Positions 1-50,208 of a stretch of 50,208 nucleotides of DNA are shown one piece after another. Under the pieces are notes generated by a model. That model was not told the DNA's origin. It ran no database searches and worked only from the letters and a program-made list of their open reading frames with translations. Made by a program: the position numbers and the translations under genes. How positions within the stretch are numbered: the stretch's first letter is position 1; every line of letters begins with the position of its first letter. Source of the stretch: Synechococcus sp. AG-686-F08 (GTDB taxonomy: Bacteria; Cyanobacteriota; Cyanobacteriia; PCC-6307; Cyanobiaceae). The DNA lies in the NCBI GenBank assembly GCA_003210315.1, contig QCVQ01000009.1, forward strand, positions 1 through 50,208, given 5' to 3'.

Positions 1-24
1 CTTTTAAAGGGGCACGGTGTCGCC

Positions 25-339
25 TCAGGTCAAGCATTGAGCTCTGGTGCGGTACAGACGACTCCTTATCCTCAAGGCATTAAATCGACAATCAGCATCT
101 CCAATCACCCAACCATGACCAACAAGCCGTGCATCAGCAGGTTGTTTTTGAGATTTAACAAGCAGAACAATCGAAGAAAGCTCGTAACGACCTGAATGTA
201 GTTTGTAGCGATGTTTCCGCTGCATAACCAGATAACTGGTCTGTTGATGAAAAAACCATTGGCCAGGCATTGGAGGATCGCCCAACTCAAAGCGATCGAG
301 AAGAACCTGAGTGACTGAATGACGCATTTCAACTAGCAT
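25..339 (-). CDS. Conserved cyanobacterial hypothetical protein (DUF6464-like)
   Basis: A 104-residue protein starting with ATG four bases after the stop of the TerC gene, so the two are probably co-transcribed. It has no signal peptide or membrane segment. The pattern MPGQWF, then Y.V..RKHRY, GRYEL and GWVIGDADCRFNA resembles a small cyanobacterial family that I recall as DUF6464; that assignment is from memory. Members usually end in a cysteine-containing tail, whereas here the last 18 residues are basic with one Cys, so the C-terminus may diverge. Function unknown. Confidence 0.6.
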   Translation of the reverse strand: MLVEMRHSVTQVLLDRFELGDPPMPGQWFFHQQTSYLVMQRKHRYKLHSGRYELSSIVLLVKSQKQPADARLVGHGWVIGDADCRFNALRIRSRLYRTRAQCLT

Positions 340-343
340 TCAA

Positions 344-1066
344 TCAAATTTCCTGACCCAACGAATCCTTTCGATCGGAAAAACCCCAAACCATTAGCAA
401 GGCAACGATTAGCAGCGTCCACCATTCGGGGGGCTGGAAGCCAGACAAGAGCAACGTTAAAATTAATTTAACTCCTACCAAAGCGACCGCTAAATAACCA
501 GCTGTTTCCAAGCGAGTATAAATTTTAAGCCACCGAATAAATAATCCTGAGGTAAAGCGTAAAGCAATAACTCCAATAAAAGCCCCAGTAATTACAAGAA
601 TAATTTGATCACTAATCGCTACAGCAGCAGCAACACTATCCACAGAAAAAGCAAGATCCGTTAGCGCCAAGGCAACGATCGTTCGTGAGAAGGAGGTTGA
701 TGGCGGATGCCCAGAAGATCCATCCGGATCCTCAGGGCCTGATGACTTGACCGAGATATGGGATAGAAATAGCCACAGCAGATAAACACCAGCAAGAAGT
801 TGCAATGGCTTGAACGCCAATACCCACTGAGCCAATAAAATCAGAGCGACTCTGAGAAAAAAAGCAATCGTAATTCCGAGGTCGAGAGCCTTCTTTTCCT
901 TAATTGGGTCGTTTTGCTTTCGAGCTACAGCCGCTAATGCAATTGCATTGTCAGCGGAAAGCACCAGTTCCAAGGCCACGAGCACTGGAAGGAGGGGCCA
1001 AAGTTCAGCCCATCGATCAACACCATCAAGAAGAGGCGTGAGTGACGGTAGGGCTGCTGAATCCAT
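344..1066 (-). CDS. TerC family integral membrane protein
   Basis: A 240-residue polytopic membrane protein of the TerC family. These proteins are implicated in metal (for example manganese) efflux or in helping metallate or insert exported proteins; in plants a TerC homologue is needed for thylakoid biogenesis. About seven hydrophobic segments are visible. The two family signatures with membrane-embedded acidic residues are present: ELVLSADNAIALAA near residues 32-45 and LTDLAFSVDSVAAA near 136-149. A short Ser/Pro-rich cytoplasmic loop (about 107-127) separates the halves. Length is normal for the cyanobacterial type. It precedes the small DUF6464-like gene. The substrate cannot be read from the sequence. 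Confidence 0.88.
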   Translation of the reverse strand: MDSAALPSLTPLLDGVDRWAELWPLLPVLVALELVLSADNAIALAAVARKQNDPIKEKKALDLGITIAFFLRVALILLAQWVLAFKPLQLLAGVYLLWLFLSHISVKSSGPEDPDGSSGHPPSTSFSRTIVALALTDLAFSVDSVAAAVAISDQIILVITGAFIGVIALRFTSGLFIRWLKIYTRLETAGYLAVALVGVKLILTLLLSGFQPPEWWTLLIVALLMVWGFSDRKDSLGQEI

Positions 1067-1103
1067 CCCAACAGCTTAGAAATGGTTACCCCCCTCCAGA
1101 GGC

Positions 1104-1895
1104 ATGAAAACAAAGGTGGAGATTTGCCACATCGATAGCAATCGGTGTGTGGTGCGTGTCAGTGGCTTTGATGGCGAACGAGACCTTGGAAGCTCACTAG
1201 GAGAAGCTGCCGACGCTGAGGAGGCTGAAGACCGTGCGAGGCAACGGCTAGAAGAGCGTGAGATGCAAGCGAAGCAAAGCATTGAGCTCAAACGGCAACT
1301 GCAGCCTCCCAACAAAAAAGAATCAGAAATCAAGCCGCAACAATCAAAACCGGCCAGCGTCTCTGACAACAAAGAGACAGGCAGCAGTGATTCAGAGCCA
1401 AGCAAGCCTGCAAGGCAAGCTCCTCCCTTAACCGTTCAAACGAACGACAAGCTCACGGTGACCAATCTGGAGCCGAGCGAAGCACCCACAGATCCAGAGG
1501 ATTGGAGCGAAGAGCTCACAGCGATCGATCTTCAACTCAAGCGCATTCGTTGGACCCGTGAACATGAGTCCGAATATCTAGAAAGAGCCTATGGCCACGG
1601 GAGTAGGCACAAATTAACGAGGTATAGCGATCTAGTTTCCTATCTCAACAAGCTAAAAAGCTTCGATGACGAAGCAAACGCCGGATCAGCGCCAACACCT
1701 CTACGTAGAAGCGACTTGATCACTCAAGGCGATGAAATGCTGACGACCCTGCAATGGGATCAAGAAAAGGCAAAAAATTTCTTGCAGACAAAGCTAGGAG
1801 CAACATCAAGACAACAACTCAGCGACGAACAACTATTTGAATTCAACATGCTGCTGGAGGAGCAACTAATAAGCGTTATGCCAAAACAAAGCTAA
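1104..1895 (+). CDS. Conserved hypothetical protein with Lys/Glu-rich linker
   Basis: A 263-residue soluble protein diverging from the TerC gene, with only 37 bases between the starts. The N-terminal 50 residues form a compact part (VEICHIDSNRCVVRVSGF) followed by an acidic helix rich in Ala, Glu and Arg. Residues about 65-130 are a low-complexity linker (Lys, Gln, Ser, Pro). The C-terminal 120 residues are again well ordered and contain two helical repeats, each beginning near an S/R-D-L-(V/I) turn. No catalytic motif, signal peptide or membrane segment is visible. I do not recognise a named family; the layout suggests two small binding domains joined by a flexible tether. Confidence 0.7.
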   Translation: MKTKVEICHIDSNRCVVRVSGFDGERDLGSSLGEAADAEEAEDRARQRLEEREMQAKQSIELKRQLQPPNKKESEIKPQQSKPASVSDNKETGSSDSEPSKPARQAPPLTVQTNDKLTVTNLEPSEAPTDPEDWSEELTAIDLQLKRIRWTREHESEYLERAYGHGSRHKLTRYSDLVSYLNKLKSFDDEANAGSAPTPLRRSDLITQGDEMLTTLQWDQEKAKNFLQTKLGATSRQQLSDEQLFEFNMLLEEQLISVMPKQS

Positions 1896-1970
1896 TAATC
1901 AACCCGTTTCAAAAAAGCACATGAAGCATTCGTAGAAACCGTACTTCAACCGAACCTACAAATTAAAAAC

Positions 1971-2006
1971 GAGGGTAAACCCAACAAGGAGTGCGGGTTA
2001 ACCCTC
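1971..2006. repeat. Inverted repeat upstream of dnaK
   Basis: GAGGGTAAACCC and GGGTTAACCCTC form a 12-bp inverted repeat with one mismatch and a 12-base loop, ending 51 bases before the dnaK start. No T-tract follows, so it is not a standard terminator. It could be a 5'-UTR stem of dnaK or an end-of-transcript structure for the upstream gene. It does not match the CIRCE heat-shock operator. Confidence 0.5.
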
Positions 2007-2057
2007 TCACTTCAATCAGGCATAGGCAATAAGAATAGATTCACTTAAACCAAACAA

Positions 2058-3938
2058 ATGACAAAAGTAATTGGTATTGACTTGGGCACGACAAATAGTT
2101 GTGCCTCTGTCATGGAGGGTGGAAAACCTACCGTGATCGCAAATGCAGAAGGATTGAGAACAACTCCTTCAGTCGTGGCTTTCACCAAGAACAAAGACCA
2201 ATTGGTCGGCCAGATCGCAAAACGTCAAGCGGTCATGAATCCAGAAAACACCTTTGGATCGGTCAAACGCTTTATTGGAAGGCGTACAGAGGAAGTAGAA
2301 ACAGAAAGCAAAGAAGTTCCCTACAACGTGGAGTCAGTAGGAAGCAAAGTCAAGATCAAATCAACATGGATGGGAAAATCATTTTCACCTGAGGAGATCA
2401 GTGCCAATGTGCTTAGGAAATTGGCGGATGATGCGTCGAAGTATCTCGGTGAAACCGTCACGCAAGCGGTAGTCACTGTTCCCGCGTACTTCAATGACTC
2501 TCAGCGACAAGCAACTAAAGATGCTGGCAAGATCGCTGGTTTGGAGATTCTAAGAATCATCAACGAACCCACTGCTGCAGCTCTTGCCTATGGGTTGGAT
2601 AAGAAAGATGCAGAGAAAATCCTGATCTTTGACCTGGGTGGCGGAACATTTGATGTCTCCATCCTTGAAGTAGGCGATGGTGTCTTCGAAGTAATCAGCA
2701 CCTGTGGAGATGCGCACCTTGGAGGTGACAACTTCGACAAAGTACTTGTAGATCACATGGCTGAAACATTCAAAAAGGAAGAGGGTGTTGATCTCAGGAA
2801 AGATGCACAGGCCTTACAACGACTCACTGAGGCAGCTGAGAAAGCAAAGATTGAACTGTCCTCTGCCACACAGAGCGAAGTGAATTTACCTTTCATAACA
2901 GCAACCGCTGATGGCCCCAAGCATCTCACGATGACAGTGACACGAGGAAAATTTGAGGAGCTGGCTACAAACTTGATTGACCGATGTAAGCAGCTAATTC
3001 AACAGGCGATGAAAGACGCCAAAGCCTCAAAGAGTGATCTGAATGAAGTGGTCATGGTTGGTGGTAGTTCACGGATTCCAGCAGTTCTTGAGCTCGTCAA
3101 AGTCGCGACAGGCCAAGAGCCAAATCAAACCGTAAATCCTGACGAGGTTGTTTCCATTGGAGCTGCTATTCAAGGCGGTGTGCTGTCAGGTGAAGTAAAA
3201 GACATCCTCTTACTGGATGTAACACCTCTTTCACTGGGTGTGGAAACCATGGGCAGCGTTGTGAATGTGATGGTTCCTCGTAACACAACAATTCCAACAC
3301 ACAAGACTGAAATTTATTCCACTGCAATGGATGGACAAACCACAGTAGAAATTCACATTCTCCAAGGAGAGCGCCAGATGGTATCTGATAACAAGAGCCT
3401 TGGAACCTTCAGATTAGATGGAATCCCTGCCGCCCCTCGTGGAGTGCCTCAAGTAGAAGTGGCCTTTGACATTGATGCAAATGGAATCCTAAGTGTCACG
3501 GCTAAGGACAAAGGTTCAGGGAAAGAACAGTCAGTCACGATCAGTGGAGCCTCAACACTCAGTGACAATGAAGTGAAACAAATGGTGATGGACGCAGAAA
3601 CGAACGCAGACTCTGATCAGCGAAAGAGAAAAGCGATCGACACCAAAAACCAAGCAGAATCACTGATCTACCAAGCTGAGAAACAACTAGTAGAACTCGA
3701 AAATAAGGTTACCCCTGAATCCAAGACAAAAGTGGAGCTAGTTCTGACTGAACTCAAAGAAACCCTTCAAACGGACAACACACAACAAATCGAAGAACGA
3801 CTTGAAGGAGTGAAAACTGCTTTGATGGAAATGGGTGAAACCCTGTACTCACGACAGGGCGAAACACCTCAAAGTGAAGAAGCAAATGATGAGAACGATG
3901 ATGTGATTGATGCTGAATTTGTCGAATCGCCCAAGTGA
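2058..3938 (+). CDS. dnaK: Molecular chaperone DnaK (Hsp70)
   Basis: A 626-residue Hsp70 chaperone that binds and releases unfolded polypeptides in an ATP cycle with DnaJ and GrpE. The N-terminal ATPase domain has GIDLGTTNS (6-14), [10 protein letters not shown] (about 192-201) and [12 protein letters not shown] (about 333-344). The substrate-binding domain follows ([14 protein letters not shown] near 386-399), then the helical lid and the acidic tail DDVIDAEF typical of DnaK2-type proteins. Cyanobacteria carry several dnaK genes. The core resembles DnaK2, but the lid and some loops are divergent, so this may be an additional paralogue. It stands alone, without grpE or dnaJ, and is flanked by stem structures. 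Confidence 0.96.
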
Positions 3939-3972
3939 ACACCTAAGCGGCATCAGGACCGCAACAATCAGA

Positions 3973-4000
3973 GTGGGGCAGGTACACAAACTTGCCCCAC
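3973..4000 (+). terminator. Stem-loop after dnaK (U-less terminator candidate)
   Basis: GTGGGGCA and TGCCCCAC pair perfectly, extended by one G-T and one G-C pair to ten pairs, with loop TACACAAA. It lies 35 bases after the dnaK stop. No T-run follows, but a second small stem (CCAG..CTGG) comes directly after. It may stabilise the 3' end or act as a terminator without a U-tract. Confidence 0.45.
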
Positions 4001-4145
4001 CCAGAAAGGCAAAGCCTGGGGAAGGGCGCTTGAAACCAATAAGTTGGCTCAGTCCCAGCAGTCGCATCCGAGTCTTCTTAAGATTTGCTCCATAGCGAAG
4101 AGGCTGTGTGGGCATATCCTGACAGAACAGAAGGGAGGCAATTCA

Positions 4146-4349
4146 ATGGACAAATCTCAAAAGAAAGGTGTTGTCTGCATGAAATGGGATTCAAACGGAG
4201 AGCTTTCTGTCCACGACTCCCATAAATTAATCAGCCGCTTAGCCAAAGCAGAAAAATCACGCCGCTCCATGCTTGATCACCATGAAATTCGAAGGGTACG
4301 ATCAAGGGCACGGAGCTATGAACAGGCGCATCCAACACTGGCTAGCTAG
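4146..4349 (+). CDS. Small basic hypothetical protein
   Basis: A 67-residue protein. The open frame extends upstream to 4044, but the ATG at 4146 is preferred because GGGAGG (4133-4138) lies seven bases before it. It contains VVCMKWDSNGELSVHDS, then a strongly basic helical tail with several Arg and a Lys pair. There is no signal or membrane segment. Small Arg-rich proteins of this type are common and uncharacterised in marine picocyanobacteria. Function unknown; nucleic-acid binding would fit the charge but is only inference. Confidence 0.6.
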   Translation: MDKSQKKGVVCMKWDSNGELSVHDSHKLISRLAKAEKSRRSMLDHHEIRRVRSRARSYEQAHPTLAS

Positions 4350-4571
4350 TGATTGGTCAGATAGAAGTTTAAATAAACTAGACCAAAATCACACGAACAT
4401 TCATATAGGGCAGCAGTAAATCAGTATAAAATCATGAATACAGAGCCTATCCATTAGTTAGCAAAGAAATACTCAATCCAAGATATTCTATAAATAACAA
4501 CCTGGCCACTAGAGCTGATTGTCAAAAAACCATAGAGTCTCTAAAGTTAGCCAGAATCGAATCCCAAGAGT

Positions 4572-4805
4572 TTGGCCAAGCAGAAAAAGATCATCCATCC
4601 CTATTCAAGAAAAGAAATGGTGGATTCACTCTGTGCTAAATGGAACTCAATGTGTGAAAGGAATATCGAGAAGAATCAATTAAATTCCGAACAATTCCGC
4701 GACCTAGCAAGAACAGAAACTGATGATGAATTATTTAGAGATTGCTGCAATTCCGCCAAGAAGGAAGGTATCTCTCTTTCTGAATTCATGAAGCGCTATG
4801 TATAA
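4572..4805 (+). CDS. Small hypothetical protein
   Basis: A 77-residue soluble protein read from a TTG at 4572 behind a weak AAGAG; an ATG at 4617 would give 62 residues. It is helix-rich with three Cys (CAKW, MCERN, DCCNSAK). The C-terminus SLSEFMKRYV looks like a folded amphipathic end. I do not recognise the family. The coding look (coherent helical pattern, clean stop) is moderate. Confidence 0.5.
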   Translation: MAKQKKIIHPYSRKEMVDSLCAKWNSMCERNIEKNQLNSEQFRDLARTETDDELFRDCCNSAKKEGISLSEFMKRYV

Positions 4806-4889
4806 ACAAATATTACTATAGGCGCAAATCAATTAATGATATAGGAACAAGAAGGCAGAAGACAAATCAGAAGCCCAAGCGCTTAATTG

Positions 4890-5186
4890 TCAATCATTAG
4901 ATAATCCATCGAGACCATAAAGAACATGTGAAATTTCATCCACGTTGACCCAACTGATCTTTTCATCATCAACATCGACAACTTGAATGACATGGTGACC
5001 ACTAGGATCCCGGGCCTCTTTCTTGCAGGACACCACCTGTCCCATCCACCAGCTGTGGTCCTTCTTCAGTTCAACCTGGTTTTCACCCTTCACAATAATG
5101 TAGTCACCGGGCTTCACACCTAGAAAAGCTGGGTAAGCAACCTGTCCATAGGGAAATGGCGTACGCTCCTTAGCTTCATAACTCAT
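4890..5186 (-). CDS. DUF3104 family protein
   Basis: A 98-residue soluble protein of the DUF3104 family, found mainly in marine Synechococcus and Prochlorococcus. Recognisable features are VKPGDYIIVKGENQ (about 25-38), a WWMGQVVSC strand (about 46-54) and ARDPSGHHVIQVVDVD followed by a strand ending in WVNVDEI. The pattern suggests a small SH3- or Tudor-like beta barrel, since the PGD turn and WWMGQV strand occur in such folds; this is inference. The role is unknown. It stands alone between intergenic regions. Confidence 0.82.
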   Translation of the reverse strand: MSYEAKERTPFPYGQVAYPAFLGVKPGDYIIVKGENQVELKKDHSWWMGQVVSCKKEARDPSGHHVIQVVDVDDEKISWVNVDEISHVLYGLDGLSND

Positions 5187-5629
5187 GACTTCAGTCCTAT
5201 CTTCCTTAGCTCTAACCCATGAAGAGCGGAACCTGCCACTTTGGATGGCGAAATGTAAAGGAAATCTGAAGGGAAGGAGCTTTTGACCTCAAAATCAACA
5301 GCCAACTAGAAAAAAAGCCTTCAACCAAAAAAGAAACAGATGAGATCAAATGAACTGAAGCCACAGTGTCGACAGCAATCTGAGTGCAATAAGTCAAGTC
5401 AATCAGCAAATGGAGCTGAAATAAAAGAGTATTGATATAAAAAATTACCCACAATTTTGTAAATGTCTAAGATATTCGACCAAGACGAGGAAAAACAATA
5501 ATAGTCAAAAAAAAGGGACCAGTAGGTCCTAAAAGAGTTATATACAAAGAATGTAGACTGCGAGTCATCCTAACGATAAAATTTGACTCGCAGCACACTC
5601 TCAAGAGTTGATTCAGGAAATAGCAGCAA
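5187..5629. other. Intergenic, no supported gene
   Basis: 443 bases between the DUF3104 gene and the CP12-like gene. Open frames here are hydrophobic or low-complexity and lack ribosome binding sites. I see no convincing terminator or RNA structure. Confidence 0.5.
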
Positions 5630-5824
5630 TTAGCAATCAAACACCTTGCACATTGGTGAACCGGGATGAGTATCACAGATATCATCCAACACTTTGTCTT
5701 TATGGCGGTTGGCCGGATTGTCTAGACCACCGTTCTCCTTAGGGTCAAACTCGTCAGCGGAGTGCTCTTCATTGGTGCTGTAGGGAACTTTGAACTTTTC
5801 GTACTTATCGGTGATGTCCGCCAT
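5630..5824 (-). CDS. Short CP12-like protein (C-terminal GAPDH-binding motif)
   Basis: A 64-residue acidic, probably disordered protein. Its end, CDTHPGSPMCKVFDC, matches the C-terminal element of CP12 (Cys, eight residues, Cys, then a basic residue, Val and an aromatic). In CP12 this segment binds GAPDH and, with PRK, switches the Calvin cycle off under oxidising conditions. The N-terminal Cys pair and the central AWD-VEEL segment of full CP12 are missing, so at most the GAPDH-binding half is present. An extra final Cys is unusual. The ATG at 5824 is preferred to an in-frame TTG at 5833. The similarity rests on one short motif. Confidence 0.6.
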   Translation of the reverse strand: MADITDKYEKFKVPYSTNEEHSADEFDPKENGGLDNPANRHKDKVLDDICDTHPGSPMCKVFDC

Positions 5825-6318
5825 GGTGATCAAACTAGAACTAATCCATCTTAACCAGTCATTCCGTCCAATTGATTAAATGAATATGTCAATCAAGCAT
5901 CCCAGTATAAACTCTCACAATAAACAGGGGAATGAAGGCACAATTGTGTGTATTTCATTGAATAAGCTTGACATCATTCTCTGAAGGCTTTTAATCGATG
6001 AATTCCACTGAAAACGCGACAGGAAACACTCACTATGGTTAAAAAGGTCAAAAACAGCAAAAAAAAGTGAAAAGCCAGTTAAGATAAAAATATCCATTGC
6101 CTAAAACACCTCAGAGACGCCAAAAACAATTCAGATCAGAGGGAAGCAACCAAATTTGAATTGATTTGCCAATAAAAAACCAAAAAGATAAGGCGAATAA
6201 AAACAATAGCTTTGAAATTAAAATTCTGCTAGCTGTGAGCAACACATGAGAATTGAATTATTCTCAACTAAGTGAGACGTCTTTGATGTATTCTAATCAA
6301 TTGATAGCTTAAAAACGC
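5825..6318. other. Intergenic, AT-rich, no supported gene
   Basis: 494 AT-rich bases. A 60-residue hydrophobic frame on the minus strand (5915-6097) has no ribosome binding site or recognisable feature. Nothing else can be supported. Confidence 0.45.
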
Positions 6319-6516
6319 TTGTCTAAACTTACCGAAAATTGCCTTGTCGGTTTAGCGATCATCGGAGGCTTCATTTTACTGATCCCAATTGCCAAACAAG
6401 CATCATCTCAGAATACTTGTATTTCCCATCATGCCAGGACATCAACTGAATCAAGTGAAACCATCAATTCAGCAAGAATAATGGGTAGTGTACGTTATTG
6501 TGCTGGAGGCTCTTGA
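6319..6516 (+). CDS. Small membrane-anchored hypothetical peptide
   Basis: A 65-residue frame starting at a TTG without a clear ribosome binding site. One hydrophobic segment (about residues 9-26, GLAIIGGFILLIPIA) is followed by a Ser/Thr-rich exterior with two Cys (NTCISHH and RYCAGGS) that could form a disulfide. The pattern fits an anchored small periplasmic protein. I do not recognise a family and the gene may be spurious. Confidence 0.35.
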   Translation: MSKLTENCLVGLAIIGGFILLIPIAKQASSQNTCISHHARTSTESSETINSARIMGSVRYCAGGS

Positions 6517-6789
6517 CTAGAAATAGCCATTGGCTAAACACACGTAGGGCAAACTAAAACCTCAACGTACATAAAAAATCTGTCCTCGTTTAAATAACGA
6601 TATCCTGATAAAAAATTTATCAGGAATTCTCCTTTTAGTACCATATGACCAATGATATCAGTTGATTGGCTTAGTTCGTACCAAAACCAGTGAAAGACAA
6701 TAGTCTAAGGTCAGCCTCTTACGACCTCAGTAATAATAGGCAACTGGTCTTCTTTGGAATATCAATAAAACACACAACATAAAACCTTG

Positions 6790-7722
6790 TTATCCAAAGA
6801 ACCAGCCATAGCTATGGAGACCAATACCAAGAAGATTCACCCCTATATAGCAGACACCAATCACAACCAATCCCGCACTAGCGACTAGAGCTGGACGCCG
6901 ACCCTGCCATCCTCTGCTCAACCTTGTATGCAAATAAGCTGCATAAACCATCCAGCAAATCAGAGCCCAAGTTTCTTTGGGATCCCAGCTCCAGTAACTA
7001 CCCCAGGCCTCATTGGCCCACACGGCGCCGCTGATAATCCCAACGGTTAACAGCAAAAAACCAACCGTAATGGTGCGATAGCTAAGGCTGTCTAACAGCT
7101 CGTTCCGAGTGAACTGAACAGAAGACAACTGAACCTCAGAGTTGCTCACACTTCCGAGGGGAGTCGCAAGTTCTGCACGGCGATACCCTCCACTGCCTAT
7201 CGAGCTACTGCGCAGTTCCAAGGCATGGCCTCGATCAGTGACCAAGACAGCAACTGACAACAGAGAGCCAACCAAAAGGGCGGCATAACTCACCATGATC
7301 ACGCTCACATGCATCACGAGCCAACTGGAGCGCAACGCTGGTACAAGTGGAGAGGCTTCTTGCAGCTGGTCAGGAAGCGCAAAACTTGCAAAAGCAATGC
7401 ATCCCAAACCCATCGGAGTCGCTGCTGCCGCCACGATTGGTGTTGGCCAAGATCGCTCTACTAGCAATTGGGTGAGGGTACAGGCCCAAGCCAGAAAGCA
7501 GAGCGATTCGTAGAGGTTGCTAATCGGGAAATGGCCCGACTGCCACCAACGGAGAACGAGTTGAGCCGTCAAGGCGAGATTCGCTGTTGCAATCAACAGC
7601 GTTACAAGACCAGACGTCTTTTCTGAGCTCACTTTCCAAAAGGCAAGCGGTAAGGCCAGCAGCAAAAGCGCAAAAGCAAACAATCCGAGCCCAAGAACCG
7701 GATCCATCCCAGCCAACTCCAT
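6790..7722 (-). CDS. ccsA: Cytochrome c biogenesis heme-handling protein CcsA (system II)
   Basis: A 310-residue polytopic membrane protein of system II cytochrome c maturation, the partner of Ccs1/CcsB in carrying heme across the thylakoid membrane and attaching it to apocytochromes. Annotations often swap the names CcsA and CcsB. The tryptophan-rich heme-binding (WWD) signature [18 protein letters not shown] lies near residues 236-253. Conserved His residues are at about 137 (VMHVSVIM) and near the C-terminus ([10 protein letters not shown]). About eight membrane segments are seen; 310 residues is normal. The ATG at 7722 lies 42 bases after the Lpt permease stop, so it may be the last gene of that transcript. 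Confidence 0.93.
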
Positions 7723-7764
7723 GAACCACTACACCACTAAACAACTTAATTCTGACGTGTCTGG

Positions 7765-8943
7765 TTACCGGCTGGCCTGCCGCAACAACACTCCGCCACC
7801 TGCAAGAGAAATCAAAACGGGCCCCCAAGCGGCCAGAAGGGGAGCCAAGGTCCCTTTGACACCTAGTGAACTAAAACTAAAGCTCAAGACGTAGTAAACA
7901 AAAATAAGCACAACACTGATGCCAAAACCCTGGCTACGACTTGTTCTGCTGTTGGGCTTTGCACCAAGGCTTGAACCGATTAAACCAAACACCAAGCAAG
8001 CCATGGGGACCGTAAATTTCTCCTGAATTCGAACTCTGAGCCTGCGAGCTTCCTTGCGGTCCCCAGCATCGGAAAGAAGTTGTTCAGCTTCAATGGCTTC
8101 AGAAACTGTCATGTTGTTGGCATCTTTAGGCAACTTTGCAATCCGTAATGGAGCAGGACTCAAAGGATATAAATAGCGATCAAAATCAGCTGATGTTGTA
8201 CTACCAGATGGAGTAAGCGTAAGGATTTTCCCATCCTTAAATTCCCATTTAGATTGAGATTCATTCCAGACTGCATATTCTGCTACGAGCATCTGGGTGA
8301 AACCAGATCTCGAGAAATCCAATACAGTAACCCCTATCATCTTTCCATCATAGAATTTAGTGGCATAAAATAACTGTATCAAACCATTCCCGACAACACC
8401 GTCTGATCCAGTAACTCTCCCAAAACGGGAATAAACAATATCTTCTCCCTTCTCAGCAGCAATAGCTTTCCCAAGAGCACGTTGCAATGTAAATTCTGCC
8501 GAACGATTAGTTCGCGGCACAATGACATCGTTAAAAATAAAAGATAGGCTTGTCATCAACATTGCCAAAGCAATCGCGGGTGCAATCATTCTGCTGGCAG
8601 TAACGCCAACGCTTCTAAGCGCAGTTAGCTCACTATTTGCAGAAAGACGGCTGTATGCAAGCAAGGAGGCCATCAATGTGGCCATCGGAAAAGAAATCAC
8701 CAAAAAGCTTGGCAACTTAAGCAATAGCACTTGAACAGCAATCGTCCAAGGGAGGTTTGATTCAACAATCTTGCGAACTAGATCAAACATCACCCCTACG
8801 GAGAGGGACACCACCGTGAATGCTGTAAGGGCAAACAACAAGGGCCCGATCAGTTCACCCAGAAGCCAACGATCAATTAAGGGAATTCGATGAACAAACC
8901 TGCGCAGCTGACGTTTGGCTGCAATCCAAAGTTCATTGTTCAA
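7765..8943 (-). CDS. LPS export ABC permease, LptF/LptG family
   Basis: A 392-residue permease of the YjgP/YjgQ family, which pairs with LptB to extract lipopolysaccharide from the inner membrane and push it onto the LptA bridge. It has three N-terminal membrane segments (VVSLSVGVMF, FLVISFPMATLMASLLAYSRL), a periplasmic beta-jellyroll domain of about 180 residues, and three C-terminal segments. Its family boundary motif SELTALRSVG lies near residues 103-112. It starts at TTG in a TTGA overlap with the lptB stop, so translation is probably coupled. Cyanobacteria often encode a single such permease, which would then act as a homodimer; a second copy elsewhere cannot be excluded. Confidence 0.92.
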   Translation of the reverse strand: MNNELWIAAKRQLRRFVHRIPLIDRWLLGELIGPLLFALTAFTVVSLSVGVMFDLVRKIVESNLPWTIAVQVLLLKLPSFLVISFPMATLMASLLAYSRLSANSELTALRSVGVTASRMIAPAIALAMLMTSLSFIFNDVIVPRTNRSAEFTLQRALGKAIAAEKGEDIVYSRFGRVTGSDGVVGNGLIQLFYATKFYDGKMIGVTVLDFSRSGFTQMLVAEYAVWNESQSKWEFKDGKILTLTPSGSTTSADFDRYLYPLSPAPLRIAKLPKDANNMTVSEAIEAEQLLSDAGDRKEARRLRVRIQEKFTVPMACLVFGLIGSSLGAKPNSRTSRSQGFGISVVLIFVYYVLSFSFSSLGVKGTLAPLLAAWGPVLISLAGGGVLLRQASR

Positions 8944-9668
8944 AGCTGGAAACCCTCCCCGAGATAGTGACGTCGTACGAGTGGGTCGTTGGCTACTTCA
9001 TCGGAACGACCAGAAGCAAGGATGCTCCCATCCGTCAAAATGTAAGCCCGATCCGTAATTGCAAGGGTTTCGCGGACATTATGGTCAGTAATGAGAATGC
9101 CCATTCCTCGCTGGCGTAATCCGTGGATCATTTGCTGAAGATCCGCCACCGCCAGTGGGTCTACCCCAGCGAAGGGTTCATCGAGGAGTAAATAGCGAGG
9201 ACCCTCCAAACCAACAGCGAGGGCTCGAGCTACTTCGCAGCGCCTTCGTTCACCACCCGAAAGCTGATACCCGCAGCGGTGAATGAAAGGCTCAAGATGA
9301 AAATCCTCGATTAATTGTTGGAGGCGCTGATGACTATCAACTTTAGAAAGTCCGCTTTGAACTAACACCAATTCAAGATTTTCTTGAACAGTCAATTGGC
9401 GAAATACACTGGGCTCCTGTGGCAAGTAGCCAATTCCAAGACGAGCCCTTTGGGGCATTGACAGATCCGCAACCGGATGACCGTCAAGCAGAACTTGACC
9501 TCGATCAGGACGCAGAAGCCCAATCACTAAATTAAAGCTGGTGGTCTTGCCTGCCCCATTGGGTCCAAGCAAGCCAATCACCTCACCCGGTTTCAATGTG
9601 AGCGAAAGGGAGCGAACCAATGTTCTGCCTCCAAGGGTCAGAGTGACCTGATCAAGACTCAAACTCAT
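8940..9668 (-). CDS. lptB: LPS export ABC transporter ATP-binding protein LptB
   Basis: A 242-residue cytoplasmic ATPase that powers lipopolysaccharide transport. All ABC motifs are present: Walker A GPNGAGKTT (about 35-43), Q-loop GYLPQEPSVFRQLT (about 81-94), signature LSGGERRR (about 136-143), Walker B YLLLDEPFAGVDP (about 159-171) and the switch His in ITDHNVRE. The PQEPSVFR segment is typical of LptB. Its start overlaps the lptA-like stop as ATGA, and its stop overlaps the permease start, giving a tight three-gene export cassette. Confidence 0.95.
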   Translation of the reverse strand: MSLSLDQVTLTLGGRTLVRSLSLTLKPGEVIGLLGPNGAGKTTSFNLVIGLLRPDRGQVLLDGHPVADLSMPQRARLGIGYLPQEPSVFRQLTVQENLELVLVQSGLSKVDSHQRLQQLIEDFHLEPFIHRCGYQLSGGERRRCEVARALAVGLEGPRYLLLDEPFAGVDPLAVADLQQMIHGLRQRGMGILITDHNVRETLAITDRAYILTDGSILASGRSDEVANDPLVRRHYLGEGFQL

Positions 9669-10117
9669 GGCGTTAGGGGAGTCTGCGAGTCGGGACTCAG
9701 CTTTAACAGCAAAGTGGACTGAACTTGCTGACCTGGGATTGGGTTCGCCAGAGCGCGTTCATCATCAAGGTTGTAAGTAACCCTTTCAGCACGAATACTG
9801 TTTCCATCTTCCTGAACCACATCCACATCCCCACTTAATACAAGCATCGCTTCCCTGCTGAAGTACTGAGCCTGACGGGACGTTGCCACCATCCCTCGGG
9901 AGGGATAAACGATCCGAACATTTCCAACGGCGGTGACAACACCCGTGATGTTGTCAGCGCTTTGTGTATCGGATTCGATCGTGATCAAGCTGTCTTCACC
10001 TGCCGCTGTCTGGGCACTGACAGGAAGTACAGCACCAGAAATAACCAACAGGGCAGCAACGGTTGATAATTTGGCAATCCAAGTGGTCATTTCAGATCTG
10101 AGGGAAGAAAAAAGCAT
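9665..10117 (-). CDS. LptA/OstA-like periplasmic LPS transport protein
   Basis: A 150-residue exported protein with a signal peptide (basic start, WIAKLSTVAALLVISGAVLP, cleavage near AQTAAG) and an OstA-type beta fold: SADNITGVVTAVGNVRI, followed by ATSRQAQYFSREAMLVLSGDV and RAERVTYNLDDERA. This repeated strand pattern is typical of LptA, which forms the periplasmic bridge for lipopolysaccharide. The ATG at 10117 is preferred because GAGG lies eight bases upstream; a later ATG at 10090 has none. It overlaps lptB by four bases. It is short compared with some cyanobacterial LptA proteins but complete for one OstA domain. Confidence 0.87.
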   Translation of the reverse strand: MLFSSLRSEMTTWIAKLSTVAALLVISGAVLPVSAQTAAGEDSLITIESDTQSADNITGVVTAVGNVRIVYPSRGMVATSRQAQYFSREAMLVLSGDVDVVQEDGNSIRAERVTYNLDDERALANPIPGQQVQSTLLLKLSPDSQTPLTP

Positions 10118-10156
10118 CAGGTCACCCTCATTATTCCAGCCAATGTACCTATAAAC

Positions 10157-10516
10157 CTAAGAGTGGACACGTAACTCAGGAATTGGAAGTGCGACAGGAT
10201 CGGTCTCCCGTTGAAGCGCTTCCAATCTCAAACGAGCCTGATCTCGAACCAAAGGCAAATCAAGACCAAGATCTCCTGGCATCGCTGCGGAAAGGCGACC
10301 TACACCTTCACCCAACAAAATCGTTGCACCTCTCAGATTACCCCGTTCTAAGTGAACATGAGCAACTGCAATTTGCAGAATACCTTGAAGCAAACGGCGG
10401 TCAGGCCCAGCTGTTTCATGCCACACTTCCTCAAAAGCATCATGGGCTTCATACCAGGACCGTCGATTGAAAAGATCGACGGCCTGCTGGAATCGCGGAT
10501 CGACCTGAGTGCTCAA
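10157..10516 (-). CDS. DUF309 family protein
   Basis: A 119-residue all-helical protein. The signature of DUF309 is clear: FNRRSWYEAHDAFEEVWHE (about 16-34), then LLQGILQIAVAHVHLERGN (about 42-60). The E-AHD..E-VW-E and H residues cluster as a possible metal site, by analogy with the family; no function is established. It starts with TTG overlapping the typA stop in TTGA, so it is probably translated by coupling with typA. It is conserved beside typA in related organisms as far as I recall. Confidence 0.88.
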   Translation of the reverse strand: MSTQVDPRFQQAVDLFNRRSWYEAHDAFEEVWHETAGPDRRLLQGILQIAVAHVHLERGNLRGATILLGEGVGRLSAAMPGDLGLDLPLVRDQARLRLEALQRETDPVALPIPELRVHS

Positions 10517-12315
10517 CGCTTAGCCATTTTTTTTGCAGGTAATTTTCTTAACCGCATCGATTCAGGAGTGACTTCAAGCATTTCATCAGGTCCGATATAT
10601 TCCAAAGCACGCTCTAAAGTCATCTGAATCGGTGACTGAAGCGAATCTAAAACATCAGCGCCAGCAGAACGAATATTCGTTACTTGCTTGGCTTTGCAGA
10701 TATTAATTTCCATATCTTGCTGACGGGTGTTCTCACCAATAATCATTCCCTTATAAACTTTTGTGCCTGGAGTAATAAAGAATTGTCCACGATCTTCAGC
10801 TCCTTTTAGAGCATAGAAAGTAGCTGTGCCTTCTTCAAAAGCAATCAAAACTCCATTCCTTCTGTTATCAAAATCACCCTGCATTGGGCGATATTCAAAA
10901 AATGAATGGCTCATGATTCCTTCTCCGCGAGTAGCGCGAATGAATTCACCGCGGAAACCAATGAGTCCCCGAGACGGAACAACAAATTCAAGCTGCGTGC
11001 GGTTGTCGGCGCCGGTTTCCATATTTTGCATCTCACCCTTACGCGTTCCCAACTTTTCTATGCAGCTACCAACAGCAGCTTCAGGAACGTCCATCACCAG
11101 TGTTTCCACAGGCTCACAAGGTGTGCCATCAATCGTGCGGAAAATCACCTGGGGCTGAGACACCTGAAATTCAAATCCCTCACGGCGCATCGTCTCAATC
11201 AAAATTCCGAGGTGAAGTTCACCACGACCACATACAGAGAAACGATCAGGAGAATCTGTATCTTCAACTCGTAAAGCGACATTCGTGAGCAATTCGCGCT
11301 GCAGGCGATCACGAAGCTGACGACTGGTGACAAACTTGCCTTCTTTTCCTGCAAAAGGAGAATCATTGACCACAAAGGTCATCTGAAGCGTGGGCTCATC
11401 AACTTTAATCAGGGGTAACGCTTTTGGTTCATCCGGGCATGCAATCGTTTCGCCGATATTGACATCATCGAAACCAGCAACTGCAACAAGATCGCCAGCA
11501 GATGCTTCTTCGATATCAACTCTTTGCAGACCTTCAAAGCCCAAAAGCTTACTAATACGTCCTCTTTTTACGCTGCCGTCATCCTTAATAAGAGATGCTT
11601 TTTGACCCTGCCTGATAACACCATTATGAACTCGTCCAATGATGATACGTCCAAGAAAATCTGAGTAATCAAGGGTAGTAATTTGAAGTTGTAGTGGCTT
11701 TTCAGGATCACCAACAGGAGGTGGAACATGACGCAAGATCGCATCAAAGAGAGGACGCACGTTGTCGCTCTCTGTTTTCATGTCGGGCTTCGCGAAACCG
11801 CCTAGACCACTACCAAACAAGTAAGGGAAATCACACTGATCGTCATCAGCACCAAGCTCTATAAAAAGGTCAAGAACTTTATCAACAGCTGTTTCTGGAT
11901 CAACACGCGCACGGTCAATCTTGTTGACGAACACAATCGGCCTCAAGCCTTGTTCGAGGGCTTTTTTGAGAACAAAGCGGGTTTGGGGCATAGGCCCCTC
12001 ATTGGCATCAACGATCAGCAAACATCCATCCACCATGCCGAGCACACGCTCAACTTCTCCGCCAAAATCGGCGTGACCAGGCGTATCAACGATGTTGATT
12101 CTCGTGTCGTTATAGGTAACCGCAGTGTTCTTGGAAAGGATGGTGATTCCGCGTTCCCGCTCTAAATCATTGGAGTCAAGAACGCAGGTTGGAACGGCCT
12201 CGTTGTCGCGGAAGATTCCGGACTGGCTGAGCAGAGCATCCACAAGAGTGGTTTTGCCATGATCCACATGGGCGATGATCGCTATATTGCGAATCGCCTT
12301 ATTCTGGGCGCTCAT
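10513..12315 (-). CDS. typA: Ribosome-associated GTPase TypA/BipA
   Basis: A 600-residue translational GTPase that binds the ribosome and is needed for 50S assembly and stress growth, especially in the cold. The G domain has AHVDHGKTT (15-23), switch [15 protein letters not shown] and a conserved Ser/Gly cap. It is followed by the beta barrel, EF-G-like domains ([20 protein letters not shown]) and the BipA-specific C-terminal domain ([17 protein letters not shown]). The frame is open to 12372, but the ATG at 12315 gives the family-standard start a few residues before the first strand. It is followed by DUF309 with overlapping stop/start. Confidence 0.97.
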
Positions 12316-12378
12316 GAGGTCCGTAACGTTATAAGGGAAACTTGGGAACGCCTGCAGGCGTAGCCGCGACATGCTATC

Positions 12379-14946
12379 TCAAAGTGAGACTTGTAACGCT
12401 TGATTTTCATTGCCGATGCGCAAACTGCCACGCGTGACACCGAGCCTATGATCGATTTGCTCCCTCTTCCATACGTCGGCTGAGAGGGTGCGACCCAAAA
12501 GAGCATCGCTGTAAAGCTGAACTCGTCGACGCGTTGCCTTGGCGTCTTCATCGAGAAGATCCAAGCGATAGCGGCGAATTCCTGCCTGACGTAGGGCGTG
12601 CAGAGCCTCGACTCCTGTCTGTGGCTTGCCATTGAAAAGCGTATTGCGACAGCCAAGATCCGCTTTCAGTGGATGCTCCACCCCACTTCGGTCTCTGAGC
12701 ATCACGGTGTGCTGCTCACAGGGCCTTCCGCAATCGGTGTGGTCGTGGCCCTCTGAGAGAAACGAGCAAAACAAACAGTGCTCCATATGAAAGAGCGGCA
12801 TGTGTTGATGCAAGACCACTTCGATGCGTTCTGGCGGAGAAGCTTGCACCAAATCAAGCAATTGGCTGAGGTTCAAATCACAACTGGCTGTGACCCGATT
12901 CAGTCCCCAGGTCTCGAAGAACCAAAGCAAGCTGAGTGGGTTCGCAACATTCAGAGTGAAGTCGCCAGCGCAGGGGGCCTGGCCCGTGAGTAACTCAAGC
13001 TGATCCGCATTGCGCACGAGATAACCATCCGCTTTCGCTTTGAGAAGCGGTTCCAACATCCAGCGTTCACCAGGTCTGGTGATCCGAGGTCCTGCCAACC
13101 AAACCCCTTCTGGCCAACAGCCCCGGCCTATGGCCACAGCTTCCTTAAGTTCCTTTGGATGTTCTAAATCTGCAACCACCGAGGTAATCGGTCCCTTGCC
13201 AATCTCCTGGAGGGCACGCAACTGCTCGAGGCTGCGAACAAGCACAACCAAAGACGGCGAATCGAACTGCTCCACTGCTGAGTCTCGCCAATCAGCCAAG
13301 CGCTTAAGCGTGGCAGCAACGATGGGTTGAGAATCCACTGGCTCCAAACCCGAATCCATTCCAGGCTGTTGAGAGACCGCGGTGAGTCCGCCATCGGACA
13401 TTTGCTGCAACAGTGAGCGGCGCATCCTGTTCAGCTCGGCAACGGGAAGAAATAAAGCCGAATCAAGGTCGGTTTCCAGATGCTCAAGACACCAGCCCGT
13501 TCCACCCAAACGCCCTAGCTGAGCAATCAAACGCTCACGATCCAAACCGTGATCACGGGCTGTCTCCAAAACGGCCTGACTGGACACGCTGCAGGGCACT
13601 CCATCAGGCAAAACAGGATCAACCAACTCAAGAAGCAGAGGTTGACCTAGATGCCCACTGACGCGAACGCGAAGTCCTCGTTCAAGCGGAGTCACCACCC
13701 GTTCAGCTCGTCGCTGCCAGGTGCTTTGCCATTGCGGATCGCTGGTAAGCCAAACCGAAGCGCCTGATCGCAAGCCCGATACATCAATACGGCCAGGACC
13801 AAGCCGCAACCGCATCAATCCCCTAGGCATCGTATGAACCTCCATCACCCGTCCACCGATCTCACGCGGAGGGGTCAGAGGGTCGTACTCACGGCTGTTC
13901 ACCTCAAGAACCAAACCCTGACCGTTTCGAAGGCTCTCTTTACATCGCAACACCAACCAACCTTTTGGCTCCACTCGAACCAAGGCCCCAATCACCGGTC
14001 CACGCTTCTTGCTCCAGCGCCCATGCACGAGCGAACGGTGATCAATTCCCTGGAGCCAGCCAGTGGACAAACCCCGAGAAAAACCAAGCTCAAGCTGGCG
14101 TTGAATGTCCACAGCATCACAATCCAAGCCATCGAGATTGCGTCGATAGGCATCCGTTACCGAGGCCACATAGGTGGGATCCTTGAGGCGACCTTCGATT
14201 TTGAAACTACTGATTCCGAGCTTCACCAGATCCGACAAAAGTGGCCAAGCGGCGAGATCCTGGGGAGACAGTAGATAGCGTTGATCCCCGAGATCGAGGG
14301 ATTCACCATCCACCACTAGTTCATAGGGAAGACGGCAAGCCTGTGCACATTCACCCCGATTGGCACTGCGCTGGCCAAGGGATTCACTCGTAAGACACTG
14401 ACCCGAATAGGCCACGCACAAGGCTCCATGCACAAACACTTCTAGGGGCATCGCAAGGGATCTCTCCCGCAGTTGGTTTTGGAGGCGCTCAAGATCTCGA
14501 AGGGCTAGCTCTCTCGCCAGCACAACCCGCTCGCAACCCGCTGCCGCTGCCTGGGCCACACCAGCAGCACTCGTAATCGACATCTGGGTGGATGCGTGCA
14601 AGGACAAGTTGGGGACAAGAGCTTTAGCGAGAAGGCAAAGCCCTAAGTCCTGCACGATCAGAGCATCAACGCCAGCGTGATCAGCAGCCAAAAGCAAATG
14701 GGCAGCCTGACCCAACTCATCAGCAAAAATCAGAACGTTCACTGTGAGAAATCCCTTCACTCCACGGGCGTGAAGCCAAGCCATGATCTCGGGAAGTTCT
14801 GCAAGCTGAAAATTGTCAGCTCGAAGTCGAGCATTAAAGGCCTCGACGCCGAAATAAACAGCATCAGCACCGTTGGAGACAGCAGCCATCAAGGCCTTCC
14901 AATCCCCAGCTGGGGAGAGTAATTCTGGGAAAGATGCTGTGTTCAA
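12379..14946 (-). CDS. U32 peptidase-family protein (RlhA-like)
   Basis: An 855-residue protein of the peptidase U32 family. Its best-studied members act in RNA modification: RlhA is needed for 23S rRNA C2501 hydroxylation, and TrhP for tRNA. The N-terminal U32 TIM-barrel has LLSPAGDWKALMAAVSNGA (9-27), VFVHGALCVAYSGQC (about 168-182) and Cys residues in RGECAQACR, which may bind an iron-sulfur cluster. The C-terminal part has CLFCSFLSEGHDHTDCGRPC, a further Cys cluster. Both clusters support an Fe-S role rather than proteolysis. It starts at TTG overlapping the carboxypeptidase stop (TTGA). The length fits large RlhA-type proteins. The exact RNA substrate is inferred from the family. Confidence 0.87.
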   Translation of the reverse strand: MNTASFPELLSPAGDWKALMAAVSNGADAVYFGVEAFNARLRADNFQLAELPEIMAWLHARGVKGFLTVNVLIFADELGQAAHLLLAADHAGVDALIVQDLGLCLLAKALVPNLSLHASTQMSITSAAGVAQAAAAGCERVVLARELALRDLERLQNQLRERSLAMPLEVFVHGALCVAYSGQCLTSESLGQRSANRGECAQACRLPYELVVDGESLDLGDQRYLLSPQDLAAWPLLSDLVKLGISSFKIEGRLKDPTYVASVTDAYRRNLDGLDCDAVDIQRQLELGFSRGLSTGWLQGIDHRSLVHGRWSKKRGPVIGALVRVEPKGWLVLRCKESLRNGQGLVLEVNSREYDPLTPPREIGGRVMEVHTMPRGLMRLRLGPGRIDVSGLRSGASVWLTSDPQWQSTWQRRAERVVTPLERGLRVRVSGHLGQPLLLELVDPVLPDGVPCSVSSQAVLETARDHGLDRERLIAQLGRLGGTGWCLEHLETDLDSALFLPVAELNRMRRSLLQQMSDGGLTAVSQQPGMDSGLEPVDSQPIVAATLKRLADWRDSAVEQFDSPSLVVLVRSLEQLRALQEIGKGPITSVVADLEHPKELKEAVAIGRGCWPEGVWLAGPRITRPGERWMLEPLLKAKADGYLVRNADQLELLTGQAPCAGDFTLNVANPLSLLWFFETWGLNRVTASCDLNLSQLLDLVQASPPERIEVVLHQHMPLFHMEHCLFCSFLSEGHDHTDCGRPCEQHTVMLRDRSGVEHPLKADLGCRNTLFNGKPQTGVEALHALRQAGIRRYRLDLLDEDAKATRRRVQLYSDALLGRTLSADVWKREQIDHRLGVTRGSLRIGNENQALQVSL

Positions 14947-15710
14947 CGCCCAAGAGCCAGCTGACGAGCAGGTTCAAATAGACGCAAAGCCTCGGCAGAC
15001 CCCTCAAAACGCCAATGCCAAGGCTCATAACTCACACCCTGCGGATTCACCTCAGGAAAAGACAGCGTGAAGTGATAGCTGGCTGCGTAATCCTGCAACC
15101 ACCGAAAGGCCGGAGTCGTCTCAAACGAAACCGAAAGATTGGTGTCTGGTCGGCTGCCATCACCAAGATCAATCGCATACCCAGTGCTGTGTTCGGAATA
15201 ACCCGGTGGAGCAGAAACCTTTGCCCGTTCTTCGGCCGTTTGATTTCGTTCTGATTTCACATCAAAGAAAATTCCCTGCTGCAAATCATGAGATCGATAG
15301 CCACTGATCAGCCTTAGATCAATTCCATCGGAGGCAGCAGCACGACGCATCGAATCCAGGGCAAGTGCTGCATCCTGATGCAACTCAATACCAGCTTCAA
15401 CAGGGACAAGTTGGCTGACAATCGCTTCCTCATAAGGAAAATGTCCGAGCAGACGACCGTCTTGCTCGGGCGGCGCTTCAATCCCCTCCACCACTGGAAC
15501 CGGATTCGAGGGAAACAAAAAAGAACGACGCGCCAGCAACCCGGGGCCGAGCCAAACAGCAGCCAAACTGCCTCCCCCTACAAGAAGACACGCCAAAAGG
15601 ACACCAAACCCGCTGCGGCGCTGACGCGGAGCAGGTTTCGAGCGACGGGCGACAGGGATGTCATCCCTGGCGCTTCGGCGAGTGGCGACGGCCCTTCCCA
15701 GAGGATTCAT
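14943..15710 (-). CDS. D-alanyl-D-alanine carboxypeptidase, M15B (VanY-like)
   Basis: A 255-residue membrane-anchored peptidoglycan enzyme that removes the terminal D-Ala from stem peptides. A basic N-terminus is followed by one membrane segment (GVLLACLLVGGGSLAAVWLG, about 34-53). The M15 zinc-site motifs are present: SGYRSHDLQQ, SEHSTGYAIDLGD (His and Asp ligands) and EPWHWRFEG (catalytic Glu and third ligand His). The ATG at 15710 is chosen over an in-frame TTG at 15725. Its end overlaps the U32 gene. A second M15-type gene, broken, lies at 21.2-22.0 kb. Confidence 0.9.
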   Translation of the reverse strand: MNPLGRAVATRRSARDDIPVARRSKPAPRQRRSGFGVLLACLLVGGGSLAAVWLGPGLLARRSFLFPSNPVPVVEGIEAPPEQDGRLLGHFPYEEAIVSQLVPVEAGIELHQDAALALDSMRRAAASDGIDLRLISGYRSHDLQQGIFFDVKSERNQTAEERAKVSAPPGYSEHSTGYAIDLGDGSRPDTNLSVSFETTPAFRWLQDYAASYHFTLSFPEVNPQGVSYEPWHWRFEGSAEALRLFEPARQLALGR

Positions 15711-15810
15711 GCAGTGTTGTTTCAATCGTAAGGGGGTCCGCCAGGGCCTAGTACCACTTTTCAGGATGCGTGATTAGTTTGAAATCAAAGACCCGGCGGA
15801 GTTTGCTGAG

Positions 15811-17199
15811 ATGCTGAGAGTTGCCGTTGTCGGTGGTGGACCGAGCGGATCCTGTGCCGCAGAAGTGCTTGCACGGGCCGGCATCAAGACTTGGTTATTC
15901 GAGAGAAAACTCGATAACGCCAAGCCTTGCGGGGGAGCGATTCCTCTTTGCATGGTTGAGGAATTCGATCTTCCCGATTCGATCATCGACCGAAAAGTTC
16001 GGAACATGAAGATGATTTCACCCTCCAATCGGGAGGTGGATATCAAATTGGATCCACTCGGTTACGACGACAACGCCTACATCGGCATGTGTCGGCGTGA
16101 GGTGTTCGACTCCTTCCTTCGCAACCGTGCTGCCGACCTAGGCACAACTCTTGTGAATGGGTTGGTGCAAAAGATCGACACCGGCGACAAACGCCAAGGT
16201 CCTTACACCCTCCATTACGCCGATTACAGCGCAGGCGGTCCTACCGGCGAGATGAAAAGCCTGGAAGTGGATCTCATCATCGGCGCCGATGGAGCCAACT
16301 CCCGCGTCGCTAAAGCGATGGACGCAGGTGACTACAAGGTGGCGATCGCGTTCCAAGAACGCATCAAGCTGCCACCAGAAGAGATGGCCTACTACGAAGA
16401 TCTCGCCGAGATGTACGTAGGAACAGATGTCTCACCCGACTTCTATGCCTGGGTCTTCCCTAAGTACGACCACGTTGCGGTGGGGACTGGAACCATGCAA
16501 CAAAATCAATCCTTAATTAAGGGTCTGCAGAAAGGCATTCGCGAGCGCGCCCGTAAGCGCTTGTTCAAAGGCGAAGTGATCAAGGTTGAAGCACACCCAA
16601 TTCCCGAACATCCCCGCCCTCGCAGGGTGGTGGGCCGGATGGCTCTTGTGGGCGATGCAGCTGGCTACGTCACCAAAAGTTCCGGAGAAGGGATCTACTT
16701 CGCCGCAAAAAGCGGTCGCATGTGTGCAGAAGCGATCGTTGAAATCTCTAAAAATGGCACCCAGATGCCCACTGAAAAGGAGATCAAGAACACCTACCTA
16801 AAGCGATGGGATCGCAAATACGGAGCCACGTACATCGTGCTCGATATTCTTCAACGCATTTTCTATCGCACCGATGCAGCTCGAGAAGCGTTTGTTGAAA
16901 TGTGCGATGACCAAGATGTCCAGAAGCTGACCTTCGACAGCTATCTGTACAAAAAGGTGGTGATGATGAATCCCTGGCAACAGGTCAAACTCACCGCTAG
17001 GACTTTGGGCAGTCTTTTGCGCGGTCAAGCCCTAGCCCCCTCGACCTACGGCTCCGTTCCTTCAGCCGTTGGGCGATCGGATGGAGACTTTCTTGCCGAC
17101 GAAGCCGCCCAAGCAATCAAAGCGCAGTCCTCTGGGCATGCGCCCAAAAAAGGTGAGGCGGAGATCGAGGAAGAGCGTTCCAAGGTCACTGCAGGCTGA
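15811..17199 (+). CDS. chlP: Geranylgeranyl reductase ChlP
   Basis: A 462-residue flavoprotein that reduces the geranylgeranyl side chain to phytyl, supplying chlorophyll and tocopherol/phylloquinone synthesis. The N-terminal FAD-binding motif VVGGGPSGSCAAEVLAR is at about 6-22, then KPCGGAIP (substrate-side conserved CGG). A second nucleotide motif GADGANSRVAKAM is near 161-173, and GDAAGYVTKSSGEGIYFA near 284-301. Length is standard. It is monocistronic here, convergent with glyS with 17 bases between the stops. Confidence 0.97.
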   Translation: MLRVAVVGGGPSGSCAAEVLARAGIKTWLFERKLDNAKPCGGAIPLCMVEEFDLPDSIIDRKVRNMKMISPSNREVDIKLDPLGYDDNAYIGMCRREVFDSFLRNRAADLGTTLVNGLVQKIDTGDKRQGPYTLHYADYSAGGPTGEMKSLEVDLIIGADGANSRVAKAMDAGDYKVAIAFQERIKLPPEEMAYYEDLAEMYVGTDVSPDFYAWVFPKYDHVAVGTGTMQQNQSLIKGLQKGIRERARKRLFKGEVIKVEAHPIPEHPRPRRVVGRMALVGDAAGYVTKSSGEGIYFAAKSGRMCAEAIVEISKNGTQMPTEKEIKNTYLKRWDRKYGATYIVLDILQRIFYRTDAAREAFVEMCDDQDVQKLTFDSYLYKKVVMMNPWQQVKLTARTLGSLLRGQALAPSTYGSVPSAVGRSDGDFLADEAAQAIKAQSSGHAPKKGEAEIEEERSKVTAG

Positions 17200-17216
17200 A
17201 GCCTGGCTAAGAGGCG

Positions 17217-19376
17217 TCAGGACTGGATGCAATCAAATTGCGCCAAAACTGATGCCTGATTTTTCAAAACGCCAAGAAGATTGAGGCGATTACGGCGGAC
17301 ATCGAGATTGTCCGCCATCACCATCACACTGTCTGGTCCATCAAAAAAGGCCTCAAGTGCCTTGGCTGCATCCTGCAAACCTTCTGCAAGCTGGATGTAA
17401 TTGCCCGTTTGTGCGAGAGGCGACAAGTTCTCTAGCGATTGCAGCAGCGAAGTTTCGCTCGCTGATTCAAATAAATCGGGTCGTACAACCCCCGAAGGTG
17501 TGAGCTGATCGCTTCCGAGGTCTCCCTTCTCGGCAAGTTTTGCTGCCCGTTGAACGACAGCTTGCACAGCCTGCAGACGTTCGTCGCGACGCAGCTGATG
17601 CAGCAAGGCCAGACGTTCACGAGCATCCACTGGATCACTAAGCAAACGCGCATCGCCAACGGCCTCGCCAGCCACGGCTTGAACCAAATCGGCTGGGAAA
17701 CCATCCTCCTCAAACTGAGACACCATCCTCTGTCGCAGTAAAAGCGAAAGATCTGTCACTAAGACCTCCGGTTGCACCGCAAAAGCGGGAAAGAGTTCTG
17801 CCCAGTACCGCGCTGCATCCGACAGCAGGCTTTGCAAAGGAAGTCGCCAACCTCGATCCCAAAGGATCTGAACAATGCCATTTCCAGCCCGGCGCAAGGC
17901 ATAAGGATCGGATGAGCCACTGGGGCGATCACCCTTGGCATAGATGCTGAGTAGCAATTCCAATCGATCCGAAAGGGCCAAAAGCGCTCCTGCATCGCTG
18001 GAAGGAAGAGCATCTCCAGCACCCCGGGGCTGGTAGTGCTCAGCCACTGCAAGTGCAACCTGGCGATCTTCCCCCTCCTCTAAAAGGTATTTCCCGCCGA
18101 TCAACCCCTGCAACTCAGGAAACTCGCCCACCATCTGGCTCACCAAATCATGCTTGCAGAGGTGAGCTGCTCGCTTGGCATGAATGGCGACGTCTGAAGT
18201 GATAGACAACGATTGGATCAAACGCTCAGTCATCCAAGACATCCGTTCACATCGATCACGCAGGCTTCCGAGACCTTTCGCAAACGTGACGCGATCTAAG
18301 GAATCACGACGCACCTCGCTCGCACTTTTCCGATCAACATTGAGGAAAAATTCAGCATCAGCAAGGCGGGCCCCCAACACCCGTTCGTTGCCACGCACGA
18401 TGGTTTCATCCGCGCGATCGAGACCATTGCTCACCAGCAAAAACTTTGAGAGCAGTCCGTCGCGTGCCTGGAGGGCCAAAGGATCGTGTGGCCCATTCTC
18501 CCGTTTCAACGGGACATAACGCTGGTGGGATTGCATCACAGTGACAATCACTTCTGGCGGTAAATCGAGATAACGATCAGCAATTTCCCCACTCAGAACC
18601 CTGGGGGCTTCCACAAGGTCAACCAACTCTTCGAAAAGTCCTTCTGGGCAATCAACAGAGGCCGAACAGGCCTGTGCTTCGGTGTCCAATGCTGAGCGAA
18701 TCAACTGCTCCCGTTCGGATCGATCCACCATCACACCAGCCTTCGCTAGGGCATCGAAATAATCATCCGCATGCTGGATTTCCACTGCGCTGTCGCGGAG
18801 ACGGTGGGATCGACTCAAGCGACCGCTGTGAACCTGCGGTTGCGCAGCCGAAAGAGTCACGGGAATGAGCTCAGACCCATAAAGAGACACCAACCAACGC
18901 ACGGGCCGACTGAAGCGCTGATCACCATCGCCCCAGCGCATGAATCGCCTGCCTTGCAACCCATTGATCCAGGCAGTAATGCGCTCAATCAACAGGGTTG
19001 TGGTGACGTCACCTGGTGTACAAACCCTGGCAAACAAACAGGGGCCCTTGGGCGTGTCACGGGCTTGGAGTTCGGCAGGATCAACTCCACATCGCTTAGC
19101 AAAACCCAAAGCAGCGGGACCGGGTATGCCATCCACCAGGGCCTGCTTGACGGGAGGTCCCTTGCGTTCTTCCTCTAAATCAGGCTGTCGATCAATCAAC
19201 GAGTCCACAAGCACGGCAAGACGTCTTGGGGTCCCCGACACCCTGACTTGGCCATGACTTAAGCGAAGGTCCTTCAGATCGGACATCACCATTTGCTGAA
19301 GCTGCTTCAGTGCCGAGTGCACAAACTCCGCGGGCAGTTCCTCGGTACCGATTTCAAGGAGGAATGTTGAGGACAC
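17217..19376 (-). CDS. glyS: Glycyl-tRNA synthetase beta subunit
   Basis: A 719-residue beta subunit of the heterotetrameric glycyl-tRNA synthetase; it binds tRNA while the alpha subunit (not in this window) carries the catalytic site. The N-terminus FLLEIGTEELPAEF (about 4-17) and the HD-like region, with HLCKHDLVSQMVGEFPELQG further on, are diagnostic; the C-terminal anticodon-binding part ends with FFDGPDSVMVMA. The open frame runs to 19526, but the GTG at 19376 gives the usual start, MSSTFLLEIG when read as initiator. That leaves only 20 bases to the divergent sulfite reductase start. Confidence 0.95.
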   Translation of the reverse strand: MSSTFLLEIGTEELPAEFVHSALKQLQQMVMSDLKDLRLSHGQVRVSGTPRRLAVLVDSLIDRQPDLEEERKGPPVKQALVDGIPGPAALGFAKRCGVDPAELQARDTPKGPCLFARVCTPGDVTTTLLIERITAWINGLQGRRFMRWGDGDQRFSRPVRWLVSLYGSELIPVTLSAAQPQVHSGRLSRSHRLRDSAVEIQHADDYFDALAKAGVMVDRSEREQLIRSALDTEAQACSASVDCPEGLFEELVDLVEAPRVLSGEIADRYLDLPPEVIVTVMQSHQRYVPLKRENGPHDPLALQARDGLLSKFLLVSNGLDRADETIVRGNERVLGARLADAEFFLNVDRKSASEVRRDSLDRVTFAKGLGSLRDRCERMSWMTERLIQSLSITSDVAIHAKRAAHLCKHDLVSQMVGEFPELQGLIGGKYLLEEGEDRQVALAVAEHYQPRGAGDALPSSDAGALLALSDRLELLLSIYAKGDRPSGSSDPYALRRAGNGIVQILWDRGWRLPLQSLLSDAARYWAELFPAFAVQPEVLVTDLSLLLRQRMVSQFEEDGFPADLVQAVAGEAVGDARLLSDPVDARERLALLHQLRRDERLQAVQAVVQRAAKLAEKGDLGSDQLTPSGVVRPDLFESASETSLLQSLENLSPLAQTGNYIQLAEGLQDAAKALEAFFDGPDSVMVMADNLDVRRNRLNLLGVLKNQASVLAQFDCIQS

Positions 19377-19396
19377 GCCGATTGGATATGTAGGAA

Positions 19397-21262
19397 TTGA
19401 CTGTATTGGAAGCCGCTTCGCTAGTTTCAAAAGACCTATCCCTTGATTCCGTGAACGAAGGTTTGACGACAACCTCAGGGACGCAAGAAGCAGGGCGCGA
19501 TCGGACGCTTGATGGCCCTTCAACACCTACAGAATCGATTGACACAGCTCTGTCCAAGGCTGAAAAGAGAAAGCTCTATAGCGGTCATCTTCGAGAACCT
19601 TTATTAACAGAGCTGAGCAACGATGAAATTCGCTTTAGTGAGGACGCAGTTCAGTTACTAAAGTTTCATGGGAGCTACCAACAGAATCATCGAGAATTAA
19701 GAAAAACCGATAAAGTTAAGTGCTGGCAAATGATGCTCCGCCTCCGAAATCCAGGAGGAAGAGTTCCTGCACAACTTTTTTCGGCTCTCGACGACCTTTC
19801 AAATCAATACGGAAACGGCACGCTACGCATCACAACACGACAAGCCTTTCAAATGCATGGCATTCCAAAATCTGACCTTAAATCAGTTATTGGAACCATA
19901 ATAAAGAACCTAGGATCCACATTAGCCGCCTGTGGTGATATCAATAGAAACGTGATGGCTCCAGCAGCACCATTTGAAAACAATGGATACCCTGCTGCTA
20001 GAAAACTTGCCGACGAAATAGCCGATTTACTAAGCCCAAAAGCTGCTGAAGGTTCTTACTTAGACATGTGGGTTGACGGTGACCTGAGTTATCGATTTAA
20101 ACCTGCAAAACCTGTCAAGCAAGCCCGCGAACGACAGCTTGAACAAGGGGTATTTTCCGGAAGCCAGGATGAGCCAATTTATGGCGATACGTACCTTCCA
20201 AGAAAATTCAAAGTGGCCGTTACGGTTCCTGGAGACAATTCAGTTGACCTACTGACACAAGACATCGGACTGGTTCTATTCACAAACAAAAATGGAACGA
20301 TGCGTGGATGCAATGTGTACGTTGGTGGGGGCCTTGGAAGAACACATAATCAGGAAGACACCTTTGCACGTATCGCTGAGCCTTTGGGTTATGTCGACGC
20401 TGAAAATATTTTTGACCTTCTGCAATCAATCATGGCACTACAAAGAGACCATGGTGATCGTGAAGTTAGGAAGCATGCTCGCATGAAATATCTACTTCAC
20501 AATCGAGGAATTGAGTGGTTTCGCGAAACGTTGATCAAGGACTATTTCAAAAGAGAAATTAAAAGCTTGATTAACGAATCGCCTGCGAAATTAATGGATT
20601 ACCTCGGATGGCACCGACAAAAGCCTGGCCTTTGGTTTGTGGGGCTTCCGTTCATGTGTGGTCGACTCGAAGGATCTGTGAAAGCAGGAATTCGCGCCAT
20701 TGTTGAAAGATATCAGTTGGAGATTCGACTAACACCAAATCAAGATTTGCTGCTTTGCAACATCGGTTCCAATCAGAAATCATCTATTAAAAGTGAGCTT
20801 GCCGACTTAGGTTTTGAACTTCCAGCAGAGGTGGCTCCACTGGTCCGCCATGCCCTCGCATGCCCAGCCTTACCCACCTGCGGACTGGCCGTCACCGAAT
20901 CGGAGCGGGTGCTGCCGGATGTTCTTGAAAGACTTGATTCCCAACTCAATCATTTAGAAATCAAGAAATCCATCCTGGTCCGTATGACGGGCTGTCCGAA
21001 CGGTTGCGCTCGTCCTTACATGGCCGAACTTGGCCTTGTAGGTAGCGGTGTAAATCAATATCAGCTCTGGCTTGGGGGCAGCGCCAATTTGCAGCGACTA
21101 GCTCGTCCATTCCTACAGAAAATGCCTTTAGAAGACCTTGAAACGACCATCGAACCCTTGCTCCTGAGCTGGAAAGATGCCGGAGGTCGGCGTGGCTTTG
21201 GCGAACACATCACCAAACTCGGTGATGCCACCGTTCAAGAGATGCTCAAGGTTCCAAGCTGA
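19397..21262 (+). CDS. sir: Ferredoxin-sulfite reductase
   Basis: A 621-residue enzyme reducing sulfite to sulfide with six electrons from ferredoxin, in assimilatory sulfur metabolism. Two ferrite-reductase half domains are seen: GTLRITTRQAFQMHGIPKSD (about 144-163) and the cluster/siroheme ligands CPALPTCG, then MTGCPNGCARPYMAELGLVG near 531-550 (C-x5-C and C-x3-C pattern). These favour sulfite over nitrite reductase, and the sequence resembles Sir more than NirA. The TTG at 19397 has AGGA four bases upstream. The first 50 residues are a low-complexity extension, so a later start such as GTG 19451 is possible. It is divergent from glyS. Confidence 0.92.
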   Translation: MTVLEAASLVSKDLSLDSVNEGLTTTSGTQEAGRDRTLDGPSTPTESIDTALSKAEKRKLYSGHLREPLLTELSNDEIRFSEDAVQLLKFHGSYQQNHRELRKTDKVKCWQMMLRLRNPGGRVPAQLFSALDDLSNQYGNGTLRITTRQAFQMHGIPKSDLKSVIGTIIKNLGSTLAACGDINRNVMAPAAPFENNGYPAARKLADEIADLLSPKAAEGSYLDMWVDGDLSYRFKPAKPVKQARERQLEQGVFSGSQDEPIYGDTYLPRKFKVAVTVPGDNSVDLLTQDIGLVLFTNKNGTMRGCNVYVGGGLGRTHNQEDTFARIAEPLGYVDAENIFDLLQSIMALQRDHGDREVRKHARMKYLLHNRGIEWFRETLIKDYFKREIKSLINESPAKLMDYLGWHRQKPGLWFVGLPFMCGRLEGSVKAGIRAIVERYQLEIRLTPNQDLLLCNIGSNQKSSIKSELADLGFELPAEVAPLVRHALACPALPTCGLAVTESERVLPDVLERLDSQLNHLEIKKSILVRMTGCPNGCARPYMAELGLVGSGVNQYQLWLGGSANLQRLARPFLQKMPLEDLETTIEPLLLSWKDAGGRRGFGEHITKLGDATVQEMLKVPS

Positions 21263-21990
21263 ATAAAGTGAGATCCCGCCCATAGATGGCACAATCCGCA
21301 TTAACGGTCCAAGCCCAAAGCTGATCGCCAAAACTGAAGTGCCACCACTCATTCGGATGACGCACAAATCCCGCCTTAATCATCACACAATGCAGCAAAC
21401 ATCGACGGCTATGAAATAAAGCTGCGGTTCCATCAGGCTGATCAACTGCTGCTTTTTCATGGTGAAGCGGTAAAGACTCTGGTCCAATCGCATCGATCTC
21501 CCCCCCCCATATCCAAGGGGCTGCCTTGGGCATCAATGAGAGTGAGATCCACGGCAGCGCCAGTGCTGTGGGGTGGAGGTATTAACAAATCGGTGCTGGG
21601 TGGAGCCCAAAAACGAGCCACCTCGGAGCGAACATTTTCTAAGCGATTCAGCTGATCTGAATCATCTGTATTGATGCCTTGGCGAGCACACTCCTGCTCA
21701 ATGGCGTGGTTCACCATGAAAGCTTGAACTGACACAGGACGCCAAGCATCGAAAATGCCAAGCCGAAGCGGTTGAAGTCCACCCCCCGTCGTGATGCCCT
21801 GGAGATGAACTTGAGCAGCGAGCAAGCGGCTCCTCACTCCTTGGCGAAGACAAAAGGGGTCTGCTCCGTTTCCGTAGGGAGCACCTAATGACACATAGGG
21901 GTGCGGCTCCAGGCAGGTCACAACAGAGCGCAGCGGTCGCAAGGATTCACCGCAATCGTCAATCGAGACGGAATGCCATGGACGCTGCAT
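21246..21990 (-). pseudogene. VanX-like D-Ala-D-Ala dipeptidase, frameshifted
   Basis: An M15D-type D-alanyl-D-alanine dipeptidase reading across two frames. From ATG 21990 the first frame shows FDAWRPVSVQAF, then PPHSTGAAVDLTLID with the zinc-site SxHxxGxAxD pattern, and reaches DMGGG. At a run of nine G on the coding strand (21500-21508) the homology moves to another frame: GGEIDAIGPESLP, then PNEWWHFSFGD with the catalytic EWWH motif, ending at 21246. With eight G the frame would be continuous. As sequenced, the catalytic C-terminus is lost unless slippage or frameshifting restores it. The 3' end overlaps the convergent sir gene by 17 bases. Confidence 0.85.
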
Positions 21991-22077
21991 GCTGAAAAGA
22001 CACTGAAAATGCTGTGAGCAGATTGCCAGTTTCTTGGGAACGACGCATCCCACCGGCGATGGATATGCGGTGAATGG

Positions 22078-24612
22078 CTAATTAAGTTGCACAGCTGCAG
22101 CAGCCCGCTTGCGTTGCTGTTCCAACAGCACACGAATGTGCTCGAAAGACTTGAGGTCGGGATCCTCCTTCAGGATGCTCGCCGCCTCATCCCGGGCTTC
22201 CTCCAAAACAGAGCCATCATCTGCAAGGCTGGCTAGCGCCAAATCGGGCAAACCCGATTGTCGGGTACCAAGCACCTGACCAGGACCTCGAAAGCGAAGG
22301 TCCATCTCAGCAATCTCAAAGCCATCATTGGAACGGACTAACACTTCAAGGCGTTGTCTGGCTAATGGATTACGGCTGTCATTCACGAGTAAGCAGTAAG
22401 AAGCGGCCGCTCCACGGCCGACCCTTCCCCGCAACTGGTGCAACTGAGCCAAACCAAACCGATCAGCATGATCAATCACCATCACACTGGCTTCAGGAAC
22501 ATCCACCCCGACTTCCACCACCGTCGTAGACACCAAAATCTGCGTGGCACCGCCAGCAAAATCAGCAATCACAGCCTGCTTCTCAGCACTGGCTAATCGT
22601 CCATGAAGCAGGCCCACGCTGAACTCTGGAAATACCTCCTCCGAGAGATGACGGTGCACATCAACCGCTGAGCGCAGATCCACTTTTTCTGATTCCTCCA
22701 CCAAGGGAAGCACCACATAAATACGCTGACCCTGAAGCACTTGTTCACGGATGAGTTCATAAGCCTCCTCTCGCTCAGAGCTCTTCACAACCTTGGTACG
22801 AATCGGCGTTCGACCCGGAGGTAGTTCATCGATCTGACTGACATCCAGATCACCATGGAGCGAAAGCGCCAACGTTCGCGGAATCGGTGTGGCGGTCATC
22901 GTGAGCAAATGGGGTTGCAGGCCCTTGTCGAGAAGCCGGTTGCGTTGACGCACGCCAAAGCGATGTTGTTCATCGACCACCACCAGGCCTAGACGATCAA
23001 ACGCGACTGGATCCTCCAAGAGGGCGTGGGTTCCCACAAGAATGCGCAACGTGCCCCCAGAAAGATCGCTCAAAATTTGCCGTCGGCTGCGGCGTGGAGT
23101 TGAGCCAGTGAGCAACTCCACGCTGACGTGCAGTGGAGGCAACCAATGACACAGATTTCGATAGTGTTGCGCCGCCAAAACCTCTGTTGGTGCCATCAAG
23201 GCTCCTTGGCAGCCAGCTTCCACAGCACGCAGCAACGCGGCAATCGCCACAACGGTTTTGCCGCTTCCCACATCCCCTTGCACGAGCCGCGCCATCGGTT
23301 CGGGGCGCTCCAGATCCTGTTCAATTTCAGCGAGCACCCGCTTCTGAGCACCCGTGAGTTCAAACGGGAGAAGAGAAAGAAAACGGCCGACCAATCCTTC
23401 ATGCTCCACCACCCCATGGAGCAGGGGAGCGGAACGCTGACGTAAGGCAGCTCTGCGTTGCATCAAACTGAGCTGCAGAAGCAGGAATTCGTCAAACACC
23501 AAGCGATGACGCGCTTGCTGTAGTTGCTCACTGGTTTCCGGCCGATGGATCGCAACCAACGCTTGATCGCGAGCCAACAAGCCACGAGCATCCCGGCGCC
23601 GTGCAGGCAGGGGATCAGGCCAAAGACGAACAGCCGGCAAAACCGCTTCTACCAAGCTTCGAAAACGATCGGCCGTGAGTCCTTCGGTGAGGGGATACAC
23701 CGGCAACAAGCGGCCAATTTGGCGAGAACGCAAGGGGGCATTGGCACTTTCCATCACCTCAATCAAAGGATCTTGAAAACTGACGCCATAGGGCCCAGTT
23801 TTGACCAAACCACTCACCGCGACGGTGGCTCCCACTGGATACTGACGGGTCTGACCATGGAGGTAAGAAGGGTTGCTGAAGCGTTTTCCCGCCAAAAAGC
23901 GCGTCACCTTGATGCGACCTGTCGGGTCTTGCAGCTGCAATTCGATAATCGAAAGATTGGGGTTTCGAGGACTGGTGAAACCATGAGATCGACGCACCGT
24001 GGCCACAATCGTTGCTGTTTCTCCAGCCTCCAAGGCTTCAATACGGCGTAAGGCGGAGTAGTCGACGTAGTCCCGCGGATAATGCTGAATCAGATCCCGA
24101 ACGACAAGCAGACCCAGGCTTGCCAGACGTTCCGCCAACTTGGGACCAATGCCATGCACCCTGGCAAGCGGTGACTCCAAATCGAGCGTGAAAGGTGGGG
24201 CAGCTGATCGCCCACCAGCCTGTGGAGACGACGACGTCTTGATCCGCGGGGGTGCCATCGGTGCCGATGGCTCAAGGCGAGCGCGTAAACCATGGAGCCA
24301 CTGCCGGGTGCCAGTGACGAGACGCCGACGACCAGCATCACCAAGTTCGGGATAAGAAGCGAAATCAGTCGCTAAAGACTGCAGTCGCATCAAGCTGTCA
24401 TTCGGCAAAGTCACCGGAGGTGGCGTTGCCAATTGGCGGCTCAAAAAAGCATGAAACCTTTCATGACGACCTTGAAGATCGAGAAATCCCCGATCAGCTT
24501 CTAAGGAGAGGGACTGCTGCAGCGGGCGAAGCCAGGCAAGAAAACACTCCAAGCCCTGACGATCCAGTGCAGGGGTCAGTCCTGACCTGTCGTCGGCGGA
24601 TTGGGCCACCAC
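22078..24612 (-). CDS. recG: ATP-dependent DNA helicase RecG
   Basis: An 844-residue helicase that remodels stalled replication forks and branched DNA. An N-terminal cyanobacterial extension is followed by a helix-hairpin-helix-like entry (VHGIGPKLAERLASLGL), the OB-fold wedge domain, then the motor: LVQGDVGSGKTVVA (motif I), DEQHRFG (motif II), TATPIPRTLAL (motif III), and RGRVGRGAAASYCLL (motif VI). The frame is open upstream to a TTG at 24651, but GTG 24612 is chosen because AGGAGGTG lies eight bases before it. It overlaps the preceding gene by 37 bases. Confidence 0.95.
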   Translation of the reverse strand: MVAQSADDRSGLTPALDRQGLECFLAWLRPLQQSLSLEADRGFLDLQGRHERFHAFLSRQLATPPPVTLPNDSLMRLQSLATDFASYPELGDAGRRRLVTGTRQWLHGLRARLEPSAPMAPPRIKTSSSPQAGGRSAAPPFTLDLESPLARVHGIGPKLAERLASLGLLVVRDLIQHYPRDYVDYSALRRIEALEAGETATIVATVRRSHGFTSPRNPNLSIIELQLQDPTGRIKVTRFLAGKRFSNPSYLHGQTRQYPVGATVAVSGLVKTGPYGVSFQDPLIEVMESANAPLRSRQIGRLLPVYPLTEGLTADRFRSLVEAVLPAVRLWPDPLPARRRDARGLLARDQALVAIHRPETSEQLQQARHRLVFDEFLLLQLSLMQRRAALRQRSAPLLHGVVEHEGLVGRFLSLLPFELTGAQKRVLAEIEQDLERPEPMARLVQGDVGSGKTVVAIAALLRAVEAGCQGALMAPTEVLAAQHYRNLCHWLPPLHVSVELLTGSTPRRSRRQILSDLSGGTLRILVGTHALLEDPVAFDRLGLVVVDEQHRFGVRQRNRLLDKGLQPHLLTMTATPIPRTLALSLHGDLDVSQIDELPPGRTPIRTKVVKSSEREEAYELIREQVLQGQRIYVVLPLVEESEKVDLRSAVDVHRHLSEEVFPEFSVGLLHGRLASAEKQAVIADFAGGATQILVSTTVVEVGVDVPEASVMVIDHADRFGLAQLHQLRGRVGRGAAASYCLLVNDSRNPLARQRLEVLVRSNDGFEIAEMDLRFRGPGQVLGTRQSGLPDLALASLADDGSVLEEARDEAASILKEDPDLKSFEHIRVLLEQQRKRAAAAVQLN

Positions 24613-25748
24613 TGACTGTGCACCTCCTGACTGGTAAAACGGCTCTGCCAATGCCGCTGCTGCTGCACCATTGTGAGCAAATTGGTTCGGTGTTGGCGCA
24701 ATCGGTGCCGGCTATGCCGCAGCGGACCGTTGTCGTATTCCAGATCAGCCGGCCTCAACAAAACGCTGAGGATTTCCAACGGCTGGTCTTGAGCGGGAAT
24801 GGGGAACGGAAGCTTCAGTCGTAAAAGATTCGAGGACGATGGAAGCGCCTGCAATTGCCCTGCGATTGCAGCATCAAGAAGCGTGGTTGGCAGAAGGCTG
24901 CTCACCAAACCTGCTCTCAGTAACTCAACATTGAGGGCATGGGATAAATTTCGAATCCTGCGGCTCAGGGCGGCATCCAGCCCATCCAGCCAATTCACCA
25001 ACTCGATCGGCATCGAGGGCAGCAATTCCGCATCAGGCTTGTCTCCTGAGACAACGGATGCACCAAGGCCAGAGGCATCGGATTCAAGACGGATCGGCTC
25101 ACCAGCAGAGTCGCCCTGCTGCATCGCCTCACCAGCCATCAAAAAGAGGGAGCGCAAGAGATCAAAGTCGGATGTTGTGCCTTCTGCAGCAGACTCTGAA
25201 TCGATCGGATCCTGAACAGCCTGCTGTTGATCATCCAAGGACTCAATCGATGGTGGATCAACCTCCGCTTCCAAGCGAGGAAGCAAGCCTTCCAAAAGAT
25301 CAGGATGCTCAATGGGAGGGCTAAGGCTCAACTCAATCCCGCCCCGATTGCCGTCTGGCTGTTCACTCTCCACATCAGCCTGAAGAGACTGACTCGCCTC
25401 GCGTTGGGCCTGCTGGCGATACACCAGTGCTTCCCTCTGAAGGCGCCTGGACAGATCCATGAGCTGCTCAACAGTCAGCAGACTGGAGCAGCGCTGAACT
25501 AAGCCATCAAAGGTTTGCTGGAGTTCGGACTGTTGTTCCTCTGATAGTTGTGAAAGGCGTTCACCTCGTTCACACAAGAGATGTCCAATGGCATTGCGAA
25601 CACTCGGCAACAGGAGGTTGCGCAAAAGTTGTAGATAAAGCGCTTGCTCTCGATACAACAATGGAACAAGACGCCGGCTTCGTTGTTGAAGCCGGCACAG
25701 CTGTTCCTTAGGGTCGTAACCCCTCGTGGAGTGCGTCTCAGCCGTCAA
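24576..25748 (-). CDS. Conserved cyanobacterial hypothetical protein
   Basis: A 390-residue soluble protein immediately downstream of tsf (two-base gap) and overlapping recG. The first 130 residues are helical and Gln/Arg/Leu-rich, probably coiled-coil (LLYREQALYLQLLRNLLL, LSEEQQSELQQTFDGLVQRC). An acidic, low-complexity middle (about 130-240) follows, then a conserved C-terminal part with WLDGLDAALSRRIRNLSHALN and PFPIPAQDQPLEILSVLLRPADLEYDNG (split by a short turn). There is no signal peptide or enzyme motif. Position in the rpsB-tsf-recG row suggests housekeeping expression. Function unknown. Confidence 0.75.
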   Translation of the reverse strand: MTAETHSTRGYDPKEQLCRLQQRSRRLVPLLYREQALYLQLLRNLLLPSVRNAIGHLLCERGERLSQLSEEQQSELQQTFDGLVQRCSSLLTVEQLMDLSRRLQREALVYRQQAQREASQSLQADVESEQPDGNRGGIELSLSPPIEHPDLLEGLLPRLEAEVDPPSIESLDDQQQAVQDPIDSESAAEGTTSDFDLLRSLFLMAGEAMQQGDSAGEPIRLESDASGLGASVVSGDKPDAELLPSMPIELVNWLDGLDAALSRRIRNLSHALNVELLRAGLVSSLLPTTLLDAAIAGQLQALPSSSNLLRLKLPFPIPAQDQPLEILSVLLRPADLEYDNGPLRHSRHRLRQHRTNLLTMVQQQRHWQSRFTSQEVHSQWWPNPPTTGQD

Positions 25749-25750
25749 AA

Positions 25751-26407
25751 TCAGCTGTTCGTCATCGATGCAACTTCGGTCGCAAAGTCGACCTGCTCGA
25801 TTTCGATCCCTTCACCCAAGGTGTAACGGGTAAAGCGACGAACCTTGACGTTTTCACCAATCTTTCCAGCCACCTCCTTAACCAAATCAGCCACGGACAT
25901 TGAACTGTCACGAATGAAAGGTTGGTCCAACAAGGACATTTCCTTCAAGCGTTTGCCGATACGTCCTTCGACAATCTTGACCTTCATCTGATCTGGCTTG
26001 CCGTCCAGGTCATCGCGACCCATCTCGATCGATTTCTCACGGTCGATGATGTCTTGAGGAATGTCGTCCGTGCTGACGTATTCCACGTTGGGACAGGCTG
26101 CAACTTGCATCGACACGTCGCGCAGGAGTCCCTGGAAAAGATCCCCACGAGCAACGAAATCAGTCTCACAGTTGAGCTCCAGCAACACACCCACGCGAGC
26201 ACCAGTGTGGATGTAACTGCCAATCGCACCTTCAGCAGCAGCACGACTTGATTTCTTTTCGGCACTTGCAATGCCTTTCTGACGAAGCCATTCAACGGCT
26301 TTCGTTGTGTCGCCGCTGGTTTCTGCCAGGGCTTTCTTGCAATCCATCATCCCTGCGCCGGTTTTGTCGCGCAGTTCTTTAACCAGCTTGGCTGAAACGG
26401 CCGCCAT
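25751..26407 (-). CDS. tsf: Translation elongation factor Ts
   Basis: A 218-residue guanine nucleotide exchange factor for EF-Tu. The N-terminal UBA-like domain [19 protein letters not shown] (about 9-27) and the TDFVAR motif ([15 protein letters not shown], about 77-91) are diagnostic. It has the short form of the core typical of cyanobacteria and chloroplasts (single coiled-coil region reduced). It lies 86 bases after rpsB on the same strand, the usual rpsB-tsf operon. Confidence 0.97.
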
Positions 26408-26493
26408 GAGGTGAATTAAGTGGGAGGTCTATGAGAATGCCGCTACGGCTATGAGCACGCAGCGGCGGAAACTAAGCGTAAAAAAGCTGAGAA

Positions 26494-27210
26494 TCAGCCC
26501 TGGCCATCATCACCACGGCCATCCTGGCCGCCATGACGTCCTTCGTTGATTGCATCAGCCAAACGGCTCAAAACCAACTGAATGGAACGGACCGCGTCAT
26601 CGTTGCAAGGGATAGGAACCTCACACAAGTCGGGGTCGCAATTGGTGTCCAACATCGACACCAAAGAGATGTCGAGTTTGCGAGCCTCGAGCACTGCATT
26701 GGTTTCACGCCGCTGATCAACAAGCACCACCACGTCGGGAATACGACGCATGTTCTTAAGACCACCCAAGTACTTCTGTAGACGCTCGAGTTCACGACGC
26801 AGAACAGCACCTTCCTTCTTGGGGCGCATGGCGATAGCGCCACTCGATTCCATCCTCTCAAGATCTTTGAGACGATCAATTCTGGCTTTCATCGTGGTCC
26901 AGTTGGTCAGCATTCCGCCAAGCCAGCGCTGGTTCACGTAAGACGATCCGCAGCGAAGGGCTTCTTGCGCCACAACCTCAGATGCTTGCTTCTTGGTACC
27001 GACGAAGAGGAAACGCTTGCCGCTCCGAGCAGCTGAACGCACCCACTTGTAGGCGTTATTCATGCAGACAGCGGTCTGCACCAAATCAATAATGTGAACT
27101 CCGTTGCGCGCGCAATAGATGTAGCGCGACATTTTGGGGTTCCAACGACGGGTCTGGTGTCCAAAGTGGGCACCAGCTTCCATCATCTCGGCGAGAGTGA
27201 CGACAGCCAT
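26494..27210 (-). CDS. rpsB: 30S ribosomal protein S2
   Basis: A 238-residue ribosomal protein. [18 protein letters not shown] (about 9-26), then [17 protein letters not shown], and the conserved [10 protein letters not shown] and [16 protein letters not shown] segments are all present, ending in an acidic/Gly-rich tail. The frame is open upstream to 27240, but the ATG at 27210 gives the family start ([10 protein letters not shown]). The upstream leader contains two interleaved stems forming a pseudoknot that ends 11 bases before the ATG. In other bacteria S2 represses its own mRNA. Confidence 0.97.
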
Positions 27211-27221
27211 GTTTGTAGAGG

Positions 27222-27308
27222 GTTTCGGGTTCGCCTCCACCTGTCAGGTATGGCGTGTGATGAGCAAAAACTCAGAGCACGACGTCCAGCACCCGAAACG
27301 GACAGGTG
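27222..27308 (-). promoter_or_regulatory. Candidate rpsB leader pseudoknot (S2 autoregulation)
   Basis: On the transcript, CACCTGTC (27308-27301) pairs with GACAGGTG (27245-27238), and GTTTCGGGT (27299-27291) pairs with ACCCGAAAC (27230-27222). Both stems are perfect, 8 and 9 pairs. The order is arm 1, arm 2, arm 1', arm 2', so they interleave as an H-type pseudoknot with a single base between the first two arms. A small GAG..CTC hairpin lies in the 45-base loop. A GGAGG sits where the first 3' arm meets the second. The structure ends 11 bases before the rpsB ATG. A pseudoknotted S2-binding leader is known for E. coli rpsB; its use here is inference. Confidence 0.72.
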
Positions 27309-27344
27309 TGCGGGTTGAGTAGGACGCCTTAATTTAACAAAGAG

Positions 27345-27794
27345 TCAGTTCATGTTTGGGAACACACTGTCGGGATGATCCTCAACGGGCCAATCTTCAT
27401 TGACTCCACCGATCAGCAATTCATCCAGCTTCACAACATCAGAGTTGAGTTGCTTCAAAGCATTGATTAGGACGTCGAGACCAATCCCGTCACTGGTGCC
27501 CAAGTCCAACCAGCAACGGGCCCACGCCTCGTGATATTCGAGCTGACCCATGTTGTGCATCAAGGCCGGCATCGATGAGGCGGCATCGTCATTGTCGTAA
27601 CTCATGAAGCTCAGGTCCTCTGCTTCTTCATGGACCTGAAGGTTCTCGGCATTGAAGCCACCGAGCCGACCAATCACATACCAGCTGTCGAAGATGCCAT
27701 CCACATAATTCCGCTCCCCTTGACTAGGAATTTCACTAAATCGAAGCCACACCCAGCAATTAAACGGATCAACCTCTCGGAAACGAACGTGCAT
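27345..27794 (-). CDS. DUF3531 family protein
   Basis: A 149-residue soluble protein of the DUF3531 family, found in cyanobacteria and plastids. The conserved parts are VRFREVDPFNCWVWLRF (about 3-19), DGIFDSWYVIGRLGGFN (about 33-49) and YHEAWARCWLDLGTSD (about 87-102). It is acidic, without signal or membrane segment. No function is established. It lies downstream of nothing on its strand and is divergent from the ABC ATPase gene. Confidence 0.87.
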   Translation of the reverse strand: MHVRFREVDPFNCWVWLRFSEIPSQGERNYVDGIFDSWYVIGRLGGFNAENLQVHEEAEDLSFMSYDNDDAASSMPALMHNMGQLEYHEAWARCWLDLGTSDGIGLDVLINALKQLNSDVVKLDELLIGGVNEDWPVEDHPDSVFPNMN

Positions 27795-27901
27795 GGCCTA
27801 TTGGAGACCTTGGCATCATCGCTATCTCAAAAGAGATCGGCCACGATCATGATCAATCATGCTGATCACAGCACCTCCAAAAACACAAGCATCTAAGCCG
27901 C

Positions 27902-28543
27902 ATGCTGGAGCTGAACAACATTCGATTCCGGCCAGCGACGTCAGAACGCGTGGTTCTGGAGGAGATCAACCTCAAAGCATTGCCAGGCAAACCTGTGCTG
28001 ATCTCAGGCAATAGCGGCAGTGGCAAAACCAGCCTGCTTGAAGTGATCAGTGGCTTAGCAGGAGCACAGAAAGGATCGATTCTCTGGAATCAAGAAGCGC
28101 TCACGCGACGGCAAAGACGCTGGCTGTGTGGCGTGGTGTTTCAGTTTCCTGAACGTCATTTTCTGGGATTGAACGTGTCTCAGGAGTTAAAACTTGGCCA
28201 CAAACGTCTCACGAGTGAAGAGCGCAGCAATGTGCTGAGGCGAGTAGGTCTCGGTGATGTGGATCTGCGACAGGCACCAGAACGTTTAAGCGGAGGACAA
28301 CAACGACGACTGGCCCTAGCCGTGCAGTTACTACGCCACCCTCAAGTGCTGCTATTGGACGAACCAACCGCTGGTCTTGATTGGTCCGTTCGTTCAGAAG
28401 TGCTCGAATTACTTCAAGATCTCGCTCAAGATCGACTGCTCATCGTTGTGACTCACGAACCGGATCTGTTTGAGGGGTGGAGCGGAAATCATTGGACCCT
28501 TAGAGAGGGACGTCTCCACGCTCTGTCACCATTGCCGCTGTGA
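27902..28543 (+). CDS. ABC transporter ATP-binding protein, energy-coupling (Ecf/Cbi) type
   Basis: A 213-residue ATPase with SGNSGSGKTSLLE (Walker A, about 35-47), the Q-loop CGVVFQFPERHFLG (about 77-90), signature LSGGQQRRLALA (about 128-139), Walker B VLLLDEPTAGLDW (about 147-159) and switch H in VVTHEPDL. FQFPE in the Q-loop is characteristic of EcfA and related energy-coupling ATPases rather than of classic importers. No permease or S-component lies nearby, so the partner and substrate are unknown. Twelve bases separate it from hslO, suggesting one transcript. Confidence 0.88.
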   Translation: MLELNNIRFRPATSERVVLEEINLKALPGKPVLISGNSGSGKTSLLEVISGLAGAQKGSILWNQEALTRRQRRWLCGVVFQFPERHFLGLNVSQELKLGHKRLTSEERSNVLRRVGLGDVDLRQAPERLSGGQQRRLALAVQLLRHPQVLLLDEPTAGLDWSVRSEVLELLQDLAQDRLLIVVTHEPDLFEGWSGNHWTLREGRLHALSPLPL

Positions 28544-29461
<918 letters not shown>

Positions 29462-29470
29462 ATAGCTAAC

Positions 29471-30160
29471 TCATAAAAGCAGCAATATGCCAGCAACCAG
29501 AACTAAATAGGCTGGCAATGCTTCGAAGAGAATTGGATTTACAGGCAATCCTGCTTGGGTCGCAAGAAGGGCACTGATCACAGCTCCCAAAAACAAACCC
29601 AAGGCAACGAGAGCCAAACTCCAACCCAAGGCACCTAGGGGTCTTCGACCCCGCTTGACTTGAGAGATGAACAAGCCAATTGTGGAGAGGGCAAGCACCA
29701 AGTCGACTGTTGTTGGAGCCGCAAGAAGCAACAACAGACCGATGCTTCCAGCGATCAGTCTCACCAGCAAGCCCTGACCTTCCACCAAACTCAAGCTGGG
29801 AAGAAAACCAGCGGAGCTCAACCTGGGTTTTGGCAAAGAGAAATTCCGAATTCTTGTTAAAAGAGCGGAATTATTGACAGGTGAGGCTGAAGAGGTGGAA
29901 GCGCTTTGGTTTTCAAGTCGAGAAGCTGTCACGGCAGCCGAGCTAATGGTTCCGGATTGCCGTTCTCTCAGGCGTCCCATCAGCACTGCGTCGTAGGCAG
30001 TTTCAATGCGAGCTCTCGCCATTGGATCATCGCCAGCTGCCTTCAAAGAGGTGTCACGCGCCCGTTGAACCTCCTCAAACCCCGCATCAGCAGAAATCCC
30101 CAGCCTTTCATAAGGATCCTGGGACTCTGAGCTAGAGCCGAGATCAACCCCTGACGCCAT
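29471..30160 (-). CDS. CPP1-like family membrane protein
   Basis: A 229-residue protein with a degenerate J-like N-terminal domain (DPYERLGISADAGFEEVQRA, about 16-35; the HPD motif is absent), a Ser-rich linker, and four C-terminal membrane segments from about residue 130. This layout is that of the cyanobacterial/plastid CPP1-like proteins (DUF3353). In plants, CPP1 is a chaperone-like stabiliser of light-dependent protochlorophyllide oxidoreductase. A link to pigment synthesis is therefore plausible but not shown here. It converges with hslO, ten bases apart. Confidence 0.88.
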   Translation of the reverse strand: MASGVDLGSSSESQDPYERLGISADAGFEEVQRARDTSLKAAGDDPMARARIETAYDAVLMGRLRERQSGTISSAAVTASRLENQSASTSSASPVNNSALLTRIRNFSLPKPRLSSAGFLPSLSLVEGQGLLVRLIAGSIGLLLLLAAPTTVDLVLALSTIGLFISQVKRGRRPLGALGWSLALVALGLFLGAVISALLATQAGLPVNPILFEALPAYLVLVAGILLLL

Positions 30161-30224
30161 TAATTCAGTTCAATCTGTACTGAGCGTATCGAGCTGAGCG
30201 CACAATCGGGAGAGCTGAGTTGAA

Positions 30225-30461
30225 TCAGAACAGAGGCTGACCATGTTTGAACCCTTGAAGCCTTTCAAGTTGCCGTCGGCAATGAGCCACTTCAGCATTT
30301 TCGAGCCATTTTCTGCGTTTGATTAAGGGCATCTGCGGAGGAAGGTGATAGCCCTCAACCACCTCAACACGATCGTGACCTGGACGAAAACACACATAGT
30401 CCGTACCTCCGTCAGAGCATGGACGTAACAGCCAGACGTGACTCAGCGCAAACAGATCCAT
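30225..30461 (-). CDS. Small conserved hypothetical protein
   Basis: A 78-residue basic protein read from ATG 30461 (an upstream in-frame start at 30488 adds nine residues). A strand-rich front (VWLLRPCSDGGTDYVCF) ends in a helical tail with KRRKWLE and HCRRQLERLQGF. There is no signal peptide. It sits between prfC and the CPP1-like gene on the same strand, 60 bases after prfC. The family is not recognised. The coherent strand/helix pattern supports a real gene. Confidence 0.6.
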   Translation of the reverse strand: MDLFALSHVWLLRPCSDGGTDYVCFRPGHDRVEVVEGYHLPPQMPLIKRRKWLENAEVAHCRRQLERLQGFKHGQPLF

Positions 30462-30521
30462 TGGGACAGTCTGGCGAGTGTGAAGCAATGTTGTGAGTGA
30501 ACGAAGAGCTGTGTTCGTGTC

Positions 30522-32186
30522 TCAAAGACTGATTGGCTCCACACCGCTCACAACGGGCGCGACTGTACTGAGATCAAGCTCAGGATGCTCCTCAATCAGT
30601 TGATTCAAATTCCATTCATTTTTGAACAACAACACAGGGCGATTCCATGCATCGCGAACGGTCTTGCAGTTAAAAATACGACCCACATCCTCCAGAGAAG
30701 TCCAGCCACCAGTCACCCAGCGTGCAACCTGAAAACCCAGAGGCTCCAAACGCGTATCAACCCCATACTCGTTTTCTAATCGGTGCTGAACAACTTCCAA
30801 TTGCAACTGTCCAACAGCGGCAAGAATGGGATCGCGCTTACTTTCGTCAGTGTCATAGAGAATTTGAACAGCACCCTCCTCACGAAGCTCATTCACGCCT
30901 TTACGAAAGTTTTTAAATGCAGAGGGATTTGGATTACGCAACCAACTAAAAATCTCGGGACTAAAGCAAGGAATCCCCTCATATTCAACCTTTGTTCCAG
31001 TATAAAGAGTATCCCCAATAGAGAACATTCCAGGATTATTCAATCCGATCACATCACCGGGATAAGCATCTTCAACAACAGCTCTATCTTGCCCAAATAA
31101 TTTCTGAGGCCGCGAAAGACGAATGGTGCGGCCTGTACGAGCATGACGCACAGACATATCTTTCTCAAAACGTCCACTACATACTCGTACGAAAGCAACA
31201 CGGTCACGATGACGCGGATCCATATTGGCTTGAAGTTTGAATACAAACCCGCTGAAATCGGGACGTAAGGGATCAACAGGGCCGTCCGTACCAATTCGTG
31301 CAACTGGCTTTTGGGCCATATCCATGAATGCATCAAGGAACGGACGGACACCAAAATTAGTCATCGCCGATCCGAAAAAGACCGGGGTAAGTTCTCCTGC
31401 ATGAACAAGTTCAAGATCCAATTCTGCCCCTGCTGCTTCCAACAGATCAAGATCCTCAATGGCCTGATCTAGCAATTCTGGCTCCACCAAATCTTTTAAT
31501 TCTGGATCATCCAAATCCAACAGTTTTTCCTCAGATTGGCGACCACGCTCAGCACGGCTGAACAGGACAACCTGCCGCGTACGACGATCGATCACTCCTC
31601 GAAAAAATTCACCACTACCGATCGGCCAATTCACTGCCCAGGGAGTGAGGCCTAATTCAGCCTCGATTTCATCCAGAAGAGCTAGGGGCTCTCTTCCGGG
31701 ACGATCCATCTTATTGATGAACGTAAAAATAGGAATTTCACGCATCCTGCAAACCTCAAAAAGTTTGCGTGTTTGAGGTTCTAAACCCTTTGCAGCATCT
31801 TCAAGCATGACTGCGTTGTCAGCGGCAGCAAGAGTGCGATAAGTATCCTCAGAAAAATCCTGGTGACCAGGGGTATCCAGCAAATTGATCGTGCTACCGG
31901 AGTAGTCGAATTGCAAAACGGTCGAAGTAATCGAAATACCGCGCTGTTTTTCCAGCTCCATCCAATCGGAGGTGACTTTGCGTTGCTCACCTCGCGCCTT
32001 CACAGCACCAGCTTGCTGAATCGCACCTCCATAAAGCAAGAGCTTCTCGGTAAGCGTCGTTTTCCCAGCATCAGGGTGGGAAATAATCGCAAAATTGCGG
32101 CGTCGAGCCACGGCTTCAGCGAGACCATCCTCGCTGCTTAAGAGGTCCACCGGCTGGCTGCTATCAGTATCCAAACGCGTGCTCAT
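30522..32186 (-). CDS. prfC: Peptide chain release factor 3
   Basis: A 554-residue translational GTPase that recycles RF1/RF2 after termination. G motifs: SHPDAGKTT (36-44), [16 protein letters not shown] (switch II), NKMDR. RF3-specific sections such as [29 protein letters not shown] and [29 protein letters not shown] (read in pieces) are present. Length is normal (about 530-550). It lies 55 bases downstream of a methyltransferase gene on the same strand. Confidence 0.96.
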
Positions 32187-32241
32187 GATCTAGCTGTTGA
32201 CGTCTCCAGCCTGACAGTCAATGGTCATGGGAGCATCAAAA

Positions 32242-32931
32242 TCACATCTGACCACAAACTTCAAGGTATCTGTCGTCGATCTCCGTCACGGTGAAGTGTC
32301 CCAGTCCAGCCTGGTCGAGCTGGTCGCGAACCTCATCTGTCGTGAAGGCAGCAAACAGGGAAGCACGAAAGTCGCGCTGCAAAACAGTAGGGGCATGACT
32401 TACATAATGAGCGCATAGCGCATCAACCTCCTGATCATTGGAGGGACGACGAAGGTCACGATGCAGAATGAGCGCGTTAGGTTCAGCGAGCTGCTTCACA
32501 GACGTCCATAACATTTGAGGGTTATGGAGATGATGTAAAAGGCTATTGCTAACAATGACGGAAGCACCGTTTATTTGGGGGATGTCACCAAGACAACATT
32601 GACTTAAATCAACAAGTAAATAGCTTAAATTTTTTATAGCAGGACATACATCAGAAAGCCGCTGATTGGCAATTTCAATCATGGAAGAAGCTCCATCAAG
32701 ACCAATCACATTGGATAGAGGCCAACGAACGGCAAGCCGCTCCGAAATATTCCCCGGCCCACAACCTAGATCCAGGATCAAAGCGGCTTCAGGCAAAACA
32801 GGGAGGGCTTGCTCCATCAGTTGCGATAAACGCTCAATTAATGAATGATCACCACAACTAAAATCGGCATCTGAATAGGCGATAACCTGATCAGGTGCAT
32901 TCATCAACTCTGGCTCGGGAGAACGTTGCAT
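32242..32931 (-). CDS. Class I SAM-dependent methyltransferase
   Basis: A 229-residue methyltransferase with the SAM motif ILDLGCGPGNISERLA (about 48-63), post-I acidic residue in VIGLDGASSMIEIA, and motif IV region GASVIVSNSLLHHL. The LLHHL signature is seen in small-molecule methyltransferases (UbiE/BioC-like) and in tRNA cmo5U-type enzymes. The substrate is unknown. The start overlaps the stop of the MscS gene by one base (TGATG), so translation may be coupled to it; the in-frame stops there could lower its expression. A later ATG in frame (tenth codon) is an alternative start. Confidence 0.86.
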   Translation of the reverse strand: MQRSPEPELMNAPDQVIAYSDADFSCGDHSLIERLSQLMEQALPVLPEAALILDLGCGPGNISERLAVRWPLSNVIGLDGASSMIEIANQRLSDVCPAIKNLSYLLVDLSQCCLGDIPQINGASVIVSNSLLHHLHNPQMLWTSVKQLAEPNALILHRDLRRPSNDQEVDALCAHYVSHAPTVLQRDFRASLFAAFTTDEVRDQLDQAGLGHFTVTEIDDRYLEVCGQM

Positions 32932-35168
32932 CAGGCTTTGGAATGAAGAGATTCAACAAACAGAGTCTGAGAAGGGAAGGGTATTTCAATATTGTTCTCT
33001 CCAAGCACCATAATAAAGCGCTGATGAAGCCTATGGATACTGTCCTCAAAATCGTTCTGCATACGATACGAAGAAGATATTTCTAATTCATGATCATAAC
33101 TACAAGCAGAAATTTTTAAAAGACGACAAGCAACACAATGTAGATAGGGATCAGCATTAACAGCAGAGCGTAGCAGATCTGGGACACGCACCAACTGCTC
33201 TGAGCTTGTGGAATAAGAAACGCCTATCGTGATTTCATACAAATCAATCCGTTCAAGCAATTCCTCAAGCTGTACCAGCAATGTCTCTCTCATATGCAGA
33301 TAGGCTGGCCAACCATGAAGTTCAACCAAAACAAAAACAATTAACGTTTTTCCATCTCCAGAATCGTTATCCAAACCAACCAGAAATGACTCTGCTTTTA
33401 GACCATCGAGGCGCTCAGGATCCTCTATAAGAAGACGCGATTGGCGAAGAAGCTCCTCCAACTGAAAGGGTGAAAAATGATCAGGAAGTTGCAATCGCAA
33501 TTCCACACCCTGTCGCGGATTAGGAGACAGAGAACTATCTCTCCTTGAAAAGTTAACAATAGTGGCTTCATCAGCAACAGAATTTGGGATTTTGACCAAA
33601 CTTTCAAGTGTTTGAAGCTCTAGTGAGCGAAGACCAATTTTTGTCACGAAACCGAGATTCTCGCCAATTTGACAAAATTAACCGACACGAAGAGGGCGAT
33701 CCGTCTGAATCGATAATCCAGCAAATAAATTGCCCAGCAATTTTGATGCACCAAGACCAATCGCCAGTCCTGGGACTGCTGAGAAAGCGAGGACGGTGCT
33801 AGCAGGCAAGCCCAATAACAGCAATAAACGATAAATCAGAACAACCGCGACAAGAAGTCCTGCAGCCCTGCTCAGAGGCATCACTAGGTTGCTGATCCGC
33901 TGCAATTGAAGCGTTGAATGACCACCTCGCAAACGGGTGAGAAGTTCAGCACCACTACGGCCTATTGCCTCTAAAAGATAGAAAACAAAAACGCTCGAAG
34001 AAGAATAAAAAACAATGTAAAAGAAATAGGTCGAAAAAGCCAATGGGAGCCCGGTAAAGTTAATAACGTTATCGATAAATTGATCCGTTAAATTTGAGAT
34101 CAACACAACAGGCAGGACAATAAGAACCCGCGTCCAAGCAACATTATCCTGAGGCCAATCCGAAACAGGAATCTGAAGAGAACCAGAATCTCTATAAGTA
34201 GCGATCAGTTGACCGAAAAGCCATAGACTTGCAAACAGATAGAAACCAAAAACTATAATCGCACAACTAATTTGGAAAAGCGTCTGACCCTCAATAGGAA
34301 TTTCAATAACACGCCTGATCCCAGCAGGAAGCATCAAATACCATTTTGGAGGAATCAAATAACCCGGGGCAAAAATAAAATCCTTATAAAAATAGGGAGT
34401 AGCATAAGGCTGATCAATTGGCAGTTGATGTTGTATTTCATCGTACATTTCATGAATCGAAGAAACCGTATTACTTGAAAAGTAGTAATTTTCATTGTTG
34501 GTATCACGATCAATCACAGTGGTCAGTTCAATTGCAGTTCCTGGAATTCGCCAGGATGCAGGTGGATTGGAACTACCATCATCAGAAGACTTCAAATCAT
34601 CAAGGCTTGGAATGTTAATTGGCTGATGACTGTGAGAAAAGACATAAACAAGAACATGTTTAAGCTGAATAGCTGCTTCATCAGTCATATCACTTCGAAT
34701 GCTCTCCGGAAAACGAGAAGAGTCACGCGACTTAACAGCTAAATTAAATAATTAATTTGTATCTTCAATTTGTTCTCGACGCTGCCTAGATGAGAACAAT
34801 CCTTTGCTCAATGTTGCTTGTTGGCCTAGGGAGTCAGCACGATGTCCAACCTTTGCCATCACGGCATAAAAATTCAACAATGTGACTTTTGGACTCTCCC
34901 CCACCACCTGTCCCAGAACAATGTCTGTCCAAGACGATGAAATTTCTTCAAGAGAAGGATAAAAAGGTTGCTCTTGGATTGAAATCGCACTCGAGGAAAC
35001 TGAAGCTGAAACTGAATCGACTGATCGTGCTTGCGCTGTTCTGAGTCCCATGGCTGGGAGCAATGACAGAACGACAGCCAGCACGAAAGCCAGAGCACGC
35101 CATTTCAATGGATGACTGCGGCGGCGGCGCTTAACCATGGCCTTTTGTCGCTTGATAGACAGTTCCAT
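32931..35168 (-). pseudogene. MscS-family mechanosensitive channel with two in-frame TAA codons
   Basis: One colinear frame of 745 codons encodes an MscS-type channel that releases ions on hypo-osmotic shock. Segment 1 (35168-34752) has a basic start, a signal/membrane segment and LLNFYAVMAKVG. Segment 2 (34688-33678, frame continuing from 34751) has the periplasmic part, four membrane segments and AVPGLAIGLGASKLLGNLFAGL (split here as read). Segment 3 (from 33647, frame continuing from 33677) has the beta domain (TKIGLRSLELQTLES, PNSVADEATIVNFSRR) and the cytoplasmic part. TAA at 34754-34752 and 33680-33678 interrupt it, both without frame change. The second falls where relatives have an acidic residue after RPLRVG. 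Confidence 0.85.
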
Positions 35169-35301
35169 CGTGCCAGCGAGGCAAAGTTCAAGGAAAAACC
35201 TGACTTCAATAGGTGGCTAAACACCGCTGATGGTGCTTAGAAAGACATACACACCCCATTGGTGGCGTTAGGATTCGCAAAGGACAAGCCGACAACAGCT
35301 A

Positions 35302-37644
35302 GTGACTCTCACACCAAGCCGCACAGAAAAGCTAGATACACAAATTCCTGGGGTCGCCCCTACCAACGGCGACTTCCCAGCCAGCGCTCCCGCAGCCAAC
35401 CCGGTGTTTTATCGCACCTACAGCCGTCGCTTGCCCAAAGGAAGAGAAAGCTGGAGCGAAGTTGGAGAACGCAATCGATCGGGGCTTCTCAAACTTGGTT
35501 CTCTCAATGCAGAGGAAATGACCCTGTTAGCGAGGATGCAGTCTGAGAAAAAAGCGCTTCCCTCCGGACGCTGGCAATGGATTGGTGGCACCCCATGGAT
35601 CGAGAAGCCGGAAAATTTCTCAGGGGCCTACAACTGCACTTCCACCAATCTTGTGGATTGGGAAGCTTTCGGCCTCATGATGGATCTGGCAATGATGGGT
35701 TGTGGCACAGGCGCGATCATCGAGCCCCACTTCATTGATCAGCTTCCAGTCGTCACCAATCCGATCGAGGTTCTAAGCGTTTCAAATATCGGAATTACAC
35801 CAGCAGAAAAGCGCCAAGAATCCACGACCTACACCATTAATGATCACAGTGTTTCCATCAAGGTGGGAGATACAAGACGTGGTTGGGTTGATAGCTACCA
35901 ACTGTTATTGGAACTGAGTAGCGACCCCCGTTTCGAAGGGCAAACAGTTGAGGTCAACATAGATCTATCTGACGTACGTCCCGTCGGCGAAACCCTCAAG
36001 GGTTTCGGTGGAATGGCGAACCCAGTAAAACTGAAGGATTTATACGGCCGTGTAGCAAAATTGCTTGGCAAAGCAATCGGAAGAAAGCTCACATCCATTG
36101 AATGTTGTCTTCTGATCGACGAAGCAGCTGTCACGATTGTGGCCGGTAACATTCGACGCAGTGCAGGCATGCGTCAATTCGCATCCGATGACACTTCAGC
36201 TGCTGGCGCCAAGGAAAATTTGTGGCAACAGGATTCTGAAGGTAACTGGAGGATTGATCCCGAGCGCGACGCGCTGAGGATGGCTAATCACACCCGTGTT
36301 TATCACACTCGCCCAAGCAGAGATGTTCTTCTAGAAGCAGTTACTCGTCAATTCCATAGTGGAGAGGGAGCCATTCAATTCGCTCCTGAAGCGCTTGCCC
36401 GCTCGAACGCAGATTTGCTGACAACACAGGAATTGAGAAGTGAATTTATCGAGATTTATTGCGACCAAGGTCGTCAGGAAGCAGGGCGCTGGCTTGAAAA
36501 GAATTATGGTCCAATCTCAGAAGAGGAACTTGAGCATCGACTGAGCCGCTACGGATTAAACCCATGCGGTGAAATCCTCGGTGCAGATTTCCATTGCAAC
36601 CTTGCAGAAGTACATCTCAACCAAATTGACCCCAAAGATGAAGCATCGCAGCGTGATGCATTCCGAGCTGGTGCACTCTCCGTTGCTTGCCTGCTCAATC
36701 ACAAGTTTGAAGTAGAGCGTTACCGCCAAAGTCGAGCTTGGGATCCAATCGTGGGTGTGAGCTTTACTGGCTTATTCGATTTTTTCGTTCATGCTTTTGG
36801 TACACCATGGCTGCAATGGTGGGAGGCAGGGAGGCCTGAGACTGAAGAAGGTCTGCACTACAAAAAGCAAGAGGCCGACTACTTAAAGCGGTGGAAATCA
36901 ATCGTGAATGAAACCGTATGGGATTACTGCGATCGTCATGATCTCAGGCGTCCGAACCGCTGCACCACCGTTCAGCCCGCTGGAACAAAAAGCCTGCTTA
37001 CGGGTGCTGCGCCTGGATGGCATCCACCAAAAGCTCAACGCTTTATTCGCAGGATTACATTCCGCAAAAACGATCCTGTAGCAATGGCCTGCATGGATTA
37101 CGGCTACACAGTGGTTCCGTCTCAGTCCGATAAGGATGATCAAGGTCGTCTCTTGAACGATCCGTTCGATTCACGCTGCACAGAATGGTTGGTAGAAATT
37201 CCTACCGAGGTGAGTTGGGCAAATCTGCCCGGAGCAGACACTGTGGACATCAATGCATTCTCAGCATTGGCACAGTTTGACTTCTACATGCAAGTGCAAT
37301 CACACTTCACTGCCCACAACACATCGGCAACGATCGAATTTCGTGAGCATGAGATTGAACCATTAACTGATGCTCTTCATCAGACGATCCAAGAAGGTGG
37401 AGGTTACATATCTGCAGCACTCCTTGCTCGATTCGATGCGAATGCAACCTTCCCTCGTTTGCCATTCGAACCAATCGACGCACAAACCTACGAACGCATG
37501 CAGAAAGAAGTCATTGAACGTCGAGTCAACAATGACTTCTTCGACGCATTGCAAAGGTATGACAGTGGAGAGCTGACGGAAGCAGGTCCGGCTGGTTGCG
37601 ATTCTGATAAATGCCTTTTGCCCCTAGCAAAACCCAATAGCTAA
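35302..37644 (+). CDS. nrdJ: Adenosylcobalamin-dependent ribonucleoside-triphosphate reductase (class II)
   Basis: A 780-residue monomeric class II ribonucleotide reductase that makes deoxyribonucleotides with vitamin B12 as radical source. The reactive cysteines are visible: YNCTST (C112), NPCGEILGADFHCN (C422 and C432) and the C-terminal redox pair GCDSDKCLL (C766, C771). NPCGE also holds the active-site Asn and Glu. The PAGTKSLLTGAAPGWHPP loop near residues 559-576 fits the NrdJ barrel. The start is GTG 35302. Most marine Synechococcus rely on this enzyme, tying DNA synthesis to pseudocobalamin/B12 status. It is divergent from the MscS gene and followed by a terminator. Confidence 0.97.
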   Translation: MTLTPSRTEKLDTQIPGVAPTNGDFPASAPAANPVFYRTYSRRLPKGRESWSEVGERNRSGLLKLGSLNAEEMTLLARMQSEKKALPSGRWQWIGGTPWIEKPENFSGAYNCTSTNLVDWEAFGLMMDLAMMGCGTGAIIEPHFIDQLPVVTNPIEVLSVSNIGITPAEKRQESTTYTINDHSVSIKVGDTRRGWVDSYQLLLELSSDPRFEGQTVEVNIDLSDVRPVGETLKGFGGMANPVKLKDLYGRVAKLLGKAIGRKLTSIECCLLIDEAAVTIVAGNIRRSAGMRQFASDDTSAAGAKENLWQQDSEGNWRIDPERDALRMANHTRVYHTRPSRDVLLEAVTRQFHSGEGAIQFAPEALARSNADLLTTQELRSEFIEIYCDQGRQEAGRWLEKNYGPISEEELEHRLSRYGLNPCGEILGADFHCNLAEVHLNQIDPKDEASQRDAFRAGALSVACLLNHKFEVERYRQSRAWDPIVGVSFTGLFDFFVHAFGTPWLQWWEAGRPETEEGLHYKKQEADYLKRWKSIVNETVWDYCDRHDLRRPNRCTTVQPAGTKSLLTGAAPGWHPPKAQRFIRRITFRKNDPVAMACMDYGYTVVPSQSDKDDQGRLLNDPFDSRCTEWLVEIPTEVSWANLPGADTVDINAFSALAQFDFYMQVQSHFTAHNTSATIEFREHEIEPLTDALHQTIQEGGGYISAALLARFDANATFPRLPFEPIDAQTYERMQKEVIERRVNNDFFDALQRYDSGELTEAGPAGCDSDKCLLPLAKPNS

Positions 37645-37656
37645 AAGGTGGAATCA

Positions 37657-37684
37657 AGGGCTTGGCCTAGTCCAAGCCCTCTTT
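37657..37684 (+). terminator. Rho-independent terminator after nrdJ
   Basis: AGGGCTTGG pairs perfectly with CCAAGCCCT (nine pairs, loop CCTAGT), followed by CTTT, 12 bases after the nrdJ stop. The T-run is short but the stem is strong. Confidence 0.75.
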
Positions 37685-37841
37685 AGACTAGATAGAACCT
37701 GAATTAAATAAAAGATCAAATTTGCAATATAGCTTGAGGCTATGTCATTCACTTAAAAAATAATTTTTATTGTACGGACTACAAACAGAGTTTCGTTGCC
37801 AGGGTTAATCCTGTCGAGATGATAATATATCGATGCCTCTT

Positions 37842-37928
37842 GGAGAGGTGGTCGAGTGGTTTATGGCTCTGGTCTTGAAAACCAGCGTGTCTGCAAGGGC
37901 ACCGTCGGTTCGAATCCGACCCTCTCCG
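37842..37928 (+). tRNA. tRNA-Ser (anticodon UGA)
   Basis: An 87-base class II tRNA. The acceptor arms GGAGAGG (37842-37848) and CCTCTCC (37921-37927) pair fully and the discriminator base is G. The anticodon stem CTGGT/ACCAG (37869-37873 and 37881-37885) encloses the loop with TGA at 37876-37878. A long variable arm (TGTCTGCAAGGGCA) identifies the serine class, and GGTTCGAATCC forms the T loop. No CCA is encoded. It decodes UCN serine codons, chiefly UCA. Confidence 0.97.
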
Positions 37929-37943
37929 TTCAATAGGTAAGCA

Positions 37944-37969
37944 AAGCCCAGTCACTCGCTGGGTTTTTT
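37944..37969 (+). terminator. Terminator of the tRNA-Ser transcript
   Basis: CCCAG (37947-37951) pairs with CTGGG (37959-37963), loop TCACTCG, with flanking AAG/TTT pairs and a run of six T. It lies 16 bases after the tRNA. Confidence 0.8.
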
Positions 37970-37975
37970 AATGTC

Positions 37976-38164
37976 TTGAAGAAGCCCTGTGGAGTGTTCC
38001 TTGGCATTCATGGAGCTGCGAGCGCAGTATTCCGAACTGATTCTGAACAAGCAGAGCTACTGGCAGCCGCAAATGCAGCACTCAAGAGCGTTGGCATGAA
38101 AGGTCGCGCGCGATTACGGAAAGCGAATGAGCCAGAACGGATCGCAAGATCTGTCTCAAGCTAA
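37976..38164 (+). CDS. Doubtful small open reading frame
   Basis: A 62-residue frame from a TTG just after the tRNA terminator, without ribosome binding site. The translation has a plausible helical end (ELLAAANAALKSVGMKGRARL) but matches no family I know. It could be a gene remnant or chance. Confidence 0.25.
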   Translation: MKKPCGVFLGIHGAASAVFRTDSEQAELLAAANAALKSVGMKGRARLRKANEPERIARSVSS

Positions 38165-38343
38165 CCACTCAAAACTGATAACTCCTAGAGGCAGAGAGCA
38201 GGGTGAAGGGCTCAGGATGTACCAGCGCTGCAGCGCCCACGCAGGCAAACCGACTTTCGCGCTTGGTGAGTGGAGAGTGCTACCCATCGCCGTTGCCTAG
38301 ATGTGCTTGAAGTAGCTAGACGTTATTAGTGATCTTCAGTCCT

Positions 38344-38544
38344 ATGAAAACTGCACTCGCCACACTCGTTGTTGCACTTACGGCACCCCTTGCGGTTACA
38401 GCTGTACCTGGTGTGCCTGACTATGTCATGAGTGACATCACTGAGAATTGCCTCGAAGCCGTTGCTGATGATGATCAAGCAACGGAATCTGACGAAGACT
38501 GCATTGCAATAGCTGTGGAGAAATATAAAAAAGCCAACCCATAA
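38344..38544 (+). CDS. Small secreted acidic protein
   Basis: A 66-residue precursor. ATG 38344 starts a clear signal peptide (KTALATLVVALTAPLAVTA, cleavage near residue 20), five codons after another in-frame start. The mature part is short and acidic with two Cys (NCLEAVAD, DEDCIAIA), which may form one disulfide. Small exported Cys-pair proteins of this kind recur in this region. Function unknown. Confidence 0.65.
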   Translation: MKTALATLVVALTAPLAVTAVPGVPDYVMSDITENCLEAVADDDQATESDEDCIAIAVEKYKKANP

Positions 38545-38817
38545 AGTAACCAGCGGAAAGATGGTTCAAACGAACAAAGCACTGCGTGTGGTGCGAAATT
38601 GACTGAGTTGGACAGCAACGACTGGTTAATCGACTAGAGCGATAGAATGGTGTTCAATCAAAGAATCACCATCTGCACATAAGACAGCCATGATCCCTTG
38701 CGTGCATAAACGTTCGACTTATTTCCCTTCAGTCCCAAATACCGATCATAATCGAGATGTCTTCCAAATTAGATCCAAAATTGGCTAAGCATCATCCAAA
38801 AGGAAAGTAAGCAACGA

Positions 38818-39078
38818 ATGTTGAGAGCTGACAGGATTGCACTAATCTTTGAGGCATTCAACGAGCTCTACCCAGAAGAAGGCTTGTCAGTTGCCATTTG
38901 CATCTATGTCGAGGCGAGCAAGGAACGGACTTGGAACAGACGAGCAAGCGACAGCAAACAACTACTACTAACAACAAATGAGCTACTCACAAGAAGTCAC
39001 TCTGAAACTGACTGTCAAGGGCAAAATCAAGGAATTAAAAACAATACTCACTGGAAAGGAGCTCAACAAATTGCTTGA
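38818..39078 (+). CDS. Small hypothetical protein (uncertain)
   Basis: An 86-residue frame with ATG 38818 behind AAGGAAAG. The first 40 residues look protein-like (RIALIFEAFNELYPEEGLSV), while the last 30 are polar and overlap the next frame by 101 bases. The front half may be a real short gene with a tail read through into the next one, or a frameshift may join them. No family recognised. Confidence 0.4.
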   Translation: MLRADRIALIFEAFNELYPEEGLSVAICIYVEASKERTWNRRASDSKQLLLTTNELLTRSHSETDCQGQNQGIKNNTHWKGAQQIA

Positions 39079-39196
39079 TACCAAAGAAGGCAGAGCGACT
39101 CTTATGGACCAAGGACGATTTGAAATAACAGAAATCACCAGAGCAAGAACGCTCGATGCCTCCCCTGACGCAATCGTCGTCGACGGGCCTGAATGA
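38978..39196 (+). CDS. Small hypothetical protein
   Basis: A 72-residue soluble protein with beta-rich front (EVTLKLTVKGKI) and a helical middle (TGKELNKLLDTKEGRATLMD). ATG 38978 has no obvious ribosome binding site, so translation may depend on the overlapping upstream frame. The amphipathic pattern is convincing; function unknown. Confidence 0.5.
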   Translation: MSYSQEVTLKLTVKGKIKELKTILTGKELNKLLDTKEGRATLMDQGRFEITEITRARTLDASPDAIVVDGPE

Positions 39197-39303
39197 ACTT
39201 CAGTGATGGCTGGCGACAAACCAAGGAAGCTCACCACATCAAACTGCAAAGTTTGTTCGTACATCGGATTTGATCTGGACGAGCATCTCCTCATGCCTGT
39301 TCA

Positions 39304-39618
39304 TCAACCAGACTTGACCTTTGGACTTCTTTTTTGTATCGGACGTGATCGGCCTGTTACATAACCAACTGCCAGCCCAATGGCACCACCAAGAGAGCCA
39401 GCACTAAGTGAATCGATATTTTCATTATTCAGTGACTTGATGATTGAAAGAAGGAATGAAGCAGCAAGCAGAGCAACAACACCAAGCAGTACTGCATCTA
39501 AATGCGGCTGTTTGCGGTTGACTAGTGCAACACGGCCTTCTTCCATTGGTGGAGAAGCTGTTGCATTCAGCTCCTGCTCGATCCTCTCAAGTTCCTTTTG
39601 TGCGTCTGGTCTGGGCAT
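39304..39618 (-). CDS. Small membrane protein with two transmembrane segments
   Basis: A 104-residue protein read from ATG 39618 (MPRPDAQKELERIEQEL). A helical, charged front of about 40 residues is followed by two membrane segments (AVLLGVVALLAASFLLSII and LGGAIGLAVGYVTG) and a basic tail. It converges with the plus-strand small gene ending at 39196. It resembles other small two-helix cyanobacterial membrane proteins; no function known. Confidence 0.65.
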   Translation of the reverse strand: MPRPDAQKELERIEQELNATASPPMEEGRVALVNRKQPHLDAVLLGVVALLAASFLLSIIKSLNNENIDSLSAGSLGGAIGLAVGYVTGRSRPIQKRSPKVKSG

Positions 39619-39999
39619 AGCCAAAATGTAATCCCATTGTCCAACAATCTGCATCCACCTCAGCCGTCTGCTCCCGGGAGAGCAAGATCAGAAGCTTGCG
39701 GGGAGAACTAGCACGAGTCCCAAAACATGAATTAAGCCTGCTCACAAGCTTTTCGCACCTTTGTATGGATCGGTACAAACATGTTCGTAGCGATACATCA
39801 TGCTTAATTTGGCGGCGATGGCTGCTCACACAAGAACACATGACTGGGGAGCAAAGCCAAACTGCTCCTTTTTTATGCAAAAGCCAAAGAAAAATCAGGC
39901 AAAACAGGGTTTCACGATGGCATGCAAGGAGTGAAATGGTTTTTGATGCCCGACCACTCGGGACAAAAGCAAGAAACAACAGATCGACGCACAGAGGCC

Positions 40000-40028
40000 T
40001 TTACAAGCCGTTACAGAAGTGTTACAAT
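40000..40028 (+). promoter_or_regulatory. Sigma-70-type promoter for candidate sRNA 1
   Basis: TTTACA (40000-40005) and TACAAT (40023-40028) are separated by exactly 17 bases, close to the consensus -35 and -10. Transcription would start near 40035, just before the first stem of the candidate RNA. Confidence 0.65.
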
Positions 40029-40034
40029 GTACAA

Positions 40035-40123
40035 AGCGTTCCTTGGACGGGATCTGCAGAACGAAACCTCTGGGAAGAGGCTCTAACTCAAATAAAGGTC
40101 TCTGTGGAAAGAGATCTTTTTTT
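40035..40123 (+). ncRNA. Candidate small RNA 1 (TTGGACGGG loop)
   Basis: About 89 bases between a good promoter and a terminator. Stem 1 is CGTTC/GAACG (40037-40041 with 40059-40063) with a 17-base loop containing TTGGACGGGATC. Stem 2 is CCTCT/AGAGG (40067-40071 with 40076-40080) with a GGGA tetraloop. The third is the terminator, AGGTCTCT with AGAGATCT (40096-40103 and 40110-40117), then seven T. No open frame with coding features fits. The layout is that of a trans-acting RNA with an exposed loop. I do not recognise it as a named cyanobacterial RNA. Confidence 0.7.
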
Positions 40124-40180
40124 ATGCTCGTCAAAATTTCCTCTCTTCCCCAGAGCAGATCAGTGCTAGAAGACAGAATG

Positions 40181-40204
40181 AAGGCGAGAGGGCTCGCCTT
40201 TTTT
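40181..40204 (+). terminator. Strong terminator (end of possible RNA 2)
   Basis: AAGGCGAG pairs perfectly with CTCGCCTT (loop AGGG), followed by six T. The sequence right after it, ATGCTCG, also follows the terminator of RNA 1, which suggests a duplicated unit. The 5' end of any transcript ending here is not clear; the preceding 55 bases show no shared loop. Confidence 0.75.
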
Positions 40205-40281
40205 CATGCTCGACGCTCAATGGTTACAGCTATTGAGAACTTTTCTCACTAAACAAAGGCGAAGGAGACCCAAAATAGTTT

Positions 40282-40372
40282 TGTGACTCTTTGGACGGGG
40301 TCAACAGTCCCACAACCATCAATCTTTTGCGATTTAGAAGCCCGCGAAAGGTTGAGGGACTTTGCTTTTTTT
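40282..40372 (+). ncRNA. Candidate small RNA 3 (TTGGACGGG loop)
   Basis: A second unit with the same architecture. TGTGACT (40282-40288) pairs with AGT and CACA (40306-40308, 40311-40314; two-base bulge), leaving a 17-base loop that contains TTGGACGGGGTC. The terminator is GC-AAAG with CTTT-GC (one bulged G, nine-base loop) and seven T, ending at 40372. The two loops share eleven of twelve positions with RNA 1, while the stems differ in sequence; that is the pattern expected when loop identity and pairing are kept. No clear promoter was found, so the 5' end is approximate. Confidence 0.62.
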
Positions 40373-40390
40373 GATACAACGAATAGGAAG

Positions 40391-40408
40391 CCTAAACGTT
40401 AGGTTTTT
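40391..40408 (+). terminator. Second terminator downstream of sRNA 3
   Basis: CCTAA pairs with TTAGG (loop ACG), followed by five T. It probably backs up the terminator ending at 40372. Confidence 0.6.
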
Positions 40409-40434
40409 AAGTTCCCCGTCCAGGACCAGGACTG

Positions 40435-40460
40435 CCCCTACAGGAAGACACCTGTTGGGG
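40435..40460. repeat. Stem-loop in the sRNA cluster
   Basis: CCCC-T-ACAGG pairs with CCTGT-T-GGGG: nine pairs around one T/T mismatch, loop AAGACA. No T-run on either strand. It lies next to CCCCGTCCA (40414-40422), which is complementary to the shared sRNA loop. Further small stems follow up to 40500. Confidence 0.5.
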
Positions 40461-40819
40461 CTTGCCTGAATCACAGCAGTGCAGGGGCCCATCCTGCAAT
40501 GCTTAGCAATCTGAGAGGTAGAGCTTGCAGAGCTTGGTGAAGTGCTACTGCTGCCGAGTGTTGCAGGCAGCCACTTGTGGCAATGATCAACCAGTAATCA
40601 GTTACCGCACGTCCACATTGCTCAAGGTCTCCAAATCGATTAATGAATCCACCAAGATGTTTCAATGGAAGCACTGAAGTGAAATAATCACAAAGAGGCC
40701 TAGCTCAATGTCGAAGAACTAGAAATTAATTAGTGCTAGCTGAGAGTTGAATGATAAACTCATAAAAACCATAAAAAATAAAATTTCATATGGTTTAATA
40801 ATATTAGTAAATAAATAAA

Positions 40820-41161
40820 ATGAAAGATCTTGATCGCCTTCTATTAGGTTGTATTGCTGGTGGTTGCCTTGGCGCATCGACATTTTTCCTGTTAGATGCA
40901 CTATTAGCCGAACAGCCTGCCCATGCAATTGAGACTAGATCTGAAAGGGCATTGGAAACCCTTAACGAGGATTGGGGTTCAGAAAGCAAGAAGGAAAAAC
41001 TCAAAACACAGATTGCTCGTGAATGCGCAAGCGCTCGCTCAATTCGTGATCAGGCAATCGCATTGGCAGAACAAAGTAGGACAATTAATCAGAATCACTA
41101 CAAGCAAGCACTCGCTTTAACTCAGCGAGCCAATGCTTTATTGGCCAACAGATGCTCATAG
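40820..41161 (+). CDS. Small exported/anchored helical protein
   Basis: A 113-residue protein with an N-terminal hydrophobic segment (LLLGCIAGGCLGASTFFLLDALL, read as two parts about residues 7-30) ending in PAHA, which could be a signal-peptidase site. The rest is a long amphipathic helix pair with two Cys (ARECASA, LANRCS) that could be disulfide-linked. It is probably periplasmic or membrane-tethered. No family recognised; the coding pattern is convincing. Confidence 0.65.
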   Translation: MKDLDRLLLGCIAGGCLGASTFFLLDALLAEQPAHAIETRSERALETLNEDWGSESKKEKLKTQIARECASARSIRDQAIALAEQSRTINQNHYKQALALTQRANALLANRCS

Positions 41162-41340
41162 AAAAGAAATAAGCCCGTGGACTTTGAGACAGGAAGATCG
41201 CAAGAAAGCACCATGGGTGCTGAAGATTCTTGTATTACGTGGCGCTATGGCAACAGAGTGAATAGAATGGATTTTGGCCCTGGAAGCAAACAAGTCTAAA
41301 TCTCGGACTTCGCTCTTCTCATTTAACCTTGAATAAACTA

Positions 41341-41658
41341 ATGAACAAATCTATTTGGAAAGAGCATGCAACCATACACAAGCAAATATCTGAATTTACA
41401 CATTCAAACAAGGAAAAACCACATACACCATGGCATCAGCTTGAAAAAAGTCAACGAAGAGAAATCATTCGGCATAGACACAGCTGCAACAACTATACAA
41501 AGATACTTATAGGAATCTTTATTGCAAGTGTAGCGATAGCAGCTGTTGTATCAATGAAGAAAGAAGCTAAATCTGCGACAGCAGATCAACAAAATCTGAC
41601 ATCAATCGCGAAACATCAATTTAATTTAGACATGCCTATTGGAGAGACAAGCATTTAA
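41341..41658 (+). CDS. Small single-pass membrane protein
   Basis: A 105-residue protein from ATG 41341 (an in-frame TTG at 41329 adds four residues). A polar, His-rich, basic front of about 60 residues is followed by one membrane segment (ILIGIFIASVAIAAVVS) and a short polar tail. Probable topology is N-terminus inside. Function unknown. Confidence 0.55.
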   Translation: MNKSIWKEHATIHKQISEFTHSNKEKPHTPWHQLEKSQRREIIRHRHSCNNYTKILIGIFIASVAIAAVVSMKKEAKSATADQQNLTSIAKHQFNLDMPIGETSI

Positions 41659-41902
41659 AGGAAACATGTTCACACAACTATTTAGAATAGACTTGACCAA
41701 TACACGTCATGAACGATAAATACGTTTCCATTCCGTTTCAAATTGATAGAGAGTTCCCTTTTTACGATGCCTCGATACCAGTTTAAAACCTAATACGGAC
41801 AACTAGGGCATTGAAAATCCGAAATGTAAATGGATAGATTCAACAGACTAGAAGCAGGTCAACATTTTATAGTTCTGGCCTGAGGGGATCGATAAGACCC
41901 CG

Positions 41903-42787
41903 TCATCCCACAAGCTCCCGATGTTCGATTAATTTGGTTGCTAATAATTTTTTTGCTCGATCAACCTTCTGACGAACTCGTTCGCGACTGATTCCCATTT
42001 CGTTGGCGATTGACTGAAGACTCTCCTCATTCACAACATTACGACGCAACAATTCTTGATCGTTATTCAGAGCGATTTTTGCTTGGTCCCCAAGGCTTTT
42101 CTTCACTTCCTCCCACTGGAAATCATCGTAATTTACTGTTGATTGCTCATCACAAAGCATTTCAGAGAGGGTGGAACCATCTCTTTCGCTACCTAGCTTC
42201 ATATCTAAAGAGGCTGTTTTTTTAGCAACAACAGCGTGACGAAGATTCTTTAGCTGGGTACTGCTGACCTCAAGTAGCTCACAAATCTGCGTATCATTTA
42301 AGCCCTGCGGAAGTTGATTAAGCTTCAATAGAACCAGATTCATCGACGTAGGCACCCTGATCGTTGCAGCTGTCTGATCGATTGCCCTACTGATTGCTTG
42401 GCGGATCCACCAATACGCATAGGTGCTGAATTTATATCCCAACTCAGGATCAAACTTCTCGACTGCACGGTTAAGGCCGATGCAGCCTTCCTGAACCAGA
42501 TCGCCAAATTCCAATTGCCCGAGCTGGCGATGCAAGTACTTGCGGCTAACCGTGACCACCAACCTCAGATTGGCCTGAATCATTCGATCTTTGGCTCTTT
42601 TACCAGCTCGTTTTTGGCCAGGAGTTGCATTGGGTGAATGGCTGATCTTCACTGCCGTTCCAAGCGTGATCTCCTCCGCTGCTGTGAGCAATGGAGTTCG
42701 GCCCATCTCATCCAAGAATTGATCAATGTTGCCGTTGTCTGGGAAAGGCATCGAATTAAGAGGACTAGACAATCGGTTGGTGCGCAT
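41903..42787 (-). CDS. Group 2 RNA polymerase sigma factor (RpoD-like)
   Basis: A 294-residue sigma-70-type factor, shorter than the primary sigma and lacking its N-terminal 1.1 region, which is typical of cyanobacterial group 2 factors used in acclimation. Region 1.2 (IDQFLDEMGRTPLLTA), 2.1-2.4 (DLVQEGCIGLNRAVEKFDP, FSTYAYWWIRQAISRAI), region 3 and the 4.2 helix-turn-helix (SLQSIANEMGISRERVRQKV) are intact. ATG 42751 is an alternative start, twelve codons in. Target promoters cannot be read from the sequence. Confidence 0.94.
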   Translation of the reverse strand: MRTNRLSSPLNSMPFPDNGNIDQFLDEMGRTPLLTAAEEITLGTAVKISHSPNATPGQKRAGKRAKDRMIQANLRLVVTVSRKYLHRQLGQLEFGDLVQEGCIGLNRAVEKFDPELGYKFSTYAYWWIRQAISRAIDQTAATIRVPTSMNLVLLKLNQLPQGLNDTQICELLEVSSTQLKNLRHAVVAKKTASLDMKLGSERDGSTLSEMLCDEQSTVNYDDFQWEEVKKSLGDQAKIALNNDQELLRRNVVNEESLQSIANEMGISRERVRQKVDRAKKLLATKLIEHRELVG

Positions 42788-43139
42788 AGAGCTTTGCCCA
42801 TGCGGAGGAGTATTTCGGCGAGCTTGGATACGAAATCGCAGGTCAGATGGATACCGGCATTGGCATCAATTCGATCGCTGTATCCATGCAACAGCGGTGA
42901 CAGCTGTGAGCGTTAAACCACAACCTCCAGCTCGCAGCCATAGATGCTGATACAGACAGGTGTATAAGTCTCTGCTCAGAAAGACCCCACTGAACGGTTG
43001 CTGGAGTGAACTGCAGACGTTACTCAGCATGGAAGAGAGCAACTCCACAGCCTTCTCTTTTCACGAAACCACAAACCCTCTTGGATCAGGGCAAAGCCTG
43101 CAGGTCTTAGTGAAGGACTAACACTTAAGGAGTCTCTGG
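42788..43139. other. Intergenic region upstream of the sigma factor gene
   Basis: 352 bases holding the promoters of the divergent genes. A short open stretch at 42792-42900 on the plus strand (EEYFGELGYEIAGQ and on) reads like protein but has no start or ribosome binding site; it may be a remnant. No terminator seen. Confidence 0.4.
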
Positions 43140-43517
43140 TTGCTGAGTATGCGTCAATGTCAGGAGATCACACGGAATGCGATGACTATCAACTCAAGAA
43201 TTTTCTCAGGCACCATCAGGAAGACAGCATTAACAGCTGTTGTTTGCTTCGGAGTGATTGGAGTATCAGCTGTGGCCATAGCTCCGCCAGCTGAGGCGAA
43301 CCAACGCAACAGGCAGCTGCGCCGTGAAAACAGGCAATTACGTCGTGTCGTACGACATGACAGACGGGATTGGAATCGATATCGCCGTAATAGGTATAGC
43401 AATGGAAGAGTTGACGGTTACAGGCCACTTCGTCCTGCCTACGCCTATGGATATGGCTACAGGGATGGAGCCAGGTATTACCGTCCCTCAGGCTTCCATG
43501 TGCAAATAGGAATTTGA
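43140..43517 (+). CDS. Secreted Arg/Tyr-rich protein
   Basis: A 125-residue exported protein. TTG 43140 is favoured because AAGGAG (43127-43132) lies seven bases upstream; later ATGs (43149, 43182) have no comparable site. The signal peptide (ALTAVVCFGVIGVSAVAIA, cleavage near PPAEA) is followed by a repeat NRQLRRENRQLRR, a stretch dense in Arg and Asp, and a Tyr/Gly-rich end (YAYGYGYRDGARYY). Such composition suggests binding to a polyanion or surface association. No enzyme motif. Similar short secreted Arg-rich proteins occur in marine Synechococcus. Confidence 0.7.
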   Translation: MLSMRQCQEITRNAMTINSRIFSGTIRKTALTAVVCFGVIGVSAVAIAPPAEANQRNRQLRRENRQLRRVVRHDRRDWNRYRRNRYSNGRVDGYRPLRPAYAYGYGYRDGARYYRPSGFHVQIGI

Positions 43518-43532
43518 TCTAAAATAAGAATC

Positions 43533-43571
43533 CATGCCGTGGGCTCACCTTGTCACAGGAGCCCAGGCATG
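43533..43571. repeat. Strong stem-loop after the Arg/Tyr-rich gene
   Basis: CATGCC-(G)-TGGGCTC pairs with GAGCCCA-GGCATG: thirteen pairs, one bulged G, loop of twelve bases, 15 bases after the stop. No T-run, so it is a terminator without U-tract or a stabilising structure. Confidence 0.55.
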
Positions 43572-44037
43572 CAAGTCCAAGTCTTCCAGGGTGCAGCATG
43601 GGCTACTTGCTTAATCCAGAGAAACTTTGACTTCACGTATGTTTCTCAACAGCTAGGCAAGAAGGGACATCTTTTTCATCGATGATGTAGCCATTGGGTC
43701 ATATGCAATTGCAGAAGCCAAGGGATGAAGCAACACACAATCAGCACAGAGCTGTAAAGCGGTGGAATCAAGGCCTTGCAAAGGGAAAAAAGACGTAATT
43801 GATAGACAGTCACAGCTAGGGGGAGCGATCAGAGTGAAGATACAGTTCTACTCTATTCCTTGAAATATGGTGCAAGAAGGTTATAAATTCCTAGTCAACC
43901 AAAAAACCTCAAATTACAGACAACACTCAAATAAAAAAATCAGAATCATTACATAGAGAGTATGCGGAGAACCGATGACTAAGACGCTGACCCACTGACC
44001 TCTAAAGTTTTAGCCATTGACACCTTCATAACTCCTA
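43572..44037. other. Intergenic, no supported gene
   Basis: 466 bases after the stem-loop, AT-rich towards the end, without credible open frames or further structures. It contains the promoter region of the YbjQ-like gene. Confidence 0.5.
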
Positions 44038-44394
44038 ATGCTTATTACAACAACACCCACAGTGGAAGGGAGAAACATCATTCACTACCGGGGTCTTGTA
44101 ACGGGGGAAGCAATCATCGGTGCCAATATTTTTCGAGACATGCTTGCAAGTATGAGAGACATCATCGGTGGTCGGTCTCGAGCGTATGAGCAAGCGCTGG
44201 AGAAAGCACGGCAAGTAGCAACAGATGAAATGGTGGAAAGAGCAACAATAATGAAAGCCAATGCAGTGATCGGGGTTGATATTGATTACGAGGTATTCGG
44301 GGAGGGAGGCATAATGATGGTGTCCCTCAGTGGCACAGCTGTACTTTTAAGCGGAGAAATACCCCAAGTCAAATTACCAACAACTATAGAATAA
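44038..44394 (+). CDS. YbjQ/UPF0145 family protein
   Basis: A 118-residue cytoplasmic protein of the YbjQ (DUF74, 'heavy-metal-binding') family, which assembles as a pentameric ring; the function is not settled. Diagnostic parts are [18 protein letters not shown] (about 18-35), [18 protein letters not shown] (about 42-59) and [19 protein letters not shown] (about 76-94). Length is normal (about 105-120). It stands alone, with no neighbouring partner. Confidence 0.92.
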
Positions 44395-44605
44395 TAGGTC
44401 AGATGCTAACCCCTTGAAAGACCAAAAAGAGGAAAAAATAAGAGCCTTCAACCAATCACTAAAAAATTTATCGTCACAACAAAACTCATTTAGGAATACA
44501 TAGCCAACTTTTAAAGAATTAAACATTTATTTAGATCAATGCACTTCGCTAAACAGGGCTGAACAGATAGATTTTGGAAACTCTGGCTAGAACCTGATTC
44601 GCTGA

Positions 44606-44878
44606 TCAGGATCTGTTGGCAGGTTTAAAGCCTGGTCCTGGAGCGACAGGAGTTCCACCATTACAGAAATTAGAAGCAAAAACTTCTTTATCTTGAATCG
44701 TCCAGTCGGGTTTGTTGGCTTGATACCAGGAAAGGCTGTCCGTATAGCAGGTGTTCCAACGTGCCGAATGCTGAGCGATAGGTCGAAGTGATATCGCAAC
44801 TGAAACAGAACTCACTGTTGCAACAACAGCCAAAACAGGGAACAGGTGAGCGTTAATCATCTCGCGTGCTTGGGACAT
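44606..44878 (-). CDS. Small exported Cys-pair protein
   Basis: A 90-residue precursor with a hydrophobic N-terminus (HLFPVLAVVATVSSVSVAI) that serves as signal or anchor. The exterior part has NTCYTDSLSWYQANKP and ASNFCNGGTPVAPGPG, a Cys pair separated by about 28 residues and a Trp-rich core. ATG 44860 is an alternative start. I recall similar short proteins ending in an NFCNGG-type motif in marine Synechococcus; function unknown. Confidence 0.65.
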   Translation of the reverse strand: MSQAREMINAHLFPVLAVVATVSSVSVAISLRPIAQHSARWNTCYTDSLSWYQANKPDWTIQDKEVFASNFCNGGTPVAPGPGFKPANRS

Positions 44879-45317
44879 GAATGGGGGATTCGGTTACGAC
44901 CATTCTCACCACAAGGCTCGAATCAAAACCACATACGGTCATTGACGAACATGATTCCACGGATGAAACCAGCTGGACTGCGTGAAGTGATCCTGTCCAT
45001 CCATGGACTGAAAAGCCATTGCTTTGCAAGGGATGCGAGAAACCAATAGAAGGAAAGAGTGGTCAAACAAAAGAAAACCCCGCCAAAGGCAGGGTTTCTT
45101 GACTTCTTTTTGGGAGTGTTACCTAGTTGCCACTCCGTGAAGAAGCCCTCCTCACAGATTTATTGTGCTTCTCAGCTGGCACTGTGCCAGTGATCGTCAA
45201 CACTTGATTGACTGGCACAAGATTGAATGAGTCGATAAGTGCCAAGCGGCTTACGAAGGTTAGAAAGACTCCAAGCATCTACGGTTTGCTTTGGTCCAAT
45301 CAAAGAAGAGTGAATCG
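44879..45317. other. Intergenic region, one terminator
   Basis: 439 bases between the small exported protein and the nuclease gene. It holds the stem-loop at 45075-45097 and nothing else that can be supported. Confidence 0.5.
45075..45097 (-). terminator. Terminator of the nuclease gene
   Basis: AAACCC-C-GCC pairs with GGC-A-GGGTTT (loop AAA, one internal mismatch). On the minus strand it is followed by a T-rich tract (TTTTCTTTT), which suits the nuclease gene upstream on that strand. It could also work in the other direction. Confidence 0.7.
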
Positions 45318-45755
45318 TCAGAAGCGCGCAGTCCACGCGCATAGTGAGGAGTATCGCTGAGAGATCAATGCGTGGCCATTGGCAACTTGCTGCTGCCCAA
45401 CGTTCCTGTTTTCAACGAAAAGCTCCGCAATGGTTCGACCATATCGATCCGTAGTAATACGGCGAATACCAACTAATCGGCCTAAAACTAAAGCCCTCAA
45501 ATTTTCAGCGGATCGCTCGGAAGAGGAGTTGTCATAAGCAGTAGGACGCATCTTGGTGGCCCTCAAGCGAGGACGATTTTTTATTTCAGGAGCATCTATA
45601 CAAGCCAACCTGACTTTTTCAGCGTCAGTGGTCGTACACGTGTCCCCGTCGTAACACCCCTGAAAACGAACGAGAGGCAGGCTTTGGTCACTAGCTCTTA
45701 TAGCGCCAGCGTGAAGCGACAGTAGTGAGATAATGAATGGAAGCAATGTGGCCAT
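45318..45755 (-). CDS. Thermonuclease-family (SNase-like) secreted nuclease
   Basis: A 145-residue exported nuclease of the staphylococcal nuclease family. A signal peptide (LLPFIISLLSLHAGAI, cleavage near ASD) leads to the OB-fold core. Motifs: DGDTC (Ca-binding Asp), RLACIDAPE (Arg and the acidic active-site residues), and DRYGRTIAELF with the second catalytic Arg. The end (NGHALISQRYSSLCA) is shorter than in some relatives but complete. It probably degrades DNA/RNA outside the cytoplasm, giving phosphate or nucleosides; that role is inference. Confidence 0.9.
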   Translation of the reverse strand: MATLLPFIISLLSLHAGAIRASDQSLPLVRFQGCYDGDTCTTTDAEKVRLACIDAPEIKNRPRLRATKMRPTAYDNSSSERSAENLRALVLGRLVGIRRITTDRYGRTIAELFVENRNVGQQQVANGHALISQRYSSLCAWTARF

Positions 45756-45808
45756 AAAACCATTCTCACCAAGAACGCTGACTTCACATCATGATCTTAG
45801 AAAATCAT

Positions 45809-45970
45809 CTACCTTGCGCTGAACTTGTCAATCGATGGCCTGAACCTTGATCCCAAGATCGGTATCAAGCCACCATTGCATGACAGGGTTTGAGCATCAA
45901 AGGTCAACGAGATGTCGCCGAGACCTACTTGGAGGTGGAGGCCCAATAGCGACGGTAGATCGACTGAGTT
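45809..45970 (-). pseudogene. Possible protein remnant (transposase-like N-terminus)
   Basis: A 53-codon open stretch without ATG, preceded by a stop, reads LLGLHLQVGLGDISLTFDAQ then TLSCNGGLIPILGSRF. The pattern of a strand followed by S-x-GG and a hydrophobic run is reminiscent of the start of IS1380-type transposases, but the resemblance is weak and from memory. There are no inverted repeats or the rest of a transposase nearby. It may be chance. Confidence 0.25.
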
Positions 45971-46351
45971 TTAGGAGGCGCGATAAGAACAGTCATAGCG
46001 TTGCTTGTTTTGACTAATTCATAGCTAGCTGGAACAACTTACACAGGCAAGTAGTGATTGACACAAAACTAGAGACATTGGAAATTTTTAAGATTCGAAA
46101 GGTTGACTGAATGCATAAATTGATAGTGTGTCAGTCGGCCATCAGTTTCCAAGTTGTACTTACAAAACCTAATATTCAGAATCAGGGCAAACAAAGTCGT
46201 GTTTTGAGGATCCTACCAAGTTGCTTCGATTCGTACCTGCGTTCCTAAAAACCTAAACCACGAGTTAGAAGGGAATAACTTCACATCACACACGTCAACG
46301 AGGGGCTGTGGTCCAGAATTCTATTGAGCCAACTCAAAGGAACTGAATCGA
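45971..46351. other. Intergenic, no supported gene
   Basis: 381 AT-rich bases without credible coding frames or strong structures; probably promoter and leader of the small gene at 46352. Confidence 0.45.
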
Positions 46352-46558
46352 ATGGAAAATTTTGTCGATGTACGACTCAGCGCGGAAGAGGCAGAACTGA
46401 TAGATTTTGCTCTAGATCTTGTGGTTGATGCTTATGGCAGGAACCTGGAACAAGGCGGAATCGTTGATCAACTCAAGGAAAAATACAGAGGAACGGATGC
46501 CAGGGCTTTTGTTGATCAGCTACGCAGACGCTGCTACATCGCCACGGATCTTGACTAA
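46352..46558 (+). CDS. Small conserved acidic protein
   Basis: A 68-residue soluble helical protein. ATG 46352 follows AAAGGAA at nine bases. It reads VDVRLSAEEAELIDFALDL, then VVDAYGRNLEQGGIVDQLKE, and a basic end (QLRRRCYIATD). Helical pattern and ribosome binding site support a real gene. Family not recognised. Confidence 0.65.
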   Translation: MENFVDVRLSAEEAELIDFALDLVVDAYGRNLEQGGIVDQLKEKYRGTDARAFVDQLRRRCYIATDLD

Positions 46559-47071
46559 ACGTCGACAAGCATGAATGACCTTAGAGTCACATCACACTGA
46601 TTTAATCGAAGTTAAGATGATCCCGATAAGATCGGGGACTTCAAGGGGTATCAAGACAGATAAGCTTGCCTGTCTAATACCATTTACCTACTCAACAAGA
46701 AAGGCATATTATCGCCATCAAGCAAATCTTACATGGGCCCCACAAAGAATGGCTAAAAATATTCAACAAACGTCTGGAAGAATCGTTTATTTTAAATCTA
46801 CAATAAGACACATACATCAAAATGCTCACATATCAAAAGAGAGGTGCTTTATCCAAATCCACGCCTAGAATCAGGAAGTCAATAAAAGCCAAAGAGAATA
46901 CACCAATGCAAATAATTTGCAAACGGCCAACAACTAAACCCCATTAGCAACTGGAAAACATACATAAAAGTGCAAACTTAAACACACAAATAAAATCATA
47001 CAGAAGTATCAAATCAAACCATTGGGTAAATTCCTTCTACACCGGTAGTCATTCTTCGGTTTTGATGTGAA
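46559..47071. other. Intergenic, no supported gene
   Basis: About 510 bases, strongly AT-rich in the second half. A 97-residue frame (46575-46868) lacks a ribosome binding site and looks random. Nothing else supported. Confidence 0.45.
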
Positions 47072-47100
47072 CACTTTGCTTGCCGTAGGCAAGCAAAGTG
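47072..47100. repeat. Perfect 13-bp inverted repeat upstream of a small gene
   Basis: CACTTTGCTTGCC and GGCAAGCAAAGTG pair perfectly with loop GTA, ending 32 bases before the ATG at 47133. No T-run on either side. It could be an operator-like site, a 5'-UTR hairpin or a terminator lacking a U-tract. Confidence 0.6.
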
Positions 47101-47132
47101 CGAGAAGATATGGTCAATAAGTAAAATTACTC

Positions 47133-47366
47133 ATGGTTGATATTGAGCGGCTTACCCCTGATGGATGGAAGCCAAGTGCGTGTCAGGAAGATATTCATGC
47201 TGCAGTCAGTCATGCGAAAGAACTTTGCAAGGAAGAACCCTCCACCTATAGAGTTCTACGCAACAACGATTTGATCTGTTTAGTACGACAACAGGGCATA
47301 ATCTGGATCAACGCAAGCTCAGAAGTGATGGGAGAAACCAAAATTGAGAAAACTGTGTCGGTCTGA
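47133..47366 (+). CDS. Small hypothetical protein
   Basis: A 77-residue soluble protein: DIERLTPDGWKPSACQED, a helix (AAVSHAKELCKEEP), then strands (YRVLRNNDLICLVRQQGIIW). The beta-alpha-beta layout is coherent. No signal peptide. It is preceded by a perfect hairpin. Family unknown. Confidence 0.6.
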   Translation: MVDIERLTPDGWKPSACQEDIHAAVSHAKELCKEEPSTYRVLRNNDLICLVRQQGIIWINASSEVMGETKIEKTVSV

Positions 47367-47647
47367 CGACAGCTGACGGCTAGCTCCTCGAGACTCTGAG
47401 ATAAAACCGTTTCGGGGATCTTCTACCATCTAGCAAGAGCTTCAAATTACAGGATTGAAACAACAATCACATTCAGAAATCATTCATTATAAGTTCTCTA
47501 CTTAACAGATGATTGACGATAGCCTCAACACCTGAATTACAGTCCTTGGATGCTTAACGAATTCAAAATTAAACCATTCCAAATTATAAACTATTCAGCA
47601 AAAGCGCGTATTGACGAGTACATTACTGTTTAATCAATCATTAGTTC

Positions 47648-47857
47648 ATGAAAAAATCTCATCTTTTAACTTTGATATTTTTAGCATTCACGCTTGGGAT
47701 GCAGAACTTCAACCCTGCACAAGCCAAATCCACACGCAACTTCAGTGGATCAAATCCAGCAGAGGTCGAAAAAAATGCGAGAAGAGCTGGATTTGACTAC
47801 CCAGATGGAGAGATGAAATGCAGCAGTCGCTGCAACCAGAGATGGGCAAAAGATTAA
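47648..47857 (+). CDS. Small secreted basic protein
   Basis: A 69-residue precursor with a clear signal peptide (SHLLTLIFLAFTLGMQNF, cleavage near AQAKS). The mature part is about 43 residues, basic, with two Cys close together (KCSSRCNQRW). ATG 47648 has a weak upstream site. Function unknown; an exported Cys-containing peptide. Confidence 0.6.
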   Translation: MKKSHLLTLIFLAFTLGMQNFNPAQAKSTRNFSGSNPAEVEKNARRAGFDYPDGEMKCSSRCNQRWAKD

Positions 47858-48183
47858 CCTCGGATAAACTGAACAGAGATATACAGAACCAAAAGCCTGA
47901 ATCAGACTCTGCAACCTATCAGCTAAGGCGAAGTCTCATTCTTAGCAACCTGATTCATCACTTTAATCAAATCAATTATTTTGCGATTAAACAGGTCGTT
48001 TTGGAAACCCATAAGAATATTTTTCTCTACATTTTTAGATTTTACTTAAAATGTTGTTTTCAAGTGGAAGTGTTCTGTTCTTAAATATCACAAACACATC
48101 TATCAATAAAACCAGCTTCATCAACCAAACTCATTGGGCTCATGCGTACTAACAGACTGGCTGTTTTTTGTGCTGCGCACAAC

Positions 48184-48213
48184 AAAAACCCCGCTTAGCT
48201 GAGCTAGGCGGGG
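48184..48213 (-). terminator. Orphan minus-strand terminator
   Basis: CCCCGC-T-TAGC pairs with GCTA-G-GCGGGG (eleven pairs including one wobble, loop TGA). On the minus strand five T follow. No minus-strand gene lies within 600 bases upstream of it, so an unannotated transcript from the interval to the right may end here. Confidence 0.7.
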
Positions 48214-48253
48214 CGGGTGATGGGGAACCATAAGCATGACACACTTTGGCTCG

Positions 48254-48366
48254 TTTTCCACAAAATCAGCCATTCAGCACTCCGCGTGAAACTTTCTCCA
48301 CAGCATGTGGGAAAAAGTGGTTGGCCGCTGCTGATCTGTGGAAGGCTAGATCAAAGTCGTGGAGAA
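48254..48366. other. Cluster of DnaA-box-like sites
   Basis: TTTTCCACA at 48254-48262 is a perfect cyanobacterial-type DnaA box. TTCTCCACA (48294-48302) and the reverse complement TTTCCCACA (48306-48314, minus) have one mismatch. CCTTCCACA (48337-48345, minus) and TTCTCCACG (48358-48366, minus) have two. Five sites in 113 bases, followed by AT-rich sequence, resemble an origin or DnaA-titration locus. dnaN, the usual neighbour of the cyanobacterial origin, is not in the window. Confidence 0.45.
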
Positions 48367-48838
48367 CAGCTGATCTACAGGCTTGGAATGGACCTATCCT
48401 TTAATGGGCTGGGTGATGGGGATCATTCCAGTGAACACTCCCTCCTATCGAGGGGATTTTTAATTGTGAAGGAACAACGATTCCACTGTCACCAACCTGG
48501 GTGGTTCATGGCAAAGACAAGCTATAAAACAGAAGATAATTACTGCGCAATTACAAGCAAGCAAGCACTACGATTAATAATTAGTAGTACTGCCAACCCA
48601 TGCCAAACAAAGATCTTTATCTATTGAAAAAACTTATTAATGATAATCTCTTGTCCGCAAAGACTAAGACAGTAAATCCTAAATAACATTGAAACTAAAT
48701 TGTCAAAGATCTTGGCAAACAGGAATTATATAGAAGCAATAAACGCATTGCAAAGCACACGCAACAAGACGATTAAAGGTGAAATAAATAGGATAAAATC
48801 ATCAAATATCACACATAAGAAATACTTTAGCGATCATT

Positions 48839-49474
48839 TTATGCAGCCTTTGAAGCACCAATAATAAGATTATTGGCGGGTAGTTGAACAATATGCATGT
48901 TTCCGAGGCCAACATCTCTACAGAGTGTCTCAACATCTTCAAGATCACGCACTCCCCAAGCGGGATTTCGCTCCCGTAACGACTGATCAAAACTTTCGTT
49001 GCTCATACTTGTATGTGATCGGTTCCGCCGATAAGGTCCATAAAGAATTAAAAGACCCCCAGTCGGGAGGTATTCAGATGCCTTCTCAACCAATGATTGA
49101 CAACAGCTCCAAGGAGCAATATGAATCAGATTAATCGCAATAACAACTTTCAATTCAACACTTATTTTTTCAGGAATGAGCCAAGGCTGGTCTAAAACAT
49201 CAAGTTGTAACGCTGGCGGCATCTGATCACCAAGACACTCATGGGCAATCCAGGCATTGATACTTTTGCAATGGATCGGATCAGAGTCACTCGCTTGCCA
49301 CAAAACACCAGGAAATCGGCGTTGAAATGTAACGGCGTGTTCACCACTTCCACTGGCAACTTCAAGGACAGCTCCTTGTTCAGGCAACATTTCAGAAAGA
49401 GCATCTCCGATAGAAGCTCGGTTGCGCTCCGTTGCCGGAAAGTAGAGACGATTTTGATCAGCAGAAGAAGTCAT
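48839..49474 (-). CDS. DUF938 family SAM-dependent methyltransferase-like protein
   Basis: A 211-residue class I methyltransferase fold of the DUF938 family. FPATERNRASIGDAL (about 11-25) and the SAM motif VLEVASGSGEHAVTFQRRFP (about 36-55) are diagnostic, then IAINLIHIAPW (motif IV) and LYGPYRRN. Substrate unknown. ATG 49474 is chosen; an in-frame GTG lies one codon upstream. It is divergent from glnN. Confidence 0.9.
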   Translation of the reverse strand: MTSSADQNRLYFPATERNRASIGDALSEMLPEQGAVLEVASGSGEHAVTFQRRFPGVLWQASDSDPIHCKSINAWIAHECLGDQMPPALQLDVLDQPWLIPEKISVELKVVIAINLIHIAPWSCCQSLVEKASEYLPTGGLLILYGPYRRNRSHTSMSNESFDQSLRERNPAWGVRDLEDVETLCRDVGLGNMHIVQLPANNLIIGASKAA

Positions 49475-49477
49475 CAC

Positions 49478-49862
49478 TATTGTCGTTAATCAACAAGATC
49501 TACAAATTATTTACTCAACAGGAAGGAATAGAACACGAAAGAAAAAGCAATAGACTAAACGCCGCTTTGTCAGTATGCCCCCCTTAGTAAGCAGTCTTTA
49601 CCGGCCAATCTATCTTGAATCAAGTGACTGGATGGAGAAATTGAGGTGGAAGAGCTGTGCAACGAAACTTGGATTGCAACCCCTGAAGTCCCAAGTCTTG
49701 AGATTGAAAAGGTCTAAGAAGGCGATTTCTAGCGTTTCACAGCTCCGTAAAGGCACTGTGCACCACAAGGACAGATGTCATGGAACTCAAGCAGCAAGGG
49801 GATGAACCCCATAGGAGGGCCTAACTTGGTTGGCAAAAATACGCGCCTGAGGCCCATAAACG
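49478..49862. other. Intergenic region upstream of glnN
   Basis: 385 bases with the promoters of the divergent DUF938 gene and glnN. GTA-N9-TAC at 49587-49601 resembles an NtcA site but has one base too many. Small stems near the start of glnN (GGGG..CCCC; GGGCCT..AGGCCC) are described separately. An open frame at 49575-49805 is not convincing. Confidence 0.45.
49817..49855 (+). promoter_or_regulatory. Stem in the glnN leader
   Basis: GGGCCT (49817-49822) pairs with AGGCCC (49850-49855), seven bases before the glnN ATG. The AGGAGGG at 49813-49819 is partly inside the 5' arm. The stem could affect translation start; short pairing and wide loop make this uncertain. Confidence 0.35.
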
Positions 49863-50208
49863 ATGCCCCACCCCTCCCGTCTTTCTGCTCTGCAGGCCAT
49901 TCAACAACGCAAGCCAATGGTTTGCGACAGAACTCCTGCCCTGGAAGAGATCTGGGCAAGTGATGTCTTCACCCTGGCGCGGATGAAAAATGCCTTGCCT
50001 AAAGAAGCATTCAAGGTTGTTCGTCGCGTGATCCGTGACGGAGGCAAATTGAACTTGGAGGTGGCAGACGCGGTTGCTCAGGCGATGAGAGATTGGGCCG
50101 TCAGCAACGGAGCTCACTATTACGCACACGTTTTCTATCCCCTCACAAACTCAACGGCTGAGAAGCACGACGGTTTTATCAGCCCGCAAAAGGATGGCCA
50201 AGCCATTC
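49863..50208 (+). CDS. glnN: Glutamine synthetase type III (GlnN), 5' part
   Basis: The first 115 codons of a type III glutamine synthetase, cut by the window end (the full enzyme is about 720 residues). It makes glutamine from glutamate, ammonium and ATP; in cyanobacteria GlnN supplements GlnA, often under nitrogen starvation. Identifying parts are EIWASDVFTLARMKNALPKE (about 29-48), VADAVAQAMRDWAVSNGAHY (about 72-91) and FYPLTNSTAEKHDGFISP (about 95-112); the TAEKHD-FISP stretch is a hallmark of the type III family. ATG 49863 has no strong ribosome binding site. Regulation by NtcA is likely from the family but no perfect site is seen. Confidence 0.93.
   Translation, partial: MPHPSRLSALQAIQQRKPMVCDRTPALEEIWASDVFTLARMKNALPKEAFKVVRRVIRDGGKLNLEVADAVAQAMRDWAVSNGAHYYAHVFYPLTNSTAEKHDGFISPQKDGQAI

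Follow-up and report, generated by a model that had tools for sequence, protein, structure and literature searches.

Two neighbouring RNA genes with a common 5' motif in Synechococcus: a small RNA candidate behind an HLR1-like box and a multicopy structured RNA associated with isiA

Are the two short units that lie side by side near position 40,000 of a 50,208-nt stretch of the Synechococcus sp. AG-686-F08 genome (hereafter the window) duplicated copies of one small RNA, or distinct genes that carry the same sequence motif? The window is contig C9 of a 1.58-Mb assembly (64 contigs, 59% complete), and an earlier reading of its sequence (the original prediction) had proposed that the units are tandem candidate sRNAs which arose by local duplication, each displaying the same motif in a 17-base loop as a seed for mRNAs. 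By pattern search, we found the motif at both of the places claimed for it, namely as TTGGACGGGATC in unit 1 (40043-40054, plus strand) and as TTGGACGGGGTC in unit 2 (40291-40302, plus strand). The exact pattern TTGGACGGGRTC occurs at four places in the 1.58-Mb genome, compared to none for the reversed control pattern: two at this locus, a third within the unit 2 paralogue of contig C8 and a fourth on contig C7, which by eye looks like coding sequence. Two RNA families, across two genera (that of the source genome and a second one), carry the motif at their 5' end in the form YUUGGACGGG(A/G)UC, which bears out the proposal of two candidate sRNAs with a conserved common motif in changed surroundings; it is altered in seven copies of unit 2 (L212, L214, L217, L218, L221, L222 and L226). 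The plain 17-base loop did not survive, as in the consensus folds of both families the motif forms part of a small hairpin, (U)UGGAC lying in its loop and the G run in its stem. As a whole, the earlier observation was partly confirmed and its interpretation partly supported.

Unit 1 (40033-40123, plus strand; putative 5' end) is a candidate sRNA gene of ~90 nt, matched by a covariance model, R2, which scored 103.8 bits at the locus (the locus copy was part of the model). It was present in 7 of 31 genomes of the genus, including the source genome, at E <= 0.001, and further forms were found in the second genus (L098, L099, L102 and L110). When the family was scanned with R2, matches were obtained in 15 of 300 genomes, other genera among them; five matches from other genera (L100, L101, L103, L104 and L105) covered the terminator only, as judged by eye, and were excluded from unit 1, and two weak matches (L111 and L113) were likewise kept out of the unit-1 counts. 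The intrinsic terminator claimed for this unit was recovered at 40094-40123 (plus strand) by both a terminator scan and the fold, and it is conserved, with one base pair altered on both sides in two of seven copies. Apart from the motif and the terminator, hardly any of the sequence is constant, and the folding of unit 1 alone is nothing unusual (z = -1.05). A consensus scan identified a promoter (TTTACA, 17 nt, TACAAT; 40000-40028, plus strand) with 10 of 12 matches. The 17-nt-spaced promoter of the original prediction is therefore present, but as 1.3 such sites are expected by chance in the region, the match alone is weak proof; unit-1 copies of relatives show a similar promoter layout. From these features we infer that unit 1 is transcribed as an sRNA.

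Two further features were seen upstream of unit 1. A hairpin at 39848-39878 (plus strand; GGGGAGC...GCTCC, then TTTTTTATGC) resembles the unit 1 terminator and perhaps marks another small transcript. Elsewhere (L042, L028, L056, L023, L052 and L044), unit 1 lies behind two small ORFs that resemble membrane proteins (MTDYSTAIFGLIAFTG... and M(N/S/T)TQDLLVLLVSFGTACFALNIYKLN...), which in one genome (G023) are both duplicated together with unit 1; the MTDYSTAIFGLIAFTG... ORF gave nothing above cut-off against Pfam and NCBIfam.

The promoter region of unit 1 also contains an HLR1-like box, TTTACAAGCCGTTACAGA (40000-40017, plus strand), a candidate RpaB site at approximately -35 to -18 of the putative start, which matches 14 of the 16 HLR1 positions. 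According to a 2026 review (PMC13421787), HLR1 has the form KTTACAWW-N2-KTTACAWW, and RpaB represses those genes in which it lies between -38 and +23, such genes being released in high light. The box at the locus falls within this interval as an imperfect sequence match and relative to a predicted start. Among 16 unit-1 copies scored, the best HLR1 match was at -35 in 13 (12-15 of 16 positions), and 11 of the 16 had a shuffle p <= 0.012, although the copies are not all independent (L092 and L106, for example, have identical upstream sequence). Scanning the window with at most 2 mismatches gave 3 matches where 0.61 were expected; 3 of 100 shuffles also reached 3 matches. The box was absent from three of the four second-genus unit-1 copies. 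Given its position at about -35, repression by RpaB and release of unit 1 in high light would follow: RpaB would block the unit 1 promoter in low light and free it in high light. This would make unit 1 similar to PsrR1 (SyR1), an RpaB-controlled high-light sRNA, in that an HLR1-like box would confer light control (PMC13421787); the parallel is one of function only, and PsrR1 is 131 nt long as opposed to ~90 nt for unit 1.

Unit 2 (40283-40470, plus strand; ~190 nt) is a multicopy structured RNA whose conservation as a gene and whose structure are both evident from computation. Its putative 5' end was taken from conservation and its 3' end from structure. Model R3 scored 100.7 bits at the locus (again with the locus copy as part of the model), and the fold of unit 2 over 193 nt is unusually stable (z = -7.0; 0 of 200 shuffles). 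The conserved 5' domain (40283-40361, plus strand) comprises a 5' hairpin and a long closed hairpin and is marked by covariation. Specifically, across 21 distinct rows 97.2% of cells were paired and 19 of 25 pairs showed two-sided change, compared with 8.5±1.8 for shuffles and 5-8 when the structure was slid; since the alignment was fitted to the structure of the model, these pairing and covariation figures are favoured. Ten copies from the genus share a near-invariant 5' end, GTGACTCTTTGGACGGGGTCAACAGTCCCAC, and the long hairpin. An R1 model matched 16 of 300 family genomes, while R3, which was built from 23 matches, found 33 of 400 genomes at E <= 0.05 (including weak, probably chance matches) and 20 of 34 second-genus genomes at E <= 0.01; two matches to these models, L079 and L081, were dismissed by eye as chance. 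By eye, many second-genus copies are complete, with a palindromic box, GTCGTCCTTGGACGGGATCGAC, a hairpin, an antimotif (a stretch able to pair with the motif) and a GC-rich terminator. Where the second genus has this terminator, the locus has a 3' hairpin, CAGG-actGCCCC...GGGGCttg-CCTG (40427-40468, plus strand), and the RNA probably continues to ~40470. By contrast, the seven-T terminator first assigned to unit 2 was not upheld: its hairpin is conserved and its T run is not.

Regarding the wider distribution of these RNAs, a phage collection gave no match, and a scan of named records returned 86 stretches, only 5 of which (from 4 genomes) belonged to Synechococcus. In one genome (G360), unit 2 is found in two close same-strand pairs (C2:109286 and 110432; C27:11193 and 11600). 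A probable relative, L215, with the box TTGAGAACTTCTCTCAC, was detected in a genome of a third genus (G055) at E 6e-5.

The origin of the pair by local duplication did not hold. A search with 40000-40440 gave matches in 9 of 31 genus genomes, the source genome included. Most of them covered either the initial 128 bases, which correspond to unit 1, or the later part, which corresponds to unit 2, and the two kinds were far apart on the same chromosomes. Since relatives hold the two units at separate places, we consider unit 1 and unit 2 here to be two neighbouring genes and reject duplication. The ATGCTCG reported to follow the first and second T runs is indeed there (with one C intervening at the second), but unit-1 copies at other sites likewise finish with a T run and then ATGC or ATGG. 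The third terminator proposed between the units was found as a hairpin and T run at ~40176-40205 (plus strand), the terminator scan giving this stem on the minus strand only; stretches resembling it precede several dispersed copies of unit 2. Model R3 also scores unit 1 at the locus (E 0.0048), but a stretch inside a long ORF (35302-37644) scores similarly (0.0063), and hence the unit 1 score is no proof of kinship with unit 2. Beyond the 5' motif the units have little in common and their promoters differ: they are two separate RNA families. Chance or a terminator artefact as the explanation was rejected on the strength of conservation and covariation.

The upstream region of unit 2 has a conserved promoter element (40230-40254, plus strand), defined by the alignment of the ten genus copies and accompanied by related boxes in the second genus. 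It includes a palindrome, TGAGAActtTTCTCA (40234-40248, plus strand), centred at about -42 of the putative start, and it is followed by a weak, putative -10-like hexamer, CAAAAT (40271-40276, plus strand), at which the alignment has an A-rich stretch. The CTATTGAGAACTTTTCTCAC of the source genus and the TATTGCGAACGTTTATCACTCGCAATA-like boxes of the second genus (not in all copies) occupy the same promoter position. Allowing at most one mismatch, the second-genus box, in a search form drawn from the unit-2 promoters themselves, occurs at 16 places in 34 genomes, compared to 0 for the control; 11 of these are unit-2 promoters, 3 lie upstream of 5S rRNA-like genes and 2 are isolated. A unit-2-like box with one mismatch lies directly upstream of what by eye are 5S rRNA genes at L258, L262 and L263. 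The palindrome has a 7-1-7 look, which we take to resemble a Fur box and which suggests that a Fur-type regulator perhaps acts there.

The presence of unit 2 in a genome was associated with that of isiA. IsiA was called at more than 600 bits, the next matches having ~160-220 bits and being presumably psbC-type. In 43 near-complete genomes of both genera, unit 2 was found in 20 of 24 with IsiA and in 0 of 19 without it (Fisher p ~1.7e-8, with shared ancestry ignored). Among 19 near-complete genomes of the second genus, the 12 with unit 2 were the 12 with IsiA, and the other 7 had neither; among all 34, IsiA was found in 19, 17 of which had unit 2 (the exceptions being G327 and G332), and the carriers of unit 2 without IsiA (G380, G337 and G384) were 53-79% complete. 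In the source genus, 8 of 12 near-complete genomes with IsiA carried unit 2, compared with 0 of 12 without. The four near-complete IsiA-positive genomes G001, G010, G016 and G024 had no detectable unit 2 in the genome or in ~8 kb around isiA, and three incomplete ones (G002, G003 and G015) showed nothing convincing within ~8 kb of isiA, these vicinity scans having used default filters and having covered a shorter span than 8 kb wherever a contig stopped. Unit 1 occurs in IsiA-positive and IsiA-negative genomes alike and thus lies outside the iron association.

The neighbourhoods of unit 2 also include iron genes. ORF clustering at 43 unit-2 loci (21 of them inspected) placed a flavodoxin ORF within ~1.5 kb at 6 loci and an IsiA-type ORF equally close at 6; with Pfam we identified a flavodoxin at L071, a PSII/CP43-type protein at L202, L212 and L218, and a Crp-type regulator upstream at L071 and L080. 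The C8 copy of the source genome lies ~2.8 kb before isiA, and near the locus copies of unit 1 and unit 2 we recognised no iron gene. At five loci (L071, L072, L080, L201 and L219) the gene order is kept as Crp-type regulator ORF, small ORF, unit 2, small ORF and flavodoxin ORF, with Pfam run on some members only of this arrangement. The association of unit 2 with isiA is a computational observation, and it suggests that unit 2 may be tied to the iron-starvation response. In this it would be like IsaR1, an iron-starvation sRNA of Synechocystis PCC 6803, the likeness being limited to the proposed role. IsaR1 is 68 nt long (PMC6202907), as opposed to ~190 nt for the multicopy unit 2.

How, then, might two RNAs from separate families come to share one motif? 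Computation shows that the RNA genes are conserved and how unit 2 is structured, and it establishes the common motif, the promoter boxes and the association with isiA; transcription, regulators, a seed function and targets are what we infer for both RNAs. With a confidence that only just exceeds our doubt, we favour the view that the locus encodes two independent trans-acting sRNAs with one 5' seed, unit 1 being linked to RpaB and light and unit 2 to iron. A common 5' motif with little else alike and with different promoters is what leads us to read the pair as one seed with two inputs. A promoter and a terminator are predicted for unit 1, and unit 2 has a conserved promoter element. Unit 2 would be transcribed from its palindrome promoter as a member of a dispersed iron-starvation family (isiA, flavodoxin), and both RNAs would present their 5' seed to mRNAs and alter translation or stability.

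The seed function can be compared with the distribution of complementary sites. In 34 genomes the exact complement of the motif was found at 40 places, of which 30 were at these RNAs and 10 elsewhere, compared to 14 for a control pattern, which lends no support to exact mRNA targets. Eight of the 10 outside places were inspected, and the sole 5' UTR kind among them occurred in two close relatives, upstream of what is by eye an FKBP-type protein gene (its start codon was located in G347). The notion that the motif is an mRNA-pairing seed is hence plausible, but the search, which was for the exact complement only, yields neither a conserved target nor an excess over control. That lack of excess would be expected if the 5' hairpin with its UUGGAC tip were bound by a protein, which unit 2 would sequester or deliver without any pairing to mRNA. 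The motif can sit in a hairpin in both families, and the stable fold and multiple copies of unit 2 would suit such a role; however, no result points to a partner protein, and the near absence of constant sequence in unit 1 outside motif and terminator speaks against it. We regard protein binding as unlikely.

A second possible partner for the motif lies within unit 2 itself. The antimotif CCCCGTCCAGG (40414-40424, plus strand) is able to form 11 pairs, including 2 G-U, with UUUGGACGGGG of unit 2 (p = 0.007 against shuffles), and the motif of unit 1 is another possible partner for it. From 47 loci we obtained 40 distinct rows and, with L210 and L228 left out, 38 usable copies of unit 2; the antimotif outperformed shuffles at p < 0.05 in 21 of these and was missing or not significant in 17. 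At L210, 11 pairs were found, and the longest second-genus antimotif, ATCCCGTCCAAGGAC, forms 15 pairs. Three copies (L087, L201 and L080) are without the antimotif yet keep the motif, and others without it are the seven copies with an altered motif named above. The antimotif precedes the 3' hairpin and, in the long form of the RNA, would fold back over the seed and produce either an off state or cross-talk with unit 1. The 5' end of unit 1 pairs with the unit 2 antimotif at -21.9 kcal/mol, nearly the same energy as unit 2 self-pairing (-21.1), and this is the basis for proposing mutual titration: the antiseed would hide the seed in cis, the light RNA would bind the antiseed in trans, and iron and light stress would be merged. 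We put this forward tentatively, as a rather unlikely extension.

Two mutually exclusive pairings of the motif could instead form a switch between the 5' hairpin and a motif-antimotif helix, with unit 2 controlling iron genes in cis, as their leader or attenuator. In line with this, unit 2 lies upstream of isiA or flavodoxin on the same strand at seven loci (L071, L072, L201, L080, L217, L218 and L219). However, it is downstream of isiA at L202, L212 and L221 and divergent at L208, the locus copy has no recognised iron gene nearby, a strong terminator closes many of the second-genus copies, and across the 43 loci no neighbour family is common to more than 7. We thus think a cis-acting role improbable and retain two trans-acting sRNAs as the preferred reading.

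Could either RNA be one that is already known? Rfam 15 gave no match at the gathering threshold for 40000-40470, and for 39650-40850 at E <= 10 it gave five matches, all far below gathering scores. Elsewhere in the window, a Cyano-1 RNA (RF01701) was found at 45097-45161 (minus strand; 50.6 bits, above the gathering score). For Yfr103, an abundant picocyanobacterial ncRNA, a published report (PMC5069720) gives 7 paralogues of 290-328 nt in CC9605, occurrence in KORDI-49, KORDI-52 and WH7803, and an imperfect palindrome at -58 to -29. Unit 2 resembles it in being multicopy in marine Synechococcus and in having, upstream, a palindromic element that spans about -53 to -29 of its putative start. 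In the genome that we take to be CC9605 (G273), however, R3 found one match as opposed to 7 paralogues, and the copy there (L203) measures ~190 nt between the start of the motif and the terminator as opposed to 290-328 nt; R3 found no match in G210, G281 and G009, presumably KORDI-49, KORDI-52 and WH7803. With these presumptive strain identities, unit 2 departs from Yfr103 in the number of its copies, in length and in the strains that carry it, and we reject the identity of the two as very improbable, noting that a strongly diverged form could escape R3. The original statement that the units match no Yfr-type RNA therefore holds for the comparisons made (Rfam, and Yfr103 by copy number and distribution). 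Least credible of all is a small peptide encoded in the conserved part of unit 2, a reading we rejected: one GTG frame is open across the 5' domain in the locus copy, but in 3 of 10 copies it is shifted by a 1-nt insertion, the first 31 nt show almost no variation at third positions and changes track base pairs.

The arrangement recalls Yfr1/Yfr10 and Yfr2 of Prochlorococcus, where several sRNAs carry one motif and its complement is in another sRNA (PMC6778093); in our case, by contrast, the complement lies within a motif-carrying RNA. The literature that we searched, mostly open-access and in part accessible, yielded no iron-linked trans sRNA of marine Synechococcus, and either RNA may already be reported under another name.

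Iron and light limit marine Synechococcus. Unit 2, which in the near-complete genomes of two genera was found only alongside isiA, is a candidate, open to direct test, for a role like that of IsaR1 in Synechocystis, and a seed common to both RNAs predicts cross-talk between iron and light stress. If the seed reading is true, both stresses could, through this pair, reach a common set of genes.
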